Assembly: GCF_001891125.1 (NCBI RefSeq)
Contig: NZ_CP015247.1
Coordinates: 1,568,501-1,632,500, forward strand
DNA: 64,000 nucleotides
Source: Leuconostoc suionicum
GTDB lineage: Bacteria; Bacillota; Bacilli; Lactobacillales; Lactobacillaceae
Reading direction: 5' to 3'
The notes under the pieces are model-generated. The model was not told where the DNA came from. It saw nothing but the letters and a program-made list of their open reading frames with translations, and made no database searches. Positions within the stretch are counted from its first letter, which is position 1, and every line of letters begins with the position of its first letter. Below are positions 1-64,000 of this stretch, piece by piece. Both the position numbers and the translations under genes were made by a program.

Positions 1-282
1 ATCGCTGTCTTTAAGTGCTGCTTCAGCTTGACGCACAGCATGACCAGTACCAAGTTGTTGAGATTGAAGTACAAATGAACTACGATCACCGACATGTTCT
101 TGGACACGTTCAGCGCCAACCCCAATAACAGTGATTAACTTATCCGTCTTAAGTGGTTCGACAGCGTCTAGTACCCAGTCAATCATCGTTTGCCCAGCCA
201 CACTATGCAACACTTTTGGGGTTGTTGACTTCATTCTTGAGCCATTTCCTGCTGCCAATATTAATACGTTTATATTGCTCAT
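1..282 (-). CDS. glmU: GlmU, bifunctional UDP-GlcNAc pyrophosphorylase, N-terminal part
   Basis: Partial gene: the first 94 codons are present and the rest lies beyond the left edge. It starts MSNINVLILAAGNGSRMKS, the nucleotide-binding loop of the uridylyltransferase domain (LAAGxGxRM, residues 9-17) followed by PK at 22-23, and later has QQLGTGHAVRQA, typical of GlmU. GlmU acetylates glucosamine-1-P and couples it to UTP to make UDP-GlcNAc for peptidoglycan in the cytoplasm. It lies 6 bp downstream of purR in the same direction, the common Firmicutes order, so the two are probably co-transcribed. The pyrophosphorylase domain is clear; the acetyltransferase half cannot be seen here. Confidence 0.93.
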   Translation of the reverse strand, partial: MSNINVLILAAGNGSRMKSTTPKVLHSVAGQTMIDWVLDAVEPLKTDKLITVIGVGAERVQEHVGDRSSFVLQSQQLGTGHAVRQAEAALKDSD

Positions 283-288
283 GTTTAA

Positions 289-1122
289 TTAAGCCTCATG
301 TTTAAATATTTCGTTCAAGTAATTACCCGGCGTAACCAAAATTGGATCACCATTTTTTAAGTTTGTGTCGACATGCAATAATGATGTGAAGTGATCAAGT
401 AATCTGGTTGTTGAACGGCCTTCAGCAAATACTGCAGTACCAACCACCGTACCATCAAATTCACCGACCAAGGTTTGCATCCCTTGAATTGTTCCACCAG
501 CTTTCATAAAGTCATCTACGACCAGCACACGTGACCCTGTACGTAATGAGCGACGAGACAATTCCATTTTTTCGACACGCTTTGATGATCCAGTCAAATA
601 ATTGACAGACACAGTCGGACCTTCGGTAACTTTCGCATCGTCGCGAACAATTACAAATGGTACATTTAACTGATCAGCAACAGCTTGTGCCAACGGAACG
701 CCTTTAGTCGCTGCAGTCATGACAGCATCAATATCATCACGTATATATTGTGTTGCAATTAAACGCCCAGCTTGTCGTAAAATATCAGGACGACCTAATA
801 AATCAGATAGATAGACATACCCCCCAGGCAATACGCGTGTCTCATCATTTACTAACCGGCAAATATCGTCAATAAACTCTGCTGCTTCGGACTCAGTCAT
901 ATAAGGAATAAAACGTGCTCCACCAGCAGCACCAGGCACCGTCTCCAATAGACCTGTACCACGTTCTTGGAATGTACGCTTGAGTATTGATAGATCCTCA
1001 GAAATTGATGACTTAGCCGATTCATACCTTTTGGAAAAATAAGATAAAGATATCAATTTGCGTGGGCGCTCAAGCATATAGCGCGCCATATCGACTAACC
1101 GGTCAGAACGACGTGTTTTCAT
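289..1122 (-). CDS. purR: Pur operon repressor PurR
   Basis: 277 aa, the usual length. Residues 1-75 form the winged-helix DNA-binding domain (MKTRRSDRLVDMARY...RYESAKSSISEDL). Residues 80-270 are a phosphoribosyltransferase-like effector domain with the PRPP loop VLVVDDFMKAGGT at 199-211. Gram-positive PurR represses purine genes and responds to PRPP. The ATG start matches the N-terminus of known PurR proteins, yet the only good Shine-Dalgarno sequence (AGGAGG, 1161-1166) is 38 nt upstream, separated by a hairpin (see the separate regulatory entry). CGAAC motifs around the promoter suggest autoregulation. Confidence 0.96.
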   Translation of the reverse strand: MKTRRSDRLVDMARYMLERPRKLISLSYFSKRYESAKSSISEDLSILKRTFQERGTGLLETVPGAAGGARFIPYMTESEAAEFIDDICRLVNDETRVLPGGYVYLSDLLGRPDILRQAGRLIATQYIRDDIDAVMTAATKGVPLAQAVADQLNVPFVIVRDDAKVTEGPTVSVNYLTGSSKRVEKMELSRRSLRTGSRVLVVDDFMKAGGTIQGMQTLVGEFDGTVVGTAVFAEGRSTTRLLDHFTSLLHVDTNLKNGDPILVTPGNYLNEIFKHEA

Positions 1123-1130
1123 GATGTGTG

Positions 1131-1166
1131 ACGAACCAAAAAAGTTATTTTAGTTCGTTTCCTCCT
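1131..1166 (-). promoter_or_regulatory. purR leader: AGGAGG, 28-nt hairpin and inverted CGAAC motifs
   Basis: Read on the minus strand, AGGAGG (1166-1161) is followed by AA, then a 28-nt inverted repeat (1158-1131) beginning ACGAACTAAAA and ending TTTTGGTTCGT. It can pair as 11 bp with one G-U. Then come 8 nt (CACACATC) and the purR ATG. The linear SD-to-start distance is 38 nt; with the hairpin folded it is 10 nt. The arms also carry inverted CGAA cores like PurBox half sites, so the same DNA may be a PurR operator. The hairpin is visible in the sequence; its role is inferred. Confidence 0.7.
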
Positions 1167-1191
1167 AAACTTTTATTAATATTTACGACTA

Positions 1192-1222
1192 ATTATACCA
1201 TTTTTATTTTCTAATTGTTCGG
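1192..1222 (-). promoter_or_regulatory. purR promoter with upstream PurBox-like site
   Basis: On the minus strand the -10 box TATAAT lies at 1197-1192. CCGAACAATT (1222-1213) lies just upstream and matches the PurBox consensus (AWWWCCGAACWWT) at its core. The -35 region is weak. The position fits autoregulated transcription of purR-glmU. Confidence 0.6.
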
Positions 1223-1225
1223 AAA

Positions 1226-2017
1226 CTAGGCATTTCGTTTAAATTGCCATATTGAAACAAGATAAATTATTACCTCTATAATAGCTATAAAAAAACTGGT
1301 TGGTAAATTTGTTAAATAAGCAATTGTCAAGCCAATCCACGTACCGAACAAAGCGAAGACAATGGCCATCCCCATAAGTTGCAACGTCGTTTTAGCATAA
1401 TATTTTGCGCTCGCCGCTGGTAATGTTACCAGCACAAATATAAGTAAGGATCCTACCAATTGTGATGAAATACTAATCGATAATGCAATCATGATTAAAA
1501 AGGTATAGCGCACTGATTTTTGTTTCCATGTTTGAAGAAAAATACCTGCTTCGTCAAATGCTAATTGACGCAAGGAGCGGTAATTGAATAGTAGCGTAAT
1601 TAATACAATTAAGGCTAAAATTATGAGCAAGTATAAATCACGATGACTAATTCCAAGAACCGAACCAAACAGAATGCCAGTAGCGGCATTGGATGATGTA
1701 TGACCCAGTGCTAAAAATAATATTCCCAAACCAATAGCTAATGCAGATACAGCACTTGTGACATTATCATGCTTCGTATATGTTGATTCCAAGGCGCCAA
1801 TGGCCACTGAAGCAACAGAAGTTGCAATCATCATACCCAATAAAGCCGGCCAACCAATCCATAAGCCAAAAGCTGCACCGGCAAAACCTATTTCACTCAA
1901 AGAGTGCGTTAAAAAAGCATAATTTCGCGCCACAACAAATGTACCGATAACCCCAGCAACAATGCTGACAATCGTACCTGCTATGAAAGCATTTTGCATA
2001 AAATCATAACTAAACAT
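1226..2017 (-). CDS. Metal ABC transporter permease (ZnuB/AdcB-like)
   Basis: 263 aa, almost entirely hydrophobic, with about eight membrane segments. It belongs to the ABC-3 permease family for zinc or manganese. The ATG at 2017 is preferred over an ATG 12 bp upstream because GAGGTG lies at the right distance and because it overlaps the stop of the ATPase gene. Together with the ATPase and the substrate-binding protein it forms a three-gene uptake operon (binding protein, ATPase, permease, in transcription order). Zinc is the likely substrate by family; manganese cannot be excluded. Confidence 0.88.
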   Translation of the reverse strand: MFSYDFMQNAFIAGTIVSIVAGVIGTFVVARNYAFLTHSLSEIGFAGAAFGLWIGWPALLGMMIATSVASVAIGALESTYTKHDNVTSAVSALAIGLGILFLALGHTSSNAATGILFGSVLGISHRDLYLLIILALIVLITLLFNYRSLRQLAFDEAGIFLQTWKQKSVRYTFLIMIALSISISSQLVGSLLIFVLVTLPAASAKYYAKTTLQLMGMAIVFALFGTWIGLTIAYLTNLPTSFFIAIIEVIIYLVSIWQFKRNA

Positions 2018-2714
2018 GGCGCACCTCATCTTCTTTGTGCCTAGACGTCATATCCATCGTCAGTGTTTGTAACTGGGTAGCATCTCCTTGTTGTACTTTA
2101 CCATTTTCAAAAGAAAGATAGCCATCCGCAAAATCAGTGACTAGCTTGATTTCATGTGTAATAAATAGCACTGTCATATTTGTGGCTTGTTGTAAGGTAC
2201 GGACATTTTCCAATAATTGCACTTTGTGTTCATGATCCAAACTAGCAGTGGACTCATCTAGAATTAACAAATCAGGATTTTTTACTAAGGCTTGAGCTAC
2301 AAATGCGCGTTGTTTTTGTCCCCCTGATGCTAGTCCTAATCGCTGATCACTCATGTGATTTAAGTCCATACGCTTTAAAGCTTGAGTTATTAACTGCTTT
2401 TCTTCTTTAGTAAACCATAAGCGGCTACCATGATTGAAATTCAGTCCGACAAATTCAGATATACTTAAAGGATAATCACGAGAAATATCTCTGAATTGTG
2501 GAACATATCCAATATGATTAGTCGCTACCGTTAATGTGCCTTCTGTTTGCTTATTTTGTCCAGTGAGTGTTTTAATGAAACTTGTTTTACCGGCACCATT
2601 TTCTCCTAAAACAGCCAGAAACTGTCCAGCCAGTACTTCAATGTTGATATGCGATAAAATAACTTTTTCCCCATACCGAACCATAAAATCTTTCGTGCTA
2701 ATGATTGTATTCAT
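2010..2714 (-). CDS. Metal ABC transporter ATP-binding protein (ZnuC/AdcC-like)
   Basis: 234 aa, normal for the family. Walker A is GENGAGKTS (37-45), the signature is ASGGQ (129-133, the first residue differing from LSGGQ), and Walker B is LLILDES (149-155) followed by the usual LD and the H-loop FITHE. It energises the adjacent permease on the cytoplasmic face. The start overlaps the stop of the substrate-binding protein gene by 4 bp, and its own stop overlaps the permease start, indicating translational coupling. Confidence 0.92.
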   Translation of the reverse strand: MNTIISTKDFMVRYGEKVILSHINIEVLAGQFLAVLGENGAGKTSFIKTLTGQNKQTEGTLTVATNHIGYVPQFRDISRDYPLSISEFVGLNFNHGSRLWFTKEEKQLITQALKRMDLNHMSDQRLGLASGGQKQRAFVAQALVKNPDLLILDESTASLDHEHKVQLLENVRTLQQATNMTVLFITHEIKLVTDFADGYLSFENGKVQQGDATQLQTLTMDMTSRHKEDEVRHV

Positions 2715-3553
2715 TTATCTAATGCCTTTTGAATTTTTTTGAGTTGCGTTAATTGCCAAGTCCAAATTTTCGTACTGTCAGGCGTAAATTGACTAAATGT
2801 GACGACAGGAATATCATCTTTTTTTGCCATAGTCACAAGTTTTTGTTTCTTTTCAGTTGTATCCTGTGACGTTGTAAAAATAAACTGAATTTTTTTATCA
2901 GCTAATTTACTTTCAAGATCTGACATTTGCTTATCCGTTAATTTAGATACATCATCTGTTTCGGCAGCGTATCCCAACTGTGTCATAAGCAAATGCTGTG
3001 AGTTGTTTGTAGCGACATACCGAATATCTTTTATTTTTTTTAGGGTTGTATAAAGCGTAGTCAAATCGCTTATTTTTTCCACAAATTGCTTATTGTTTTC
3101 GACATAAGTATCACGATTTCTTGGGTCCATGTCACTCAAATAATTCATAATTTGTTGGGCCATTACTACTGTTGTATTTGGGCTTAGATAATACTTCTGT
3201 GTCGACGAGTCTGTATGAATATAGTCACTCGCAATTACTAACTTAGGGCTACTATGTAACTTTTGAGCTTCTGTTAACAGCGCACTCGTGTGATCATCTG
3301 TCAAAAGTAGTTCAGACTTTTTCAATTTTGTTTTCTGTTGTGCTGTTTTGAGATTGCCCGACATCAGGCTAACACGCCCTTTTTTACCGGCAATAGCTTT
3401 TGCAATTTGTTGATAGGCTGGATTATCTGTCGTAATTTTCACAGCAGTATCTTGTATTTCAGTTGTGTCGCCAACCATTTTAGCGCACACTAAAAGAATT
3501 CCAATAGGAATTAACATAATCGTTAAAATTGCATAAACGGATTGTTTATTCAT
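2711..3553 (-). CDS. Metal ABC transporter substrate-binding protein (ZnuA-like)
   Basis: 280 aa. The N-terminus MNKQSVYAILTIMLIPIGILLVCAK is a membrane segment or signal. The cysteine at about 23 lies in LLVC, a poor lipobox, so lipoprotein processing is uncertain. The body resembles the ZnuA/TroA cluster A-I family (YYLSPNTTVVMAQQIMNYLSDMDP; VVTFSQF near the end), but the His-rich loop of zinc binders is absent. The protein is divergent. It captures the metal outside the cell and hands it to the permease. No strong SD is visible before the ATG; the gene starts just past the veg terminator. Confidence 0.8.
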   Translation of the reverse strand: MNKQSVYAILTIMLIPIGILLVCAKMVGDTTEIQDTAVKITTDNPAYQQIAKAIAGKKGRVSLMSGNLKTAQQKTKLKKSELLLTDDHTSALLTEAQKLHSSPKLVIASDYIHTDSSTQKYYLSPNTTVVMAQQIMNYLSDMDPRNRDTYVENNKQFVEKISDLTTLYTTLKKIKDIRYVATNNSQHLLMTQLGYAAETDDVSKLTDKQMSDLESKLADKKIQFIFTTSQDTTEKKQKLVTMAKKDDIPVVTFSQFTPDSTKIWTWQLTQLKKIQKALDK

Positions 3554-3589
3554 GTCATTCGTTTCTAAAGTAGGATCTGTAATCGCTAT

Positions 3590-3610
3590 AAAAAAAGCCC
3601 TTAAGCGGGC
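3590..3610 (-). terminator. veg terminator overlapping the stop codon
   Basis: On the minus strand GCCC-GCTTAA-GGGC is followed by seven Ts. The loop contains the TAA stop codon of veg, so the 5' arm of the hairpin is coding sequence. Confidence 0.85.
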
Positions 3611-3846
3611 AACTCATCAGCGAATGTAATGTCAATATTCTTTGTTAAAATATCTGTATAACTATATGAAGCATGTTCAAAATTAGCATCCTCATCTAAT
3701 TCGACAACGAACAATGAAGGAAATGTTGAACGAAGAATTCCTGAGCGCTCCGTGATTTTCTTTCGTCCAGCTTGGGCAATAATCGTCACTTCTTGACCCA
3801 CATGAGCGTCAATCTTTGTTTTAATATCTTGCAAACTACTTGGCAT
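3601..3846 (-). CDS. veg: Veg protein
   Basis: 81 aa. MPSSLQDIKTKIDAHVGQEV and the ITERSGILRSTFPSLFVVEL core are characteristic of the Veg family, small proteins linked to biofilm gene expression in Bacillus subtilis. The ATG at 3846 is chosen because AAAGGTGG lies just upstream; a longer frame from 3891 has no SD. The gene stands alone between its own promoter (3880-3908) and a terminator that overlaps its stop, in the usual place next to ksgA. Confidence 0.93.
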   Translation of the reverse strand: MPSSLQDIKTKIDAHVGQEVTIIAQAGRKKITERSGILRSTFPSLFVVELDEDANFEHASYSYTDILTKNIDITFADELPA

Positions 3847-3879
3847 TTTTATACCACCTTTCGTGTAAAAGCTAGTTAA

Positions 3880-3908
3880 ATTATACCACAAATAAGGAAT
3901 GTTTGCAA
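3880..3908 (-). promoter_or_regulatory. veg promoter
   Basis: On the minus strand TTGCAA (3908-3903), 17-bp spacer, TATAAT (3885-3880), with transcription toward veg. A near-consensus sigma-A promoter. Confidence 0.8.
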
Positions 3909-3935
3909 TTTTCTGCGAATATTAAAACATATTGT

Positions 3936-3949
3936 CGAATAATTATTCG
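3936..3949. repeat. 14-bp perfect palindrome
   Basis: CGAATAATTATTCG lies immediately after the ksgA stop and about 30 bp upstream of the veg -35 box. It could be an operator or a weak structure at the end of ksgA transcripts. It has no T tract, so it is not a classic terminator. Confidence 0.45.
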
Positions 3950-3950
3950 T

Positions 3951-4838
3951 TTATTGTATTAGATTTTGATCACATAATGCCAAATACAATTGCGTAAACT
4001 GTTCCAAATTCAGTCGTTCAGCACGAATTGCTGGATCAATTTGCGCGGATTTCAAAGCAACTGTTAATTGCTCTTTTGTTCTCGCATCTTTACCATATGT
4101 TTGTAACATATTGTTCCATAAACTTTTGCGGCGGTGTGAAAAACCGCCCTTAATCACACCAAAGAGTTTACCAACATCATCGACAACAGTGGTTGGTTTT
4201 AGTGGAGTTAATTTAACCACTGCACTGTCAACATTAGGTGATGGGTTAAAAGAGCTCGCTGGTACTTTGATTGCTAACGTCGCTTGTGCAAAGTATTGGA
4301 TGGTTAACGTTAGTACGCCATAACTTTTCGTTCCAACTACCGCATTTAATCGGTCAGCTACCTCACGTTGCATCATAACTACGATATTATCCCAATTAAT
4401 ATTAGCTCGGAGAAGCTGAATGAGAATAGGAGTGGTAATATAATATGGTAAATTGGCGACAATTTTTACATGAGCATTGTCACCGAACTCTTCGCTAATG
4501 ACTGTCCCTAAATCGACCTTTAACACATCATTTTCGATTACCTTAACATTATCATAAGGTTTCAAAGTGTCAGCTAAAACTTCAACCATTTGCGAATCAA
4601 TTTCAAAAGCCAACACCTTTTTAGCTGAGCGAGCTAATTGCTCGGTTAAAGCACCAATTCCTGGGCCGATTTCAATAACATAATCCTCTGCAGTAATTTC
4701 GGCTGCTTCGACAATATTATGTAGTACATTTAAATCTGTCAAAAAGTTTTGACCAAATTTTTTCTTAGCTCGTAAGCCATATTCATTTAAAATAGCCTGT
4801 GTTCTCGTTGGATTGGCTATGTCAATTGTCTGTGCCAT
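3951..4838 (-). CDS. rsmA: 16S rRNA (adenine(1518)-N6/adenine(1519)-N6)-dimethyltransferase
   Basis: 295 aa. Motifs in order: KKFGQNFL (27-33), the SAM-binding IEIGPGIGALTEQLA (56-69), and the catalytic NLPY (129-132). RsmA/KsgA dimethylates two adenines near the 3' end of 16S rRNA during 30S assembly. The ATG at 4838 has AAAGGA upstream and follows the rnmV stop by one base; an extended frame from 4889 overlaps rnmV and is less likely. The rnmV-ksgA order is conserved in Firmicutes. Confidence 0.96.
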   Translation of the reverse strand: MAQTIDIANPTRTQAILNEYGLRAKKKFGQNFLTDLNVLHNIVEAAEITAEDYVIEIGPGIGALTEQLARSAKKVLAFEIDSQMVEVLADTLKPYDNVKVIENDVLKVDLGTVISEEFGDNAHVKIVANLPYYITTPILIQLLRANINWDNIVVMMQREVADRLNAVVGTKSYGVLTLTIQYFAQATLAIKVPASSFNPSPNVDSAVVKLTPLKPTTVVDDVGKLFGVIKGGFSHRRKSLWNNMLQTYGKDARTKEQLTVALKSAQIDPAIRAERLNLEQFTQLYLALCDQNLIQ

Positions 4839-4839
4839 T

Positions 4840-5409
4840 TTAATATTTTCCTTTAAATACATCTTCCACTTGCGTACGTCGAATACCAAATGCTTGCAAT
4901 CGTTTCAACAATTGTTTTCCGTTTGCATAACCAATATGCAACTGCTCACCAACAAGCGCCCGCTTAACACGCGCTTCTGGCCCACTGAGTAGTCCTAGAT
5001 CTAGAAGAAATGAACGATCAATATCTGAAGTTATCCCAATTGTGTGCACTGGTGCAATAACATTGGCCAATGCATTTCGCAACGTATCTGGCGTTGCGTG
5101 TTCAACACCCAATGATTTATGCGGATTATCTTTTGTTGCACGTGCTTCTGCCTGCGTCAAGTAGGCTTGTTTAGCTGTTGGTACTGCTTCTGTAACCATA
5201 TGACGAATACGTTGGCCATTAAAATCTGGGTCAGTTAAGATAATTATTCCTCGCGTTTTAGCTGCTAATTTAGCTCGCTCAATGGCATCTTCATTAACCG
5301 CACTGCCACCAGTTTCAATAGTATCCGCAATAACTGCACGCGCAAGATTTTGCGTATCTGATCGTCCTTCAACAACAACCATTTCGTTAATTTTAGGCAA
5401 CTCATTCAT
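4840..5409 (-). CDS. rnmV: Ribonuclease M5
   Basis: 189 aa. A Toprim domain at the N-terminus has the catalytic glutamate in VVVEGRSD (E14) and the DPD metal site at 60-62. RNase M5 performs the final cleavage of 5S rRNA precursors. The start overlaps the 3' end of tatD by 8 bp, and its stop lies next to ksgA, forming a tatD-rnmV-ksgA operon. Confidence 0.95.
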   Translation of the reverse strand: MNELPKINEMVVVEGRSDTQNLARAVIADTIETGGSAVNEDAIERAKLAAKTRGIIILTDPDFNGQRIRHMVTEAVPTAKQAYLTQAEARATKDNPHKSLGVEHATPDTLRNALANVIAPVHTIGITSDIDRSFLLDLGLLSGPEARVKRALVGEQLHIGYANGKQLLKRLQAFGIRRTQVEDVFKGKY

Positions 5410-6199
5410 GATTTAAAAATAAACGATGTGCATTGCCACGTGTCACATCTGATAAGTCTTTAGCTGACATCTCTAATGTTTCAGCCAAGCTATCGATGAC
5501 AAACTTAACTAATGCTGGCTCATTCGTTTTGCCACGATAAGGTGTGGGAGCCAAATAAGGAGCGTCCGTCTCAACCAAGAGACGATCTAGAGGAATTGTT
5601 TTTGCTGCCTCACGAACTTCTTCGGCTTTTTTAAAACTTACAACACCACTAAAAGAAATGTGCATTCCTAAATCAATAAATGCCTTAGCCTGCTCTGGTG
5701 TGCCAGAAAAACTATGCATCACACCCTTCTTCACACCTGAATCTTTTAGTATTTTATAAACATCTTCAAAAGCATCACGATTATGGATAATGACAGGTAA
5801 ATCAAATTTTTTAGCTAACCCAAGATGCTTTTTAAATGCTGCAACTTGGACATCGTGAGTCGTTGTTTCCCAATAGTAATCCAACCCCGTCTCACCGACA
5901 CCAACAACCTTTGGTTGTTGTAGTTGCTGTTCCAATGTGATAAACGCCTGATCATCAAAATCTTTTGTATCCTCAGGTTGAAAACCAAGAACTGCATAAA
6001 TATTATCATGGTTGTTTGAAATTTCTAATGCACGTTCATTACTTTGTGCATTGTATCCCACCACATTCATTTCCATTACACGAAACTCATTAGCTCGCCC
6101 AATATACGCTGGCACATCATGAAATAATTGGTCATCATTCAAATGTGTATGGGTATCATAACTATCTGTTGGTGTTTTAGTTGGATCATATATCGCCAT
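5402..6199 (-). CDS. TatD-family metal-dependent deoxyribonuclease
   Basis: 265 aa. TIM-barrel amidohydrolase-like fold with THTHLND (16-22), GVGETGLDY, PVIIHNRDA, MHSFSGT and LLVETDAPYL, the metal-ligand motifs of the TatD family (YabD type). It is the first gene of the tatD-rnmV-ksgA unit. In vivo substrates are unclear; family members have 3'-5' DNA exonuclease activity. Confidence 0.92.
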   Translation of the reverse strand: MAIYDPTKTPTDSYDTHTHLNDDQLFHDVPAYIGRANEFRVMEMNVVGYNAQSNERALEISNNHDNIYAVLGFQPEDTKDFDDQAFITLEQQLQQPKVVGVGETGLDYYWETTTHDVQVAAFKKHLGLAKKFDLPVIIHNRDAFEDVYKILKDSGVKKGVMHSFSGTPEQAKAFIDLGMHISFSGVVSFKKAEEVREAAKTIPLDRLLVETDAPYLAPTPYRGKTNEPALVKFVIDSLAETLEMSAKDLSDVTRGNAHRLFLNHE

Positions 6200-6274
6200 T
6201 TTAGTCTCCAGTAATAAATTATTCTTTGTTTAGTATATCATGATAAGCACATTACTAATAATACACACGGTTAA

Positions 6275-6305
6275 AATGAAAAAACCGCTACTTAAGCGGT
6301 TTTTT
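6275..6305 (-). terminator. nusB terminator overlapping the stop codon
   Basis: On the minus strand AAAAAACCGCT-TAAGT-AGCGGTTTTTT. The TAA stop of nusB lies in the loop, the same arrangement as at veg. Confidence 0.85.
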
Positions 6306-6705
6306 CATCACGTGCAAAATGTTTTAAAACACCGTTAACAAACTTACGGTCATCTTCATCAGCAAAAGTTTTTGCTAATTCAATAGCCTCATCGATGGCA
6401 ACTTTGTATGGAGTTGCTTCGACAGCAGTTAATTCGTAAATTGCTAATCGTAAAATAACTAAATCAGCTTTATTAATGCGGTTAATCGCCCAACCTTCAG
6501 CTAAATGTGATGAAATTTTTTCATCCAAATCTGCCTTGGAGCCTAAAACGCCATTAACTAAGCGTGGTAAATAATCATCGAATTCCTTACCATTTAGCAC
6601 AATTTCGTATAAATCATCAATTTTATTACTCTGTGGATCTTTTTCTAACGCAAAAAGAACTTGAAATGCAGCTTGTCGTGACTCATGTCGCGTTAAGTTT
6701 GCCAT
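6292..6705 (-). CDS. nusB: Transcription antitermination factor NusB
   Basis: 137 aa, all-helical NusB fold. LTRHESRQAAFQVLF at the start and TPYKVAIDEAIELAKTF...FVNGVLKHF near the end are family signatures. NusB works with NusE at boxA in rRNA antitermination. It follows the asp23-like gene with a 1-bp overlap, and its stop codon is built into its terminator. Confidence 0.95.
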   Translation of the reverse strand: MANLTRHESRQAAFQVLFALEKDPQSNKIDDLYEIVLNGKEFDDYLPRLVNGVLGSKADLDEKISSHLAEGWAINRINKADLVILRLAIYELTAVEATPYKVAIDEAIELAKTFADEDDRKFVNGVLKHFARDEKTA

Positions 6706-7157
6706 TAATTAGCTACCTCATTCTCACCAAATAAATTATCAGGATCAATCGTGTGATCCGGCTTTTCCGGTATAATTCCACTAACGTGCACATTAACACG
6801 CGCTACTTCTAAATCTGTCATTGACGAAACTTGAGATTTAATTGCATTCTGAATGTTTAAAGCTATTTTTGGTACTGGAACACCATATTGCAAAAAAACA
6901 TACGCTTCAATCACTAAGCCATCAATTGTTTGCTGTAATTCAACGCCCTTTCCGCGGGCAGTTGATCCAAATACACTGGCAAATCGATCTGCTAATTTAC
7001 CTCTCATTGAGTAAACACCAGTCACTTCTTGTGCCGCAATTTGTGCAATAACTTCAATCACCTCTGGCGTTACCTGTGTGGTTCCTGGCACTTCACTCTC
7101 AGTGATTAATAACAAATTCTTAGTAGTTGCTTTATTGTATTTAATTTCTTTGGCCAT
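6705..7157 (-). CDS. Asp23/Gls24-family envelope stress protein (YqhY-like)
   Basis: 150 aa. ITPEVIEVIAQIAAQEVTGVYSMRGKLADRF and LVIEAYVFLQYGVPVPKIALNIQNAIKSQV are the DUF322/Asp23 domain. The efp-yqhY-nusB neighbourhood is conserved in Firmicutes, where YqhY is tied to envelope and lipid balance. The protein is cytoplasmic and may associate with the membrane. Confidence 0.93.
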   Translation of the reverse strand: MAKEIKYNKATTKNLLLITESEVPGTTQVTPEVIEVIAQIAAQEVTGVYSMRGKLADRFASVFGSTARGKGVELQQTIDGLVIEAYVFLQYGVPVPKIALNIQNAIKSQVSSMTDLEVARVNVHVSGIIPEKPDHTIDPDNLFGENEVAN

Positions 7158-7186
7158 ATTTGCTCCTCGAAAATAGTTTCTAAAAT

Positions 7187-7213
7187 AAAAAGTTCCGCGG
7201 GGGAACTTTTTAT
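7187..7213. terminator. efp terminator
   Basis: AAAAAGTTCC-gcgg-GGGAACTTTTT, symmetrical with T tracts on both strands. It lies between the efp stop and the asp23-like start. Some read-through into asp23-nusB is possible. Confidence 0.85.
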
Positions 7214-7282
7214 GATAAACACGTTCACTACCACAGTAATACTACTCTAACTTAGTAAGTAACAATCATGCAATCATCTTAA

Positions 7283-7843
7283 TTAAGCACGGCCCTTATA
7301 AGAACCGTCTTCAGAGTTAACAATAATAGTTTCACCTTCATTAACGAAATCTGGAACTGTGATTGTTGCTCCTGTTTCAACAGTTGCTGGCTTACCAGAA
7401 CCTGTCGCAGTTGCACCCTTAATACCAGGTTGTGTTTCTGTCACTTTTAGTTGAACAGTTGATGGCAATTCAGCACCAAGAATTTCATTGCCAAACATCG
7501 TAATTTTAACTTCCATACCTTCAAGCATAAACTTCAAAGCATTTTTTAAATATTCATCTGGAATATTGATTTGTTCATAACTTTCAACATCCATGAATAC
7601 ACGACCATCGTTTTCAGCATATAAATAAGACATTGGTCGTGTTGTGATATCAGCTTGTTCAAACTTATCACCAGGACGGAACGTTACTTCATTAACCGCA
7701 CCTGTACGTAAATTCTTCAACTTTGAACGAACAAACGCTCCGCCTTTACCAGGCTTAACGTGTTGGAAATCCAAAACACGCCAAATTGAGTTTGAATATT
7801 CGATAGTCAAACCAGTCTTTAAATCATTCATGCCGATTGCCAT
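7283..7843 (-). CDS. efp: Elongation factor P
   Basis: 186 aa with three beta-barrel domains. The tip loop PGKGGAF carries K33, the position modified in other bacteria; what modifies it here cannot be seen. EF-P relieves ribosome stalling at polyproline stretches. The SD AAGAGGA is 8 bp before the ATG, and the gene has its own terminator. Confidence 0.96.
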
Positions 7844-7928
7844 GATTAGTATCCTCTTTATCCGATAATATAGTTTATTATAACAGAAATCCGTAATTTA
7901 TGCAGACTTCAAACAAGTTAATATTCTA

Positions 7929-8405
7929 TCACAAATCCTGATTAGATTCAATCTTTTTCTTATTTAACTCTGGTTGGACAATTAAGTTTTGGAAGCGTTT
8001 CAGTGTTTTAAGGAAGGATTTGCCTTCTTCTACACCAAAAATATCCAACCATTTATGAAAGCGCTGTTGCACTTTCATCGTCATCTGCTTTTCAACAGTC
8101 CTTCCTTCTGGTGTCAAAACTAGTAGCACACGGCGATGATCTTTTTCATCAGGCACATGTTTTAAGTAGCCACAATCAAACAATGGTTTTAATTGGCGAG
8201 CAACAGCTCCTTTGGTTACACCGCGATCTTTAGCTATTTTGGTCATCGTAAGTGGCTCATCACTATCCGCTACAGCAGCCATAATAAGCCACTGCTCGAA
8301 AGAAGCGCCATATTCGCTCGTTGGTTGCGAAATTAGTTTTTCAAGATTCTTTAATGCTGACATATATACATTAATAGATTCATTCAATAATTCTGAGTTT
8401 TGCAT
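7929..8405 (-). CDS. MarR-family transcriptional regulator
   Basis: 158 aa. A winged helix at about 55-110 (TMTKIAKDRGVTKGAVARQLKPLFDCGYL, then the DEKDHRRVLLVLTPEGR wing) marks MarR. It is transcribed away from the pxpB operon, with 383 bp between them, so it is a candidate regulator of that operon, though this is not proved by position alone. Its promoter is at 8462-8489. Confidence 0.85.
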   Translation of the reverse strand: MQNSELLNESINVYMSALKNLEKLISQPTSEYGASFEQWLIMAAVADSDEPLTMTKIAKDRGVTKGAVARQLKPLFDCGYLKHVPDEKDHRRVLLVLTPEGRTVEKQMTMKVQQRFHKWLDIFGVEEGKSFLKTLKRFQNLIVQPELNKKKIESNQDL

Positions 8406-8788
8406 ATATCAGCCTTTAATATTTTCTAAGTGTTCAAAAATTGCGTTAGGTAAAGGAAAAAATTATAGATATCTTGTTTTGTTTATCAATTGAGTCTATC
8501 TAATATATTCCCCTAATTTTTATAATTATTCTCATTAATAACTGTTGAAGTAACAAGTATTGAATCCTATTAATTCATATCTTATCATTATTCTTTTTTG
8601 TCATCAAGTTAGGCAGTTTTGCTAACCGAAGCAATTCAAACCCATATTTTAATATTTAAGTTCTCAATATCTTAGAACGATTTTTTGCATTTTATTGATA
8701 TCTTTTAGTGAAGTAAAATAAAACAAAGCCTGTTACATGAGTATAAGCTTTAATAATTATAATAAAAATCTCACAGGAGGTTCTCTTA
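8406..8788. promoter_or_regulatory. Divergent promoter region, MarR gene versus pxpB operon
   Basis: AT-rich, no ORF of note. Minus-strand promoter for the MarR gene: TTGATA (8489-8484), 16 bp, TATAAT (8467-8462), with AGATATCT in the spacer. A TATAAT at 8758-8763 could serve the plus-strand pxpB operon (its -35 is weak), followed by a strong SD CAGGAGG. A dyad GTTCT-9-AGAAC at 8660-8678 is a possible operator. Confidence 0.55.
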
Positions 8789-9499
8789 ATGAGCCAAAAA
8801 AACTATAAGTTCAGTGATTACGGCGACGCTAGCGTACTAATTGAATTCTCAAAAGTATTCTCAATGCAGGCATGGCAAAAAGTGCACCATCTCGCCAACC
8901 AATTACTTGAAGAAAATATTCCAGGAATTCTGGGAATCATTCCAACTTATACAACTTTGTTTATCAGTTATGATTATCTCGTCATAAAGCGAGAAAAACT
9001 CCAACATGTAGTTGAGCAATACATAGCAAATATTGACGACAAAAATCTAAAAATTGAAGGCCGCATTTTTAAAATTCCAGTTGTTTTTGGTGGCAAGTAT
9101 GGTCCTGATTTAGAGTATGTTGCAGACAGCCAACAATTATCCAACGAAAAACTAATTGAACAATTTTGTTCAAAGCCATTACAAATTATGGTCGTTAACC
9201 GCGGTCCGATGTTTGGCACAAATTTTGAAAAAGAAGTTGCACGTCTTGAAACACCTAGGACGGCTGTACCCGCTGGAGCAATTACAGCTGCCGGAGAACA
9301 AATTTCTATTATGATTCAAAAGTCTCCCGGAGGTTGGCGCATTTTTGGTCAAACACCCATTCAAATGAAAATGGAATTTGAACAAAATCCACCAGTTTAT
9401 TATAAACCTGGCGATATGATGACTTTCTATCCTATTGGTGAGGACGACTACTCAAAGTTCGAAGGACAGACGATTAGTGATGTGGAGGTCAAAGAATGA
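8789..9499 (+). CDS. pxpB: 5-oxoprolinase subunit PxpB (KipI-like)
   Basis: 236 aa, allophanate hydrolase subunit 1 family. Signatures: FSDYGDASVLIEFS at the N-terminus, IPGILGIIPTYTTLFISYD, IPVVFGGKYGPDLEYVA, and the SPGGWRIFGQTP motif near the C-terminus. In PxpABC enzymes this subunit and PxpC work with PxpA in ATP-dependent opening of 5-oxoproline to glutamate. The stop overlaps the pxpC start by 4 bp. Here pxpBC are joined to biotin carboxylase genes, so the true substrate may differ. Confidence 0.88.
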   Translation: MSQKNYKFSDYGDASVLIEFSKVFSMQAWQKVHHLANQLLEENIPGILGIIPTYTTLFISYDYLVIKREKLQHVVEQYIANIDDKNLKIEGRIFKIPVVFGGKYGPDLEYVADSQQLSNEKLIEQFCSKPLQIMVVNRGPMFGTNFEKEVARLETPRTAVPAGAITAAGEQISIMIQKSPGGWRIFGQTPIQMKMEFEQNPPVYYKPGDMMTFYPIGEDDYSKFEGQTISDVEVKE

Positions 9500-10413
9500 C
9501 GACAGCACAAATTACAATTAATTCCGCTAAGTTAGCTAACATTCAAGACAGCGGACGCTATGGCTTCGAACAATATGGCATCTCTGCGAACGGTGCTATC
9601 GATATGTATGCTTACCTAAAAGCAAATGAACTGGTCGGTAATGATAATGCCGAGCCAGCCATTGAAATTACGGCTTTTGGTTTATCTTTAACATCGACTG
9701 TTGACGTGCCTATCGCAATTACTGGTGCAGAAGCAGACCTTAAAATTGATCATAGAATTGTTAAACCATGGCAAACTATCATATTGCCAGCTGGAAAAGA
9801 ACTAACGATTGGCACGATGAAAAAAGGGCTTCGCGCCTATGTCGCCTTTGCAGGTGGCATTGACGCGAAATCAACTTTAGAGAGCACTTCTCGAGATACC
9901 ATACTGGACCTAGGGACCAAATTAACAGATGGCATGACTTTAAAATTAAAACACGTCCCGACAAAGACCAACATGAAAACAACCTATTTAGAAGATCGAC
10001 CTTCCTACGGTTCACCATGGCACATTAGAGTTTGTGATGGCCCTGATACAGAAATTTTTACCAAAAGCACCGAACAATTTTTCAAAAATACCTACCGTGT
10101 TTCACCTGTTAGTAACCATGTAGGAATTCGCTTAAGTGGACCGGCGGTTGAAAACTTTAAGACACCAGAAATATTATCTCGTGGTGTTGGCGTCGGCTCA
10201 ATCGAAATATTTCCAACTGGTCAAGCAGTAGTCTTACATCGTGGTCGAACGGTAACTGCAGGTTATCCCATTATAGGGGTTGTGCCATTAATTGATTTGG
10301 ATATGATTGGTCAAGCTCGACCTGGTGACGAAATACATTTTGAACATATTAGCATCGAGGAAGCTAGAAATCTTTATAAAAAACGTTTCAATAAACTACC
10401 ATACAGAAGATGA
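9496..10413 (+). CDS. pxpC: 5-oxoprolinase subunit PxpC (KipA-like)
   Basis: 305 aa, allophanate hydrolase subunit 2 / KipA family. LANIQDSGRYGFEQYGISANGAIDMYAY is the conserved N-terminal block (usually LQDxGRxGxxxxGVxxxGAMD); SNHVGIRLSGP and GAIQ-like SIEIFPTGQAVVLHRGRTVTAGYPIIG follow. It is translationally coupled to pxpB and followed 13 bp later by accC. Confidence 0.88.
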   Translation: MTTAQITINSAKLANIQDSGRYGFEQYGISANGAIDMYAYLKANELVGNDNAEPAIEITAFGLSLTSTVDVPIAITGAEADLKIDHRIVKPWQTIILPAGKELTIGTMKKGLRAYVAFAGGIDAKSTLESTSRDTILDLGTKLTDGMTLKLKHVPTKTNMKTTYLEDRPSYGSPWHIRVCDGPDTEIFTKSTEQFFKNTYRVSPVSNHVGIRLSGPAVENFKTPEILSRGVGVGSIEIFPTGQAVVLHRGRTVTAGYPIIGVVPLIDLDMIGQARPGDEIHFEHISIEEARNLYKKRFNKLPYRR

Positions 10414-10426
10414 TTAGGAGACAAAA

Positions 10427-11776
10427 ATGTTTAATAAAGTATTAATTGTTAATCGAGGTGACGCAGCCAGTCGTGTTCTTAAAACATTGAAAAAAATGAA
10501 CATCGCCTCCGTAGTAGTGTACTCAGAAGCAGATCAAGATTTACCTTACATTAAAGAAGCTACAGAAGCATACCCTATTGGCCCATCACCAGCTCAAAAA
10601 AGTTATTTAAATCAAGACATTTTGTTAGATGTTCTTAAAAAATCTGGTGCTGACGCAGTTCACCCTGGGTTTGGCTTTTTATCAGAGAACGCCAATTTTG
10701 CCCAAAAAGTTGAAGACGCAGGCGCTAAATTTATCGGTCCCTCACCAAAATGGTTAGCCAAAATGGCTAATAAAAATGTTGCGCGCTCAATCATGGCGGA
10801 ATATGGCTTGCCAATTGGGACGGGATCTGGCGCATTGCCTGATGACCCTGAAAAAATTAAGCAAGCTGGACAAAAAATAGGATTCCCCGTATTAGTTAAA
10901 CCCGCTGGTGGCGGTGGTGGAATAGGCATGCTACCGGCCTACAATGAAGAAGAGTTAGTAAGGGTTGTTCAAGAGGCCAGAACAATGGCGCAACGTGCTT
11001 TTGACGACGGAGAATTATATTTAGAAAAATATTTTGAAAACCCAAGACACATTGAATTTCAAGTTTTGGCCGATCAGCACGGTCATGTACAACACTTTTT
11101 TGAACGTGATTGTTCAATACAACGACGCCACCAAAAATTAATTGAAGAATCTCCAGCTATCGGTATTGAACGTGACGAACTAAATCAATTAGCTCATAAA
11201 ATCACGACGATTTTAGCAGATATTGGTTACGATAACATCGGTACAGTAGAAATGTTGCGAGATCGTCATGGCAACTATAGTTTTCTTGAAATGAATACTC
11301 GCTTGCAGGTTGAGCATGGTGTTAGCGAAGAAATTACTGGTGTTGATTTAGTCGAAGCACAAATTAGGTCTGCATTTGGTGAAGAGCTATCTCAAATCAT
11401 TCAAAAACCAATAAAAAATCAAGGGCATGCGATTGAGGTCCGAATTTATGCTGAAGACCCTAAAACCTTCTTCCCCTCACCCGGCAAGTTAACAACATTC
11501 TCGATACCCAAAATCGATGGTGTTAGAGTAGAGACTGGTTTTGCCCAAGGAACAACAATTTCTCCGTTTTACGACCCAATGTTGGCCAAAGTAATTGCCC
11601 ACGCAGCAACAAGAAAAGAAGCCATTACACAACTATTAACGGCATTGAAAAACTTTGAGGTTACTGGCATAAAAACGAACATACCATTTTTAATTGATGT
11701 TTTAAATTCGGAAAAATACCAACTTGGGCAACTAGATACCAGCTTTGTAAAAGAATTTTTAAAGAATAATATATAG
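10427..11776 (+). CDS. Biotin carboxylase subunit
   Basis: 449 aa, full length for AccC. The N-terminal domain starts MFNKVLIVNRGDAASRVLKTLK; the glycine-rich ATP-grasp loop is PAGGGGGIGML (about 160-170); MNTRLQVEHGVSEEITG is the conserved catalytic block. It carboxylates the biotin carried by the small BCCP encoded next. No carboxyltransferase (AccA/AccD) is in the window, so this is not a complete acetyl-CoA carboxylase. The arrangement KipI-KipA-BC-BCCP resembles the dissected domains of urea carboxylase. Confidence 0.9.
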   Translation: MFNKVLIVNRGDAASRVLKTLKKMNIASVVVYSEADQDLPYIKEATEAYPIGPSPAQKSYLNQDILLDVLKKSGADAVHPGFGFLSENANFAQKVEDAGAKFIGPSPKWLAKMANKNVARSIMAEYGLPIGTGSGALPDDPEKIKQAGQKIGFPVLVKPAGGGGGIGMLPAYNEEELVRVVQEARTMAQRAFDDGELYLEKYFENPRHIEFQVLADQHGHVQHFFERDCSIQRRHQKLIEESPAIGIERDELNQLAHKITTILADIGYDNIGTVEMLRDRHGNYSFLEMNTRLQVEHGVSEEITGVDLVEAQIRSAFGEELSQIIQKPIKNQGHAIEVRIYAEDPKTFFPSPGKLTTFSIPKIDGVRVETGFAQGTTISPFYDPMLAKVIAHAATRKEAITQLLTALKNFEVTGIKTNIPFLIDVLNSEKYQLGQLDTSFVKEFLKNNI

Positions 11777-11786
11777 GAAGAAAGAT

Positions 11787-12014
11787 ATGACCATTAATAA
11801 CGTTACTTCACCAATCACAGGCTCCATTTGGAAAATCGAAATCGCACTTGGGCAAAAAATTAGCGCTGGGGAAACGGCGATTGTTTTGGAATCAATGAAA
11901 GCCGAATTTACGGTGGAAGCACCCTTTTCTGGGACTGTCAAAGACATAAAACTATCAGAAGGCGATGTCGTTTATGAAAATGACGTCATTTTCACAATCG
12001 AAGTAGATGATTAA
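11787..12014 (+). CDS. Biotin carboxyl carrier (biotinyl-domain) protein
   Basis: 75 aa, a minimal biotinyl domain. The ESMKAE motif gives the biotinylation site K38; normal motifs are MKM, so the residue after K is A. SPITGSIWKIEIALGQKISAGE and the LSEGDVVYENDVIFTIE ending are typical hammerhead strands. The long Ala/Pro linker of AccB is absent. It carries CO2 between the biotin carboxylase and an acceptor enzyme. Confidence 0.9.
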   Translation: MTINNVTSPITGSIWKIEIALGQKISAGETAIVLESMKAEFTVEAPFSGTVKDIKLSEGDVVYENDVIFTIEVDD

Positions 12015-12027
12015 AAGGAAATAAAAT

Positions 12028-13350
12028 ATGACTGAAACAACAAAAGAACAACAAAATCTTAATCCAGTTGCTGTCAAAATAAATGAGGGTATAAAGAATG
12101 AAAACCCCTACGTTTACGAAATGCTTTCAAATTATGGGCGCGAGGTTTACTTTTCAAAAGACGGGAACGTTAAACAAATTGCTGATGCTAAAAAGTATTC
12201 CAAAGAATTCAATGCCACATCAGGTTTCGCTACCGAGCACGGCAAACCAATGTACTTACCCCTATTGGCTGATACCCTGTCCGACTACGACCCTGCCGAC
12301 ATCTTCCTCTATTCATCAACATTGGGTTCTCCGGAGTTGCGTACCACTTGGCAAGAAAAAATGTATACGGAAAATCCCAGTCTACACGATAAAAAGATCT
12401 CTAATCCAATTGCAACAATTGGCCTAACCCACGGATTGAATCTGGCTGCTAACTTATTTGTTAATGAGGGGGACACTTATATTTTGCCAGACAAACAATG
12501 GGAAAACTATAAAATGATATTCAGTGAAACAAAGAAGGCCAACATGGTCACTTATCCCATGTATGACAAAGATTTCCATTTCGATACTGAGGCATTTAGA
12601 CAAACTTTGCTATCGCAACGTAATAAGAAAAAAATCATCGTTATCCTGAATTTTCCAAACAATCCTACGGGATATACACCTTTACCACATGAAGCAGACG
12701 AATTAGCAGCCGCAATCAAAGAAGTTGCTGAATATGGTGTCAACGTGGTCGTTATCTCTGATGATGCCTACTTTGGTCTGTTTTATAAAGACTCAATTAC
12801 TGAATCACTATTTGGTCGTTTAGCCAATATTCATCCACGTGTTTTAGCAATCAAAGTTGACGGGGCAACAAAGGAGGAGTACACTTGGGGATTTCGTGTC
12901 GGTTTTTTAACCTTTGGAATTAATAGTGATGCTATGAATGAATATCTGGAAGAAAAAGTAATGGGTGTCATTAGAACATCGATTTCTAACGGGCCAACCC
13001 CATCACAAACTTTTATTTTACATGCCCTCAAATCACCACAATTAGCAAAACAAAAAGCCGATAAATTTGAAATTATGGAAAAGCGCGCTCGTAAAATTGA
13101 TGAGTTACTATCTTCAGGCAAATATGATGATGCATGGGATTTATATCCTTTTAATTCAGGTTACTTCTTTGCCATTAAAGTAAAAGGTGTCAATGCTGAT
13201 CAAGCCAGAATACATTTACTTCAAAAATATAACGTTGGTACAATCGCACTGGGTGACACAGATCTACGTATTGCGTTTTCACGCGTAGATGTAGAACATT
13301 TGGAAGAATTGGTTCACCGCTTATATGAAGGAATTAAAGACCTTCAGTAA
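12028..13350 (+). CDS. Pyridoxal-phosphate aminotransferase, class I/II fold
   Basis: 440 aa. NFPNNPTGYTPL is the class I/II signature, followed by VVISDDAYFGLFY (the Asp/Tyr that hold the cofactor). K282 in DGATKEEYTWGFRVGF is the expected Schiff-base lysine, with the Arg of WGFRVGF for the carboxylate. It is in the same operon as pxpBC-accCB, 13 bp after accB, which suggests amino-group transfer in the same pathway, for instance on glutamate released from 5-oxoproline. The specific substrate is unknown. Confidence 0.85.
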   Translation: MTETTKEQQNLNPVAVKINEGIKNENPYVYEMLSNYGREVYFSKDGNVKQIADAKKYSKEFNATSGFATEHGKPMYLPLLADTLSDYDPADIFLYSSTLGSPELRTTWQEKMYTENPSLHDKKISNPIATIGLTHGLNLAANLFVNEGDTYILPDKQWENYKMIFSETKKANMVTYPMYDKDFHFDTEAFRQTLLSQRNKKKIIVILNFPNNPTGYTPLPHEADELAAAIKEVAEYGVNVVVISDDAYFGLFYKDSITESLFGRLANIHPRVLAIKVDGATKEEYTWGFRVGFLTFGINSDAMNEYLEEKVMGVIRTSISNGPTPSQTFILHALKSPQLAKQKADKFEIMEKRARKIDELLSSGKYDDAWDLYPFNSGYFFAIKVKGVNADQARIHLLQKYNVGTIALGDTDLRIAFSRVDVEHLEELVHRLYEGIKDLQ

Positions 13351-13355
13351 TAACT

Positions 13356-13390
13356 AAGAGCTAAATTCCTGTGGATTTGGCTCTTTTTAA
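13356..13390 (+). terminator. Terminator after the aminotransferase gene
   Basis: AAGAGCTAAAT-8-ATTTGGCTCTT followed by Ts (one G-U pair). It overlaps a possible upstream GTG start of the MFS gene, which supports the downstream GTG at 13404 for that gene. Confidence 0.75.
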
Positions 13391-13403
13391 GAAAGGCAAT
13401 TTT

Positions 13404-14594
13404 GTGATAAAGATAAAGAACAAACAAATATACTTAGTAGTTTTACTCGCTCTATTGTTTCAAACTGCTTACCAAGGAAATATTGTTTTAACAACACTAT
13501 ACGCAGTGCATTTGCACGCCCACTCTGCTTTTTTGGGTGTCATAGTTGCTTTAAGCGCCGTATTCCCAATGCTTTTAGCAATATATTCTGGCAAATTCAC
13601 TGACAGAATAGGATTTAAGCTCCCCTTAGTATTAGGCATGATTGGTTGTGGATCTGCTCTCCTCTTACCATTTATCGTCCATAACCAACTTTGGATACTA
13701 TTAGTCTCGCAATCATTATTTGGTTTATTTCAAATTTTCACCATCGTCACTATTCAAAATTTGGTAGGTGCCTTAAGTAACTCCAAAAATTATTCCAAAA
13801 ATTACGCTATTTTATCACAAGGTACTTCCATTGGTGAACTGTTAGGTAATGTTATGACTGGATTTGCCATTGATCATATTGGATACAGTTTTACGTATGT
13901 CTTTTTAGCAAGTTTAGCCATCATTTCAGGGCTTGTATTTCTATTCAATCTGGTCACAGTACCAAAATACGAGAAAAAAACGCAAGTACAATCCGAAAAA
14001 TTCATTGATTTATTAGCTTCTCGAAATTTACGCAAAACTTTTATTACTTCAGGAATTATCTTAACAGGTGTTTTTCTATTCTCGTTCTATTTTCCAGTGT
14101 ACGGACGCAGTATTCATCTTTCAACGTCTCTAATTGGTTTGATTTTGGGTGCTAACACTGCCGCTTATTTCATTATTCGGTTAGTAATGCCTCGACTAAG
14201 TGCAAAATTAAGTGAAATGCATTTGCTAGGTATTTGTTTATTAATGTCATCAATCGGCTTTGCTTTGATTCCACTCGTTAAAAACTTTTACATACTGGCA
14301 GGATTATCATTTGTTATGGGGCTAGGACTAGGTTGTTGTCAACCACTATCGATGTCAATGGCATACCATTTTTCTCCTAAAAACCGGACCGGCGAAGTAT
14401 TGGGTCTTCGTTTGGCAGTAAATAAATTTGCCCAAGTAGCTGTGCCAATTATTTCTGGACCTTTAGGCGGAACTTTGGGTACTTTACCGGTCTTTTGGAC
14501 AAATGCGGCGCTATTTATATACGGTGGATTATCAATGTTTACCCCAGAAACACCCGATAAAATCAAATCAGAAATTTCTGAAAAAACGCCATAA
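13404..14594 (+). CDS. MFS transporter
   Basis: 396 aa, about twelve membrane segments, with GKFTDRIGFKLP between segments 2 and 3 (the MFS motif A analogue). The start is taken as GTG at 13404 because AAGAAAGG is 7 nt upstream; an upstream GTG at 13371 lies inside a terminator hairpin and has no SD. The position after pxp/acc/aminotransferase suggests export or uptake of a compound of that pathway. A strong bidirectional terminator follows. Confidence 0.85.
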   Translation: MIKIKNKQIYLVVLLALLFQTAYQGNIVLTTLYAVHLHAHSAFLGVIVALSAVFPMLLAIYSGKFTDRIGFKLPLVLGMIGCGSALLLPFIVHNQLWILLVSQSLFGLFQIFTIVTIQNLVGALSNSKNYSKNYAILSQGTSIGELLGNVMTGFAIDHIGYSFTYVFLASLAIISGLVFLFNLVTVPKYEKKTQVQSEKFIDLLASRNLRKTFITSGIILTGVFLFSFYFPVYGRSIHLSTSLIGLILGANTAAYFIIRLVMPRLSAKLSEMHLLGICLLMSSIGFALIPLVKNFYILAGLSFVMGLGLGCCQPLSMSMAYHFSPKNRTGEVLGLRLAVNKFAQVAVPIISGPLGGTLGTLPVFWTNAALFIYGGLSMFTPETPDKIKSEISEKTP

Positions 14595-14613
14595 TTTTTT
14601 TTAGTAGTAACAC

Positions 14614-14662
14614 CCGTTTCTTATTAATTGCTTGACCAAATTAATAAGAAACGGTTTTTTTT
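14614..14662 (+). terminator. Strong terminator after the MFS gene
   Basis: Perfect 16-bp stem CCGTTTCTTATTAATT with its complement across a 9-nt loop, followed by eight Ts. It closes the pxpB operon and separates it from the convergent LysR gene. Confidence 0.92.
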
Positions 14663-14704
14663 GCTCACAATAAATTACAAAGATTTTGCAAATGCCCTCT
14701 AGCT

Positions 14705-15637
14705 TTATGTTGCTTGGTTAGTGTGGTTTGTAAATAATTCATAAATTTCTCTGTTAACTTGTTCCCGACGCAAAAAATCTACACAAGCATCAAAAATTTG
14801 CAATCCTTCAGCAGCAGAACTGGTAGGATCTTTTTTACGGATTTGATAGGTAATACGATTTGGTGGCATATTTTGCAAATAATAAATGTGACACTGATTA
14901 GACTCTCGAAGATGATTAGCTATCGAAAAAGGCACAATAGCCCACTTTTTATCATCATCTAGAAATGTAGTCAATAGATTAGCTGTATCAATTTGTATTG
15001 TTGGATAAGGGCGATTCTCAATCCAGCGATCATACCACGATTGAAAAAAAACATTAAACCCAAAAAAAACTTGTTCCTTCGTATCTAGCTCTGCATCAAT
15101 TAATCTGTTATTTACCGTTTTTAATTTCCCTTTACACACAACAACCATTTTTTCTCCCGAAAATTTGCTATTAATCATCCCAGGATCAGGTTGTTCAAAA
15201 TGACCAATGGCAATATCGATTTTTCGATTATTTAAAGCAGCATAAAGATCTGTTGATTGCCCAGTAATAATATGCATATCAATCGTTTCCTTAAAATGCT
15301 TAATCATAGAATAAATAGGCGGCAAAATATAAGACTGTGCCGAATCAATTGCGCCAATTGATAATGTGATTTTTTGTTGCTTGTATTTAATAGCTCTCGT
15401 TTCATGCACTAAGTCCATCCAATGTCGAGCAATGTTTAAAAATTTTTGTCCATCAGGCGTTAGATTCAAAGTTCTAAATCCGCGCCCTCGTTCAATTAAA
15501 TCCATACCAACATCTTTTTCAAGCTTTGCAATTCGATAGCTTAAGGTTGATTGGGAAATAAACAATGCATCGGCTGCCTCTGTTAATGTACCTGCGTTAA
15601 CAACTGCTAAGAATATCTCAATATCAACTGAATTCAT
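14705..15637 (-). CDS. LysR-family transcriptional regulator
   Basis: 310 aa. The N-terminal HTH is DIEIFLAVVNAGTLTEAADALFISQSTLSYRIAKLEKDVG (about 4-43), with a substrate-binding domain after residue 85. ATG at 15637 is preferred over the ATG 18 bp upstream because AGAGGG precedes it. It is divergent from the adh-MFS-pxpA operon and convergent with the pxpB operon, so it is the natural candidate to control both halves of the island, perhaps with an amino acid or 5-oxoproline as inducer (inference). Confidence 0.9.
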   Translation of the reverse strand: MNSVDIEIFLAVVNAGTLTEAADALFISQSTLSYRIAKLEKDVGMDLIERGRGFRTLNLTPDGQKFLNIARHWMDLVHETRAIKYKQQKITLSIGAIDSAQSYILPPIYSMIKHFKETIDMHIITGQSTDLYAALNNRKIDIAIGHFEQPDPGMINSKFSGEKMVVVCKGKLKTVNNRLIDAELDTKEQVFFGFNVFFQSWYDRWIENRPYPTIQIDTANLLTTFLDDDKKWAIVPFSIANHLRESNQCHIYYLQNMPPNRITYQIRKKDPTSSAAEGLQIFDACVDFLRREQVNREIYELFTNHTNQAT

Positions 15638-15975
15638 GAAATCCCTCTTTTTCATTTACAAAAATTTGAATTCAAATATTTGCATTCAACACCATTTGTG
15701 CATAAATACTAAAAATCATTCATAATTTGTATACTCAAAATCATGTTACACGATAAAATAATAAATCTCTATTAATTTGTTAATTAATCTAACATAATAA
15801 TAAAAATCAATTTTGTTGATTTTTATTATTAGTCGTTTGAATTTTATTTTTTAAATAATAAGATGTAGTGTATTTCATAAGAAAGTTTGTTAAAAATAAA
15901 CTATGAATTATAAAAGAATGTGTTTCTTATAATTTAAAACAAATTTTCATCGAAAATTATGGAGGATATATTATC
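15638..15975. promoter_or_regulatory. Divergent regulatory region, LysR gene versus adh operon
   Basis: 338 bp, very AT-rich, no ORF. A 14-bp palindrome ATTTGAATTCAAAT sits at 15664-15677, close to the LysR start, a good LysR-type T-N11-A candidate. A perfect 16-bp inverted repeat with a 5-nt loop is at 15795-15831. The adh SD ATGGAGG is at 15959-15965. Confidence 0.55.
15795..15831. repeat. Perfect 16-bp AT-rich inverted repeat
   Basis: Arms TAATAATAAAAATCAA (15795-15810) and its exact complement (15816-15831) around TTTTG. It lies 145 bp before adh. With no gene upstream in either orientation that needs a terminator here, an operator or a leader-RNA structure is more likely. Confidence 0.7.
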
Positions 15976-17046
15976 ATGAATGCTTTAACACGATACGGTA
16001 CTGAAATTGGTGGATTTAAATTCGAAAGAGGATTACCTGAACCTGAAATTACAGATGACGATATTTTAATTGAAGTAAAGGCTGCCGGCATATGTGGTGC
16101 TGATTTCAAACACTACGGTATTGAAAATGGTGCTACTGATAATAAACGAATCGCTGGTCATGAATTTTCAGGCGTTATTGTCAAAGCAGGGAAAAATGTT
16201 ACCGATTGGCATGTTGGTCAACGCGTTGTTTCAGAAAACACTGCTTATGCTTGTGGAAAATGTCACGCTTGTGAAATTGGAAATTTTCTAGTATGTCCTT
16301 ATAAACGTTCATTTGGACTAAGCCCAAATACTGATGGCGGTTTCACTAAATATGTCAAAGTCCCCGGTTATATTATGAATCTCTACAAAAATTGCCTTTT
16401 TGAAATTCCAGAAAATGTTTCATTTGAAGAGGCTTCTATGTTGGATCCAATTGGCAATGCCTATATGGCAGTGGCACAACGTTCTAATTTGCTGCCTGGT
16501 GACAATGTTGTTGTCTTCGGTGCAGGTACGCTAGGCCTTGGTTGCGTACAAATGGCAAAAATTATGGGAGCGGCTGAAATTATTGTGGTTGCCTCAAGTG
16601 CCAACGAGGCAGTTCGTTTCCCAGTCGCCAAAAAATTTGGTGCAACACATTGCATTTCTTACGATAAAGAAAATGTTGAAGAAAAAATCCTTGAGTTAGT
16701 TGGCGAAAACAACATCCCCATCGTTTATGATTGCGCCGGATCACCATCCGTTTTAAAACAATCACTTAATATATTACGAACAAATGGACAAATTATTCGT
16801 GTAGGTATGAGCTTTTTGCCACTCAACTTCTCAATTAATGATCTATCTATGAAAGCTATTGATCTTGTCGGTCATATGGCCTACAATACCGTTTCCTTAA
16901 AACATGTATTGACACTTTTAGAACGAAAAATGTTTGATGCAAAATCAATGATTACGCATATTTTACCTTTGTCAGATTGGCAAGAAGGATTTGAACTAAT
17001 GAAAAACCGGCAAGGTATCAAAGTTATTTTAAAGTACGACGAATAA
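15976..17046 (+). CDS. Zinc-dependent medium-chain alcohol dehydrogenase
   Basis: 356 aa. AAGICGADFKHYG holds the catalytic Cys, GHEFSG the GHE motif, and CGKCHACEIGNFLVC the four structural-zinc cysteines. The Rossmann loop is VVFGAGTLGLGCVQMAK. The family includes L-threonine, L-idonate and sorbitol dehydrogenases; the substrate cannot be told from sequence. It is the first gene of adh-MFS-pxpA, with SD ATGGAGG. Confidence 0.87.
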   Translation: MNALTRYGTEIGGFKFERGLPEPEITDDDILIEVKAAGICGADFKHYGIENGATDNKRIAGHEFSGVIVKAGKNVTDWHVGQRVVSENTAYACGKCHACEIGNFLVCPYKRSFGLSPNTDGGFTKYVKVPGYIMNLYKNCLFEIPENVSFEEASMLDPIGNAYMAVAQRSNLLPGDNVVVFGAGTLGLGCVQMAKIMGAAEIIVVASSANEAVRFPVAKKFGATHCISYDKENVEEKILELVGENNIPIVYDCAGSPSVLKQSLNILRTNGQIIRVGMSFLPLNFSINDLSMKAIDLVGHMAYNTVSLKHVLTLLERKMFDAKSMITHILPLSDWQEGFELMKNRQGIKVILKYDE

Positions 17047-17101
17047 AACACATGTAAGTTGCACTTTCACTAAAAATCAGTGCTATAAAAGGAGGTTCTC
17101 C

Positions 17102-18532
17102 ATGGTTATTAAAAATTACGAAATAGGTGCCCGGCTGGATCGATTACCAGTCTCAAAGTGGCATCGAAAGTTATTATGGCTAATTGGTCTTGGTCTCATT
17201 ATTGATGGGTTTGATAATTACATCGGTGGCGTTATTTTGGCTCAACTGACTAAAATTGGTTGGTCAAACGATTATTACAACGCAGCATTCTCTTCCGCAA
17301 CGTTGGCTGGATTATTTGTAGGAAGTTTGCTTGCTGGATTTTTGGGAGATAAATTTGGGCGTAAAACAACTTACCAAATTAATTTACTAATATTTGGCAT
17401 CGGCTCAATTATCGCAGCTTTTTCAGTAAATATGGTTATGCTAATTGGCATACGTGCAATTATTGGCGTTGGTTTGGGTGCCGAAATTGTGGTTGGTTTC
17501 TCAACATTTACTGAGTTTTTACCATCCAAAACACGTGGTAAATGGGTTAGCATGTTATCACTGATTGGCAACAGTGCTCCTCCGGTAGCCACACTAATCG
17601 GACTTATTATTATTCCAGCATTTGGACCTACATATGGCTGGCGAGCAATGTTTTTAATCGCTGGTATTGCAGCTTTTGTTGTTTGGTTTTTACGTAAAGC
17701 CATGCCAGAATCTCCTCGTTGGTTGGCCACAAAAGGTCGAACTGACGAAGCACATAAAATTGTTACCGACGTTGAACACGAAATTGAAGCAGAAATGAAA
17801 TTTTCATTACCACCTGTTGATGATGTTTATCAAGAGGAGGAAGAACAGGTTAAGATTCCTTTCTCAACTCTTTTCAAAAAGCCACTACTGCTTCGCACCA
17901 TTGTTGGAATTTCAGTACTAATTGGCATGAATATATCCTTGTACACTATTACGACGTGGATCCCCACTCTTTTTGTCAAACGTGGTATTTCAGTGACAAC
18001 CTCGATCTTCATGACTACCTTAATTTTATTTGGTGCCCCAGTCGGCGTTTTTATCGCTACAAAAGTTATTGATAAATTCCCACGAAAATGGTTTGGAACA
18101 ATCATGCTCGTTTTAATCGCTATCTTTTCTGTAATCTATGCCATTCAAACGAATCCAATAACAATCGTCATTTTCGGATTTGCTTTAATTTCATTTTTAT
18201 ATATTTATGTATGTTTTGCGAGTGCTGTCTATGTACCGGAATTATGGCCAACAGAAATTCGTTTACGCGGTGCAGGTTTTTGTACAGCTATTGGAAGAGG
18301 ATTTGCAATATTAACACCATACGGTGTAGCATTTTTGCTGTCAAAGTTTGGTGAAATATCTGTTTTTCTAACTATTGCGGTGATAATGCTTGTCGTTGCT
18401 GTTATATTGGCGTCTCTTGGTATTGAAACACGTAATAAATCAGCTGAAGAAATTGCTTATGATGCTTTATCTAAAAAAGATGCTAAAGAATTATTTGCCA
18501 ATAAAGTTAACGCAAATACACCAGAAATTTAA
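17102..18532 (+). CDS. MFS transporter, sugar/acid porter type
   Basis: 476 aa, twelve predicted membrane segments. GDKFGRKTTYQ after segment 2, PESPRWLATKGR before the central loop, and PELWPTEIRLRGAG near segment 10 are the sugar-porter/AAHS-type MFS signatures. The N-terminal LIIDGFDNYIGG contains the acidic residue typical of aromatic-acid:H+ symporters (DGFD). It probably imports the substrate of the neighbouring enzymes. SD AAAGGAGG, the same AGGAGGTTCTC sequence as before pxpB. Confidence 0.87.
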   Translation: MVIKNYEIGARLDRLPVSKWHRKLLWLIGLGLIIDGFDNYIGGVILAQLTKIGWSNDYYNAAFSSATLAGLFVGSLLAGFLGDKFGRKTTYQINLLIFGIGSIIAAFSVNMVMLIGIRAIIGVGLGAEIVVGFSTFTEFLPSKTRGKWVSMLSLIGNSAPPVATLIGLIIIPAFGPTYGWRAMFLIAGIAAFVVWFLRKAMPESPRWLATKGRTDEAHKIVTDVEHEIEAEMKFSLPPVDDVYQEEEEQVKIPFSTLFKKPLLLRTIVGISVLIGMNISLYTITTWIPTLFVKRGISVTTSIFMTTLILFGAPVGVFIATKVIDKFPRKWFGTIMLVLIAIFSVIYAIQTNPITIVIFGFALISFLYIYVCFASAVYVPELWPTEIRLRGAGFCTAIGRGFAILTPYGVAFLLSKFGEISVFLTIAVIMLVVAVILASLGIETRNKSAEEIAYDALSKKDAKELFANKVNANTPEI

Positions 18533-18553
18533 ATTATAAATTGGGAGTTGAAT

Positions 18554-19321
18554 ATGGTACAAAGTTTAGATATTGTTTCAGATTTAGGCGAAGGTTTCGG
18601 TAGTTATCAAATCGCGGATGATGATAGTTTATTGAAAATTGTTTCTTCAGCAAACATTGCTTGTGGATTTCATGCAGGTGATCCACGAACCATGGCTAGC
18701 ACTGTTCAAAAATGCATACTCAATAATGTCGCAATTGGTGCGCATCCTAGTTTTCCTGATCGGGTTGGTTTTGGACGACGTGGCATGGACTTATCCGCAT
18801 TGGAAGTTGAAACTGACATGCTCTATCAAATAGGCGCTTTGAGTGGATTTACTAAGGCATTTGGGGGTAAATTACAGCATGTTACACCACATGGCAAGCT
18901 TGGCAATTTTGTTGTCGAAGATGCAAAATATGCTAATGCGGTTGCCGAAGCAATTGCAAAATTTGATGACTCCCTCATCGTTGTAACTTTACCTGGTGAA
19001 CTCGCTGAAGCAGCCAAGAAAAAAGGACTCCAGATTGCCTATACAATTTTTGCGGATCGTGCTTACAATGATGACGGTTCATTGGTTAGTCGAAGTCATG
19101 AAGGTGCTGTTTTGCATGACAGCGATACTATCACTAAACGTGTTATTCGAATGGTAAAAGAAGGTAAAGTTACTTCCATAACCGGACAAGATATTGATGT
19201 CAATGGCAGTTCTCTTCTACTACACGGTGACACGGCTGGATCCGTGCAAATGGCCAAGGAAATAAAATCAGCATTAATCGCCAATGAAATAGTTATTAAA
19301 AATTTAGCAGGAAGTAATTAA
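18554..19321 (+). CDS. pxpA: 5-oxoprolinase subunit PxpA (LamB/YcsF family)
   Basis: 255 aa. SDLGEGFGSYQIADDDSLLKIVSSANIACGFHAGDP is the diagnostic LamB/YcsF N-terminus; GAHPSFPDRVGFGRR and HGDTAGSVQMA follow. ATG at 18554 with GGGAG 6 nt upstream is preferred to a TTG at 18548. PxpA completes the PxpABC set although pxpBC are in the other operon, 8 kb away and across the LysR gene. This split supports common control of both operons. Confidence 0.92.
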   Translation: MVQSLDIVSDLGEGFGSYQIADDDSLLKIVSSANIACGFHAGDPRTMASTVQKCILNNVAIGAHPSFPDRVGFGRRGMDLSALEVETDMLYQIGALSGFTKAFGGKLQHVTPHGKLGNFVVEDAKYANAVAEAIAKFDDSLIVVTLPGELAEAAKKKGLQIAYTIFADRAYNDDGSLVSRSHEGAVLHDSDTITKRVIRMVKEGKVTSITGQDIDVNGSSLLLHGDTAGSVQMAKEIKSALIANEIVIKNLAGSN

Positions 19322-19352
19322 GTTTGGGCATCCTACTTAATTTAAAGTATAA

Positions 19353-19386
19353 AAAAGCGTTTACCCAATACTGGGTAAACGCTTTT
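19353..19386. terminator. Bidirectional terminator between pxpA and the LOG gene
   Basis: AAAAGCGTTTACCCA-atac-TGGGTAAACGCTTTT, a perfect 15-bp stem with A and T tracts on both sides. It ends pxpA (plus) and the convergent LOG gene (minus). Confidence 0.92.
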
Positions 19387-19438
19387 ATCCTTATGTACTT
19401 AGTTCAATGATAACAACATCTTCATTACTTTGTTAACG

Positions 19439-19990
19439 TTAACCTTCAAAATTTTCTAAATACTCAAACATTGCATCAATTGAATCAAACATTTGAATAC
19501 ATCTCATATCATGTTCACTTACAAAACCATCTTCGTAAACTTCATTTAACCATGCCCAAAATTTATCATAGAAGCCGTTAACGTTAAAAAGTGCCAACGG
19601 TTTGTCGTGCAAATGAATTTTTGACCAGCTGATAACTTGTGCTATCTCCTCTAAGGTTCCAAAACCACCTGGTAGCACAATAAAAACATCAGAATTATCC
19701 ATTAATAGTTGCTTACGATCTGTCATCGTGTTCACCTCTATTAACTGCGTAATTTCTGAAGCCTCAACTGCCTCCTCAGCAAGATTACGAGGTGAAATCC
19801 CTAGAACTGAACCACCGGCTTCCATGGCACTTCTCGCGGTGGCACCCATTAAGCCATCTTTCCCTGCACCAAAAACCAACTTGATTTTTTTCAGAGCAAT
19901 CCTTTTACCAAGTTCTTCTGCTGCCTCTATATACTGTGGGTCATTACCCGATTGTGATCCCATAAAAACGCCAATAGATGAAATTTTCAT
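19439..19990 (-). CDS. LOG-family (TIGR00730) Rossmann-fold protein
   Basis: 183 aa. VFMGSQSGNDPQYIEAAEELG at the N-terminus, VFGAGKDGLMGATARSAMEAGG, and the PGGFGTLEEI motif are those of the LOG family. Plant and actinobacterial members release cytokinin bases from nucleoside monophosphates, and bacterial homologues are nucleotide phosphoribohydrolases. Role in this organism unknown. Confidence 0.9.
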   Translation of the reverse strand: MKISSIGVFMGSQSGNDPQYIEAAEELGKRIALKKIKLVFGAGKDGLMGATARSAMEAGGSVLGISPRNLAEEAVEASEITQLIEVNTMTDRKQLLMDNSDVFIVLPGGFGTLEEIAQVISWSKIHLHDKPLALFNVNGFYDKFWAWLNEVYEDGFVSEHDMRCIQMFDSIDAMFEYLENFEG

Positions 19991-20054
19991 ATATTTATCC
20001 CTAATAATAATTTATCAATTATTGCTTTATTAATCAAGCAAGTAGCTGAAATCT

Positions 20055-20073
20055 TAGTTTATGTGGTAAACTA
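20055..20073. repeat. Inverted repeat upstream of rpoY
   Basis: TAGTTTA-tgtgg-TAAACTA, perfect 7-bp arms about 55 bp before the rpoY start. It may overlap the promoter of the rpoY-rnjA operon and act as an operator. Confidence 0.4.
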
Positions 20074-20127
20074 GAAAATAAGGTTTTGTTCGTGACAAAT
20101 TACTATACTATTTTAATGGAGGCATTT

Positions 20128-20340
20128 ATGATTTATAAAATTTACTACCAAGAACACCCTGAGCGCAATCCAAAGCGTGAAACAACAATTTCAATGTACG
20201 TTGAGGCCGAAAGTTTGCCACAAGCACGTGAAATTGTTGAGGAAAACACAGAATACAATGTGGAGTTTATCGAAGAATTATCTGATAAGGCTGTGACTTA
20301 TGAAAAAGCCAATCCCAACTTCGAAGTTACAACATTCTAA
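20128..20340 (+). CDS. rpoY: RNA polymerase epsilon subunit (DUF1447)
   Basis: 70 aa, the normal size. MIYKIYYQEHPERNPKRETT is the family N-terminus. ATG at 20128 has GGAGG 5 nt upstream; the frame is open further upstream but without an SD. Epsilon is a small Firmicutes RNAP subunit. The stop overlaps the rnjA start (TAATG), the classical rpoY-rnjA pair. Confidence 0.94.
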   Translation: MIYKIYYQEHPERNPKRETTISMYVEAESLPQAREIVEENTEYNVEFIEELSDKAVTYEKANPNFEVTTF

Positions 20341-22022
20341 TGACATATTCTGTAGATATCAAACCTAACGAAGTCGCAGTTTATGCGCTAGGCGGTTTAG
20401 GCGAGATTGGTAAGAACACGTATGGTATCGAGTATCAAAATGAAATTATCGTCGTCGACGCGGGCATTAAGTTCCCAGAAGACGAATTGCTCGGTATTGA
20501 TTACGTTATTCCTGACTATACTTATTTAGTTGATAATATCGATCGCGTTAAAGCACTGGTTATCACCCACGGACACGAAGACCACATCGGTGCAATCGCC
20601 TACTTTTTACAAGCTGTTAATGTTCCAGTATACGCTGGCCCATTAGCAATGGCATTAATTAAGAACAAACTCGAAGAAAAACAGATGCTTAATCGCGTCG
20701 AACTTCATGAAATTACTGATGGATCAGTACTGGAATTTGATCAGTTAAGTGTCGAGTTTTTCCGTACTACCCACTCTATCCCTGATGTATTTGGTGTAGC
20801 TGTACACACACCTGTTGGTACTATTGTCGAAACTGGTGACTTTAAGTTTGACCTGACACCTACTACTAAACAGCCACCTAACCTTTGGTCCATGTCCCGT
20901 ATCGGTGAAAATGGCGTCTTACTCATGATGAGTGATTCAACCAATGCTGAGCGCCCTGAATGGACAAAGTCAGAAGCATGGGTAGCAAAATCTGTTAACC
21001 ATATATTTGATAAAATTCAACATGGACGTATTATATTTGCAACGTTTGCTTCTAATATGAACCGTGTTCGCATGGCTACAGATGCAGCTATTGCACATGG
21101 GCGTAAGATTGCGGTATTTGGTCGTTCAATGGAATCAGCTGTTACTAATGGCCGTGCCCTGGGATATCTAAATATCCCTGATGACATGCTGGTCGAACAA
21201 TCAGAAATCAAACATATTCCTGACGATGAATTGCTTATTCTATCAACTGGTTCTCAAGGTGAGCCAATGGCTGCCTTAGCACGAATTGCTGAAGGAACAC
21301 ATAAGCAAATTCGTTTGAAGCCAAAAGACAATGTTATTTTCTCCTCTTCCCCAATTCCGGGTAATACGGCATCCGTAAACGCTGTTATTAATAAATTACA
21401 AGAAGGTGGCGCTAATGTCATCTATGGTAAAGTTAATAACATCCACACTTCTGGTCACGGTGGTCAAGAAGAAGAAAAGTTAATGATTGCTTTGTTGAAG
21501 CCTAAATTCTTCATGCCTGTTCACGGTGAATATCGTATGTTAAAGGTCCACGCTTCATTAGCACATGAGCTAGAAGTACCAGAAGACCATACTTTCATTT
21601 TAGAAAATGGTGATGTCTTAGCTCTTGATGGTGAAAATGCACGAGTTGCTGGACATTTCCCTGGCGATGACACATACATTGACGGCTCAGGAATCGGTGA
21701 TATCGGTTCAGTTGTGTTACATGATCGTCAAAAACTGTCACAAGATGGCTTAGTTGTTGTTACAGCAACAATCGATTTGAAAAAGAAAGAAATTCTATCT
21801 GGACCAGATATCCTATCTCGTGGTTTTGTCTACATGCGTGAGTCAGGTGAACTTATTAACGAAGGTCGACGTGTTATTTTCAGTACCATGCGACGTGTTA
21901 TGAACAGCTCAAATAATAGTGAGTCAGATATTCGTCAAGCTGTAATCGATGATTTATCTCGTTTCTTATTCAAAGAAACAGCTCGCAAACCAATGATTAT
22001 GCCAATGCTAATTTTGGTTTAA
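20340..22022 (+). CDS. rnjA: Ribonuclease J (RNase J1 type)
   Basis: 560 aa. Metallo-beta-lactamase/beta-CASP nuclease; HGHEDHIGA (H77, H79, D81, H82) holds the zinc ligands, with SDSTNAERPEWT, FASNMNRVR, LSTGSQGEP and TSGHGGQEE further on. RNase J acts in 5'-3' mRNA decay and maturation. The last 20 codons (from position 21964) lie inside the prophage attachment site, so the C-terminus, stop and terminator now sit at the phage junction. The coding sequence is complete. Confidence 0.96.
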   Translation: MTYSVDIKPNEVAVYALGGLGEIGKNTYGIEYQNEIIVVDAGIKFPEDELLGIDYVIPDYTYLVDNIDRVKALVITHGHEDHIGAIAYFLQAVNVPVYAGPLAMALIKNKLEEKQMLNRVELHEITDGSVLEFDQLSVEFFRTTHSIPDVFGVAVHTPVGTIVETGDFKFDLTPTTKQPPNLWSMSRIGENGVLLMMSDSTNAERPEWTKSEAWVAKSVNHIFDKIQHGRIIFATFASNMNRVRMATDAAIAHGRKIAVFGRSMESAVTNGRALGYLNIPDDMLVEQSEIKHIPDDELLILSTGSQGEPMAALARIAEGTHKQIRLKPKDNVIFSSSPIPGNTASVNAVINKLQEGGANVIYGKVNNIHTSGHGGQEEEKLMIALLKPKFFMPVHGEYRMLKVHASLAHELEVPEDHTFILENGDVLALDGENARVAGHFPGDDTYIDGSGIGDIGSVVLHDRQKLSQDGLVVVTATIDLKKKEILSGPDILSRGFVYMRESGELINEGRRVIFSTMRRVMNSSNNSESDIRQAVIDDLSRFLFKETARKPMIMPMLILV

Positions 22023-22028
22023 ATAAAA
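21964..22028. repeat. attL: Prophage attachment site attL (inside the rnjA 3' end)
   Basis: 65-bp direct repeat of 62535-62599 with one difference, C at 21986 against A at 62557, a synonymous Arg codon change (CGC/CGA). The two copies are 40,571 bp apart. The repeat covers the last 19 codons plus the stop of rnjA. It marks the left end of the prophage. Confidence 0.93.
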
Positions 22029-22072
22029 CCGCTATGTATCAACATTTACAAGAAGTTGATTAGCGGTTTTTG
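22025..22072 (+). terminator. Phage-supplied terminator for rnjA
   Basis: AAAACCGCTA pairs with TAGCGGTTTT, and an inner ATCAAC pairs with GTTGAT, followed by Ts. It lies just inside the prophage and replaces the host terminator that was moved to 62596-62629. Confidence 0.85.
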
Positions 22073-22123
22073 TTTTACTTATTTTCTAAAAATTCACTAT
22101 TATTCATTATTTTTCACTTAAAA

Positions 22124-22154
22124 TTTACTACATTTGCTACAAATTTACTACAAA
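22124..22154. other. Integrase arm-type sites, left
   Basis: TTTACTACA (22124-22132), TTTGCTACAA (22133-22142) and TTTACTACAAA (22144-22154) repeat in the same orientation. Two further copies flank the other end at 62478-62498. Such repeats beside att cores are expected of tyrosine-integrase arm sites; binding is inferred. Confidence 0.6.
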
Positions 22155-22155
22155 T

Positions 22156-22301
22156 AAAAAACCGACTAGATTAATTTCTAGCCGGTTTTTTAACGAGTTT
22201 CATCTATATAGAAACCTAGCAGGATGCGCAATAAATTGATAATCACCTTGGTAGGATATTATCATGGAGTTTGACTGCCAGCTAGGCGTAAAATAATTAT
22301 A
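22156..22301 (-). ncRNA. Candidate small RNA 1 beside attL, with promoter and terminator
   Basis: On the minus strand the -35 TTGCAA (22325-22320) is 18 bp from TATAAT (22301-22296). Predicted start is about 22289, end about 22156. The RNA would fold with CCTAGC (22286-22281) pairing GCTAGG (22220-22215), an inner TGATAAT/ATTATCA stem (22237-22264), and end in the hairpin CCGGCTAGA-CTAGTCGG with six Us (22191-22156). About 134 nt, no credible ORF. Expression is not shown by sequence alone. Confidence 0.55.
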
Positions 22302-22325
22302 CTATATTGACATGCATTTTTGCAA

Positions 22326-22420
22326 GTAAAAAGCCTAACAGATGAATAAGCGAACAAAAATAACTCAGGTAATTATACTTATAGAGCGAAGAAAGTCTGT
22401 TAGGCTTAAAAATAATTATA
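22326..22420 (-). ncRNA. Candidate small RNA 2 beside attL
   Basis: Minus-strand TATAAT at 22420-22415 shares the run TATAATTATTTT with small RNA 1. Perfect 12-bp arms (22407-22396 and 22342-22331, AAGCCTAACAGA and complement) enclose 53 nt and end in five Us, so the whole transcript of about 83 nt would be one closed loop with a terminator base. No clear -35 box and no ORF. Confidence 0.5.
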
Positions 22421-22460
22421 CACTACTAATTTTAAAAAGTGTTTTTAAATATTTTGTAAT

Positions 22461-22503
22461 AAAAAGACCCGATAGGGGTAAAGCTTCTCGGAATGCTATC
22501 GGG
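22461..22503 (-). terminator. Hairpin and T tract downstream of the 85-aa SOS gene
   Basis: CCCGATAG (minus 22503-22496) pairs with CTATCGGG (22475-22468) across 20 nt, followed by TCTTTTT. It lies 80 bp after the stop of the 85-aa gene and is most simply its terminator. A possible promoter TTGGTT-16-TATATT (22547-22520) would instead make it a third small RNA. Confidence 0.6.
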
Positions 22504-22583
22504 CCGCGTAATTACTTTTAATATAATTACATGATTATTTTAACCAATAAATTCTCCGAAAACAATAGCTAATATTAAATCCA

Positions 22584-22841
22584 TCAAAAATCGCCAAGTT
22601 CTACATTTACGTTTGTCTCTTCCTTGATACGTTTCGCTAATTCAGGCATGCGATCCTTTTCAGATTCAACGTACCTACCTATTTGTTCAGAATGTGTGGC
22701 CATACCTATTTTGGCGTACTCAAAGAACACGTTTAACTGCTTGGAATATTTTTGATACACGATGCGCACCCAATATAGGGTATTCTTCTGTTTCGTGAAT
22801 CGCTTCTTGATTTCTTCGATTAGTTTGTCGTCGTAGTTCAT
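22584..22841 (-). CDS. Small prophage protein under a LexA-like box
   Basis: 85 aa, charged and probably helical (MNYDDKLIEEIKKRFTKQKN...KRIKEETNVNVELGDF). No family recognised. It is separated from the lysis genes by a terminator and has its own promoter with a GAACACTTGTTC box (22866-22877), so it should be expressed on DNA damage if the host has LexA. It could be an induction-time factor or an effector of the lysogen; function unknown. Confidence 0.75.
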   Translation of the reverse strand: MNYDDKLIEEIKKRFTKQKNTLYWVRIVYQKYSKQLNVFFEYAKIGMATHSEQIGRYVESEKDRMPELAKRIKEETNVNVELGDF

Positions 22842-22854
22842 AATGTCACCTCTA

Positions 22855-22884
22855 TGACATTATACGAACACTTGTTCTTTATTG
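22855..22884 (-). promoter_or_regulatory. Promoter with embedded SOS (Cheo) box
   Basis: Minus strand: TTGCAA, 17-bp spacer, TATAAT directly before the 85-aa gene. The spacer contains GAAC-ACTT-GTTC (22866-22877), an exact match to the Gram-positive LexA consensus GAACNNNNGTTC. Confidence 0.75.
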
Positions 22885-22888
22885 CAAA

Positions 22889-22927
22889 TAAAAAAGCCAA
22901 CCAGAAATAATCTAGTTGGTTTTTTTT
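22889..22927. terminator. Late operon terminator after holin
   Basis: CCAACTAGA pairs with TCTGGTTGG (one G-T) with T tracts on both strands. It lies directly after the holin stop and separates the lysis genes from the 85-aa gene. Confidence 0.8.
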
Positions 22928-22930
22928 AGT

Positions 22931-23236
22931 TTATTCAGTTTTCTTATCTTCTGCCTTACCAAAACCATTTGCAAAGCCATCAATAATTGATGTGATAGAT
23001 TTAGTGGCCGTTTCATTCAATCCTGTTGAAGCAAAACCAGCCCATACACCTAACACAATGTCTTGCACTAATTTTGTATCTTTGGTGTAAAACGATAGCC
23101 CTGTTGCTACGATAGCACCTACAATTACAGCAATCAAAGGTAACAGATGATTATTAATTTTAGTAGGTTTCAACACCTGAACAATCAACCATACGATCAC
23201 TAGAATTGCGATATTTGAATCTATATTAAATGTCAT
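22931..23236 (-). CDS. Phage holin
   Basis: 101 aa. A membrane segment at 8-25 (IAILVIVWLIVQVLKPTK), a second at about 30-50 (LLPLIAVIVGAIVATGLSFY), and an amphipathic third helix; the C-terminus is charged (GKAEDKKTE). Small size, topology and position next to the endolysin identify it as a holin. The exact holin family is uncertain. Confidence 0.82.
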   Translation of the reverse strand: MTFNIDSNIAILVIVWLIVQVLKPTKINNHLLPLIAVIVGAIVATGLSFYTKDTKLVQDIVLGVWAGFASTGLNETATKSITSIIDGFANGFGKAEDKKTE

Positions 23237-23245
23237 TATTTCTCC

Positions 23246-24340
23246 TTATTTAATTGTCGCAAACGCCTTCATCATGCTGACTGGTTCGCCGCCAATTTCA
23301 ACATTGATAGTTGTTGCTGTTTGACTAATCACTTTGTACTTACCGTTCAAAGTGAAGTACTCCATACGTCCGTTATTGCCTTGAATGTATTGGTTACGCA
23401 ATTTATTGCCATATTTATCAGTCAAAGTTAAGGCTGAGATAGGAATATAGTTGTTGTAATCAATCACTGGAATACTCATATCAATGTTGACACCGTACAT
23501 TTTGTTATTGTACTTAGTCCAGTAATCGGCGACATATACACCACTAAATGTTGCATACTTTGTCGTTGAAGTTGTTGTTGATGTATCAGCAGTTGACTGT
23601 GTCGCCTTTGACGCTACCTTTTCAGCTGGCGTATTGTTATCCAATGAGCCAACGACCATCACGTTCCCATCAACACCATAGTGATTATCAGCGTATTGCC
23701 AAATCTTCACGTTGGAATAGTTAGGGAGATATTGCATAGGTGGTGTTGCTTGATGTGCTGTAGTTAAATACCAAGCCATCCACAAAGCGTTTGGATAACG
23801 TGCATTGATACGGCTCAAATCAACATATGAGTTCACGTAGCTAGTGTAGCTATAAAACATAGGCTTATACCCAGAGGCATAAATCTGATCCATAAACGCT
23901 AGAATAGCTGTTGTGTTGTTGGCCTTATTCGCACCAGCACCTGCTTCATAATCCATAGCGATGTATGAACCTTTAGCTAGCCCTGCATTTTGTGCGTCTT
24001 GAACGGCTAATTGAGCCGAGTAAGTAGCTTCACTGACTGAATCACCTACTTGTGCCCAGAAGTAACCACCCGTTTGCATGCCGACTGCATCAGCGTTATG
24101 AATTTGTGCGTAGGCTTTAGGGTTACTATAATGAGCACCCTCACCGCCACCTCGTCCACCTAGCTTAACCATAGTAAAGTTGTCGCCAACTTGCTTGAAT
24201 GAGTTGAAGTAGCTTGCTGTATCACCTTGATAACTGGCAACATCAATCCCATTAGTATTGGCTGACACGCCTGTGATCATTGCACCAAAAAAGGCAACCG
24301 CTCCGATTGAAGCGACTACCCATCGTTTTAATTTATTCAT
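23246..24340 (-). CDS. Endolysin, GH25 muramidase with Sec signal peptide
   Basis: 364 aa. A signal peptide (MNKLKRWVVASIGAVAFFGA.. to VSA, about 1-27) precedes the glycoside hydrolase 25 domain: GIDVASYQG (D33) and AMDYEAG (D130, E132 catalytic). After about residue 225 there is a Ser/Thr linker and a C-terminal domain of about 100 aa that may bind the wall. Exported endolysins are known from Oenococcus and lactobacillus phages, where the holin controls activation rather than export. Confidence 0.9.
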   Translation of the reverse strand: MNKLKRWVVASIGAVAFFGAMITGVSANTNGIDVASYQGDTASYFNSFKQVGDNFTMVKLGGRGGGEGAHYSNPKAYAQIHNADAVGMQTGGYFWAQVGDSVSEATYSAQLAVQDAQNAGLAKGSYIAMDYEAGAGANKANNTTAILAFMDQIYASGYKPMFYSYTSYVNSYVDLSRINARYPNALWMAWYLTTAHQATPPMQYLPNYSNVKIWQYADNHYGVDGNVMVVGSLDNNTPAEKVASKATQSTADTSTTTSTTKYATFSGVYVADYWTKYNNKMYGVNIDMSIPVIDYNNYIPISALTLTDKYGNKLRNQYIQGNNGRMEYFTLNGKYKVISQTATTINVEIGGEPVSMMKAFATIK

Positions 24341-24363
24341 TTGTTTTCCTCCAAATAAAAAAG

Positions 24364-24741
24364 CTAGGCATTACGCTTAGCTTCGTGTTCTGCTGCTACG
24401 TCCTCGACCTCTTTAAACGCCTTGTTGGGAACGTAATCAGAAATTGGTAACTCACGACACTTTTGATATATCTTCTCACCAGTGCCGTTACCGCCTAAAC
24501 CTTTATAAGCTTGCCAGGTATACTCTAAGTCATCTAACTCGCTCAACGTAATAGCACCACGGACGATATAATGACCGCCTTTCTCATAAAGTTGTGAATG
24601 AAGCGTTGCTAAACTAGCATTTTTCAGCAACTTAAATTGTCCACTCCAAACTTTGATCCACCCAAAAATTGACGTACCAGTTAAACCTACAATCAAAGCC
24701 CCAAACCAACCTATCTCATCAAATAATTCCTTTATCGCCAT
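24364..24741 (-). CDS. Phage membrane protein of unknown function
   Basis: 125 aa. One membrane segment near the N-terminus (GWFGALIVGLTGTSIFGWIKVW, about 11-32), then a soluble helical domain. It lies between tail genes and endolysin, the place of small accessory lysis or tail-associated proteins. No family recognised with confidence. Confidence 0.65.
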   Translation of the reverse strand: MAIKELFDEIGWFGALIVGLTGTSIFGWIKVWSGQFKLLKNASLATLHSQLYEKGGHYIVRGAITLSELDDLEYTWQAYKGLGGNGTGEKIYQKCRELPISDYVPNKAFKEVEDVAAEHEAKRNA

Positions 24742-24746
24742 ACGAG

Positions 24747-24980
24747 TTACTCTGTTGTTTCTGCCGGAGCGTCTGCGATAAGCGCTTGAATCTTCGTCTT
24801 GGCTGCTGCCTTGATGTCATCTTCTGTTGATGTAATACTAACACCGTCTTTTGGTGTAACCTGCAAGTTACCGTTCAAGCTGTTTGGAAATGTGCCTGCG
24901 TTGAATGAAACAGACGCATACTTTAACGTCAACTTACCGTCAACAAAGCTAAATTGTAAATCTCCAACTGCCATATTCAT
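24747..24980 (-). CDS. Small phage protein of unknown function
   Basis: 77 aa, beta-rich (GDLQFSFVDGKLTLKYASVSFNAGTFPNSLNGNLQVTP). SD AGGAG lies 8 nt before the ATG. It follows the DUF1617-like gene in the late operon. A baseplate or tail-tip accessory protein is possible. Confidence 0.65.
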   Translation of the reverse strand: MNMAVGDLQFSFVDGKLTLKYASVSFNAGTFPNSLNGNLQVTPKDGVSITSTEDDIKAAAKTKIQALIADAPAETTE

Positions 24981-25062
24981 GATTATTTCTCCTATGTGCT
25001 TTTATTTATCGGGCGTTACACCCACGCGGTAGTTTGTTTTGGCATACTGGCCAAGATGATTA

Positions 25063-25443
25063 TTATTCCAAATCGTCTAATATAGAATCGTAAGTGATAG
25101 CGTCGACGCCGGAAAGCTCTTTATCATATTCAAGTAAAGCTTCTTTAAGTTTTTCGAATTGGTCAATCGTTTTTTCTTCGAAAATGACTTCTTCTTCCCT
25201 AAGTTCTTTTTGAGCTTTTTCGAATGTAATTTGATCCTCTGGATGTTTGAAGGTCACAAGCCCTGTTTCATCAACATCTGCTTCAACTTCTTCGGCTAAA
25301 GTTTTTTCATCAGCAGATAACTCTGTCAAGGCGCCGTCCATATCCTTGGTAAGCTTTGTTCGCGCTCTTGACTTAACACCAACAAGTGATAGTCCAACCA
25401 AAAATTTATAGTAAGCAGATAAGTTATATTTCTTAATGTTCAT
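25063..25443 (-). CDS. DUF1617-like phage protein
   Basis: 126 aa. MNIKKYNLSAYYKFLVGLSLVGVKSRARTKLTK resembles the start of DUF1617 proteins found beside lactic phage tail-tip genes; the rest is acidic and probably coiled coil. ATG at 25443 is chosen for its AGGAG; the frame is open 33 bp further. Function unknown. Confidence 0.7.
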   Translation of the reverse strand: MNIKKYNLSAYYKFLVGLSLVGVKSRARTKLTKDMDGALTELSADEKTLAEEVEADVDETGLVTFKHPEDQITFEKAQKELREEEVIFEEKTIDQFEKLKEALLEYDKELSGVDAITYDSILDDLE

Positions 25444-25460
25444 GTTTTTTCTCCTATTGT

Positions 25461-28400
25461 TTATCCTGTAATCCATGGTTGGTCAACAGTATAGCTTCCC
25501 TTGATACTTGAATTGTTGAAGTCTTGATAGCCACCGTGAGATAGCATATACAAATCACCTTTATGTCCGAAAGCTATTCCGGCACCTGATATGTGCATGA
25601 TAGCTGGAATTCCACTATTTATAGTTTGGAAGAATATTGCTTGTTGTGGATCACCCCATTTTCCATAGAAACCCTTACCATATTTCATGTAAATATTATC
25701 CATGAACGAAACGTTGTGATTAAACGCGACACCACCACCGATATTATAGTCACCAGCTGCTGCACTACCGGTTTTTAAGATAACCATTTCATCGTTATAC
25801 AAATAGTTGGACGATGATTGGAACCCGAATGATGTGAAAGTAGAACCGACGTTCATTCCGATTAAGACACCGGTTTGTGTTCCGTTCAACCTTGTAGAGC
25901 CTTGTATAACAACCCCTCCGTTACCACCCATCGTGATCCTCATACCTTGCGAACCAAACGAAGTGGTGACGGTACCAGATGAAACCGTCATTCCGTCAGA
26001 TGTGATATACGTACTTTGGTAAAGCCCATTCCAGTTTGACTGAATGAAGTTCGACACGTTACCAGTCAGTCTAGCAACATCAAGACTGATTATTTTAGCA
26101 CTTGTTATTGAAGCGTCTCCAATCTGTGCCGTACCAATCGATCCATTTTTAATCATGGCCGAATTAATCCATGCCGTTCCGGTGATTTGCGTGCTTGGAC
26201 TGTCGATAATAACATTCTTGCTAATCAGAGACATGCTATTGTTGTTTCCAACAATTCCACTGGTTATGGCTCCGATATTATCAGTGATACCAATACTCCA
26301 ATTATCTTTCAACAATGATAATTGTGAAGAAATGTCATCGTTAGGTGTGTATTCCTGTAGCTTTTCGGTAGCTGTTACCATTGGTTGCGCAAATGTAGCC
26401 ACTTGACCCGCGCCCGCAGCATTCACAATTAATGATACCTGTACTGTCACTGCATTGATTGGAGCTGTAAAACCTTCGTTAAATAACTTGACCCAATACG
26501 GACTACTTACTTGACTAGTAAACCTTGAAGCACTCGATATTCTTTGGTCGTCCTTATCATGAAACCAAATATCCAGCATTGCCATTCCGTCGGCTAATCC
26601 ACCATTAGTGTAATGAACTAATACAGAAGCACTATACTTCTTGCCACCGTAAACTGGTATTTTTTTAGTCCAGTAACCTTGATAGCCAGCTGATGTTGAC
26701 TTAACAGAAACTTGCCCGCTATATCTGTTTTCTGTATTGTATTTTGTACTTCCAGATATATTAACCGTTCCGCTCGCTGCATAACCGTAACTTTGAGAGA
26801 ACTCCGAATTGGGGAAAAGGTTAGATGAACCAACTTTGGCCAATATTCCGTCAGCAGTTTGAGATATGACAGATTTCATTCCAGTCTCACTAGAAGTTAT
26901 GCTGCTTTGAGTGAAGTCTTTAGCACTTTGCAAAGTATTAGAATCGCCAGTTTTTCTGTCAGTTATTTCTTGTGAAATCTGGTTTGACGTTTGGTTTATC
27001 TTGGTTTGCATACCAGAAATGTTATTAGTCGCCGTGCTTAAGGTTCCTTCTGCTGTTTGAACTCTGCTGGTCAGGTTACTAATGTTAGTCCCTTGGTTAG
27101 AAACTGTATTTGTTATGCCATCGATGGTTAATTGTTGGTTAGAAACCTTAATATTATTATTATAATTACCTTGAACATAATCACCAATCGTACTATTGAA
27201 TACCAGCATTGGTTGCTGGAATAAACTTCCGTTAGGAATTGTTGAAGCAATCAGGAATCCTAACGATATGTAATAAACACCATCAGGTATTGTTATTCCT
27301 TCTACCTTGACGAATCCTGTATTAGAACGACTGGCTCCCGCTATCTCATTAGAGTTTGTGTTAGGAACGTTTATGATATTACCGTCCTTATCGGAACAGT
27401 TAATATACGACCAAATAACAATACTGGATAACTTATTAACCGAATAAGAAACTTTCATTCCCGATTTAACAGCTATCGGTTCTGATTGTAGTCTTGTCGG
27501 AGAACCATCAATTTTAACTAATACGTTAGATCCGTTAACCGGAGTTCCTAAGGAAGCCTTGATATCTTTTCCGTGCAAACCGCGATCGTACCAGCCAGCA
27601 AAATCAGGAGAAAACTCTGTATTGACGAGCTGATTTATTTGACCCATAGCGTTTATTTTGCCTTGAATCGAATTAACGCTTGAATTTATCCCATTAATAT
27701 CAACGTTTATCTGCGATATTTTCGCAGTGTAATCAGACTTTGCATTATCCAAATCCGTCTTTGTGGCACGGAGATTAATAGCAGTTGTATTTTGAGAAAT
27801 TTTACTTTCAGCAGAAGATACTCTGTTATCGTTAGAAGTTTTATACGAACCAATTGTTGTTACCGCAGAATCAGCAGTTTGTTGTGCTGTCGAAACCTTG
27901 GTCGTTAACTCACTTGTCATAGCGTTGTAATCTGATTGGCTTACTTTCGTGGCCACTTGAGTTGCCGTTTGAGTAATATCAGATTGCGCCTTGGTTATAC
28001 GTCCATCTGCATCAGTCTTATAGGCATTTAGTGCAGTTGTTGCTTGGTCTGCTGTTAGCTGTGCTTTAGCAGTTGCACTATCTACGTCCTCTGGAGCAGG
28101 AGTCCAATCAGTTGGTATGTTTCCAGATTCCAACTTAGGTAATTTAACATATACATCCAAAGCTGTGTTAAAACTATTAAAATAGATAATAACTGGATTA
28201 CTTCCATTAGCCACACCATTTGATGATATTCTAGTCCAATCACTTGGAACATTTCCTGTAGGGCTATTAAAAGGCGTTGAAGCCTCTACCCCTATATGTT
28301 TATCAGAATATACACCAGTTCCTTTTATATCAAAGCTCAATGACCACGACTGACCCTTAGCTACTACAGATTGACTAAAATATATACCGGCGTTACCAGA

Positions 28401-30581
28401 ACCACCCTTTGGTGAAGTTATATGCCACATATTAGTTGTGGCGTCATAAGCTACTTTAGTGGTGGTTGTGGCGGTGTTATTACCGTTAGTAAAAGTCAAT
28501 AGTTTAGAATTAACTAATAAGTTTCTACTACCTACAGCCAGGTTATCAACCTTTGTAACAGTTGCATCGAACCCATCAGCACGTTGTTGCAGTGTACTAA
28601 TTGAACCTGATTGCTGACCTTGAACAGCCTGTAATTGGCTGACCGTTTGCTTGGTACCATTCGCGTCAGATTCAATCGTATTCATTCTAGAATCTTGTTG
28701 GCCATCTTTTTGATTGATAGAAACGATATCCTGTTTGGATTGATTAGCCGTTTGCGTAACCGAGTTGACATCAGTAGTCAATTGACCAGTCTTGGTGTTG
28801 TATTCGGTTTGGCTAACCTTGGTCTTAACTTCATTCAACGCTTGCGTAGCGGTTGATTGCGCTGTTGTAATCTTGCCATCGGCGTCTTGCTTATTCTGCG
28901 TTATTTTAGAAGTCAAACTAGAAGCTGTTTCGTCAATCTTCTTATTGATAGTACCATCAGCTGTCGTAGCGGCAGCTATTGCATCTTGTTTAGCCGAGTC
29001 AGCATATCCTTGCGCCTTAGAATCTAGTGTAGCTACCGCAGTTGTTCTATCAGAGACTTCTTTTTGCAGGTCCGCTGTCAACGATTGCTTGGCAGTGTTT
29101 AGATTGTCAGTGGCTGTATCTAACGTTTCTTTAGCAACCACGGCAGTGTTTGCTTTCGCGTCAGACAAAGCTTTATCAGCCATAGCCTGTGCCTTGTTAT
29201 TGAAATCCCCATCTTTGATAGCTAAATCAGCCTGCGACTTAGCAATGTCGTTCATCACTTCTTGTTGGGAAATATTGTTCTCTTCGATTGCTGTGGCAGT
29301 GTTTTCATTTGCCTGTGCTATCGCTTCATTTACGCCAGCCTCGATTTGCTCACCCATTTCTGGATCAATACGTTTTTCCCAGTAGTACGTTCCGTCTGCT
29401 TTTTTAGTATAGATGTATAATACTCGTCCATCGCCGCTTTGGACCCATGCAAGATCACCCTCGTTGGCAGTTTTTGGTAAATCGTTAATGTCATTTAGAT
29501 GATATGATTTGTTCTTTCCATTTGCCGCAATTAAAGCAATGTTAGCATCTGTTGCTGCCTGTCCAGCAGAAATCACCGCATCTTCTACCTTATTGGCTAT
29601 CGAAGCGTTAGCATCTTGATATTTTTTCGTTAAGCCAATATCCCCAGCTGTAACACTATAACTAATACGTGTACCGTCAGCAGCAAATTCATCGTCGATA
29701 CTGATAATGCGAATTCTTTGTTTGAAATCTAGGTTCTCGTCAACGGCAGTAAGCCAATCACCGACGTTAGCCATTTTGTAAGGATACCCAGCGACAGATA
29801 AATCATATAAAGACAAATTAACGGAAATAGAGAAACTAGTATCAACTTGAAATTTGACAGCATCTAATAAATTAGATTCAATTGTATAGCGTTGGTCGTC
29901 AATAGGTTCTGCTTGTAACTTTCCGTACACACTTGCTAATGGGCTTGTGTAGGTCACGTGCAACCTGTCACCAGTCATATTTTCTTGGTCCGCGTAAGCT
30001 CCAAAACCTTCACCATAAGTGACAAAACCTGATGCATCATTTTCTATTGTCATATCGGACAAGTTGAAACCATATCGAACAATAGTAGATAGGTCCGTTC
30101 CAATGTTTTTAAATATTGAAACAAGCGTGCCATTTATCTCAAATTCCCCCTCAATGCTAGTAATAACGTCATTGAACAAGGAAAGCTTATTCTTCATCCC
30201 CCAATTGTCTTTTGCAATAGCATTAGGGTTGAAATTTAGTGCATAGGAATAACCCGTGTTAGCAAATATTTGATCTAAATACCACTTAATCGTGTGGCTG
30301 CCGCTGGTTTCTGAATAGAGAACATTTTTTGCCATGTCCCAGAAAAACTTGTGAATTGCATCGAACGAGACACTATTATCGTTATCATTACGTTCAAAAT
30401 AAGTGACTATATAAGGTTCATTGTCAAATTCAAGCGACCAGCCTTTGTCAATTTTATTTAATACATCATCGCCATCATACAACGTACCAGTTAGTGATTT
30501 TTCGCCGTTCAGCGCACTTTTACGTTGTATAGTCCCGACCGCAAGAAATTTATTACCAGCGATATTTTTAAATGTAATCAT
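25461..30581 (-). CDS. Tail-associated protein (Tal), receptor-binding tail tip
   Basis: 1706 aa. Residues 1-330 are the Siphoviridae Tal/prophage endopeptidase tail fold (FKNIAGNKFLAVGTIQRKSAL...). Then comes a very long coiled-coil region with TAxQAT-, DADGKIT- and TETxxTAK-like repeats, broken by three lectin-like modules that each begin with an NLxxNS/NQLVN motif (around residues 690, 1040 and 1290). The C-terminus (about 1500-1706) is glycine-rich and probably trimeric. It overlaps dit by 4 bp. Likely determines host binding. Confidence 0.85.
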   Translation of the reverse strand: MITFKNIAGNKFLAVGTIQRKSALNGEKSLTGTLYDGDDVLNKIDKGWSLEFDNEPYIVTYFERNDNDNSVSFDAIHKFFWDMAKNVLYSETSGSHTIKWYLDQIFANTGYSYALNFNPNAIAKDNWGMKNKLSLFNDVITSIEGEFEINGTLVSIFKNIGTDLSTIVRYGFNLSDMTIENDASGFVTYGEGFGAYADQENMTGDRLHVTYTSPLASVYGKLQAEPIDDQRYTIESNLLDAVKFQVDTSFSISVNLSLYDLSVAGYPYKMANVGDWLTAVDENLDFKQRIRIISIDDEFAADGTRISYSVTAGDIGLTKKYQDANASIANKVEDAVISAGQAATDANIALIAANGKNKSYHLNDINDLPKTANEGDLAWVQSGDGRVLYIYTKKADGTYYWEKRIDPEMGEQIEAGVNEAIAQANENTATAIEENNISQQEVMNDIAKSQADLAIKDGDFNNKAQAMADKALSDAKANTAVVAKETLDTATDNLNTAKQSLTADLQKEVSDRTTAVATLDSKAQGYADSAKQDAIAAATTADGTINKKIDETASSLTSKITQNKQDADGKITTAQSTATQALNEVKTKVSQTEYNTKTGQLTTDVNSVTQTANQSKQDIVSINQKDGQQDSRMNTIESDANGTKQTVSQLQAVQGQQSGSISTLQQRADGFDATVTKVDNLAVGSRNLLVNSKLLTFTNGNNTATTTTKVAYDATTNMWHITSPKGGSGNAGIYFSQSVVAKGQSWSLSFDIKGTGVYSDKHIGVEASTPFNSPTGNVPSDWTRISSNGVANGSNPVIIYFNSFNTALDVYVKLPKLESGNIPTDWTPAPEDVDSATAKAQLTADQATTALNAYKTDADGRITKAQSDITQTATQVATKVSQSDYNAMTSELTTKVSTAQQTADSAVTTIGSYKTSNDNRVSSAESKISQNTTAINLRATKTDLDNAKSDYTAKISQINVDINGINSSVNSIQGKINAMGQINQLVNTEFSPDFAGWYDRGLHGKDIKASLGTPVNGSNVLVKIDGSPTRLQSEPIAVKSGMKVSYSVNKLSSIVIWSYINCSDKDGNIINVPNTNSNEIAGASRSNTGFVKVEGITIPDGVYYISLGFLIASTIPNGSLFQQPMLVFNSTIGDYVQGNYNNNIKVSNQQLTIDGITNTVSNQGTNISNLTSRVQTAEGTLSTATNNISGMQTKINQTSNQISQEITDRKTGDSNTLQSAKDFTQSSITSSETGMKSVISQTADGILAKVGSSNLFPNSEFSQSYGYAASGTVNISGSTKYNTENRYSGQVSVKSTSAGYQGYWTKKIPVYGGKKYSASVLVHYTNGGLADGMAMLDIWFHDKDDQRISSASRFTSQVSSPYWVKLFNEGFTAPINAVTVQVSLIVNAAGAGQVATFAQPMVTATEKLQEYTPNDDISSQLSLLKDNWSIGITDNIGAITSGIVGNNNSMSLISKNVIIDSPSTQITGTAWINSAMIKNGSIGTAQIGDASITSAKIISLDVARLTGNVSNFIQSNWNGLYQSTYITSDGMTVSSGTVTTSFGSQGMRITMGGNGGVVIQGSTRLNGTQTGVLIGMNVGSTFTSFGFQSSSNYLYNDEMVILKTGSAAAGDYNIGGGVAFNHNVSFMDNIYMKYGKGFYGKWGDPQQAIFFQTINSGIPAIMHISGAGIAFGHKGDLYMLSHGGYQDFNNSSIKGSYTVDQPWITG

Positions 30582-31405
30582 AGGTATAACTCCTTGTAAT
30601 CATGAATTTCCAGTGTTGCCGTAATTGAGCACGTAACAGCCACCGTGCCGCCTGTTGACGGTTCTAGTACAAAGTATTCAAGATTGGTGTTGTCATTGAT
30701 TGATAGTGTGTTTTTGAGATTATACACGCCGCCTATCTTGAACACATCGCCACTTGCCACAGTTCCGCTATAAGTCCATGTTCGCAAACCTACTTTGAGG
30801 GAAATAAAACTTGCTGCCTGCTTAGCAGTTAATTGTATGTAAAAAGGCACCTCCAATTGAGATGCCGTGACTGTTCCTGCATAAGGTATTGCATTTGTAA
30901 CAGTAGCCGTTTTTGGTTTTGATTCTCCAAATGGTAATACAGCCGTTATGAAACTAATGCTTAACTTATAAATTTGGTTATTATTGACACTCCCAGCTAA
31001 TTCTGGTGCAAATGTGTCCTCAAGTGTTACATAAAAGCGCTTGTTGCTTTCCACGCCACCTGTTTGTCCTAACTTGTTGCCCGTTGTTTGCCCCGGTCTC
31101 TCAAAACCATATTGAGCAGCATCAGAATAGATTGGTGTGATGTAATAGGGTGTTGCACTGCCTAAAAGCTGATACAACCAATTATGTTTAGTTTCATAAT
31201 CCGATTGGCTACTTGTTTGCATATAACCAGTGTAAGTTAACTTTTTCTCCAGATAGCCGCCGCCAAAATTCAATTTCCCGTTACGCCCTTTGAAAGATAT
31301 AGTATTTGCAGTAAGACTAGGCGTACTTTCATCGAAATCAAAGGTGACAATGTTTTTACTGCTTAATCTCACACTCGTCGCGTTGTTTGTAATCAATAAA
31401 TCCAT
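30578..31405 (-). CDS. Distal tail protein (Dit)
   Basis: 275 aa. Begins MDLLITNNATSVRLSS, with ITFKGRNGKLNFGGGYLEKKLTYTG in the N-terminal belt domain and a galectin-like C-terminal half. Position between the tape measure and Tal genes fixes the role as baseplate hub. SD AGGAGG. Confidence 0.87.
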   Translation of the reverse strand: MDLLITNNATSVRLSSKNIVTFDFDESTPSLTANTISFKGRNGKLNFGGGYLEKKLTYTGYMQTSSQSDYETKHNWLYQLLGSATPYYITPIYSDAAQYGFERPGQTTGNKLGQTGGVESNKRFYVTLEDTFAPELAGSVNNNQIYKLSISFITAVLPFGESKPKTATVTNAIPYAGTVTASQLEVPFYIQLTAKQAASFISLKVGLRTWTYSGTVASGDVFKIGGVYNLKNTLSINDNTNLEYFVLEPSTGGTVAVTCSITATLEIHDYKELYL

Positions 31406-34400
31406 TAAATACCTCCTGTAATCAATTTTGTCGTAGCCTGCCTACGTGCATTTTTACTGTTGACTGTCGTCGTAATTTTATCCCCAACGATTTCGTTGTG
31501 AACTTCAAAGACCGGTGCTTGTGTTGATTGTTCAGCAACCTCATCGCTTAATGCAGATAACCCACCATTTATTTGTCCAGCCACTCCTGTACTACTTGCT
31601 GTCAGTTGAGCACTAGCCACGTATTTCTGTTGTCCAAACTCATCAGCAATCTGCCCTGCATAAGACGAAACCGACTTTTTAACATCAGCAAAGCTTGCAT
31701 TTAAGGAGCTTCCAAATCCACCCATAATTGCAGTACCGGCGGGAATAAGCAATTTTTTATCATAACTAATCGGCCCCTTATGGGCTTTGATCCAACTAGC
31801 GATACCACCAACGAAAGAAGTTATAGCTCCCCAAACAGACTTCAAACCATTTAAGAATCCGTTCATGATTGCACTACCGGCTCCAAACAAACTAAAGTTC
31901 ATCGCTCCCATAATTGCGCCTTTAACACTGTTCCATATTCCAGAAACCCAACCAACAACACCGCCCCAAGCACTACGCAAACTACCAAATGCATTACTTG
32001 CCATGCTTCTAATTGTCGATACTATTCCACTCCAAGCACCAGATATTGCACTTCTTGTTGAATTCCACAATCCACTTACAAATCCTGATACTCCACTCCA
32101 AGCGCCACGAAGTGAATTAAAAGCATTGCTTGCCATTGATGAAACTACAGAAACAATCGCACTCCATATTCCAGAAATTATCCCTTTGGCTGAATTCCAA
32201 ATAGATGAAACAACTCCTGCTATGGCAGACCAAATTGATTGTAGTGTGTGTACAGCATTGCTTGCCATCGAGCTAACAATACTAACGATTGTGCTCCAAA
32301 CTGAAGAAACGACAGACGATACCGCATTCCATATTCCTGAAGCGATTGCTATCAATCCGTTCCATATGGACGATACAACATTAACGGTTGTGGTTACTAT
32401 CGTTGTAATAGTCGTTAATATTACGTTCCATATTGCTGTTGCCGCCCCCACAATACCATTCCATATTGCACTTATAATTCCAGCGAAACCGTTCCAAACA
32501 GCCACAATAGCATTAACGATTGTCGTGATTACCGTTACCAACACATTCCATATTGTAGTAAACAAAATGACGTTTGCTTGCCATACCGCCGATAGGTAAG
32601 GCGCTAGAAAGTTCCAAGCAGCTACAATTCCATTGACGATAGCAGTAACTACTGCGACTATTCCGTTCCAAATTGTGCTAAATACAACTACAATTCCTTG
32701 CCATAGTGCACCAAGCAGAACACCTAATCCGACCCAAGCCATTTGTATGCCTAATATAACTGTTTGTACGACAATCAGGATTGTATTCCAAATGTCTTGA
32801 AATATAGAAACCAAATTAGCTAAAGATGACTGTAAAAACGACACAAAACCAGCCCATAGCGCCTGACCTGTTTTAGTCATTGTAAAGAAATAAACCAGAC
32901 CGGCTACTAAGGCGACAACGGCGGTGACTACCAATCCTATAGGATTGGCGACTAGGGCTGCGTTAAATAGCATCATTCCAATTCTTGCTGTTTCAATAGC
33001 CGACTTAACACTTGTTATGATGGTTACAACGATTGAATAAGCCTTAAAGGCAACCAATAGAGCGCCAGCTGTTACAATGACAGCTTGGATAATATCTCTG
33101 ACTGCTTGTATTTTCATAGCAGCAGAAATAAAATTAGCCACTGCTGTTATAACAGTTCCTATGATTGTTACAACATTACCAATGAATTGACCAACGTTTA
33201 CAAATACCTGACCAGCTGTTCCGACACCCCCAAATGATTGTATTGTAGATTTAATAACTGACCATAACGCAGAAACAATTGAAACAACAGCTCCGATTAC
33301 AGCTGTAACCGCGTTCCAAGCCGATTGTATGGCTCCTGTTGACAAAAATCCAGTGATTAACGAAACCACCGAATCTCTAACTACCCCAATAACGGTTTCT
33401 ACAGCTGATAAAACAGAACCGACAGACAGCCAAGACGATTTAATTGATCCTGTGTTACTTATAACGGTAATAACTGAAGTAACGATATTACCAAATGCTA
33501 TAACGATATCCATAAGAGCGCTAAAAACCACAACAACAGTATCTGAAAGTTTATTAAAGTTCATTCCAGTTGTCACCTTAGAAAATGACCTAATGGCATT
33601 ATCAGCAAAACTTTTGAACCCAGAAACGGCAGTATCGACAAACGACATAACCGTGTTTTTAATAAAATTAAACGCAGGCGCTAGCGCTGTTTTAAACGAG
33701 TTAGCTAAGTTTTGAATAGTCTTTCTAAACTGTTCACTAGTGTTATAGGCGTAGACAAAAGCGGCCACTAATGCAGCTAGTGCCAATACGGCAAGACCTA
33801 CCGGGCTTATAAACAAACCTTTCAACGCTGTCCCCACAGTACTCATAACACTGCCTATTCTAGTTGCAGCAGTTAAAAACGACCCTGTTGCCAGAGTCGC
33901 TGCACCTATAATTGGAGACAATCCCAAGAAAGTTCTTATTCCACTTCCTATTGCACTGTTAGATGTAGTAGCCCATTCCAATGTGCTACTCATCATGTCA
34001 ACAATACTAGAAATAACACCGGCACTCCCTGCCATTGCAGCATTTCTAAGCGCTTCCCAGTTACCACCAACTTGTTCAATCTTTGACCCCAAGTTTTTCT
34101 GCATTTCGTTGGCTTGATTATTAAGAAATGAAGTGGCGGTTGCAGTATCTCCTGAAGCGAGTTGCATTGCCTTGCTATAAGCGTCCCAACTGGTAGTGGT
34201 ATTGTCGGTCTTATCTTTGATAGATTTCATCAAAGGCAATATGGCAGCCATACCAGATGAACCAAACATAGTCTTTAATGCAGCCGCCTTGTCAGATGAG
34301 GACATACCGTCCATTGAATCTGCTATTTCATTTAATATTTGCGGCAAGGGCTTCATATTACCTTGTGCGTCATTGAAATTAAGACCTAAAGCAGCTGCTT

Positions 34401-35133
34401 GCTTTGCTGCTTTATCAGATGGAGCTTGCATAAGAAGTAATGCGTGGTTTAAATCCAACGATGCCTGTGCAGCACTGAAGCCTTTGTTGGTCAGCAATCC
34501 AATAGCTTCAGATGTATCAGTCATGCTGATTCCGGCATTAGATGCAGTACCACCAATAGTTGCTAATGCTTGTTGCATATCCTCGATTGATGCATTAGAT
34601 AAGTTAGCTGTTTCCGTCAAAATAGCAGCCGCTTGTTGAGGACTTTCCAACGAGTCGCCCCAGATGTTCATTGATTGTTGAACAACGCTAGCGGTTGTCT
34701 GCAAATCGGCGCCAGCAGCAGTAGCAGCTTCAGCAATAGCAGGAAATTCTTTCTTTATTGTTTCAAGCGACGCGCCATCGCGGGCCATCGCGACCATAGC
34801 GTCTGCGGCATCTTGTGCACTTATGGGTAAAACTGCACCCATGTGGTTAGCGACATCAGCTAACCCTTGAATATCTTTTGAAGTGCCTCCAGCAATAACA
34901 GCTGCCTTGTTCAATGAAGACTGAAAGTCACCAAATCCATTAACACTTTTGACCCCGAGTGCCGTTATTGCCGCCCCTGTTACCGCTAATGTTTTACCAA
35001 TGCTAGATATGGCCTGGCTTGTACTGCTCATAGCGCTGCTGGTAGAACTGGAGAGTGATTTCATCGCTGATTGATAGTCTGATATATCAGCTCCAACGTG
35101 CGCAACAACTTCTCCGCCATTATATGTTGCCAT
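31405..35133 (-). CDS. Tape measure protein
   Basis: 1242 aa. The N-terminal third (GADISDYQSAMKSL...LPISAQDAADAMVAMARDGAS) is the PhageMin_Tail/TP901 core domain; transmembrane-like stretches lie at 450-480 and 700-760. Residues 800-1100 are dense in Trp-centred repeats of the type SIWNGI/SVWSTI and three copies of an SMASNAxxxLxxxW block. By the common rule of about 0.15 nm per residue the tail would be near 185 nm. ATG at 35133 has AAGGGGTG upstream. Confidence 0.92.
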   Translation of the reverse strand: MATYNGGEVVAHVGADISDYQSAMKSLSSSTSSAMSSTSQAISSIGKTLAVTGAAITALGVKSVNGFGDFQSSLNKAAVIAGGTSKDIQGLADVANHMGAVLPISAQDAADAMVAMARDGASLETIKKEFPAIAEAATAAGADLQTTASVVQQSMNIWGDSLESPQQAAAILTETANLSNASIEDMQQALATIGGTASNAGISMTDTSEAIGLLTNKGFSAAQASLDLNHALLLMQAPSDKAAKQAAALGLNFNDAQGNMKPLPQILNEIADSMDGMSSSDKAAALKTMFGSSGMAAILPLMKSIKDKTDNTTTSWDAYSKAMQLASGDTATATSFLNNQANEMQKNLGSKIEQVGGNWEALRNAAMAGSAGVISSIVDMMSSTLEWATTSNSAIGSGIRTFLGLSPIIGAATLATGSFLTAATRIGSVMSTVGTALKGLFISPVGLAVLALAALVAAFVYAYNTSEQFRKTIQNLANSFKTALAPAFNFIKNTVMSFVDTAVSGFKSFADNAIRSFSKVTTGMNFNKLSDTVVVVFSALMDIVIAFGNIVTSVITVISNTGSIKSSWLSVGSVLSAVETVIGVVRDSVVSLITGFLSTGAIQSAWNAVTAVIGAVVSIVSALWSVIKSTIQSFGGVGTAGQVFVNVGQFIGNVVTIIGTVITAVANFISAAMKIQAVRDIIQAVIVTAGALLVAFKAYSIVVTIITSVKSAIETARIGMMLFNAALVANPIGLVVTAVVALVAGLVYFFTMTKTGQALWAGFVSFLQSSLANLVSIFQDIWNTILIVVQTVILGIQMAWVGLGVLLGALWQGIVVVFSTIWNGIVAVVTAIVNGIVAAWNFLAPYLSAVWQANVILFTTIWNVLVTVITTIVNAIVAVWNGFAGIISAIWNGIVGAATAIWNVILTTITTIVTTTVNVVSSIWNGLIAIASGIWNAVSSVVSSVWSTIVSIVSSMASNAVHTLQSIWSAIAGVVSSIWNSAKGIISGIWSAIVSVVSSMASNAFNSLRGAWSGVSGFVSGLWNSTRSAISGAWSGIVSTIRSMASNAFGSLRSAWGGVVGWVSGIWNSVKGAIMGAMNFSLFGAGSAIMNGFLNGLKSVWGAITSFVGGIASWIKAHKGPISYDKKLLIPAGTAIMGGFGSSLNASFADVKKSVSSYAGQIADEFGQQKYVASAQLTASSTGVAGQINGGLSALSDEVAEQSTQAPVFEVHNEIVGDKITTTVNSKNARRQATTKLITGGI

Positions 35134-35898
35134 TTTCACCCCTTTCTCCACCAAATGCAGTAGCTACTTTGCTATACAACTCAATTCGCTTTTGCTTGAC
35201 AGTTTGTGCCTCTTCTGGCTTGTATGCCTGTTCGAGTAAGCGCTCCTCTTTAGCGCGATCAAATACCTTTTTAAATTTAGGTTTCTTTGCATTACTAAAA
35301 TATCCGATATTTGCGGCTAATACAGCTAAGCGTTCACGTTCGTCAATGTTAGCCATTTGAACGCCTTTAATTACCGCATCCAACTCCCATCGATATAAGC
35401 TTAAGACCCAATCAATATCAAATATCCCGAATCTTGCACATGTCTCGATTAGAGATTGTCGTTCAGCAATTTCAGAATACGTTCGATGGCCGCCACTTGT
35501 TGCTCTACCTTTTCTGTTTGTATCTTCTTCTTCAGATTCGGAAGGGCTTCCTCGATGTTCTCCTTCTGCGTGATGATTGACTTCTTGAAAAAACCGCTAT
35601 TTTTCAACTCATCCTTCAATTCGTCTAGCGTTTCATCAATCTTTTCACCTTCTTCAGTGATTTCATCAACCGCAGTAAATATGTCATCTTCCGATGCTTT
35701 ACCGACATTTCCAGCAACTTTAATAATGTCAACAATTACTGATGTGTCACCCATCAGGATACGAGTAAATAGATTTGTGGCACCGTCTCCTAGGTTGTTC
35801 CCGTTGTCATCAACGTTGCTAAAATCTCGATTAGCATTAAACAAGGCCTTAAAATTGAATTTCAAAGTTGATGTGTTTTTACCGATTGTTACTTCCAT
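35120..35898 (-). CDS. Tail assembly chaperone, -1 frameshift product (gpGT type)
   Basis: The frame downstream of the chaperone is open from the slippery site to 35120 in the -1 frame and has no SD start of its own. At 35593-35587 (minus) the zero frame reads GGT TTT TTC, giving the heptamer T TTT TTC. After a -1 slip the protein continues QEVNHHAEGEHRGSP and ends RGENGNI: 104 + 155 = 259 aa. Acidic linker followed by a helical T domain (LIETCARFGIFDIDWVL) is exactly the gpGT design that loads the tape measure protein. Frameshift efficiency cannot be read from sequence. Confidence 0.78.
35449..35898 (-). CDS. Tail assembly chaperone, zero-frame product (gpG type)
   Basis: 149 aa. MEVTIGKNTSTLKFNFKALFNANRDF is the chaperone N-terminus, and the C-terminal part is helical and acidic. 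It lies between the major tail protein and the tape measure genes, as always for gpG. Residues F103-F104 sit on the slippery site used for the longer form. Confidence 0.85.
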   Translation of the reverse strand: MEVTIGKNTSTLKFNFKALFNANRDFSNVDDNGNNLGDGATNLFTRILMGDTSVIVDIIKVAGNVGKASEDDIFTAVDEITEEGEKIDETLDELKDELKNSGFFKKSIITQKENIEEALPNLKKKIQTEKVEQQVAAIERILKLLNDNL

Positions 35899-35928
35899 GA
35901 TTTAATCCTCTTTCAATTGTTATGTAGA

Positions 35929-35940
35929 GGGCATATGCCC
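35929..35940. repeat. 12-bp palindrome after the major tail protein gene
   Basis: GGGCATATGCCC directly follows the major tail protein stop. It can form a small hairpin in the transcript and may stabilise or separate the abundant tail-protein mRNA from the chaperone message. Confidence 0.45.
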
Positions 35941-36537
35941 TTATTGTCCTAAGTCGTCAGATCCAAAATCGCCAGTAGTTTCACCTGGGCGTTCGAATTT
36001 GGCTAACTCTTCCAATGCTGATAATTGTTCATCAGTCAATGGGAATGTGCCGTCGGTCAATTTACCGATGATATTTAATGTGTAGTCAGCACTAACTAAA
36101 TCGTCCCCATCATCAATATCGAGACTATCGACTACTCCATAGCCAAACATTGCGGGAAATGCTTGATGGGTTTGTGCTGGTTCGGCGTCGTCTTGCTCTT
36201 GTATAGCGAAGCGTTTATCTACGTTGACCCGCCAAACTTTCACTTGGTGTCCGTTGTGTTTTGCATCTTTGATAATGTCGATTGCCTTGTCACCAGGCAC
36301 AACGTATGTTGACAATTCAATAGAATCTTCATTAGTTGAAGGCATAACAACTCGTCCAAACTTTGTTTGTTCATCAATTGAGTCGCCTTCAATACTTGTT
36401 GATCCATCTGTTTGTGCTGCAGGTAAAATTGCTTTACTTCCAACCGCTGCGCTCGTTGCTTGAATGAAGTACCAAATCTTTTTACCTAATGTGGGCGTGC
36501 CTTTTGTTGTTTCAACACCATTATCTACATATGCCAT
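35941..36537 (-). CDS. Major tail protein
   Basis: 198 aa, lactic siphophage major tail tube family: TPTLGKKIWYFIQATSAAVGSKAI at the start, GDKAIDIIKDAKHNGHQVKVWRVNVD in the middle, and SADYTLNIIGKLTDGTFPLT near the end. Order relative to tail terminator and chaperone supports it. No Ig-like extension is seen downstream. Confidence 0.85.
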   Translation of the reverse strand: MAYVDNGVETTKGTPTLGKKIWYFIQATSAAVGSKAILPAAQTDGSTSIEGDSIDEQTKFGRVVMPSTNEDSIELSTYVVPGDKAIDIIKDAKHNGHQVKVWRVNVDKRFAIQEQDDAEPAQTHQAFPAMFGYGVVDSLDIDDGDDLVSADYTLNIIGKLTDGTFPLTDEQLSALEELAKFERPGETTGDFGSDDLGQ

Positions 36538-36550
36538 GTATATATCTCCT

Positions 36551-36916
36551 TTAAATAATTGCTGTCACAATAAAAATCACATGATAGACATCTCGTCCTA
36601 CCGAATCATCGGTAATGGTATTCGAGGTCACTCGTGTGATTTGTGGTGTGGCTTGTTTAATTCGTAATTTAACGCTGTAAATTGATTCTTCCAGCGCCGA
36701 TCTACTGTCAATTGAGTAGAATAGATCAATTTGTAAATCTGTTGTAAGTACCTCATAACCATTCTTTCCAGAGGGTGCGTCATCATCAAAGTGAGTACCA
36801 ATCACAATGAATGGTTCAGGTACTGTTGCATCAGGTAGTCGTGATTTAACTGGAATGTCGCCAGCTTTAAGACTGTCACGGATACTATTTATCAACGTAT
36901 TCATTGGTGATGTCAT
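36551..36916 (-). CDS. Tail terminator-like protein
   Basis: 121 aa. MNTLINSIRDSLKAGDIPVKSRLP...FIVIGTHFDDDAPSGKNGYEVLTTDLQIDLFY has the pattern of DUF3168-like tail completion proteins, and it lies immediately before the major tail protein. It overlaps the gp10-like gene by 4 bp. SD GGAGGG. Confidence 0.72.
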   Translation of the reverse strand: MTSPMNTLINSIRDSLKAGDIPVKSRLPDATVPEPFIVIGTHFDDDAPSGKNGYEVLTTDLQIDLFYSIDSRSALEESIYSVKLRIKQATPQITRVTSNTITDDSVGRDVYHVIFIVTAII

Positions 36917-37275
36917 CTAAGCCCTCCTTTCAGCAAGTTTTGAATCTTTTGAAATAGAAACGGTGACTCCTGTTTCACGGCTGGTCGCATAAATGATTTG
37001 CCTGCCATCTTACGCGTACCAAATTCCTGATAAACAGAATATTCAGCACTTGAGGTAACATCTGCACTTAACATTCCGGTTTTTTCAGAAGCAATGTGTT
37101 GCTTCAAATACCCGGTGTCGACAGGGGCGTAACTTTTAGCTCTTTTTTCAACACGGTTGGCAGTATTTAGAATAATATTTCCGGCCTCTCGCTGAATAAT
37201 TGATGGCTGCCTATTAAACTTTTTTATCAAGTCGTCAGCACCATCAAATGTGATTGTCATTTTTGATTTAGCCAT
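36913..37275 (-). CDS. HK97 gp10-like head-tail joining protein
   Basis: 120 aa. AKSYAPVDTGYLKQHI and EYSVYQEFGTRKMAGKSFMRPA are the diagnostic HK97 gp10 family motifs (neck/tail completion). Overlaps the tail terminator gene by 4 bp. Confidence 0.87.
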   Translation of the reverse strand: MAKSKMTITFDGADDLIKKFNRQPSIIQREAGNIILNTANRVEKRAKSYAPVDTGYLKQHIASEKTGMLSADVTSSAEYSVYQEFGTRKMAGKSFMRPAVKQESPFLFQKIQNLLKGGLR

Positions 37276-37276
37276 A

Positions 37277-37567
37277 TTACACCGAACCTATAATCACCAC
37301 AGTGTTATGTCTTGCTTGTATAACCGCCTGTGGCTTTCTCTGAACTTCTTTATAGACAACATAATCAACTTGTTCAACTTTATTTTTAAAGTGAATAGCA
37401 AGTGCATTAGAGTCATATTTACCAAATACACCCATATTCATTGCTTGTGATACTCCAGTAATTCGGCACGGCAACCAATCTGATGTAATCAGCTTAACTT
37501 CGTCGTCCCAGCCGTTATTATCCACTTTCTGATTGGTAATGATTTTAACGCGGTCATTGTATCTCAT
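37277..37567 (-). CDS. Head-closure / minor capsid protein
   Basis: 96 aa, beta-rich. MRYNDRVKIITNQKVDNNGWDDEVKLI resembles phage head-tail adaptor/minor capsid proteins. Fits the connector-closure-completion-terminator order of this cluster. Confidence 0.72.
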   Translation of the reverse strand: MRYNDRVKIITNQKVDNNGWDDEVKLITSDWLPCRITGVSQAMNMGVFGKYDSNALAIHFKNKVEQVDYVVYKEVQRKPQAVIQARHNTVVIIGSV

Positions 37568-37914
37568 CAGACAAACCTCGCTATGCCGTTGCCACCCTTT
37601 TTCTTGCGATACTTGGATAGATAAACAGCATAATCAGCCACATCATCATCAGACCACGTAGCCGTCACGTCACTCTCACCAGATGACTTTTTACCCTCGT
37701 CACCAATACGGTTAAAGCGTCTGATTGTGATTTCGCGCAACAACCATGACATCTCATTAGGAAACGTTGTAGCGTTGTTTCCATCTTGATTGATGTAGCT
37801 TAGCAGCCGAGCTTCACTATCTTCCAACAGCAGATTTAATAAATCATCTTGCTTGTTGTCTGTGATTGAAACAAGCAGTTTGACTTTAGTTAAATTATTA
37901 GTTTCATCTGCCAT
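37567..37914 (-). CDS. Head-tail connector (gp6/gp15-like)
   Basis: 115 aa, helical. LTKVKLLVSITDNKQDDLLNLLLEDSEARLLSYIN is typical of phage_connect/gp6 adaptors, which bind under the portal. SD AAGGAGGAG; its start follows the region of the capsid HeH extension. Confidence 0.83.
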   Translation of the reverse strand: MADETNNLTKVKLLVSITDNKQDDLLNLLLEDSEARLLSYINQDGNNATTFPNEMSWLLREITIRRFNRIGDEGKKSSGESDVTATWSDDDVADYAVYLSKYRKKKGGNGIARFV

Positions 37915-37952
37915 AGCTCCTCCTTAACAGGCTTCACACCCTATTCGACAGA

Positions 37953-38111
37953 TTAAGCGTCTGTGTCGTTGACTAATGCTAATAAGTCAGCCTTTACAGC
38001 GCTTGATGAATAAGATACACCATGTGCATCTAACCACGCCTTGATTTCAGCCACTGTATTATCATCGGTTGGTTTAGCTGGCGTTTCATCAGCCGTGTTA
38101 TTCGCCTGTAC
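37953..38111 (-). other. HeH-domain extension of the capsid, +1 frame
   Basis: After capsid codon P291 (CCC, 38115-38113) the +1 frame reads VQANNTADETPAKPTDDNTV and then AEIKAWLDAHGVSYSSSAVK..LLALVND, a HeH/LEM-like helix-extension-helix fold common at the ends of phage capsid and neck proteins. There is no ATG, GTG or TTG with an SD that could start it separately. A +1 slip on CCC-A would give a 343-aa capsid (291 + 52). Listeria phage PSA uses +1 recoding at a proline codon in its capsid. An indel splitting an older longer gene is the alternative. Confidence 0.6.
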
Positions 38112-38985
38112 TGGGCGCTGCAGCTGCAATAGTTGCTTCGACAACACCATCTGGAATTTCAGTAAATAGCTTGAATGCACCAGTAAATACTGATTCCAAC
38201 GTCAAGTTAGATACAGTCTTGTCAGAAACAACGGCCAACAAACCTGTTTCATCTGTGTAATCAACAAATGAACCTTTCAGTGGTGAATTAGCCATGTCAA
38301 GGTATGCCAAGACAATGTTATCCACGGCGGTAGTATATACCTTACCTTGTGGAATTGAGCCCAAAGCAATAACGCGATCAGCTCCGATAAAGTTTTGCAA
38401 CAACGTCATACCATAAGCGTTCGAGGCGTCTGCTTGAACGGGCTTTCCAGATAAGAAATTAGCAACGTCCATTGGATTAACAAACGATACAAATGATTGA
38501 CCTTCGAATTCTGGCACCAGTTGCAACTTTCCCCATGATTGAGACAAAGCGATTTGCAAATCAGTGGCCGAAATCTTTGTATTGGTAGTTCCCAAGAAAG
38601 AAACAAAATCAGTCTTAACGCCTGATTGAATTTCACGCATCAAACGTTTGTCTGATTGGTCAATAGCAATATTTGCACCGTGACGTGCCACAGCTTCGGC
38701 AGAAACAGCACGGCGCTTCTTCAACCATTCAACCTTAACAGTACGGTCAAGCGCACGAGTTACCTTTGACAAAGGAATTGTTTCACCCTCACCAACCGTT
38801 GCTGCCGTGTCCATATCAACAGCCCACTTGTACAAATTGATTTGCATATCAGCCGTCATTGGTTCTTTGCGAGTTACACCCAAAAGAGTTAATAGATCAT
38901 TGATTGATGTTCCAAATTTGTTAACGAAGTCAATTGACTTAATCGTCCCCAAATCAGCCATCACGTTTAAATTATTTTCAGCCAT
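38098..38985 (-). CDS. Major capsid protein, HK97 type
   Basis: 295 aa. The N-terminus has NLNVMADLGTIKSIDFVNKFGTSINDLLTLLGV, and the body has the E-loop and P-domain pattern of N4-gp56/HK97-like capsids (IPLSKVTRALDRTVKVEWLKKRRAVSAEAVARHG). It follows the scaffold gene. The stop is followed in the +1 frame by a HeH domain (see separate entry). Confidence 0.87.
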   Translation of the reverse strand: MAENNLNVMADLGTIKSIDFVNKFGTSINDLLTLLGVTRKEPMTADMQINLYKWAVDMDTAATVGEGETIPLSKVTRALDRTVKVEWLKKRRAVSAEAVARHGANIAIDQSDKRLMREIQSGVKTDFVSFLGTTNTKISATDLQIALSQSWGKLQLVPEFEGQSFVSFVNPMDVANFLSGKPVQADASNAYGMTLLQNFIGADRVIALGSIPQGKVYTTAVDNIVLAYLDMANSPLKGSFVDYTDETGLLAVVSDKTVSNLTLESVFTGAFKLFTEIPDGVVEATIAAAAPSTGE

Positions 38986-38999
38986 GCTTGTAGTTCTCC

Positions 39000-39617
39000 T
39001 TATTTAAATAAATTAATGTTCTCGGCAATTAGTCTCTGGCGTTCAACCGTGTCGGCTACTTTCAAAATTTCACTTTTGGTTAACGCTCCAGTCCGACCAC
39101 CTGCTTTTGGATTGTTGCCTTTAAGCTTTTCATTGACAGCAGCTTCAATAGCCTTGTCAAATTCTGCTTTAATGGCACCGATATTATTTTTTGTTGTTTC
39201 AGCGTCTTCTGATAGCACCATATCAACAAACGAATCAGGCAGACCGCTTTCTTCAAGCTGGTGTTTAGCCTCATAGCGATACTCGCGCATGTTAAGCTCT
39301 TTTTCACGCTTATCCAATGTTTCTTGCTTAGCCTTGTCTTCTGCTTCCTTACGTTCAGCAGCAGACATCTTAGCAAGTTTTTCAGCATTACTAATTTCTG
39401 TTTGCTTTTCCTCGTCCCACTTTGCTTTAGCAGTCTGCAAAGCATTGGCGATACGCTTATCAACTTCGGAATCAAATTCCTTTGGCGTAAACGTCAACTT
39501 GTCATCATATACTTCTTTATCGTTTGCTTGTGATTCAGGTAATGTACCGTCTGGTTTTCCACCTTTTTGAGCATTAACATTATCTTGCATTGTTGGTGTT
39601 GTCACTTCATCAGCCAT
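39000..39617 (-). CDS. Capsid scaffolding protein (DUF4355)
   Basis: 205 aa, mostly coiled coil (WDEEKQTEISNAEKLAKMSAAERKEAEDKAKQE), with the DUF4355 C-terminal block RTGALTKSEILKVADTVERQRLIAENINLF. Scaffold directly before the capsid gene is the normal order. SD CAGGAG. Confidence 0.87.
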   Translation of the reverse strand: MADEVTTPTMQDNVNAQKGGKPDGTLPESQANDKEVYDDKLTFTPKEFDSEVDKRIANALQTAKAKWDEEKQTEISNAEKLAKMSAAERKEAEDKAKQETLDKREKELNMREYRYEAKHQLEESGLPDSFVDMVLSEDAETTKNNIGAIKAEFDKAIEAAVNEKLKGNNPKAGGRTGALTKSEILKVADTVERQRLIAENINLFK

Positions 39618-39638
39618 ATTAAATTCTCCTGTATTTTT

Positions 39639-39721
39639 AGCCCATACACACTGTTATTACTATAATGTCCCGTGCACACAGCTAAGCCCACACACAACGT
39701 TCATAACAGCCCATACACACT
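39639..39721. repeat. Direct repeats upstream of the scaffold gene
   Basis: AGCCCATACACACT occurs at 39639-39652 and 39708-39721, with a degenerate AGCCCACACACA at 39685-39696. They occupy most of the gap between the DUF6275-like gene and the scaffold gene. A protein-binding or promoter array is possible; no ORF is present. Confidence 0.6.
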
Positions 39722-39781
39722 TATTTGAATAGATTTAACGACGTGTTCAGGTCAAAATAAAAACACCAACTTTCGTCAGTG

Positions 39782-40024
39782 TTATAAATCAACTTTGATG
39801 GCTTCATTAGAGGCCTTTTTGTAAGTGTCCAAGTAAAGCTCACCCTTATCACCGTTATAGGTCGCTTCATAGTAAAGTCCATTTGCTTGTGGAACATCAC
39901 TCGAAAATAGCCCTTTGATGTTCTGCAATGTCTTGCACTGCCAGACCATATAGACCTCTTCTTTTTTGCATGCCAACTGTTTTGCAATTTCATCTTCAAC
40001 AAAACTCATAAAACTTTTATCCAT
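39782..40024 (-). CDS. DUF6275-like phage protein
   Basis: 80 aa. VYMVWQCKTLQNIKGLFSSDVPQANGLYYEATYNGDKGELYLDTYKK closely follows the DUF6275 pattern found in lactic phage morphogenesis clusters. Function unknown. SD AAAGGAG. Confidence 0.8.
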   Translation of the reverse strand: MDKSFMSFVEDEIAKQLACKKEEVYMVWQCKTLQNIKGLFSSDVPQANGLYYEATYNGDKGELYLDTYKKASNEAIKVDL

Positions 40025-40036
40025 TTTTATCTCCTT

Positions 40037-40993
40037 TTAAAAATCCCAATCCATATCCGGTAAACCATCTACCGTGTCTGAATCGAGATATTTATTGTAT
40101 TTAGTTAAATCACTTGTCGCCGGTACGATTGTACTTCGACAGTTAGGGTGCATTGCTGGTGCATTTGTTCCTGGTAAAAATTCACTGATTGGAAATGTTT
40201 GACCATTTAATTCACGACATATAGATGATGTTCGATTATCCATAACAGCCACAAACTCATATTCTTTAACGCCCATATTATCGTATCGCTTGGCAGTTGA
40301 AGCGTTAGCAACATAAGTTGATTCAGTTCTTACTAACCGTTCTGTGTTTGGTTTAGTACCACCAAATGTATCACGCAATTTCTTAGCTGTGACACGTGGA
40401 TTAGTGCCGTTAATAGCTGCCTTAACTAGCTCATCTTTCAACTTGTTAGCCAGAACATCATTATCACGCCATATTCTTTGCGAATAACTAGCACCGCTCC
40501 ATTCCATTTGTAGGATTGATTCAATCTCACGTTCATTCAGTGTTTTGATTGCATTACCAACCGACAAAGCGCTGTATATATATGCACTTTCTTTAGCTAG
40601 ATACGCGGTAAACGCCTCTGATTGAGCGTTGCTAGCCTGTAATATCCTAAAATCAATCTCTAGCTTCAAAAGTTCTAATCGACTAATCTTAGATGTCATG
40701 TACTGAGCGTTCAATCGTTTTAATAGCTCTGGATTGTCCTTGTTTGACTTTCGATAGGCATTTGCACGTTTCACATAGTCGTCAAGGTCAACAGCTCTCA
40801 CACGTTTCCTAGCTTCATCATACGAGATTGTATTCTTATCTGCATACTTCTCATAGAAATCATCTATCTTACGTGAGACATCATCAGACGCAGCTTGATA
40901 TTCTTTCAACACAGCATTAGTCAGCTCCGTGTCTTTAACATCTAGCAAATCCATAATTGCCTTTGTGCGCTTTTCCCAATAATTATCGGCCAT
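40037..40993 (-). CDS. Phage head morphogenesis protein (SPP1 gp7/Mu F family)
   Basis: 318 aa. The conserved C-terminal block RLVRTESTYVANASTAKRYDNMGVKEYEFVAVMDNRTSSICRELNGQTFP...HPNCRST identifies the minor head protein domain. It overlaps the portal gene by 11 bp. Such proteins assist assembly or DNA ejection. Confidence 0.9.
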   Translation of the reverse strand: MADNYWEKRTKAIMDLLDVKDTELTNAVLKEYQAASDDVSRKIDDFYEKYADKNTISYDEARKRVRAVDLDDYVKRANAYRKSNKDNPELLKRLNAQYMTSKISRLELLKLEIDFRILQASNAQSEAFTAYLAKESAYIYSALSVGNAIKTLNEREIESILQMEWSGASYSQRIWRDNDVLANKLKDELVKAAINGTNPRVTAKKLRDTFGGTKPNTERLVRTESTYVANASTAKRYDNMGVKEYEFVAVMDNRTSSICRELNGQTFPISEFLPGTNAPAMHPNCRSTIVPATSDLTKYNKYLDSDTVDGLPDMDWDF

Positions 40994-42557
40994 TTACACC
41001 ACCATCATCAGGTTTTAACTGTGCGTAACCAGTTTGCGTTTGAAAGTTATTAGCCTCTTGTTGTTTTTCATCAGACAACCGTTTCATTTCTGTATCAGCA
41101 TCAACACCGGTAAATGTCTCAAGTAGCGAGAATAATGTCTCTTCACTGATAACCCCATATAGCTGTTTAAGCTGCGAGACACGTTCTTCATCATTCTGTG
41201 GCACGTTTGGTGTGAACTTAACTTGAATGTCGTTAATCAAGTCATACAAGCCCTCTTGCTTGCCTGTTGTTGATACGCTGTTCTTGATAGCCCACACATT
41301 ACCAAGCAAACGCAAACGGCGCATAATTCCACGCGTCATCAGACGTTCTTTGGTCTTGCGCAGATTGTCATTGCCCATAAGCTTGTACTTCATAGCTTCA
41401 CCGGACTGTGTACCAGCAAAGTTCTGGTCATTAGTATCTGGTGTAAACGTGAAACGTAGGATATCATCAACTAGCCGCTTCTTGTACGCTTCAGCTCCGG
41501 TTGAATCATAAGTCTTGGTCAAATAGAAAGCATTTGGATTGGGTCCGTCTGGATCACTATTGTTATCCATTATCAGCATTCGAGCTTTTTTCATATCCTC
41601 AAATACAGATGTACTAGAATTTACTGTCAGTATCGGTTTACCAAAATCATCAAGCAGCGGTTTGCCATCGGCGTCTAATTGATACTCCGGCTCTGCTGTT
41701 CCAGTTACTGGATTACCAATTAACACTAGGTAGGCGTCGTTCATATCTTGCTGAAAGTTAGCTAGTTCTGACTGTGATAGGTCATAGGCATCAATTCCAT
41801 CTAGTACGCTTTCAAAGTCACCCAATCGTTCCTCGTTATTCTTATACTCGTTGATTGGCACACCATTATAAGCATGTTCGTCAACGTCAACAAACGTCAT
41901 GCTGCTAAACGAAGATGATTCAGACTTATAGTAATATATCTTGTCTGCTGTATAGACTTCCACGAAGCTATTTGTATCGCTTTCGCTATAACTGATTTGA
42001 TAAAAGCGCACACCGAACAATGAATTAGCAGCAATCGTGTCATCATAAACGACAAATGTTTGCTCTGGTTCAAGTTTAGTAATGCGCTCTTGTGCATTTG
42101 TATCTGAATAAACCAGCTCATATGCACGTCCGTATATACTCAAATCTGTTTCGAGCAATCCGTCATGATAATCAGCACCGTTTTGCTTTGAAAATTCGTT
42201 AATCTTATCAAGCAAGTTTTCACTATCGCTGTCATAAGTAATTGGATTGCCTAACATATAACCTTGCATAAACACGGTAATGTACTTAGCCCAATCACTA
42301 GCAATACGATTGTCAGCGCGGTCTTTGTCTCGTCCTGTGTCACGATACTTAATGTTGTTGTCAGCTAGATAATAACGCTTCAACTCTTGCAAACGTGGTA
42401 ACTGCCTAGATTGAAATGACGTGATGTAATCATTGACCTTTTCAATAAATCCAGTCGAACCCATGTCAACAATATTTTCAAAGTCGTTAGCCGACATTTT
42501 AAACACTTCATTTGCTTGCGGTCCAAACCTTGTTTTAGTTAAAAAATCTATTGTCAT
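40983..42557 (-). CDS. Portal protein (SPP1 gp6-like)
   Basis: 524 aa. RQLPRLQELKRYYLADNNIKYRD and DWAKYITVFMQGYMLGNPITY lie in the N-terminal region; the helical C-terminal crown ends TQTGYAQLKPDDGG. Portals form the dodecameric DNA channel. Located between terL and the head morphogenesis gene. Confidence 0.92.
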   Translation of the reverse strand: MTIDFLTKTRFGPQANEVFKMSANDFENIVDMGSTGFIEKVNDYITSFQSRQLPRLQELKRYYLADNNIKYRDTGRDKDRADNRIASDWAKYITVFMQGYMLGNPITYDSDSENLLDKINEFSKQNGADYHDGLLETDLSIYGRAYELVYSDTNAQERITKLEPEQTFVVYDDTIAANSLFGVRFYQISYSESDTNSFVEVYTADKIYYYKSESSSFSSMTFVDVDEHAYNGVPINEYKNNEERLGDFESVLDGIDAYDLSQSELANFQQDMNDAYLVLIGNPVTGTAEPEYQLDADGKPLLDDFGKPILTVNSSTSVFEDMKKARMLIMDNNSDPDGPNPNAFYLTKTYDSTGAEAYKKRLVDDILRFTFTPDTNDQNFAGTQSGEAMKYKLMGNDNLRKTKERLMTRGIMRRLRLLGNVWAIKNSVSTTGKQEGLYDLINDIQVKFTPNVPQNDEERVSQLKQLYGVISEETLFSLLETFTGVDADTEMKRLSDEKQQEANNFQTQTGYAQLKPDDGGVNGR

Positions 42558-42559
42558 AA

Positions 42560-43843
42560 TTACCTTCCTAATCCTAATTGCTTAAATGCTTCCATGCGAT
42601 CAGTGGTGCTCTTTCTAGTCATGATTAATGGCTCTGCTGCGTATCTCATGGCGTCCATCAAGTGGTTATTTTTATCGACAGCCTTACCAACCCAACCGCC
42701 CTCTTTGTCGGTATCATAAACATACGAATTAAGTTCTTCTATGGTGTGTTCAAGCGCTGGCAATACATGTATTTTGAAGTCTTGTAAATAAGTAACACCA
42801 AACATAATTTCATACTTGTGTGCACGTTTCATGCCTGATATACCTTTGTTTTTCAACTCTTGTATCATGCGGTCACCACCGTTAGCATAATCAGCTCTAA
42901 TATCACCTTGTTGATAGCCATGAACGTAGAGCCATCTAAATATTTCATCAGTTAGCATGTGCTGCTTATACATTTCTTTGTAGATATAAACATCTTTTGT
43001 CCTGCTATTGATTGCATACTCGATAAATGCAGTAGGGTCTGGTCCATATCCCCAATCCATTCCACGTACAATACGAGCGTCTTTAACAACTTCTCTAACG
43101 TCAAACTTCTCAACAATAGTGTTTTCATATATCAGACCTTCTGCAACGCCCCACTCGCCATCAACAGCAACTCTTGCACGTCTCGGATTGCGTTCCTTCA
43201 TCTCTAAAAGACGATTAACGTAGTCTTCATCAAGGAATGGATTGTCTTTGTAGGTGGTTGTTATGGCTAATGAGTTATCAACCCTAGTATCTTCATCAAA
43301 GAATTTAGGTTTCAACCAATGACGTTCGTTCCAGGGATTAAATGTCAATATGGTTTGATAAAAGCCGTCTGGATCATCAATCACACCACGCATAGATTCA
43401 TCAACCGTTTCAAATGATTCTTCTAACTCCATTTGATAGGCTTCTTCAACCCATAAGCGACACAAGTTACCAGTCTCAACAGATATTGACGTGATAGACA
43501 GTGGTTTATCAGCACCGCGGAACAGTATCTTTTGTCCTGTTGGTTTATACGTTATTTCAGGCAGTGAGCCATTGAATTGAAAAAGGCTACCAACGCCCAT
43601 GCGATTAGCAACCTTTTGTAATAATGTGAATGTTGATTGTCTGTTAGTGTTTGCGTATCGTCTCAATACAAGCCAGTTCACGTATGGTTTTGTCACAATA
43701 TCAAGAATGACCTTTGTGGCTACACCCTCACTCTTACCGCTACCACGGCTACCTTTGTAGGCAATATAGCGTGCTTTACTGTTAAACAAAGGTGCATAAG
43801 CTTTGCTGACCATTTTAGGTAGATTCCAATTGATTGTAGGCAT
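42560..43843 (-). CDS. terL: Terminase large subunit (PBSX family)
   Basis: 427 aa. ATPase domain with Walker A KGSRGSGKSEG (30-40) and Walker B LCRLWVEEAYQM; nuclease domain with GMDWGYGPDPTAF and the final DKNNHLMDAMRYAAE. It packages DNA into the prohead. Its start overlaps the terS stop by 1 bp. Confidence 0.94.
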   Translation of the reverse strand: MPTINWNLPKMVSKAYAPLFNSKARYIAYKGSRGSGKSEGVATKVILDIVTKPYVNWLVLRRYANTNRQSTFTLLQKVANRMGVGSLFQFNGSLPEITYKPTGQKILFRGADKPLSITSISVETGNLCRLWVEEAYQMELEESFETVDESMRGVIDDPDGFYQTILTFNPWNERHWLKPKFFDEDTRVDNSLAITTTYKDNPFLDEDYVNRLLEMKERNPRRARVAVDGEWGVAEGLIYENTIVEKFDVREVVKDARIVRGMDWGYGPDPTAFIEYAINSRTKDVYIYKEMYKQHMLTDEIFRWLYVHGYQQGDIRADYANGGDRMIQELKNKGISGMKRAHKYEIMFGVTYLQDFKIHVLPALEHTIEELNSYVYDTDKEGGWVGKAVDKNNHLMDAMRYAAEPLIMTRKSTTDRMEAFKQLGLGR

Positions 43844-44331
43844 TAAATATCCCCCTCAAATGGATTGATGTTAATAGTGATGTCACCGTTATTACCAGAT
43901 AGCAGCTCTGCTTTCTTTTGTGCAATATCAGCTTCAGCGCTCAACTTGCGTATCTGCTGTTCAATAAGCTTGTCGTTGTTCGGATAACGTTTAAGTATCT
44001 CTTTCAAAGCGCTAATTCTTGTCTTTAAATCTGCTTCTTTCTCGACTTTCTCAACGCTCACAGGAGTTGCCACAACGACCGTTTCTTTCTCTTCACCTCT
44101 AGCTATACTAGTAAGCAGTTCAACGGCTTCTGTGTAGCTCATAACACGGTTTGACGCTATATTGGCCATGCACTTTTCTATGTATTGCTTTAAAGTAGTA
44201 TTTTGTAGTAATTTCGGGGCATTTGTATTAGCATATTTTTTGCTATAACCAGCTTCAATTGCTGATTGAGTAGCGTTTCCAGTCTTGATATACTCATCAG
44301 CAAACTTCTTCTGCTTTGGCGTTAATTTCAT
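43843..44331 (-). CDS. terS: Terminase small subunit (Terminase_2)
   Basis: 162 aa. LTPKQKKFADEYIKTGNATQSAIEAGYSKKYANTNAPKLLQN is the Terminase_2 HTH region, followed by the oligomerisation helices. It recognises the packaging site, probably in the structured region upstream (47.8-48.3 kb). Confidence 0.92.
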   Translation of the reverse strand: MKLTPKQKKFADEYIKTGNATQSAIEAGYSKKYANTNAPKLLQNTTLKQYIEKCMANIASNRVMSYTEAVELLTSIARGEEKETVVVATPVSVEKVEKEADLKTRISALKEILKRYPNNDKLIEQQIRKLSAEADIAQKKAELLSGNNGDITININPFEGDI

Positions 44332-44368
44332 GTCATTGTGTCACCTCCTTTCAAAACTGGTACAAAAT

Positions 44369-44390
44369 AAAAAAGCCGTCAGGCTTTTAA
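44369..44390 (-). terminator. Terminator after the 199-aa gene
   Basis: Minus strand AAAAGCC-TGAC-GGCTTTTTT. It ends transcription of the preceding gene before terS, making that gene an independent unit. Confidence 0.78.
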
Positions 44391-44395
44391 GTTAA

Positions 44396-44995
44396 TTATT
44401 CATAAAATATCTTATTTTGGTTTAGATTGTTCAAAATAATAGAGTATGTTTCAGGATGTTTTCTTGATGAATCAAGTACGAAAGATTGGTCTACAAAATC
44501 ATCTAACAAAGAGAAATCTAAGTATCCTTCCTCTACATCATTCGTAGTCACAAGGATAATCAGCTTCGAGTGGTCATTAGAAATTGCCGACTGCAGTTTT
44601 TCTAAATCTCGCTCTCCGCCTTGAGCAATCACTGACTGTATCGGGTAGTATATTGAAATATCTGAACTAATTGGGAAGAACTGGTTTTGCTCCCATTTGT
44701 CAACATCTATATTTTTATGAGCAAGTACAAAAGGTTTACTGGATGTAAAAGTTACTTTCATTTCTTTAAAATATCTACTAAATGCCCTTTGCAATAAATT
44801 TTTTGTGTGCCCTAACACTCTAGTTCTCAAATTAATTGTTGGATTATCATTGATCTGAGTTGCTGCAGCAAGAACGTCTATAACTTTATCATCGTCACAG
44901 AACCCTTTAACTAAAATAACATGTATACCGTCGTCCAGATACGATTGTTTTATCTCTCTAAATAATTTTTTATCTTCTTCTTCGAAAATTTCCAT
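44396..44995 (-). CDS. Unknown protein with its own terminator, moron-like
   Basis: 199 aa, soluble, alternating helix and strand (VILVKGFCDDDKVIDVLAAATQIND...KLIILVTTNDVEEGYLDFSLLDD). No family recognised; no membrane segment or catalytic motif stands out. It sits between the terminase and upstream accessory genes with a TATAAT at 45024-45019 and its own terminator, which is moron architecture. A defence or exclusion role is possible but unsupported. Confidence 0.65.
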   Translation of the reverse strand: MEIFEEEDKKLFREIKQSYLDDGIHVILVKGFCDDDKVIDVLAAATQINDNPTINLRTRVLGHTKNLLQRAFSRYFKEMKVTFTSSKPFVLAHKNIDVDKWEQNQFFPISSDISIYYPIQSVIAQGGERDLEKLQSAISNDHSKLIILVTTNDVEEGYLDFSLLDDFVDQSFVLDSSRKHPETYSIILNNLNQNKIFYE

Positions 44996-45100
44996 ATTAT
45001 TTTCTCCTTTTGCAGTAATTATACTACTAGAGAGACATGGGTTGGATTAGAAAATAAAAAAACACAAAATATATTCTTGTAATTCAACGGTGTCATTTAA

Positions 45101-45610
45101 TCACTTTTTAACTTCTAGAGTCTTCCCACAATTTAAGCAAACCAATGTGTTTTTCTTTCCTTTTTTGCCAGCAAATCCAGCCGCACCACCTGCAATGAAG
45201 CCCAATCCACCAGTCATCAACCCCAATCCGACGGATCCAGCTACTGACTTGCCAAATGAATACTTTTTAGAATTGTCACCGGCTAGTTGAAAATCGTGCC
45301 CTCCACAATTCTTACAAGTTATTTGTTTTTGTTCTTGAAGTTTAGACTCACGCTCTTTTTGTTTCGCTTCTCGTTCGTTTTGATTTTTTTCTTTCATTTC
45401 AGACAGCGCCTCATTTAAATCTACATCAGACTTTATGTCTAGACGTTCACGTTTTAATGTATCAAGGGCATACTTATTTGCTTCAGGGTTTTTGAATGCC
45501 CATTTACCAGATTCCCAAATTGACATTGCATTATATTCGTCCCAGTCAAAGTGCAAACGCTCTTCTACGTCCATATTACGATATTCAATTGATGGTATCT
45601 TCTTTTCCAT
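45101..45610 (-). CDS. Zinc-ribbon protein split by a glycine-rich segment
   Basis: 169 aa. CKNCGG (about 118-123) and CLNCGK (about 158-163) would form a four-Cys zinc ribbon. Between them lies SFGKSVAGSVGLGLMTGGLGFIAGGAAGFAGKKGKK, a Gly/Ala-rich hydrophobic stretch long enough to insert in or wrap on the membrane. The N-terminus is helical and charged. No specific family recognised; possibly a membrane-associated lysogen protein. Confidence 0.7.
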   Translation of the reverse strand: MEKKIPSIEYRNMDVEERLHFDWDEYNAMSIWESGKWAFKNPEANKYALDTLKRERLDIKSDVDLNEALSEMKEKNQNEREAKQKERESKLQEQKQITCKNCGGHDFQLAGDNSKKYSFGKSVAGSVGLGLMTGGLGFIAGGAAGFAGKKGKKNTLVCLNCGKTLEVKK

Positions 45611-45703
45611 TTATTTTCTCCTAAATTTAAATACAGTTTAATTTTAGCAGAATATTAAAAAATTGTACTTATTAAAAAAACAGCATAATTTCACATATCA
45701 TCA

Positions 45704-46930
45704 TTATTCAACCTCATAAGTAGCCAACAACCTTTCTTTACCAAATTCAAGCAACTGCAAATGCTTACGTCCCATAGTATAACCGTTAGCTTTTTCGTAT
45801 GGATCATTAGGTTTTGCTGTCCCAAATTGCCACATCATGACACCGTCAACATCGGTTTTCTTTTCTGTGTGAAAATGTCCGCTTGCAACCATACGATACT
45901 TTGAATGTGCCCAAATGTCAGGATATTCATTAGCAAACAACATCGGCAAACGTTTCAAAGCTAAATTACCGTGAGCCACCATGATACCGACTTTATCAAA
46001 ACTAAATGCTAGCCTTTCCGTGTTCAACTCATTATCAAACTCAACCTGTGGATATTTTTTAGACATCCCCCAAATAAATAGATATTGACTATCAGTATCA
46101 TGATTACCAGACACAGCCTTAACCTCAACTGTGGGTGAATACTGTAAGCTCATTTCAATGATTGTACCGATGAATAATTCAGCTTCATTCAATGCTTTAA
46201 TCGTCTTCACGTGATCTAATTGTGTGTTGCTGGCTGTCTGTGTTTTAGTAATGAAATCACTATGTAGCACATCACCGCCAACAATTATTTCCACACGCTT
46301 ATAACCCTTTTTCAGAATGTTCCCAATCTGATTAATATGACTTTTTAACATATTCAATTTAGTGATACCAAAGTGTAAATCAAACAGGCTAATCACCAAA
46401 GACGTCTCACCTTGCTGGATATTTTTCACTTCAATAGGTTTAACATTACGATTCAACGCCTCAATTAAATCATCAACATTGAATTTAACCACGCGCGGTT
46501 TAACAGTAATCTTTGATTGATACAAATCAACTGGATCACTATCCTTACTACCCATTTGCCAAAAATTGTTTTTTAGTGAAATGATGTCCCACTTAGTTGA
46601 ATCAAAACCGTGCGCACGTAACACAAAATCAGGATTTTTTGCCTGTTCACTAGTCATTTGAATGCCTGTGATAGATGTTTGAGAACCATCTTGATTGATG
46701 ACGATTTCAGTACCACGTTTTACATCTTTCACTTTGCTCGTATTCTTTTTCGATTTGTCATATCTACTGCTAGTATGTCCTGTTGATAGGTATCGTGAAA
46801 CAGTCCGTCTACTTAAATTGACACCAAATTCATCAAACAACTTTTGAGCTATTTTGCTAGATGACAACCCTTGCTTACCTAACTCTGTAACCCTATTTTT
46901 ATGTTCATCAGTCCATTTGATACTGGCCAT
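45704..46930 (-). CDS. Phage HTH-metallophosphoesterase
   Basis: 408 aa. An N-terminal helix-turn-helix (GLSSSKIAQKLFDEFGVNLSRRTVSRYLS) is fused to a calcineurin-like phosphoesterase with FDLHFG, IVGGDVLHSD, SGNHDTDS, VAHGN and SGHFHTE, all metal ligands present. ATG at 46930 overlaps the upstream stop (TGATG) and has AGGAAG at good distance. Common in lactic phages next to packaging genes; substrate unknown. Confidence 0.87.
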   Translation of the reverse strand: MASIKWTDEHKNRVTELGKQGLSSSKIAQKLFDEFGVNLSRRTVSRYLSTGHTSSRYDKSKKNTSKVKDVKRGTEIVINQDGSQTSITGIQMTSEQAKNPDFVLRAHGFDSTKWDIISLKNNFWQMGSKDSDPVDLYQSKITVKPRVVKFNVDDLIEALNRNVKPIEVKNIQQGETSLVISLFDLHFGITKLNMLKSHINQIGNILKKGYKRVEIIVGGDVLHSDFITKTQTASNTQLDHVKTIKALNEAELFIGTIIEMSLQYSPTVEVKAVSGNHDTDSQYLFIWGMSKKYPQVEFDNELNTERLAFSFDKVGIMVAHGNLALKRLPMLFANEYPDIWAHSKYRMVASGHFHTEKKTDVDGVMMWQFGTAKPNDPYEKANGYTMGRKHLQLLEFGKERLLATYEVE

Positions 46931-47100
46931 CACTGCCACTTCCTATCTTCGTAAAAAGCATCTTTGCGCTTGTCTGTATTCGACTTGCGTTTAGATGCCT
47001 TCTTGTGTTTCTTATTATATTTTTGTTGCCTGTCTAACCTGCGGTAGATGTTTAATTCATCATTACTGGCGACAAGTCCATACTCGTCATCTATTTTCAT
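46930..47100 (-). CDS. Small basic phage protein
   Basis: 56 aa, highly charged (RRLDRQQKYNKKHKKASKRKSNTDKRKDAFY). ATG at 47100 has GGAG upstream. Translationally coupled to the phosphoesterase gene. A nucleic-acid-binding role is plausible from composition. Confidence 0.65.
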   Translation of the reverse strand: MKIDDEYGLVASNDELNIYRRLDRQQKYNKKHKKASKRKSNTDKRKDAFYEDRKWQ

Positions 47101-47116
47101 AGTTTTCTCCAAACAA

Positions 47117-47157
47117 AAAGTCCAACCTGCGTATCTGTTTTAGATTCGCAAATTGGA
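47117..47157 (-). terminator. Terminator after the 213-aa membrane protein gene
   Basis: GTCCAA...TTGGAC outer stem with an inner GCG-ATCT/AGAT-CGC helix and TTTTT on the minus strand. It separates the membrane-protein gene from the coupled pair downstream. Confidence 0.78.
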
Positions 47158-47201
47158 CCGTGTATTTTTATGTATACAATCAATGCAAGCGACTGTTATT
47201 A

Positions 47202-47843
47202 CTACATTTTATTTATAAAATAAACAACTAGAGCCAGAATAATAAATAGTACCGCAGCTATAATTATAAGTTTTATCGTTAATGGCATCTTTATTCCTCT
47301 CTTTGTTCTTTTAACTTCTATCTTATATATTTTATAAGCTTCTTTATACTTAGGTAATTCCTTTTGAAAGTCATTTATTTTAGACTGAATTAAAATAAAT
47401 GCGCCCATATTTTCTCCTGTAAAATCTTTTTTCAAAGAATCAACTACTTCAGCAAAATAAACCATGAGTATATAGGTATCATCTGTTTCGTCTTCTTGAT
47501 AAATATGTTGAAGCATGGATGTCAAAATAACAGTTGTTTTACCAGATGCAACAGCAATAGTTCTTGTAATCAAACCTTGTGCTTTAGATTGAGTAAAATT
47601 TTTACCCATAGTATTAAATATTGTCAACCATTCATTTTGAATGTTTTTCAAATCTTCACCAGAATTTTGTCTATAAAATTGTTCTATTTGCAGTACTTGC
47701 GCATTTCTTTTTTGAAATTTATCTCTCAACCAATCAGGTGACTTAGTCAAGTAAGCAATCAAAACTAATACTATTATAGACAACAATACATTGGTAGCTG
47801 ATAAATTTTCAGCTAACCATTTAACAATTTTCCACTCTTCCAT
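47202..47843 (-). CDS. Prophage membrane protein of unknown function
   Basis: 213 aa. A membrane segment near the N-terminus (TNVLLSIIVLVLIAYLT) and one at the C-terminus (IKLIIIAAVLFIILALVVYF) flank a helical soluble domain of about 150 aa. ATG at 47843 has AGGAG 6 nt upstream. It has its own terminator and lies beside the non-coding structured region; moron-like. Membrane-tethered topology would suit superinfection exclusion, but nothing proves it. Confidence 0.68.
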   Translation of the reverse strand: MEEWKIVKWLAENLSATNVLLSIIVLVLIAYLTKSPDWLRDKFQKRNAQVLQIEQFYRQNSGEDLKNIQNEWLTIFNTMGKNFTQSKAQGLITRTIAVASGKTTVILTSMLQHIYQEDETDDTYILMVYFAEVVDSLKKDFTGENMGAFILIQSKINDFQKELPKYKEAYKIYKIEVKRTKRGIKMPLTIKLIIIAAVLFIILALVVYFINKM

Positions 47844-47905
47844 CACCGTCTCCTAAGTTTTTAAAACTATAGAAGATTATACCAATATTTTAAATAACCG
47901 GTAAA

Positions 47906-47968
47906 GTGAATGGTTGGATTCGAACCAACTTTTTCACCCGAGCCAAAACGGATCTGTGTTACATTCAC
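47906..47968 (-). other. tRNA-like fold A without D-arm
   Basis: Acceptor GTGAATG (47968-47962) pairs with CATTCAC (47912-47906); a perfect T-arm GTTGG-TTCGAAT-CCAAC; anticodon-like stem ATCCG/CGGGT with the 8-nt loop TTTTGGCT. Only about 8 nt separate acceptor and anticodon stems, so no D-arm can form. 63 nt in all. It may be a degenerate phage tRNA, a tRNA mimic or a processing signal. Confidence 0.5.
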
Positions 47969-48066
47969 CCACAGAAATCACCTAACTAGTATAAAGTCGC
48001 ACTATGGAAGTCACTTTAAAGACTTTGGCGACTATGGTGAAAACTGTTATCTCCTAAAAGGAGTAT

Positions 48067-48156
48067 TGACAGGGTAAGGATTTGCACCTTACAAACGATA
48101 TTTCTAACCCAGTTGCTCATGTAAGGTACTGGAGCGGTCTGTTCCGCGACCTGTCA
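48067..48156 (-). other. tRNA-like fold B
   Basis: Acceptor TGACAGG (48156-48150) pairs with CCTGTCA (48073-48067); D-like stem GCGG/CCGC; stem CCAGT/ACTGG with an oversized loop; T-arm GTAAGG-TGCAAAT-CCTTAC. 90 nt. The loop segment ACCTTAC can also pair with the T-stem strand GTAAGGT, so two folds compete. Not a normal tRNA. Confidence 0.45.
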
Positions 48157-48321
48157 TAATGATAGATATTTCAACCTATCTATTTTACATTACCACTAAT
48201 CCTTTTTCCGAAGTGTGTGCAACGTTGCTTTTAATGGATTAGCAATAACCCTGTTTCAAATTATCTGATATTAACAATATAACCCTATATTTATGCATAA
48301 AACTGCATAAAAACCGCAGTG

Positions 48322-48714
48322 TTATAGGACTGCACCTAATATGTGTTTGACTTCTGTACGCCAAGCGATTGCTGTTCTTTCTGATATGTGAAACTGCTGT
48401 GCTACCTTAACCCACGTGACAGACTTGCTTGCATAATAATACGCAACTACTTTCTGCTTGTCTGGCTCAAACGTGGCTATCCAGCGCTCAACGTCTTCCT
48501 TTTGCTTTTTGAGACTGTTAAGGTATCTATCCTGCTCAATACGTATCACCATGTCATCAACTGGACGTGTGTGTTTATTCTGTGCTCGACCACCTCCAAT
48601 ATTCTCATCAACTTCTTGACTGTCATACCGTATCGTTTCTATACGCTGTTTAATTCTTAATTCGAGACGACCAGAGAAGTAGTCTCTCAAAATGCTATCA
48701 ACTCTATCCGCCAT
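48322..48714 (-). CDS. RinA/DUF722-type late transcription activator
   Basis: 130 aa. The C-terminal HTH VTWVKVAQQFHISERTAIAWRTEVKHILG and the middle KQKEDVERWIATFEPDKQKVVAYYY match the RinA/DUF722 family. ATG at 48714 has AAAGGGTG upstream. Such proteins switch on the packaging and structural operon that starts downstream. Confidence 0.8.
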   Translation of the reverse strand: MADRVDSILRDYFSGRLELRIKQRIETIRYDSQEVDENIGGGRAQNKHTRPVDDMVIRIEQDRYLNSLKKQKEDVERWIATFEPDKQKVVAYYYASKSVTWVKVAQQFHISERTAIAWRTEVKHILGAVL

Positions 48715-48724
48715 GTCACCCTTT

Positions 48725-48910
48725 CTACTCCACTGGTACTGCCCTTCCAAATTTAAACAGCTTCAACTGTTGTTTCGTCTCTTTACTCAATTTATTCATG
48801 ACTGCTTGTGCGTCAATCAAATTACCGTGCGTCTTACCCGATGTCTCCCACTCGTCATTATCTGTCTTGCGATAACCCACGATGTACACTTCTATGTCTA
48901 TGATTTTCAT
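48725..48910 (-). CDS. Small phage protein of unknown function
   Basis: 61 aa (MKIIDIEVYIVGYRKTDNDEWETSG...). SD AGGGGG precedes the ATG. It sits 10 bp before the RinA-like gene in the early-late boundary. No family recognised. Confidence 0.6.
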   Translation of the reverse strand: MKIIDIEVYIVGYRKTDNDEWETSGKTHGNLIDAQAVMNKLSKETKQQLKLFKFGRAVPVE

Positions 48911-48962
48911 GAATCCCCCTTCTAAATGTTATAATGTTAAAAAAACGATCGGATAACTAAGC

Positions 48963-49130
48963 ATGACATTGCTATTACTTCACGCTTTAATCTATTTGAT
49001 GATTATTCTACTGCTGATTACTCTTCTGATTGGCTTTTTAATACATAGTCATGGCACGAAAGTGATTTCTATTTTTGGTATAACGGTGCAAGTGTTGATA
49101 TTTGTCTTTATAAATCATTATTTGAGTTGA
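48963..49130 (+). CDS. Small two-helix membrane peptide on the opposite strand
   Basis: 55 aa. Two hydrophobic stretches (LLLLHALIYLMIILLLITLL and VISIFGITVQVLIFVFINHY) joined by IHSHGT. It is transcribed against all its neighbours from an extended -10 TGTTATAAT (48927-48935). The SD is poor. A membrane-active toxin-like or lysogen-expressed peptide is possible; it could also be a chance ORF. Confidence 0.45.
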   Translation: MTLLLLHALIYLMIILLLITLLIGFLIHSHGTKVISIFGITVQVLIFVFINHYLS

Positions 49131-49150
49131 GCCACACCTTGCTCATCTAA

Positions 49151-49573
49151 CTATTCGTCAACTACCTTGATTGTTTCTGGGTGTAACCATGCTTGCATAA
49201 ATGGCACAGTATACTTTTTCATGATTTCATCAGTACTTTCGCTATTTTTTGCAAATGATCCAGCCATTGTTTGATAACCGTTTGTTAGACCACGAATGTC
49301 ACTAGTCCCAAGCATGGTTTGCATTTCACGTTTACTGTTAGAATCAAAGATTGCAAACGAATCAAATAGCTGTTCGTCTGGATATTTCTTTGCACTGTCA
49401 AAATATTTTTTTCCTTCAGCTGGCATCTCAACAGTTGGCGCATATTCTTGTTTTAGGTCCTCAAAAATATCACTTAAATCGGATATTAATACTTCTGCAT
49501 CACTAGCTTCATCAGGTATCTGAAAAGGTAATGAACTATCTACTATTTGGTTCCACGCTTCATCAAACGTCAT
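49151..49573 (-). CDS. DUF1642-like phage protein, copy 1
   Basis: 140 aa. Begins MTFDEAWNQ and ends AWLHPETIKVVDE, the same ends as the protein at 51672-52010; the middle parts differ. ATG at 49573 has GGAGGG upstream. Early phage genes of this kind are common in lactic phages; function unknown. Confidence 0.7.
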   Translation of the reverse strand: MTFDEAWNQIVDSSLPFQIPDEASDAEVLISDLSDIFEDLKQEYAPTVEMPAEGKKYFDSAKKYPDEQLFDSFAIFDSNSKREMQTMLGTSDIRGLTNGYQTMAGSFAKNSESTDEIMKKYTVPFMQAWLHPETIKVVDE

Positions 49574-49632
49574 TTTCGCCCTCCAAAAACTTCCGTAAAT
49601 CATCTGTGGATTTCTTGTGCCATTCGTTCATG

Positions 49633-49800
49633 TTAATCACCCTTCCTCATAAATACATAAAAAACAGCTGCATCAAGACCAAATATAATTACGTATGTCA
49701 CTGCTAATTCAAAATTGATAACCATGAACAATCCAGCGATAACGCTAATTAGCATTAGCAAGATAGATATTGTTAGTCCTGTGATTTGTAGTTTTCTCAT
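49633..49800 (-). CDS. Small membrane protein
   Basis: 55 aa, two membrane segments (LTISILLMLISVIAGLFMVI and ELAVTYVIIFGLDAAVFYVF). The start ATGA overlaps the stop of the HTH gene, which supports translation. Function unknown. Confidence 0.65.
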   Translation of the reverse strand: MRKLQITGLTISILLMLISVIAGLFMVINFELAVTYVIIFGLDAAVFYVFMRKGD

Positions 49801-50237
49801 AAAATTACCTTACCTTTATTAATTTCATAACCCATTTCTTTGGCATAACCATATATCGATGATTCGTTACAGCCAGATTGTTTAGCGATTTCATGAACGT
49901 CTGTAACGCCAGCTTTCGTCAACTGTTTAAACTTCACTACTCGTTTTTGCTTGGCTTCTGACGGCGTTTCTTCTGGCGCTTCCACGAGCCCTTTTTCAAT
50001 TAACTTTCTGCGCTTGACATATATTTGAACAGTGGTTTTACCAATCGCGTTCGAAATTGCCCTGAATTCTTTACCTTCATCAAGCATAGAAATTAATGTT
50101 TCCGTTTGTTTATCGCTCCAATGGCTTGAATTTTCACCGCCTGGTTCTATTTTTAATTTTGACTGCATCCACTCGGCAGCCATGTCAAATCCGAATTTTC
50201 TTTCCTTGTCACAAAATTCAGCTGCATAGTTCGTCAT
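49797..50237 (-). CDS. Phage DNA-binding protein with two HTH-like regions
   Basis: 146 aa. WSDKQTETLISMLDEGKEFRAISNAIGKTTVQIYVKRRKLIEKG looks like a Myb/HTH motif, and TKAGVTDVHEIAKQSGCNESSIYGYAKEMGY is a second HTH. Probably a regulator of early or middle genes. Overlaps the small membrane gene by 4 bp. Confidence 0.75.
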   Translation of the reverse strand: MTNYAAEFCDKERKFGFDMAAEWMQSKLKIEPGGENSSHWSDKQTETLISMLDEGKEFRAISNAIGKTTVQIYVKRRKLIEKGLVEAPEETPSEAKQKRVVKFKQLTKAGVTDVHEIAKQSGCNESSIYGYAKEMGYEINKGKVIL

Positions 50238-50239
50238 TA

Positions 50240-50638
50240 TTATTTCTCCAGTTCGTATATCTCCAATCGCGGGTTATCTTTGTCGATATAAAAATCATGA
50301 TCATATCCGTTGATGTGTTTGATATTGTCGTTCCCTAAAAACGTCACCCCTCGCACGTTTGCTTTTTGCATGCCGTCGAATATGAACTTCTTTATGAAAT
50401 CCCAATTATCTGGGTCAATTCGTCCGTCTGCTAAATACCAGTCAAATTTCAATTTACAAGGCCAATTAAATATAATGCCATTAACCATGGCTTGTTCAAC
50501 TATTCTTTTAGCATATAACGTCCCCTTCTTTTTCAATCCGGAACCCGCATATCTATTCGTTCTTTCTGCATTTATATACTTATTCAAAGTTTTATCTCGG
50601 TACTGCTCAATATTGAAATAAATTTTATTGTTATTCAT
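50240..50638 (-). CDS. RusA-family Holliday junction resolvase
   Basis: 132 aa. ADGRIDPDNWDFIKKFIFDGMQKANV and FLGNDNIKHINGYDHDF carry the acidic residues of RusA enzymes (DxDN and the later Asp). It would resolve recombination or replication intermediates. Overlaps the upstream gene by 8 bp. Confidence 0.85.
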   Translation of the reverse strand: MNNNKIYFNIEQYRDKTLNKYINAERTNRYAGSGLKKKGTLYAKRIVEQAMVNGIIFNWPCKLKFDWYLADGRIDPDNWDFIKKFIFDGMQKANVRGVTFLGNDNIKHINGYDHDFYIDKDNPRLEIYELEK

Positions 50639-50852
50639 CTTCTAACTCGACCATTTCTAACCTCCCTTTGGTTTTGTATTTTTTGTCAGATACAAATCTA
50701 TTGACATAAGACGGACGTGTCATGAACATTAAATGGTCAAATTTTTTACCCGTCTTTCTAGCAATTTCTCTAGGTGTTCCCTCTGCAATAAATTCATCAC
50801 CTTTGAACAATGCCCAAATTCTTTCTGCTTTTGGCTTTATCTTTGTTACCAT
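50631..50852 (-). CDS. Small phage protein upstream of rusA
   Basis: 73 aa (KAERIWALFKGDEFIAEGTPREIARKTGKKFDHLMFMTRPSYVNRF). The pattern FKGDxFIAEGTPREIA..TG recalls small lactic phage proteins next to RusA; function unknown. Overlaps rusA start. Confidence 0.65.
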   Translation of the reverse strand: MVTKIKPKAERIWALFKGDEFIAEGTPREIARKTGKKFDHLMFMTRPSYVNRFVSDKKYKTKGRLEMVELEDE

Positions 50853-50936
50853 AGTCCTTCCTTTTCATTTGCTTTCACGTCCACAGAAACCGTCCTATTT
50901 GACGTTTTAAATGTTGTTTAGTATTTGTACATAAAC

Positions 50937-50959
50937 AGCGTTTAACGCCTTAAAACGCT
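50937..50959. repeat. Inverted repeat between HNH and RusA genes
   Basis: AGCGTTT-9-AAACGCT, perfect 7-bp arms in the gap before the 73-aa gene. Possible operator or weak terminator of the upstream message. Confidence 0.4.
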
Positions 50960-50968
50960 TGTTATTGT

Positions 50969-51672
50969 CTATCTGGTATTTAATCTATGAACCTCTGCTA
51001 TGCGCTCATCTATCTTGATGCCTGTCAGGTGGTATTTCTGTAAGAATGTCTCAATTCCTAAGGAGTGCGCCTCCTGATGGTGGATACGACATAATTGCAC
51101 GGCTCTGAGTTTCAAATGGTTAGTCTTGCGCCTGTCTACACCTTGACCAATCGTGTCTAAATGGTGCAGGTCACTAGGTCTCTTGCCACATATCACGCAA
51201 CACTTGTTCATCAGACACTGATATTCCCAATGCGCTATTTCCTGTGGTTCTAATTCATTCAACGGCTTCACACTCAAACCGATATTATGCAAAACTGCAT
51301 AATCTAATAACATGTTGATAAACTCGTTTGTATCTGACTTATTGCCCTTGACTGCGCTCAGACTAAATTCGCCAAAGTCTAAACCGTGGTAATACTCGTA
51401 CGTGCCGTAAAAGTGTCTTCTTGTGCTTTCTACGGTCTCTAACCATGCTCCACCTACTTTTGTGACAACCAAATGTCTTTGAGCAATGCAAACGCAAATC
51501 TACGCTGTTTTGGTGTCGGCTCATTATCATCACTAGCTATCACTGACAGAACTTGTTGCTGATTAGTTGTGTGATACTTCTGCAATGTGCGCAAATCTTC
51601 ATCGCTCATTCGCAATGTGACTAACCCTTTGTTTGGATCTAGCTTATTCACTTGTCCAAATAATTCAGTCAC
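50969..51672 (-). pseudogene. HNHc_6-type nuclease gene split by a frameshift
   Basis: The N-terminal piece (72 aa, GTG start at 51672, stop at 51454) ends PTPKQRRFAFALLKDIWLSQK. The remainder continues in the -1 frame to 50969 with GGAWLETVESTRRHFYGTYEYYHGL and the zinc/HNH region CCVICGKRPSDLHHLD...LCRIHHQEAH. Together they resemble a single putative HNHc nuclease of about 235 aa. Either one base is missing or a -1 recoding joins them; the C-part also has a possible ATG at 51472. Confidence 0.65.
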
Positions 51673-52010
51673 TATTCGTCAACTACCTTGATTATTTCTG
51701 GGTGCAACCAAATCTGCATTATGTCCTCTATATTTTTATCAGTCATGCCACCTTGCTGATGCTTAAATAATCTTCCACTAAACTCATCTAGATATGACCA
51801 ATCGCCACCATCTCCATTGTGAATAACCCTTGGTAAATCATTTGCTCTTAAATTATTTTTAGTGTAATTAAGTTCATCAACTTGTTCTTGAGTCATCTCC
51901 ACGGTCGAAGCATATTCTTCACGAACGCTAGATAAAACGCTAATAACCGCTTCCAAATTCATATCCTCAAAGTTGGCAATTAAGTAACGTCTTGCTTCAT
52001 CAAATGTCAT
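51672..52010 (-). CDS. DUF1642-like phage protein, copy 2
   Basis: 112 aa. MTFDEARRYLIANFEDM at the start and QIWLHPEIIKVVDE at the end, matching copy 1 at 49151-49573 at both ends. The DNA of the last 30 bp is nearly identical in the two genes. SD GGAGGAG lies in the frameshifted YopX gene. Function unknown. Confidence 0.7.
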   Translation of the reverse strand: MTFDEARRYLIANFEDMNLEAVISVLSSVREEYASTVEMTQEQVDELNYTKNNLRANDLPRVIHNGDGGDWSYLDEFSGRLFKHQQGGMTDKNIEDIMQIWLHPEIIKVVDE

Positions 52011-52014
52011 TTCT

Positions 52015-52294
52015 TCACTCCTCCAACATTTCTGGGTTTTCGTGTATGTTGCCGACGATCGTTAACCTATCCCACATTGCTACATCTATTAATTTTCCAA
52101 CGTAGCCACCCTCGCAAAAAAAATTGTCCTTCTTCATTTTGATGAACACTTGCATGGGTTGATAAAAATACTAATCGACCATTATCTTCTGTCTCTTCTA
52201 TCAGCAGGATGTCTCCCGTATGAATTTCATTGTTGAATTGGTCGATTCCACCCGTTTCAATCGAACCGTCAATATGTTTAATCTCTCTAGCCAT
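52015..52294 (-). pseudogene. YopX-like gene with a frameshift in an 8-T run
   Basis: The N-terminal 54 codons read MAREIKHIDGSIETGG...VHQNEEGQFF and then leave frame at a run of eight Ts (minus, about 52123-52116), stopping at 52067. With seven Ts the frame would continue CEGGYVGKLIDVAMWDRLTI and end NPEMLEE at 52015, the normal YopX tail. An indel in the homopolymer is the simplest cause; slippage during transcription or phase variation is possible. Confidence 0.75.
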
Positions 52295-53145
52295 GTTTCA
52301 CTCCTAACTTCGTTTGTATTCCCATCTCTTTTAATTCAGCAAGCTCTTTGGCGACATCTGACACATCAACATTCGATTCTGCTACTGGTCCGGTTATCAT
52401 CTGTGGCTCTACTCGTTGTGGTTTATTGCCATATCCTTTGTTGCTGGTTTTCTTAACTGGCTTCTTGCCGTCTCTATATCCGAGTTCACTAGCTTTATCT
52501 GAATACTTGTCAAAGTTACGAGCTATGGTGCTTGCTGTCGTGTTCTGCAAAATATCATCGTTCCAACTCATTACGTAGTTGATAACGTCTTCAAATTCTT
52601 GGACACTAACATTTTTAAAGACTAGTCCACTGAACGTACCCTGATTTGCCACACTCCTACCAAGTGCTTTGTTGAAGATGTTTAGCATTTGTTGAGCAGG
52701 TGTTTCTGTGCTTTGCTCTATTTTTGACGATTCGTGGTACGATTCGTCATACGAATGGGGGTACGATTCTTCATTGTCATTGTCATTGTCATTGTCATTG
52801 TCATTGTCATTAGATTTTAACTGCCGTCTTTTCATTTCTTCCTCAAACAATGATTTGATTGTTGAATCAAAACTCCTTAACGACTTGTTCCAGAAACCCT
52901 GCATACGTTCGTAGGTTTCTTTGATAAGTTCGCTATCTTCGACTGCGTTTAACTCTTTTGAAAGCAGGTCACTAACTGGTTTACCGCCCTTTACAATGCT
53001 ATATTTCAATGAATTAATGACTGATATTTCGCCAGTTTTTTGACTATATAGAATATTTTTGTATTTTGTTTCAAAGCGTTGAATCAACACTGCAATAACT
53101 TCTTGCGTGTATCCTGTTTGAAAGCTAATTATTTTTTTTGGTAGT
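52287..53145 (-). pseudogene. Replisome organiser gene, 3' part, cut by IS30-family element
   Basis: From the IS junction the frame runs PKKIISFQTGYTQEVIAV and then LIQRFETKYKNILYSQKTGEISVINSLKYSIVKGGKPVSDLLSKELN, the conserved block of phage replisome organisers, followed by a DnaD-like C-terminal domain (LNIFNKALGRSVANQ...VMSWND). A run of Asn-Asp dipeptides (about 95-110 of this part) is encoded by a hexanucleotide repeat. Joined to the 5' part at 54178-54315 the protein would be 330 aa. The 3' part could still be made from an internal start, but probably without function. Confidence 0.82.
52725..52812. repeat. Repeat cluster inside the replisome organiser gene, candidate origin
   Basis: TCATTG is repeated 6.8 times (52771-52811), next to three GTACGATTC-like repeats and a dyad GATTCGTCATACGAATG (52738-52755). 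Phage origins often lie inside the replisome organiser gene as repeat clusters. The repeats are in frame and encode NDNDND and SYDESYHES. Confidence 0.55.
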
Positions 53146-54177
53146 GGCAGATTGTAAAATTAAACCGAACACCTTGCATAAAAAAACTGCAGAGACTTTA
53201 ATGGTAATTGACTAAAATCAACCATAAAGGATCTGCAGCTTATGTCTTCTAGTTTATCAGCTCACGAACGTTCTGTCATTGAAACAATGATCAAACTTAA
53301 TCATTCAACTCGAGAAATAGCCCGTTTCTTAAAGCGTTCTCCTGCAACTATTACCTACGAGTTAAATCGAATTAAACCATACAATGCACAACAGGCTCAT
53401 CATTTAGCCCAGTGTAATCGGCACAAACACGGTCGCCATCCGACCCTAACACCTGAAATATCAGCTTTTTTGAACCATCACATTGGTATCTTGAAGTGGT
53501 CACCAGAAACGGCTGCTCATGTATTGGGCATTGCTTTCAAGACCATCTACAACTGGATTCATCATGGTTTGCTTAAAATTAAGTTATCAGATTTACCTGA
53601 TAAAGGTATTCGACGTAAACGTCAATCTGACGGCCGTAGACGTGTTTTTGCTCATGGCCGTTCAATTGAAAAACGACCAAAAGCTGTCCAATTAAGACAA
53701 GAATTTGGTCATTTTGAAGTTGATACGATGCAATCTGGTAAAACACGTGGCGATGTTTTAGTGACCATCACAGAACGATTGAGTCGACAACATATCATGA
53801 GACATGTCAGTGGGCGCAATAGTCAGGCAGTGACACCAGCTATTATTAGGTTTTTCAAGGGTATAAAAAATGCTAAATCAATTACAGTTGATCACGGTCG
53901 AGAGTTTGCAAAATATGATGAAATAGAAGAACAGCTAGGCATACCGATGTATTTTGCACACCCATATTCACCAGAAGAACGTGGTAGTAATGAAGTGCTA
54001 AATCGATATGTCCGTCGTTTTATCCCAAAAGAACGCAAAATTGAAACCATCAGTCAGAAAGAATTAGATCAAATTAATCATTGGATTAATGCCAGGCCAA
54101 TGAAAACGCTCAACTGGCAATCACCACGAAAAGTCTTTCAGAAACATGCGGTGTTCGGATGATTCTTGCAATCTGCC
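53146..54177 (+). mobile_element. IS30-family insertion sequence, complete
   Basis: 1032 bp. Left end 53146-53173 and right end 54150-54177 are 28-bp imperfect inverted repeats sharing GGCAGATTG at the tip and CCGAACACC inside. TAGT at 53142-53145 and 54178-54181 is a 4-bp target duplication. Removing the element and one TAGT restores the replisome organiser frame exactly, so the insertion is recent. Confidence 0.93.
53242..54162 (+). CDS. IS30-family transposase
   Basis: 306 aa. N-terminal HTH domain (LSAHERSVIETMIKLNHSTREIARFLKRSPATITYELNR); DDE catalytic core with EVDTMQSG, SITVDHGREFAKYDEI and the HPYSPEERGSNEVLNRYVRRFIPK...LDQINHWINARPMKTLNWQSP block that ends IS30 enzymes. It is complete and probably active. 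Confidence 0.94.
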   Translation: MSSSLSAHERSVIETMIKLNHSTREIARFLKRSPATITYELNRIKPYNAQQAHHLAQCNRHKHGRHPTLTPEISAFLNHHIGILKWSPETAAHVLGIAFKTIYNWIHHGLLKIKLSDLPDKGIRRKRQSDGRRRVFAHGRSIEKRPKAVQLRQEFGHFEVDTMQSGKTRGDVLVTITERLSRQHIMRHVSGRNSQAVTPAIIRFFKGIKNAKSITVDHGREFAKYDEIEEQLGIPMYFAHPYSPEERGSNEVLNRYVRRFIPKERKIETISQKELDQINHWINARPMKTLNWQSPRKVFQKHAVFG

Positions 54178-54315
54178 TAGTTTATAAATTCCTAATTGAG
54201 TTGATTCAGGGTTTGTCATTAGATACAATAAAAAGTATTTGTCTTCAACCGAGAATGTATCGATAACTTTATTGTCATTCCAAAACCTTGTATCAACGAT
54301 TCTTTTTATTGCCAC
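54178..54315 (-). pseudogene. Replisome organiser gene, 5' part
   Basis: 46 codons from GTG at 54315 (SD AGGAGG): MAIKRIVDTRFWNDNKVIDTFSVEDKYFLLYLMTNPESTQLGIYKL, the typical N-terminus of lactic phage replisome organisers. The frame then runs into the IS30-family element and ends after 18 unrelated residues. See the 3' part at 52287-53145. Confidence 0.85.
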
Positions 54316-54455
54316 TGTTACCTCCTTTGGGCTTCACACCCTTTCGTGTGGTTACGCCACATCGTCATCATACGAATGAACATCAACGAATTGAGCGACT
54401 TAAACTCTTTTCACTGGTTAATCAGTTTAGTGACGATGATCGGGTCATAACGACC

Positions 54456-55112
54456 TTAATTTAATTGTTTGGCGATTTCGGAAAGCATTTGTTTGAAATC
54501 TTTACCAGTGTAAATATCGTCATCTTGAATATCGTCCCAAAGTTTCGAGAACTCATATTTAATTGCTCTTTTTACTCCCTGAACTTCTGTTAGTTTAGGT
54601 GGTTCAGACTCCAATGCTTTAGCCTGAACAAATTCTAAATTCAGCAACTTTGTTAGCGCTCCGGTTGGTTTACCGGTAGCAGTGAAATTGCTAATCTTTA
54701 ACCAGTCTGCCTTAATGGTTAATGGTGTTTTAAGTTGATACGATTCATTACGTTCATCAATTTCTTTTTGCAACACTGGTTGTAATTGCTTTAGACGGCC
54801 AACATTCCACGTATTTTGTTCTTCCGTGATATCCTCAATGATTGAATCGGCAGTATCTTTAACGGCGAATAAACCACCATTGCGCTCAATTAATTCTTGT
54901 TCATAATCCTTAACATTTTGCTTCACTGATTTCTTGATTAAGTCAGATACTTGCTTCATGTCTTTTTTCAAAGCAGCCATACTTTGAGCATCTACCTTGC
55001 TACTAATCGTGGTCACTTCAACACCGTTCAACGTTGCTCGTAAATCGTTCCAGTTCTGTGCCACACCGTTTTCAAAGCTAATCAATGGCATTACTGTTTT
55101 TGGCTCACTCAT
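54456..55112 (-). CDS. DUF1351-like phage protein
   Basis: 218 aa, mainly helical (SKVDAQSMAALKKDMKQVSDLIKKSVKQNVKDYEQELIER). The order recT-DUF1351-replication is frequent in lactic phages and the sequence agrees with that family. Overlaps recT by 4 bp. A role in recombination or replication is suggested by context only. Confidence 0.77.
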   Translation of the reverse strand: MSEPKTVMPLISFENGVAQNWNDLRATLNGVEVTTISSKVDAQSMAALKKDMKQVSDLIKKSVKQNVKDYEQELIERNGGLFAVKDTADSIIEDITEEQNTWNVGRLKQLQPVLQKEIDERNESYQLKTPLTIKADWLKISNFTATGKPTGALTKLLNLEFVQAKALESEPPKLTEVQGVKRAIKYEFSKLWDDIQDDDIYTGKDFKQMLSEIAKQLN

Positions 55113-56023
55113 TTCACGTCCTCCAAAGCTTCATTCTTTTCAGCAAAAGGATTAGGCGCATCACCTGTATCAACTCCAGAAAACGGATTATCGCTTTTTT
55201 CTTCTGGTTGATTATCAATAATTTCTGGTTCAACGTTTTGATCGTCAGTAGTGATTTCTTCTGTTTCCGGAGTAACATCACGTGCTTCACGTTCGTTCTT
55301 ATCGTCTTCTGCAATAGCTTGCGCAACCTTAGTTGTCTTAGGAGCAAACTTAAGCAAGTCTTTCATCACGGTTTTAATCGCCATTGCATCAAAATCTGTG
55401 TACCATGGTGTCTGTGGTGTTTTACCGTATTTGTCTTTATGGTCTGGCCCCTTATAGGTTTGACTATACTTCAAAGCGTGGTTAATCACTCGTTGGATTG
55501 GCCAATACTTGACAATGCGTTCACCATCTAAGTAATAAAATGCCAAGTATCCAGCTACTGGACTTTCACCATCTACATATGGATCGTAGTTTTCATTTTC
55601 CATTGTGAATTCATCAAATACATAGTTGTAATGTGGCTTGTTCGCTTCATAAACAACGCTTCCACCCAAACGACCAACACGACCGGTATTCTGTACAAGT
55701 TTGATAATTCCTCGATAGCCTAGTTGGAACTGAGCTTTAACATCCTTGGTTACCCACTTACCATCTACCTTTGCTCGCTTTCCATATGGAATGACGTAGG
55801 CTTCACCAAGGTCTGGTAAGACGGACAAATCAAGAATGGCGGCTCGCATTGCAGCGTTTGTTAGATCATTCATATTTGTTTTTGCTAAGTCTGGGTTCAA
55901 TGCCACTACTGTTGACAATCCACTTAAGAAACCAGCCGCATTGTCTTTCAATATTTCCTCAAAATGCTTTTGCATCTTGTCACTGTTAATAATTTTTTGA
56001 ACTTGTGCTACTTCATTTGCCAT
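55109..56023 (-). CDS. recT: RecT-family single-strand annealing protein
   Basis: 304 aa. LNPDLAKTNMNDLTNAAMRAAILDLSVLPDLGEAYVIPYG and FQLGYRGIIKLVQNTGRVGRLGGSVVYE are RecT signatures; the C-terminus is acidic. It anneals homologous single strands during phage recombination. No partner exonuclease is seen. ATG at 56023 lies 2 bp after the upstream stop. Confidence 0.92.
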   Translation of the reverse strand: MANEVAQVQKIINSDKMQKHFEEILKDNAAGFLSGLSTVVALNPDLAKTNMNDLTNAAMRAAILDLSVLPDLGEAYVIPYGKRAKVDGKWVTKDVKAQFQLGYRGIIKLVQNTGRVGRLGGSVVYEANKPHYNYVFDEFTMENENYDPYVDGESPVAGYLAFYYLDGERIVKYWPIQRVINHALKYSQTYKGPDHKDKYGKTPQTPWYTDFDAMAIKTVMKDLLKFAPKTTKVAQAIAEDDKNEREARDVTPETEEITTDDQNVEPEIIDNQPEEKSDNPFSGVDTGDAPNPFAEKNEALEDVK

Positions 56024-56025
56024 AG

Positions 56026-56364
56026 TTACTTCCACTCCAATTCTTTAATTGCTTCTTCACCATACGTGCTATAAGGCGTTAATATTCCTTTGTACACACC
56101 GTTTAGGCAGTTCTTTTCCAAACACGTACCAAGTGCTTCACCGGCACAAACAACTTCTTTCGTTCCGACTTTGACCACATAAACGAAGTAGCATTCTTTT
56201 TGCAATTCTTCATAAGTCATCCACATAAAGTCAGCTTCATCTGTATTATTTAATGCATAAACATACAAACATTTCTCGTGAAACGGAACGGCTTCTTTTC
56301 CCTCAAAATAATCATGCTCAAAATCATTTCGTGGTTGATATGGTTCGGGTAATGTCACTACCAT
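56026..56364 (-). CDS. Phage protein of unknown function upstream of recT
   Basis: 112 aa, acidic, with several cysteines in the middle (KECYFVYVVKVGTKEVVCAGEALGTCLEKNCLNG). No family recognised. Coupled to recT, so probably part of the recombination/replication block. Start taken at the second ATG, where the GAGG spacing is better. Confidence 0.6.
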   Translation of the reverse strand: MVVTLPEPYQPRNDFEHDYFEGKEAVPFHEKCLYVYALNNTDEADFMWMTYEELQKECYFVYVVKVGTKEVVCAGEALGTCLEKNCLNGVYKGILTPYSTYGEEAIKELEWK

Positions 56365-56426
56365 TTGCATTTACCTCGTTTCTTGCTATAATCGAGATAT
56401 AAATTTCATTCCAATAATTTATATCT

Positions 56427-56460
56427 AGCGCTTTAACTGCTCCAACAGTTAGGCGCTTTT
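56427..56460 (+). terminator. Hairpin overlapping the stop of the 72-aa gene
   Basis: AGCGCTTTAACTG-ctccaa-CAGTTAGGCGCT followed by TTTTCTTTT on the plus strand. On the minus strand the TAA stop of the 72-aa gene lies in the stem. A terminator for plus-strand transcripts or an RNA-stabilising structure of the minus-strand message. Confidence 0.5.
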
Positions 56461-56667
56461 CTTTTGCCTATAAACATCACTTGCTCTTTTCAGTGGTTTA
56501 TCTTCACTAAGGTTGTTAACAATTCGTGTCGCCTGTGCGTAGGTGTATCCGTCCTCAATTAACGACTGACGGAGTATTTCTGCTTCGGCTATATCGAATT
56601 TATGTTCGTCATATATGAAGTAGCTCACTCCTACTGCTATGACGATGATTCCAAATACTATGCTCAT
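56449..56667 (-). CDS. Small membrane-anchored phage protein
   Basis: 72 aa. One N-terminal membrane segment (IVFGIIVIAVGVSYFIYDEH), then a helical cytoplasmic part (SLIEDGYTYAQATRIVNNLSEDKPL). SD AGGAGG. Unknown function. Confidence 0.65.
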   Translation of the reverse strand: MSIVFGIIVIAVGVSYFIYDEHKFDIAEAEILRQSLIEDGYTYAQATRIVNNLSEDKPLKRASDVYRQKKSA

Positions 56668-56705
56668 GTTTACACCTCCTTTATAATGTTTTATTGTTTG
56701 TGTGG

Positions 56706-56714
56706 TGCTATCAT
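56706..56714 (+). promoter_or_regulatory. Extended -10 promoter of the 183-aa moron-like gene
   Basis: TGCTATCATTTA. The same TGCTATCxTTTA(G/A)TTA motif occurs at 58473 and 59100 before two other plus-strand genes of the early region. Confidence 0.55.
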
Positions 56715-56760
56715 TTAATTACTAGTTAAATTGCTCAACTCCAATGAAAGAAAGATAAAT

Positions 56761-57312
56761 ATGAAAATTCAGATGATTACCATTCTTGTAGCCTTCTTTA
56801 CACCTTTTTTAGCTGCTGCCTGTGCTTATTACTTTTCTGTATCCAAGAAACATCAGCTTGAAAACCAAGAGGAAGCCTATAAAAATTACTATGCTCCGTT
56901 AATGGGCTTACTCACTCATTACCAACTTTCTGCTATTTCCTACGGCATAGCTGTTGGTGCTTCTAAACAAGGAAGTTTTCAATTCAAAGGACGAGTAAAA
57001 GTTGATAACAGACTACGTGATTTGGTTAGAAATAATATTGCATATGTCCCCAAAACAATCGGATCTAAATTGCACCAATTTTTAATGTCAAGCGATGATT
57101 TCTTTTATCAAGAAGGTGAAGATTATAAAGACTATGAGCACTACGCCATGCTCGCCTCTGAATCTTTCGATTTAATTATCATAGAATCATTAAAAGAAGC
57201 ATCAGTATTATCAAGGAAGCTAGGATACCCAGACGTAGCGGAAGAACTGTTGAGTGAGTTCCTGAAGTCTTTTGTGGCAAAACCAACAAATCGTCATTTG
57301 GTACACGGCTAG
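56761..57312 (+). CDS. Plus-strand membrane-anchored protein, moron-like
   Basis: 183 aa. One membrane segment at the N-terminus (MITILVAFFTPFLAAACAYYFS), then a helical soluble domain (LENQEEAYKNYYAPLMGLLTHYQ...). Transcribed against the early operon from its own extended -10. Its last 134 bp overlap the convergent 93-aa gene. Could be an exclusion or defence factor of the lysogen; no family recognised. Confidence 0.68.
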   Translation: MKIQMITILVAFFTPFLAAACAYYFSVSKKHQLENQEEAYKNYYAPLMGLLTHYQLSAISYGIAVGASKQGSFQFKGRVKVDNRLRDLVRNNIAYVPKTIGSKLHQFLMSSDDFFYQEGEDYKDYEHYAMLASESFDLIIIESLKEASVLSRKLGYPDVAEELLSEFLKSFVAKPTNRHLVHG

Positions 57313-57460
57313 GACTAACTAACGTTATCCAAGCGCCATTAGTGAATTTGTACAAGTGATAACTTTCCGGTATCCATAAATCGCCTTCTTGTGGACTGTC
57401 GGGGTTAACCCAAGAACAAAATATTTTGTTGCTTGTTCCAGTTTTATGATCAGCTTCCAT
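57179..57460 (-). CDS. Small phage protein, overlaps a convergent gene
   Basis: 93 aa. The first 50 residues (WVNPDSPQEGDLWIPESYHLYKFTNGAWITLV) look like a genuine small phage protein, and SD AGGAGAGG is strong. The C-terminal part is hydrophobic and lies antisense to the 183-aa gene, so its 3' end may be the product of a recombination joint. Confidence 0.55.
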   Translation of the reverse strand: MEADHKTGTSNKIFCSWVNPDSPQEGDLWIPESYHLYKFTNGAWITLVSPSRVPNDDLLVLPQKTSGTHSTVLPLRLGILASLIILMLLLMIL

Positions 57461-57468
57461 TACCTCTC

Positions 57469-58194
57469 CTATGCTGCTTGCAAAAACTTATTAATAAAGT
57501 ATTGCTGTCCCTTACCAGTTACCTTTGGTGTCTTAGTTGTTACGTTTACCCCATTTGAGTTAATGTGGTTATGTTCCTTGATTTCAAACAATCCCATTTC
57601 CATACTCTTTTGAGTTGGCATGTTGTAGTCTGTTCCCTTACGGCGTATTAGATAGCCATTTTCACGCAACCATGTAAACAATCGATTAGCGCCTGTATCA
57701 ATGCCGTTCTGTTTCAACAACTTAGCTAGTTCGCCAACCAAGATACTTGTTTGACTTGCGCTCACTGCATCAGCGAACAATGCTTTGGGTTTCATTTCAG
57801 CAATCAAGTTATCCTTATGATCTAATTTCATCTGTGCAATAGTTAATGCGCGCGCCATAATCTGGTCTGGGCTGTTCCATGCTTTTTCAACTTGAATGAA
57901 GTACATACGAACTTGCTTGCCTTTTTCAGTTCCAGACATCAGCGCAATTTGCTTAGCAGCATCAACCGTCAATATGTAATCTTGTACTCGTTGTACTGCC
58001 CCATTATTAGATTGCGGGGGTGTGGTTACATCCACGCCCTGATAATCTTCATTTTCAATGAGTTGTTTTGCGTTTGTTTCAAACCACTGACTGAAGCGAT
58101 AACTCTTTTTGACTTCTAATGCCTGATACAATTCACGGGCATTTACTTGCGCTTCGCCTTGATCGTTTTGATTAATCTTGATAATTTCTTCCAT
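57469..58194 (-). CDS. Phage antirepressor (AntA/B plus KilA-C type)
   Basis: 241 aa. N-terminal AntA-like part: VNARELYQALEVKKSYRFSQWFETNAKQLIENEDYQ, DYILTVDAAKQIALMSGTEKGKQVRMYFIQVEKAW. C-terminal KilA-C-like part: LLKQNGIDTGANRLFTWLRENGYLIRRKGTDYNMPTQKSMEMGLFEIKE. ATG at 58194 with GGAAGG upstream. Antirepressors free lytic promoters from the phage repressor. Confidence 0.9.
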   Translation of the reverse strand: MEEIIKINQNDQGEAQVNARELYQALEVKKSYRFSQWFETNAKQLIENEDYQGVDVTTPPQSNNGAVQRVQDYILTVDAAKQIALMSGTEKGKQVRMYFIQVEKAWNSPDQIMARALTIAQMKLDHKDNLIAEMKPKALFADAVSASQTSILVGELAKLLKQNGIDTGANRLFTWLRENGYLIRRKGTDYNMPTQKSMEMGLFEIKEHNHINSNGVNVTTKTPKVTGKGQQYFINKFLQAA

Positions 58195-58199
58195 GTTAT

Positions 58200-58442
58200 T
58201 TACCTTCCGTAAAATTTTGTGTGTGAATCTATCCATTCCTGAACTGCCTTTTTCGGATAACCATCTTTCATATTTGGTTGTTCGATATAAGGAAATCCAT
58301 CTGAATAGATATATTTATTAACGTTGTTTATGCCAACTCCTAGAAACTGAGCCAACTCTGTTTTATCCATGATTTCTGGTAATTGACTCTTGTGGAAAAA
58401 CTTTATGATTTCATCTAGTTGTGCAAGTAGCTGCGTTACCAT
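58200..58442 (-). CDS. Excisionase-like HTH protein
   Basis: 80 aa. MDKTELAQFLGVGINNVNKYIYSDGFPYIEQPNMKDGYPKKAVQEWIDSH is an HTH_17/MerR-like excisionase or DNA-binding fold. It lies 5 bp before the antirepressor gene. It may act as excisionase or as a helper of the antirepressor. Confidence 0.75.
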   Translation of the reverse strand: MVTQLLAQLDEIIKFFHKSQLPEIMDKTELAQFLGVGINNVNKYIYSDGFPYIEQPNMKDGYPKKAVQEWIDSHTKFYGR

Positions 58443-58472
58443 CCGATCACTTCCTTTCTAATGTTTGTTTTG

Positions 58473-58481
58473 TGCTATCCT
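58473..58481 (+). promoter_or_regulatory. Extended -10 promoter of the YozE-like gene
   Basis: TGCTATCCTTTAGTTA, a repeat of the motif at 56706 and 59100, 30 bp before the ATG at 58511. Confidence 0.55.
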
Positions 58482-58510
58482 TTAGTTAATGACATGAAAG
58501 GAGAAACACA

Positions 58511-58720
58511 ATGATAAAATTTGGAGATTGGTTAGCTGAATTCAAAGGTGTTGATAGACCAATAGGTGACTTAGCAAATGATATGATAAGTGAAAATGCT
58601 ATTGATACTTTCAACAAAGTTACATCTGTTGATGAATTGCCTTCTAACTTAACTGGAGAAGTTTTAACTGTTGCAATTCAGGCTTTTGAATATTATCTTA
58701 TTGATACTTCGGTACAATAA
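58511..58720 (+). CDS. YozE/SAM-like small protein
   Basis: 69 aa. FGDWLAEFKGVDRPIGDLANDMISEN...VTSVDELPSNLTGEVLTVAIQAFEYYLI has the pattern of the YozE SAM-like domain (PF06855). SD AAAGGAG. It runs against the early operon, with its own promoter; its 3' end overlaps the 48-aa gene on the other strand. Role unknown. Confidence 0.68.
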   Translation: MIKFGDWLAEFKGVDRPIGDLANDMISENAIDTFNKVTSVDELPSNLTGEVLTVAIQAFEYYLIDTSVQ

Positions 58721-58844
58721 TTAATGTGTAATCATCTGGCAGTTCAATTTCTTTTGAAGCGTATTTGAGTCGTATTTTTACATTGGCGACATCTTCGCTC
58801 TCAATTAATTGGGCTGTTTTTGTTTTGCCTGCGTTATACTCCAT
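58698..58844 (-). CDS. Small phage protein
   Basis: 48 aa (MEYNAGKTKTAQLIESEDVANVKIRLKYASKEIELPDDYTLIIVPKYQ). SD GGAAGTGAG before the ATG. Overlaps the 3' end of the convergent YozE-like gene by 23 bp. Unknown function. Confidence 0.6.
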   Translation of the reverse strand: MEYNAGKTKTAQLIESEDVANVKIRLKYASKEIELPDDYTLIIVPKYQ

Positions 58845-58860
58845 GTTTCTCACTTCCTTT

Positions 58861-59076
58861 CTAAATATCTTGAATATCCAACAGCTGTCTAACTTTGGCT
58901 CGCACCTCTCGTGATTGTTTGTTGATGGCGTAGGTGTTAATCGCTAAACTCAATACTGCTTCAGTAACACCAATCGCATTAGCTAGATCACGTTGGGTCA
59001 TATCTCGGTCGAATAGACCGTCTTTGACGCGCTTTTTGAACATTTTTGCTGCGTCCACAATCATTTGTTCTGTCAT
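58861..59076 (-). CDS. Cro-like HTH regulator
   Basis: 71 aa. MTQRDLANAIGVTEAVLSLAINTYAINKQSREVRAKVRQLL is a Xre-family HTH. SD AGGAGG. First regulatory gene of the leftward early operon after the 74-aa gene; likely the lytic-side repressor. Confidence 0.75.
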   Translation of the reverse strand: MTEQMIVDAAKMFKKRVKDGLFDRDMTQRDLANAIGVTEAVLSLAINTYAINKQSREVRAKVRQLLDIQDI

Positions 59077-59099
59077 GTTGCCTCCTTTCTGTGTGTTTA

Positions 59100-59108
59100 T
59101 GCTATCCT
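59100..59108 (+). promoter_or_regulatory. Extended -10 promoter of the DUF2513-like gene
   Basis: TGCTATCCTTTAGTTA, third copy of the plus-strand promoter motif. Confidence 0.55.
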
Positions 59109-59155
59109 TTAGTTACTGGCTCATTCGCCTAGTAATCGAAAGGAAAAATACGAAT

Positions 59156-59536
59156 ATGAAACTTAACCATGACTTAGTTCGGCTTTTGTTATTAGACATT
59201 GAAAATTCAGATAGCCCTTATGGATTTTCAACATCCGAAATTAACAATTTTCGGGAAAAACACGGTTTTAGTAAAAACGAAATAGGATACACAGTTGCGA
59301 AATTAAACGAAGCCGGCTTTATAACCGGTAATAACCATCAGGCAGATAATGATCCATTCTTTATCATCATGCCGGGAAATCTCACTTATGCCGGTCACGA
59401 ATATCTTGACAATATCAGAGACAACAAAATTTGGCGTGAGACCAAAAAGCAAGTTTCAAATGTTTCAAGTGTTTCTTTAAACATTATTTCTCAAGTCGCT
59501 GCTGCATTAATCTCCAAAGCGGTGGGTATTGATTAA
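59156..59536 (+). CDS. DUF2513-like protein
   Basis: 126 aa. MKLNHDLVRLLLLDIENSDSPYGFSTSEI at the start, then LNEAGFITGN, LTYAGHEYLDNIRDNKIWRETKKQ and VSLNIISQVAAALISKAVG, matching the DUF2513 family closely. Winged-helix-like. It is embedded against the early operon and overlaps the convergent 74-aa gene by 30 bp. Found in many prophages; function unknown. Confidence 0.82.
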   Translation: MKLNHDLVRLLLLDIENSDSPYGFSTSEINNFREKHGFSKNEIGYTVAKLNEAGFITGNNHQADNDPFFIIMPGNLTYAGHEYLDNIRDNKIWRETKKQVSNVSSVSLNIISQVAAALISKAVGID

Positions 59537-59731
59537 AAATTCAGTACCATCAATCCAAACAAATAGGTCTGCATTGATGTTGAAATCGTCAAATATTTTT
59601 CGAACTAGTCCCTTATGCGGAAAAACAGCTAAATTCAAATCTCTAGTTGCGCCTGTCACAACGGGGATTTTTTTGTTGCCGTCAACATAGAAATATAAGT
59701 ATTGGTATTCCCTAGTTATTGTTTCAACCAT
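59507..59731 (-). CDS. First gene of the leftward early operon, unknown
   Basis: 74 aa (YQYLYFYVDGNKKIPVVTGATRDLNLAVFPHKGLVRKIFDDFNINAD). SD AAAGGAG just before the ATG. It is transcribed from the switch region. No family recognised; not an HTH protein. Confidence 0.68.
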   Translation of the reverse strand: MVETITREYQYLYFYVDGNKKIPVVTGATRDLNLAVFPHKGLVRKIFDDFNINADLFVWIDGTEFLINTHRFGD

Positions 59732-60016
59732 ATCTCTCTCCTTTCCTACAAAACTTAGTAAGTTTCATATAATTAGTTGTAAGTTATCATTGACTAGTTG
59801 GATAAATTCAACTATAATGACATAGTAAACAAGCATAAACAAAGGACTACTAACCTTATCACTCCGCCAAGATAGATAAATTTGTAGGTGTTTTTGTTTT
59901 GCTTAAAACTTAGTAACTAACTTACAATAATTAGTATAGTTCTTTATTTCCAACTTGTCAACGATTTCTGTTGGTTTTTTAGAACTTTTAATTCAAAAGA
60001 ATGTATAGGTGTTGAG
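59732..60016. promoter_or_regulatory. Lysis-lysogeny switch region
   Basis: Perfect 15-bp operator AAACTTAGTAAGTTT (59751-59765); a related half site TTGTAAGTTA (59778-59787) and AAACTTAGTAACTAACTTACAA near 59906. Plus-strand promoter TTGACT (59790-59795), 17 bp, TATAAT (59813-59818), which leaves a leader of nearly 200 nt before the repressor gene. A weak hairpin CCAAC/GTTGG followed by six Ts near 59957-59986 could attenuate that leader. No ORF seen in the leader. Confidence 0.65.
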
Positions 60017-60355
60017 ATGACAATAATTTTCGATAAAATAAAAGAAGTTTCTAATTTAAGAGGTATGTCAATTGATGACGTCAACTATAAAGCCGGATTG
60101 AGCAATAAGGCAATTTATGGGTGGAAAAAATCAACCCCGAAAGCGGATAACCTCGAAAAGGTAGCAGATGTATTGAATGTATCAATGGACTATTTACTTG
60201 GCCGAATTGATGAAATGAATCCCACTGCCTCAAATGACCTGACAGAGCCTCAAAAACAAGTTGCCTACTTCATTGACCCTCAGGCTACAAAAGAAGATAT
60301 TGAGCAAATAAAAAAACTCGTCGAAATCGCAAAACTCTCAAAAAGAAGATTGTGA
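60017..60355 (+). CDS. ImmR/CI-like phage repressor
   Basis: 112 aa. Xre HTH at about 8-64 (RGMSIDDVNYKAGLSNKAIYGWKKSTPKADNLEKVADVLNVSMDYLLGR). The C-terminus is short and lacks a RecA-responsive peptidase domain, consistent with a repressor removed by the ImmA-like protease encoded next. It should bind the AAACTTAG-type operators upstream. Confidence 0.85.
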   Translation: MTIIFDKIKEVSNLRGMSIDDVNYKAGLSNKAIYGWKKSTPKADNLEKVADVLNVSMDYLLGRIDEMNPTASNDLTEPQKQVAYFIDPQATKEDIEQIKKLVEIAKLSKRRL

Positions 60356-60367
60356 GGCTCACGATGT

Positions 60368-60646
60368 ATGACGAACGTAGAATTTTATATAGATAAATTT
60401 CCGGATTACACATTTTATGGAATTGAAGTCCCGCACCACTGGTACTATGGAGAAGTGAACAAAGTTGGGGACGAAGTTATTATCTTCGTAAATATTTTGC
60501 AACCTGAATGGCAACAGATAGATACTATTGTTCACGAGGCGGGTCACGCTTTATTCAATATGTATGGTGATGACAAAAGGTGGTCAATGAAAACGATGTT
60601 AGCTGAAAAACAAGCAGAATATGTATCAAATCATTTTGACATCTAA
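60368..60646 (+). CDS. ImmA/IrrE-family metallopeptidase
   Basis: 92 aa. IVHEAGHALF with H56, E57 and H60 is the zinc motif, followed by AEKQAEYVSNHF. It is shorter than usual (about 130 aa or more), lacking most of the N-terminal part. By analogy with ICEBs1 ImmA it would cleave the adjacent repressor upon induction. Confidence 0.85.
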   Translation: MTNVEFYIDKFPDYTFYGIEVPHHWYYGEVNKVGDEVIIFVNILQPEWQQIDTIVHEAGHALFNMYGDDKRWSMKTMLAEKQAEYVSNHFDI

Positions 60647-60708
60647 GGTATAATTTAATTATTATGTGCTAAGCATCCACATTAAAAAGCTTTAGGAGAT
60701 ATTGAGAT

Positions 60709-61278
60709 ATGAGTAAGAAAATCGTTGGAGACGATGGGAAGACTTACGTGCAAAAGAAGCCTTTTTATAAGCGCGTATGGTTCTGGATTCTTGCAATAGT
60801 AGTTGTGGCAATTTTTTCGAGCGCAATGAGCAGTGATTCTAATGAAAGTTCATCAAAATCATCTAGTTCAACACAATCGACCAAAACGGCTGACAATTCA
60901 ACGTCGTCAGAAACAAGTTCATCTAGTGAAGAAGCTTCTAGTTCTTCGAGTTCTGAAAAGCCAAAAGTTTCAGCTGAATTTACATCAGCTCTGACAAAGG
61001 CTACGCAATATGCTAATATGATGAGCATGTCAAAAGCTGGCATATATGACCAACTCACATCTGATGCCGGAGAACAATTTCCGGCAGACGCTGCGCAATA
61101 CGCGGTTGATAATGTGAAAGCTGATTGGAACAAAAACGCCTTAGAAAAAGCAAAGCAATACCAATCAGAAATGAGCATGTCTGCTGGAGCTATTCGAGAT
61201 CAACTTACTTCCGAAGCTGGTGAGAAATTCACACAAGATGAAGCAAATTACGCTATTCAACACCTGAATGATAACTAG
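60709..61278 (+). CDS. Ltp-type superinfection exclusion protein, membrane-anchored
   Basis: 189 aa. A membrane segment at 19-40 (FYKRVWFWILAIVVVAIFSS), then a Ser-rich linker (about 45-88), then two tandem Ltp/PF07553 repeats: TKATQYANMMSMSKAGIYDQL and EKAKQYQSEMSMSAGAIRDQL, each followed by FxxDxAxYA. Ltp of Streptococcus phage TP-J34 blocks DNA injection; that protein is a lipoprotein, whereas this one is anchored by a transmembrane helix. It is expressed with int and the repressor, so in the lysogen. Confidence 0.88.
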   Translation: MSKKIVGDDGKTYVQKKPFYKRVWFWILAIVVVAIFSSAMSSDSNESSSKSSSSTQSTKTADNSTSSETSSSSEEASSSSSSEKPKVSAEFTSALTKATQYANMMSMSKAGIYDQLTSDAGEQFPADAAQYAVDNVKADWNKNALEKAKQYQSEMSMSAGAIRDQLTSEAGEKFTQDEANYAIQHLNDN

Positions 61279-61306
61279 TCAATGCCCTTATGGGCGTACA
61301 TAAAAA

Positions 61307-61343
61307 AGCACACCCCAACCTGCAAAAGTTCACTGGGTGTGCT
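61307..61343 (-). terminator. Hairpin between ltp and integrase genes
   Basis: AGCACACCC pairs with GGGTGTGCT across 19 nt; the T tract lies on the minus-strand side. A second small hairpin GCCC-ttat-GGGC is at 61284-61295. It may stop leftward transcripts or act as a plus-strand stabiliser after ltp. Confidence 0.55.
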
Positions 61344-61421
61344 AAAAGTATACTACAAACGCACGGGGCGTTCTATTAGATTATAACAGATATAAGTCCT
61401 CTTTTTAAGGGAGATTTTTGT

Positions 61422-62468
61422 ATGGCTTCAATATATAAAAGAGGTAAAACATTTACCGTTAGTGTATCCGTCCCTTATCAAGGCGGATATAAAAAGAAAA
61501 CTAAATCAGGTTTCAAAACAAAAACCGAGGCAAACCAATGGGCTATAAAAACGGAAGGATCTAAGATTGATGGTGACATTGACTTTAAACCGTCACAACT
61601 TCTTTCTTCCTATATAAGTGAATGGATTGATACATATAAAACAGACGTATCACGTTCAACTCATGTTGGTTATGAAATGACTTTGAAAGCTGTTAGCGAA
61701 TACTTTGAAAATACATCATTAGATCAAGTAACCCGTCACGATGCGCAAAAATTTTTAAACGAATATGGGCTCTCTCACTCTCTTGCTACTAGCCAAAAAG
61801 TCAAAGGACATTTAAGTGGCATATTAAAGGATGCCGTAGCTGATGGAATAATAAGGGTCAATCCTTTTGAAAGAGCAAAACCGCATGGTACTAATGCCAA
61901 AGATAGCTCACTAAAGTTCTTAGAATATACTGACTTTAAATGTTTTATAGAATATCTAAAAGAAAACCATGAGCCAACTCATGATATTATGTTAGTAGCT
62001 TCTTTATCAGGTGCTCGATTGGGAGAGGTATTAGCCCTTACCCCTAATGACATCGGTAATGGAATAATCAATATCAGCAAATCTTATGAAGAACGTTTGA
62101 ATATTGTAAAAGAGCCTAAAACTCCTAGTTCAATCAGAACTGTAGATGTTCCAGAATGGTTAACGGATTACTTACTTACATTATCCAAAGACAACGATGA
62201 AAGATTATTTGATCGTCAGCAATCCAGTGTCAATCGTGAACTGCAGAGAATATTAACACGATTAGACATCCCCAAAAGGATTACTTTCCACGGACTAAGA
62301 CACAGCCACGCTTCTATGTTAATTTCTCAGGGGGTTGCTGTAGAATATATTAGTGAAAGACTAGGTCACAAAGATATCTCTATCACTCAAAAGACATATT
62401 TGCACCTCTTACAAGTTAAGCGAAATAAGGAAATTTCGCACACCATCACGCTTCTTAATTCACTATAA
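61422..62468 (+). CDS. int: Tyrosine-recombinase phage integrase
   Basis: 348 aa. N-terminal AP2-like arm-binding domain (ASIYKRGKTFTVSVSVPYQGGYKKKTKSGFKTKTEANQW), SAM-like core-binding domain, and catalytic domain with R199 (SGARLGE), H290-x-x-R293 (HGLRHSH), the GH of RLGHKDI, and Y326 (QKTYLHL). It lies next to attR and recombines within the rnjA tail. Confidence 0.95.
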   Translation: MASIYKRGKTFTVSVSVPYQGGYKKKTKSGFKTKTEANQWAIKTEGSKIDGDIDFKPSQLLSSYISEWIDTYKTDVSRSTHVGYEMTLKAVSEYFENTSLDQVTRHDAQKFLNEYGLSHSLATSQKVKGHLSGILKDAVADGIIRVNPFERAKPHGTNAKDSSLKFLEYTDFKCFIEYLKENHEPTHDIMLVASLSGARLGEVLALTPNDIGNGIINISKSYEERLNIVKEPKTPSSIRTVDVPEWLTDYLLTLSKDNDERLFDRQQSSVNRELQRILTRLDIPKRITFHGLRHSHASMLISQGVAVEYISERLGHKDISITQKTYLHLLQVKRNKEISHTITLLNSL

Positions 62469-62477
62469 TTTTCAATA

Positions 62478-62498
62478 TTTACTACAGTTTTACTACAA
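62478..62498. other. Integrase arm-type sites, right
   Basis: TTTACTACA (62478-62486) and TTTACTACAAG (62490-62499) in the same orientation as the left set at 22124-22154. Confidence 0.6.
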
Positions 62499-62534
62499 GG
62501 GTATCTAAAAACCTTACGTACCAGTACCCCTAAA

Positions 62535-62599
62535 TCTTATTCAAAGAAACAGCTCGAAAACCAATGATTATGCCAATGCTAATTTTGGTTTAAATAAAA
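62535..62599. repeat. attR: Prophage attachment site attR
   Basis: 65-bp copy of the rnjA tail (see attL). It encodes the last codons and stop of RNase J in frame, now without an upstream gene. The single difference from attL is synonymous. Confidence 0.93.
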
Positions 62600-62629
62600 A
62601 ACACCTAGATTATTTTCTAGGTGTTTTTT
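62596..62629 (+). terminator. Original host rnjA terminator
   Basis: AAAAACACCTAGA-6-TCTAGGTGTTTTT. It follows the attR copy of the rnjA end and was separated from the gene by integration. Also able to serve the convergent DUF805 gene. Confidence 0.85.
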
Positions 62630-62645
62630 ATTTCACAAATTATTT

Positions 62646-63035
62646 CTAATTCACATTACTTTGGTTCAACGTCCAACGTGATTCCGGTGTCGTTGGTAAA
62701 ATCATTAAAATAAAGAACCAAATATTTCCGATAATCGGAATCAGATCAATAAATATCCAACCAGCACTTCGATTTGTATCGTGCAGACGGCGTGCTTTCA
62801 AAGTAAAGGTAGCAATCCACACAATTATCATTACAATTCTTGTTGTCAAATTAGTAGACAAGTCACCAACAGTGTAGATGTCTTCAATTGAATGACCTTG
62901 CATATTTTCCAAGATGCTAACTAATATTCCACCCAAAAAATAATTGACAATTAACGGTACCCAGTACTGCGTCCTTGTTGCCGTTGCATGCCAAGAAAAC
63001 ATTTTTGTCCAAAATTCACGATAAGCATTAATCAT
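62646..63035 (-). CDS. DUF805 membrane protein
   Basis: 129 aa. Begins with a helical segment containing EFWTKMFSWHATATRTQYWVPLIVNYFLG, then three to four membrane segments and the DUF805 motif FTLKARRLHDTNRSAGWIF. Function unknown; the family is common in lactic acid bacteria. Its message probably has a long leader from the cre-bearing promoter at 63357-63394. Confidence 0.88.
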   Translation of the reverse strand: MINAYREFWTKMFSWHATATRTQYWVPLIVNYFLGGILVSILENMQGHSIEDIYTVGDLSTNLTTRIVMIIVWIATFTLKARRLHDTNRSAGWIFIDLIPIIGNIWFFILMILPTTPESRWTLNQSNVN

Positions 63036-63350
63036 ATGATTTCCCCTTTTCTCTCATCATCAATCAATGATAACACTCTTTTTGGAAAAAGTTAATTTAG
63101 AGAACTAAGCGAGAATATGTTGACAATATAAAAAGCAGCTTACTCTCAAACAACAATTTCCAAAGCTTACACTGGGTAAATTATTATTTTCTCATCTAAG
63201 CAACTGCTGAAATAGAGCTATCAGGCACCATTAACATTCTTAGCTTAAACGCTGAGTAAACTACTCCTGGATTGAAAGAAACCCATTCCCGCTATCGTTA
63301 AGGATAACTTCAACAACTCGCATTGTTATTAGGACTTCCTCCTAATCTAT
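63036..63350 (-). ncRNA. Long structured leader or small RNA upstream of DUF805
   Basis: About 315 nt between the promoter and the DUF805 start with no gene. Minus-strand hairpins include GAGTAGTTTACTC (near 63254), CTGA-10-TCAG (near 63213), and a longer pairing of AGCAG..GCTTA (near 63205) with TAAGCTGCT ahead of TTTTT (63132-63138), which could end an RNA of about 225 nt. The start GGAGGAAGTCC recalls conserved RNA genes but no known family is matched. Leader or independent RNA cannot be decided. Confidence 0.5.
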
Positions 63351-63356
63351 ACTTGT

Positions 63357-63394
63357 AGTATAGCATATAAACCTTCAAATTGCAAACGCTTACA
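63357..63394 (-). promoter_or_regulatory. Promoter with overlapping cre (CcpA) site
   Basis: Minus strand TTGCAA (63385-63380), 17 bp, TATACT (63362-63357). Plus strand TGCAAACGCTTACA (63381-63394) matches the cre consensus TGWAANCGNTNWCA with one mismatch and overlaps the -35 box, as expected for carbon catabolite control. Confidence 0.7.
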
Positions 63395-63423
63395 TTTTTT
63401 GTTTACAAACTAAATTAAATGAC

Positions 63424-63460
63424 CAAAAAAGGCAACTCAACGAATTGTGAGTTGCCCTTT
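63424..63460. terminator. Terminator after tRNA-Asn
   Basis: GGCAACTCA-8-TGAGTTGCC with T tracts on both strands, 8 bp downstream of the tRNA (minus strand direction). Confidence 0.88.
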
Positions 63461-63467
63461 TACTAAC

Positions 63468-63537
63468 TGCTCCACTTGGATTCGAACCAAGGACCTGCGC
63501 ATTAACAGTGCGTTATTCTACCACTGAACTATGGAGC
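63468..63537 (-). tRNA. tRNA-Asn (GTT)
   Basis: Acceptor GCTCCAT/GTGGAGC, D-arm TTCAGTGGTAGAA, anticodon loop CTGTTAA (anticodon GTT) on stem CGCA/TGCG, T-arm CTTGG-TTCGAAT-CCAAG. Normal cloverleaf; no encoded CCA. It has its own promoter and terminator. Confidence 0.95.
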
Positions 63538-63558
63538 AATCAAATAAACAATGATTAA

Positions 63559-63587
63559 ATTATAATGTATTAATTATTAGTTGTCAA
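63559..63587 (-). promoter_or_regulatory. tRNA-Asn promoter
   Basis: TTGACA (63587-63582), 17 bp, TATAAT (63564-63559): a perfect consensus promoter on the minus strand. Confidence 0.92.
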
Positions 63588-63636
63588 CACATTTTTCATA
63601 AAAAACATGTACTTTCATAATACAATTTTAATAATA

Positions 63637-63732
63637 AAAAAAGCCCCAACAGGCAGGACTATATCGAGGAATTTAATTTCAATCGTCTGTTGGGGTAGTA
63701 ATGTTGTGAACAAACATTACTATTTTAGTATA
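63637..63732 (-). ncRNA. Candidate small RNA between tRNA-Asn and ppc
   Basis: Minus strand -10 TATACT at 63732-63727, predicted start near 63721. A 10-bp hairpin TAGTAATGTT/AACATTACTA (63722-63696) is followed at once by CCCCAACAG (63695-63687) pairing with CTGTTGGGG (63652-63644) and a U7 tract. About 85 nt, no ORF. Its ends resemble those of prophage small RNA 2 (CxxAACAGAC...TCTGTT), possibly by chance. Confidence 0.55.
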
Positions 63733-63881
63733 GCCGCTACTTTAAAAATTATCCTAAAAAATGTTAGGTTACTTATCAAGATGAATGTTTCTCCAAAATA
63801 TTATAATTAATTTGTATCAAAAATTTATTCCCTTGATACTCGAACAATAAGGTTTATTTAATATAATTATTCGTAAAAAAG

Positions 63882-63911
63882 CTGACATTATCTCTGATTG
63901 TCGTTTGTCAG
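63882..63911. promoter_or_regulatory. Dyad in the ppc promoter region
   Basis: CTGACA-18-TGTCAG lies 40-70 bp before the ppc start, with TACAAT at 63917-63922 as possible -10 box. Possible operator. Confidence 0.45.
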
Positions 63912-63949
63912 TATGTTACAATATCATCAGTACAAATTAAGGAGCTATC

Positions 63950-64000
63950 ATGACATCACGTAAAATCCCTTCAATCATGGGAACGCAACATCCAGATAAT
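63950..64000 (+). CDS. ppcA: Archaeal-type phosphoenolpyruvate carboxylase, start only
   Basis: 17 codons, MTSRKIPSIMGTQHPDN, running off the right edge. This is the conserved N-terminus of the archaeal-type PEP carboxylase (PpcA), which in bacteria is known from Leuconostoc, Oenococcus and a few clostridia. It makes oxaloacetate from PEP and bicarbonate. SD AAGGAG 5 nt before the ATG. Confidence 0.88.
   Translation, partial: MTSRKIPSIMGTQHPDN

Follow-up and report, generated by a model that had tools for sequence, protein, structure and literature searches.

At the attL end of a prophage of Leuconostoc suionicum, three compact units lie in a row on the minus strand between the lysis genes and the attachment site, and judged by their sequence they appear to be genes that make structured RNAs rather than proteins. 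We lean towards the reading that these units, called U3, U2 and U1 in the order in which they are read, are separate small RNA genes carried as prophage cargo, with their own promoters, with stems that act as terminators and with loops that would pair in trans with other RNAs. The window in this study is the whole stretch of DNA that was analysed, 64,000 nucleotides long (G000:C1:1568501-1632500), and was taken from a 2.05-Mb genome.

The attL end of the prophage

The prophage is bounded by a 65-bp direct repeat (21964-22028 and 62535-62599), and the two copies are 98% identical and lie 40,571 bp apart. The first-pass annotation had called attL correctly: the att repeat coincides with the 3' end of RNase J, and therefore that gene stays whole after integration. 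At 21964-22070 of the window, the prophage rebuilds the last codons of RNase J and brings a new terminator-like hairpin. The features at the prophage ends are as follows.

20340-22022: host RNase J gene, identified by Pfam
21964..22028, strand not assigned: attL, first copy of the 65-bp att repeat, which overlaps the 3' end of RNase J
22025..22070, script match on both strands: 10-bp hairpin with T tracts (arms 22025-22034 / 22061-22070)
22121..22153, strand not assigned: direct repeats AAATTTACTACA, from the repeat search
22155..22192, minus strand: phage-end terminator of 16 pairs, from the terminator scan
22584..22841, minus strand: 85-aa gene under an SOS box (presumed), from the ORF list
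22931..23236, minus strand: holin (Pfam Phage_holin_5_2 and PHROG holin)
23246..24340, minus strand: lysin of glycosyl hydrolase family 25
61422..62468, plus strand: tyrosine integrase at the opposite prophage end (Pfam)
62535-62599: attR, second copy of the 65-bp att repeat

The 10-bp hairpin is probably an RNase J terminator supplied by the phage and usable on either strand. The AAATTTACTACA repeats are probably integrase arm sites, and Pfam assigns an arm DNA-binding domain to the integrase. The 16-pair terminator (22192-22155) is real but is a phage-end element, because variants of it adjoin attP in phage phiMH1 and other relatives, including relatives that show no U1. The product of the 85-aa gene matched no family above the cutoff in Pfam and PHROG searches. 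The sequence GAACAAGTGTTC (22877-22866), which we take to be an SOS box, sits between the -35 and the -10 of this gene. On the minus strand the order is thus lysin, holin, 85-aa SOS gene, U3, U2, U1, phage-end terminator and att. Temperate phages keep possible host-changing genes at this end of the genome. By eye, the related loci L054 and L056 have a gene for a Y-family (UmuC-type)-like DNA polymerase after the holin, under an SOS-box-like promoter, and in L054 it is followed by a distant relative of the 85-aa protein.

Anatomy and folding of the three units

The three units and their promoters were located as follows.

22537..22565, minus strand: U3 promoter-like site TTGTTT-17-TAAAAT
22460..22532, minus strand: U3, putative small RNA (P1 22530-22508; P2 22505-22466)
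22415..22420, minus strand: -10 of U2, TATAAT, a perfect hexamer
22325..22410, minus strand: U2, putative small RNA (perfect 12-bp arms 22407-22396 / 22342-22331)
22296..22325, minus strand: U1 promoter TTGCAA-18-TATAAT (-35 22325-22320, -10 22301-22296), scanned and re-measured
22206..22290, minus strand: U1, putative small RNA (closing arms 22287-22278 / 22223-22215)

A promoter, a terminator and no conserved ORF were seen for each unit, with U2 having a -10 only: despite the perfect hexamer, there is no good -35 at the expected site. Thirteen nucleotides, GTATAATTATTTT, which cover the -10 and the presumed start, are common to U2 (22421-22409) and U1 (22302-22290), and the -35 of U1 falls within the U2 tail TTTTTACTTGCAA. 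The region of the units has only short ORFs (59 and 34 aa on the plus strand, 31 aa or less on the minus strand). A small-protein reading of U1 was dropped, the start codon of its 21-codon ORF being missing in the related contig L033 according to our own alignment reading.

None of 200 shuffled sequences folded as stably as the 85-nt U1 hairpin alone (z -3.78), U1 with the terminator (z -5.67) or U2 (z -4.17). For U3, the 58-nt piece containing P2 and a 67-nt piece had z values of -2.35 and -1.81, with 7/200 and 10/200 shuffles as low, respectively; the U3 fold beats shuffles moderately, and less so than U1 and U2. Unit 1 is thus as the first-pass annotation had described it, with its promoter, nested helices and downstream terminator, and so is unit 2, with a promoter end identical to that of U1 over 13 nt, perfect arms and a U tract.

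Comparison with chance expectation

In this region, we counted 13 promoter-like and 3 terminator-like sites, against 9.0 ± 2.3 and 1.1 ± 1.1 in shuffles, respectively. Single motifs taken alone are weak, and it is the ordered units that exceed chance. A scanner was run downstream of the lysin gene for a promoter, a closing stem of at least 9 bp, a loop of 25-100 and a U tract. It found 13 places in 98,420 bases, which come down to 7 distinct sequences because the repeats stem from near-identical phages; one of the seven (L256/L271) resembles insertion-sequence DNA by eye. First-order Markov resampling gave a mean of 1.00 (20 rounds, maximum 3), the reverse strand gave 1, and the DNA upstream of the lysin gave 3 places in 292,052 bases. 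In the window, U2 passes the scanner, though with a hexamer pair other than the one described here, and U1 and U3 fail it (arm mismatch; loop under 25 nt). With the promoter condition removed, there were 52 places, many of them in genes, versus 22 in shuffled DNA over 496,000 strand-bases. A slightly stricter scanner gave 20 single matches and no tandem pair in 2,806,004 strand-bases of 163 loci (L061-L223), which is a weak control because this insensitive scanner also missed the phiMH1-like pieces L064 and L066. The three successive minus-strand units that had been proposed beside attL are confirmed.

Units in related phages

Relatives were collected by searches with three neighbouring proteins, which gave 6 (SOS gene), 18 (holin) and 50 (lysin) viral loci and 4 genome loci; the viral loci are partly on the same contigs, and many of them stop before attP. 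IMG/VR contig 2873947292_000001 (L034) and genome G304 carry all three units. In contig 3300043957_000044 (L033), U3 is followed by a 47-aa gene and then by a U1 homologue. A unit with U2-related arms and a different interior is found in contig 2855148562_000001 (L035) and in genome G202 (L003). By script, phiMH1 (HM596271.1) and L. pseudomesenteroides KCTC 3652 have four units each with CCCAACA-type arms, and L. falkenbergense has one, with a second found by alignment. Related Leuconostoc phages, phiMH1 included, thus carry one to several units of the same design in the same slot, in which the closing stem doubles as the terminator and often runs into the next -35. Of 16 folded sequences, 2 came from the window and 14 were related or same-slot units; z was below -3 for 9 of these 14 and above it for 5. 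Two related units were no better than shuffles, namely the U1-like unit of L284 (z -0.28) and unit b of phiMH1 (z -0.40), the latter cut a few bases short in this test. In the same slot of L259 (7700-7820), L262 and L266, we also observed another putative RNA of ~120 nt with a closing stem of some 19 bp, and its L259 copy had a z of -5.7.

A model of U3, named R1, matched 2/19 genomes of the genus at E < 1e-9; at E <= 1, 8/19 were matched, six of them only at E 0.06-0.45. R1 found a second U3 copy in the window's own genome, which was outside the training set, with 68.5 bits. This copy lies in an apparent decayed phage remnant, L284:1184-1580 (G000:C1 about 1184.45-1184.84 kb), and the order there is that of L033: U3, the gene of a 47-aa basic protein and a U1-like unit. 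On 53 related loci, strong R1 matches were limited to the two contigs from which R1 had been built. In 397 sampled genomes of the family (E <= 0.01), there were no matches beyond the strong ones and two that we judged to be chance, at E 0.0015 (G354; L287, which was looked at) and E 0.0063 (G304; L285, coding DNA). The sample of relatives has one genome per species. A scan for CTAGAAATYAATCTRG led, among the matches listed, mostly to contigs that did not look related.

The promoter of U3 stands at the same offset in L033 (TTGCTT-17-TACAAT) and in L284 (TTGCTT-17-TACGAT). Between the window and L033, CCCGATAG/CTATCGGG becomes CCTAGTAG/CTACTAGG, so that three consecutive pairs of P2 are changed on both sides and none is broken, and the 9-nt motif ATTCCGAGA in the P2 loop (22494-22486) is identical despite the changed arms. 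With three rows, the covariation of U3 was reached by 18/500 shuffles, about the minimum that three rows permit, and slid registers of the alignment, used as a control, had no double-sided change. With the L284 remnant as a fourth row, two L284 pairs were unformed, one of them outermost; the covariation score was then reached by 61/500 shuffles, the number of double-changed pairs by 175/500 and the number of double-changed cells by 12/500. For U2, the comparison with L003 and L035 gave two double-sided compensated pairs, with 102/500 shuffles as high, and TGTATAAT at the -10 was invariant in both. The U1 promoter has an aligned counterpart in each of L034, L033 and the remnant L284, and in L033 so have the arms; 92.6% of the cells in the U1 alignment were paired, with no double-sided change. 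The compensation in homologues that had been named as a check on the units was thus found for U3 (with three rows, and weaker with the remnant) and weakly for U2, and U1 had no double change. We rate the structural evidence as fair for U3 and as suggestive for U2, and the case for U1 would rest on its fold energy and conserved promoter.

Alternative explanations

The hairpins might be terminators only, with U3 ending the SOS gene, U2 and U1 insulating the prophage edge and the promoters arising by chance in AT-rich DNA. We consider this unlikely. It is true that promoter-like sites are common by chance (the 13 vs. 9.0 ± 2.3 above), that the unit arms resemble the ordinary GCCCAACT-type terminator stems of these phages, and that U3 P2 starts 78 nt past the stop codon of the SOS gene. 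However, a loop of 53 nt is needless for a terminator, the arms of U3 change in pairs around a partly conserved loop, and the promoters of U3 and U1 are found at the same offset in relatives. The first-pass annotation had the third hairpin end the SOS-boxed gene; the hairpin is present (22505-22466), but a role as terminator only is probably incomplete. Because its promoter is kept in relatives and U3 also occurs in a remnant with no SOS gene seen directly upstream, we believe that U3 is probably not merely the terminator of the SOS gene.

A role as leaders or attenuators, for genes that formerly lay downstream, is still less likely. The window's U3 keeps its compensated arms without the 47-aa ORF behind it, and G304, which has a U3 of the window type, has a distant homologue (49%) of the 47-aa protein elsewhere, with no U3 match there; what speaks for a leader is the 47-aa ORF with a ribosome-binding site within about 30 nt after U3 in L033 and L284. 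The same slot of relatives holds pairs of an RNA and a PBECR4 nuclease gene, and therefore we also considered a type III-like system of which the units would be orphan antitoxin RNAs or decoys. In this slot of L263 and L237, PBECR4 does come after a repeated or conserved RNA, but the window's genome (G000) has no PBECR4 match at E 1e-5 and the units are without repeats of the type III sort, so we regard this explanation as very improbable.

Known RNA families and published phage RNAs

At Rfam 15 gathering scores, the window gave one tRNA elsewhere and nothing in the units, which bears out the earlier statement that no known RNA family was recognised. All 20 Rfam matches up to E 10 in 22000-23000 were below the cutoffs, the best being GP20-b on the plus strand (28.5 of 36.2 bits, E 0.00068), and 12 related loci gave two tRNAs, an L21 leader and nothing else. 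The 'skipping-rope' RNA was also considered as a lead.

In the excerpts of two sources, prophage small RNAs are a well-known kind (PMC12197685, PMC12803456). For example, svsR of an E. coli prophage represses named host genes according to the excerpts (PMC12803456); it is likewise a small RNA encoded by a prophage, but its host is another, and the Leuconostoc prophage has several units in a row. The excerpted review covers VpdS, PreS, 24B_1, sar, OOP, STnc6030 and sas (PMC12197685). Like our units, these are short and phage-encoded, and several are antisense; they differ in belonging to phages of Gram-negative hosts, in that several are Hfq-bound or cis-antisense, and in that the excerpts mention no tandem row. 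Another close likeness is phiMH1, in which the slot between lysis and integrase is unannotated and holds units with closing stems and a U tract running into TTTGC; it differs in having four units by script and more by eye, CCCAACA-type arms and interiors apparently unrelated to U1-U3.

Type III toxin-antitoxin RNAs (ToxI, CptI, TenpI) are small, have their own promoter and terminator and lie on mobile DNA. The units of the window would also be small RNAs with promoter and terminator on mobile DNA, but the window has neither a tandem-repeat RNA nor an adjacent nuclease gene. Among the matches listed in our literature searches, there was no sign of small RNAs of Leuconostoc temperate phages or of a row of small RNA units with swapped interiors, and the terms 'non-coding', 'small RNA' and 'intergenic' are absent from the Leuconostoc phage review PMC4009412. 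Our best reading is that the kind, prophage small RNAs, is known, and that the sequences of these units are new, fast-changing and without an Rfam match.

Possible mode of action and targets

In the reading that we favour, the units are prophage cargo between the lysis/SOS module and attP, and each would be transcribed toward attL, and be active in the lysogen, from its own promoter of the vegetative type. The 5' arm would pair with the 3' arm right before the U tract, leaving a loop of about 20-60 nt; one stem would therefore both end transcription and seal the RNA. With the closing stem as the terminator, the RNA would start in or near the stem and expose its loop. The loop would then be the working part, most likely pairing in trans with an mRNA or other RNA from the host or a competing phage. 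U3 fits such a mechanism because its arms change in pairs while the loop motif is kept; from this we infer base pairing in trans as the way in which the loops may act.

No convincing target came from our searches. The pairing of the U1, U2 and U3 loops with the 83 translation starts in the window was within the range of 30 shuffles each. In a search for exact complements of at least 13 nt between 13 units and 98 Leuconostoc-related sequences, with matches of at least 26 nt dropped as self, the longest matches were arms of paralogues, and the remainder had lengths that 20 shuffles also reach, with one exception: unit c of phiMH1 has a 15-nt match in L036, for which the shuffles reached 13 at most. 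Loop patterns with up to 3 mismatches were found in the own genome at 5 (U3) and 2 (U2) places besides the locus, and the reversed control had 2 and 3, respectively. The best U3 place (2 mismatches) was rejected, as it seems, read from the sequence, to be antisense within a long minus-strand frame. A U2 place 13-31 nt before an aldo/keto reductase gene was also rejected; co-folding gave no intermolecular pairs, and 6/200 shuffles were as good. Of the earlier claim of regulatory RNAs in the lysogenic-conversion slot, the small RNA genes are supported by their promoter-like sites, folds, same-slot homologues and compensation in U3 and, weakly, in U2, and a regulatory role is conjectural.

Tentatively, and with more doubt than belief, we also suggest that Leuconostoc temperate phages keep an exchangeable small RNA cassette at attP, with related arms and swapped loops, as a modular RNA weapon or shield. 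The units of such a cassette, each made of promoter, stem, loop and terminator, would be joined from the U tract of one to the -35 of the next and would be aimed at changing hosts and rival phages.

PBECR4 nuclease genes and the drum RNA

In the related phages L263 and L237, the same slot holds a PBECR4 nuclease gene with non-coding DNA before it. A search of 121 genomes of the family found PBECR4 (PF18813) at 12 places in 11 of them (L290-L301), and 3/12 frames contain stops. A repeated or conserved non-coding RNA precedes PBECR4 in 9/14 loci (these 12 and the 2 phage loci). Tandem repeats of 52-54 nt stand upstream in L291, L292 and L263, and the upstream stretch is conserved between different genera in L290/L299, L295/L297 and L237/L300. 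The upstream stretches of L293, L294, L296 and L301 are similar by eye, with L296 and L301 sharing merely 24 nt, and that of L298 is not. The RNA before PBECR4 in G078 is the Rfam family 'drum', above the gathering score. The loci are as follows.

L263:7710-8644: PBECR4 locus of a related phage
L237:7680-8443: PBECR4 locus of a related phage
L302 1501-1596, minus strand: drum RNA
L306 1501-1610, minus strand: drum RNA
L305:1501-1609: drum RNA

In 301 genomes of the family and 199 of the phylum, three drum matches were above the gathering score; PBECR4 is directly downstream in two of them (G078, G425), and no PBECR4 was seen among the ORFs at the third (G465). Of three matches below the score, that in G098 precedes PBECR4, though a later locus scan at E 0.01 was without this match, and no PBECR4 was seen by eye at those in G189 and G577. 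Sequence searches of PADLOC with two PBECR4 proteins and of the PDB with one gave no relatives. PBECR4 is unmentioned in the literature searched, in which 'drum RNA' is named in one paper. It is possible that PBECR4 and its upstream RNA form a type III-like toxin-antitoxin family, and their arrangement suggests that the orphan family 'drum' is the RNA partner of PBECR4.

Implications

If they are transcribed, the units would be small RNAs encoded by temperate phages of Leuconostoc. Rows of such units, with their loops swapped, would provide a natural set of phage RNAs, the targets of which may be compared pairwise. The occurrence of PBECR4 behind structured RNAs would give the orphan family 'drum' a testable function.
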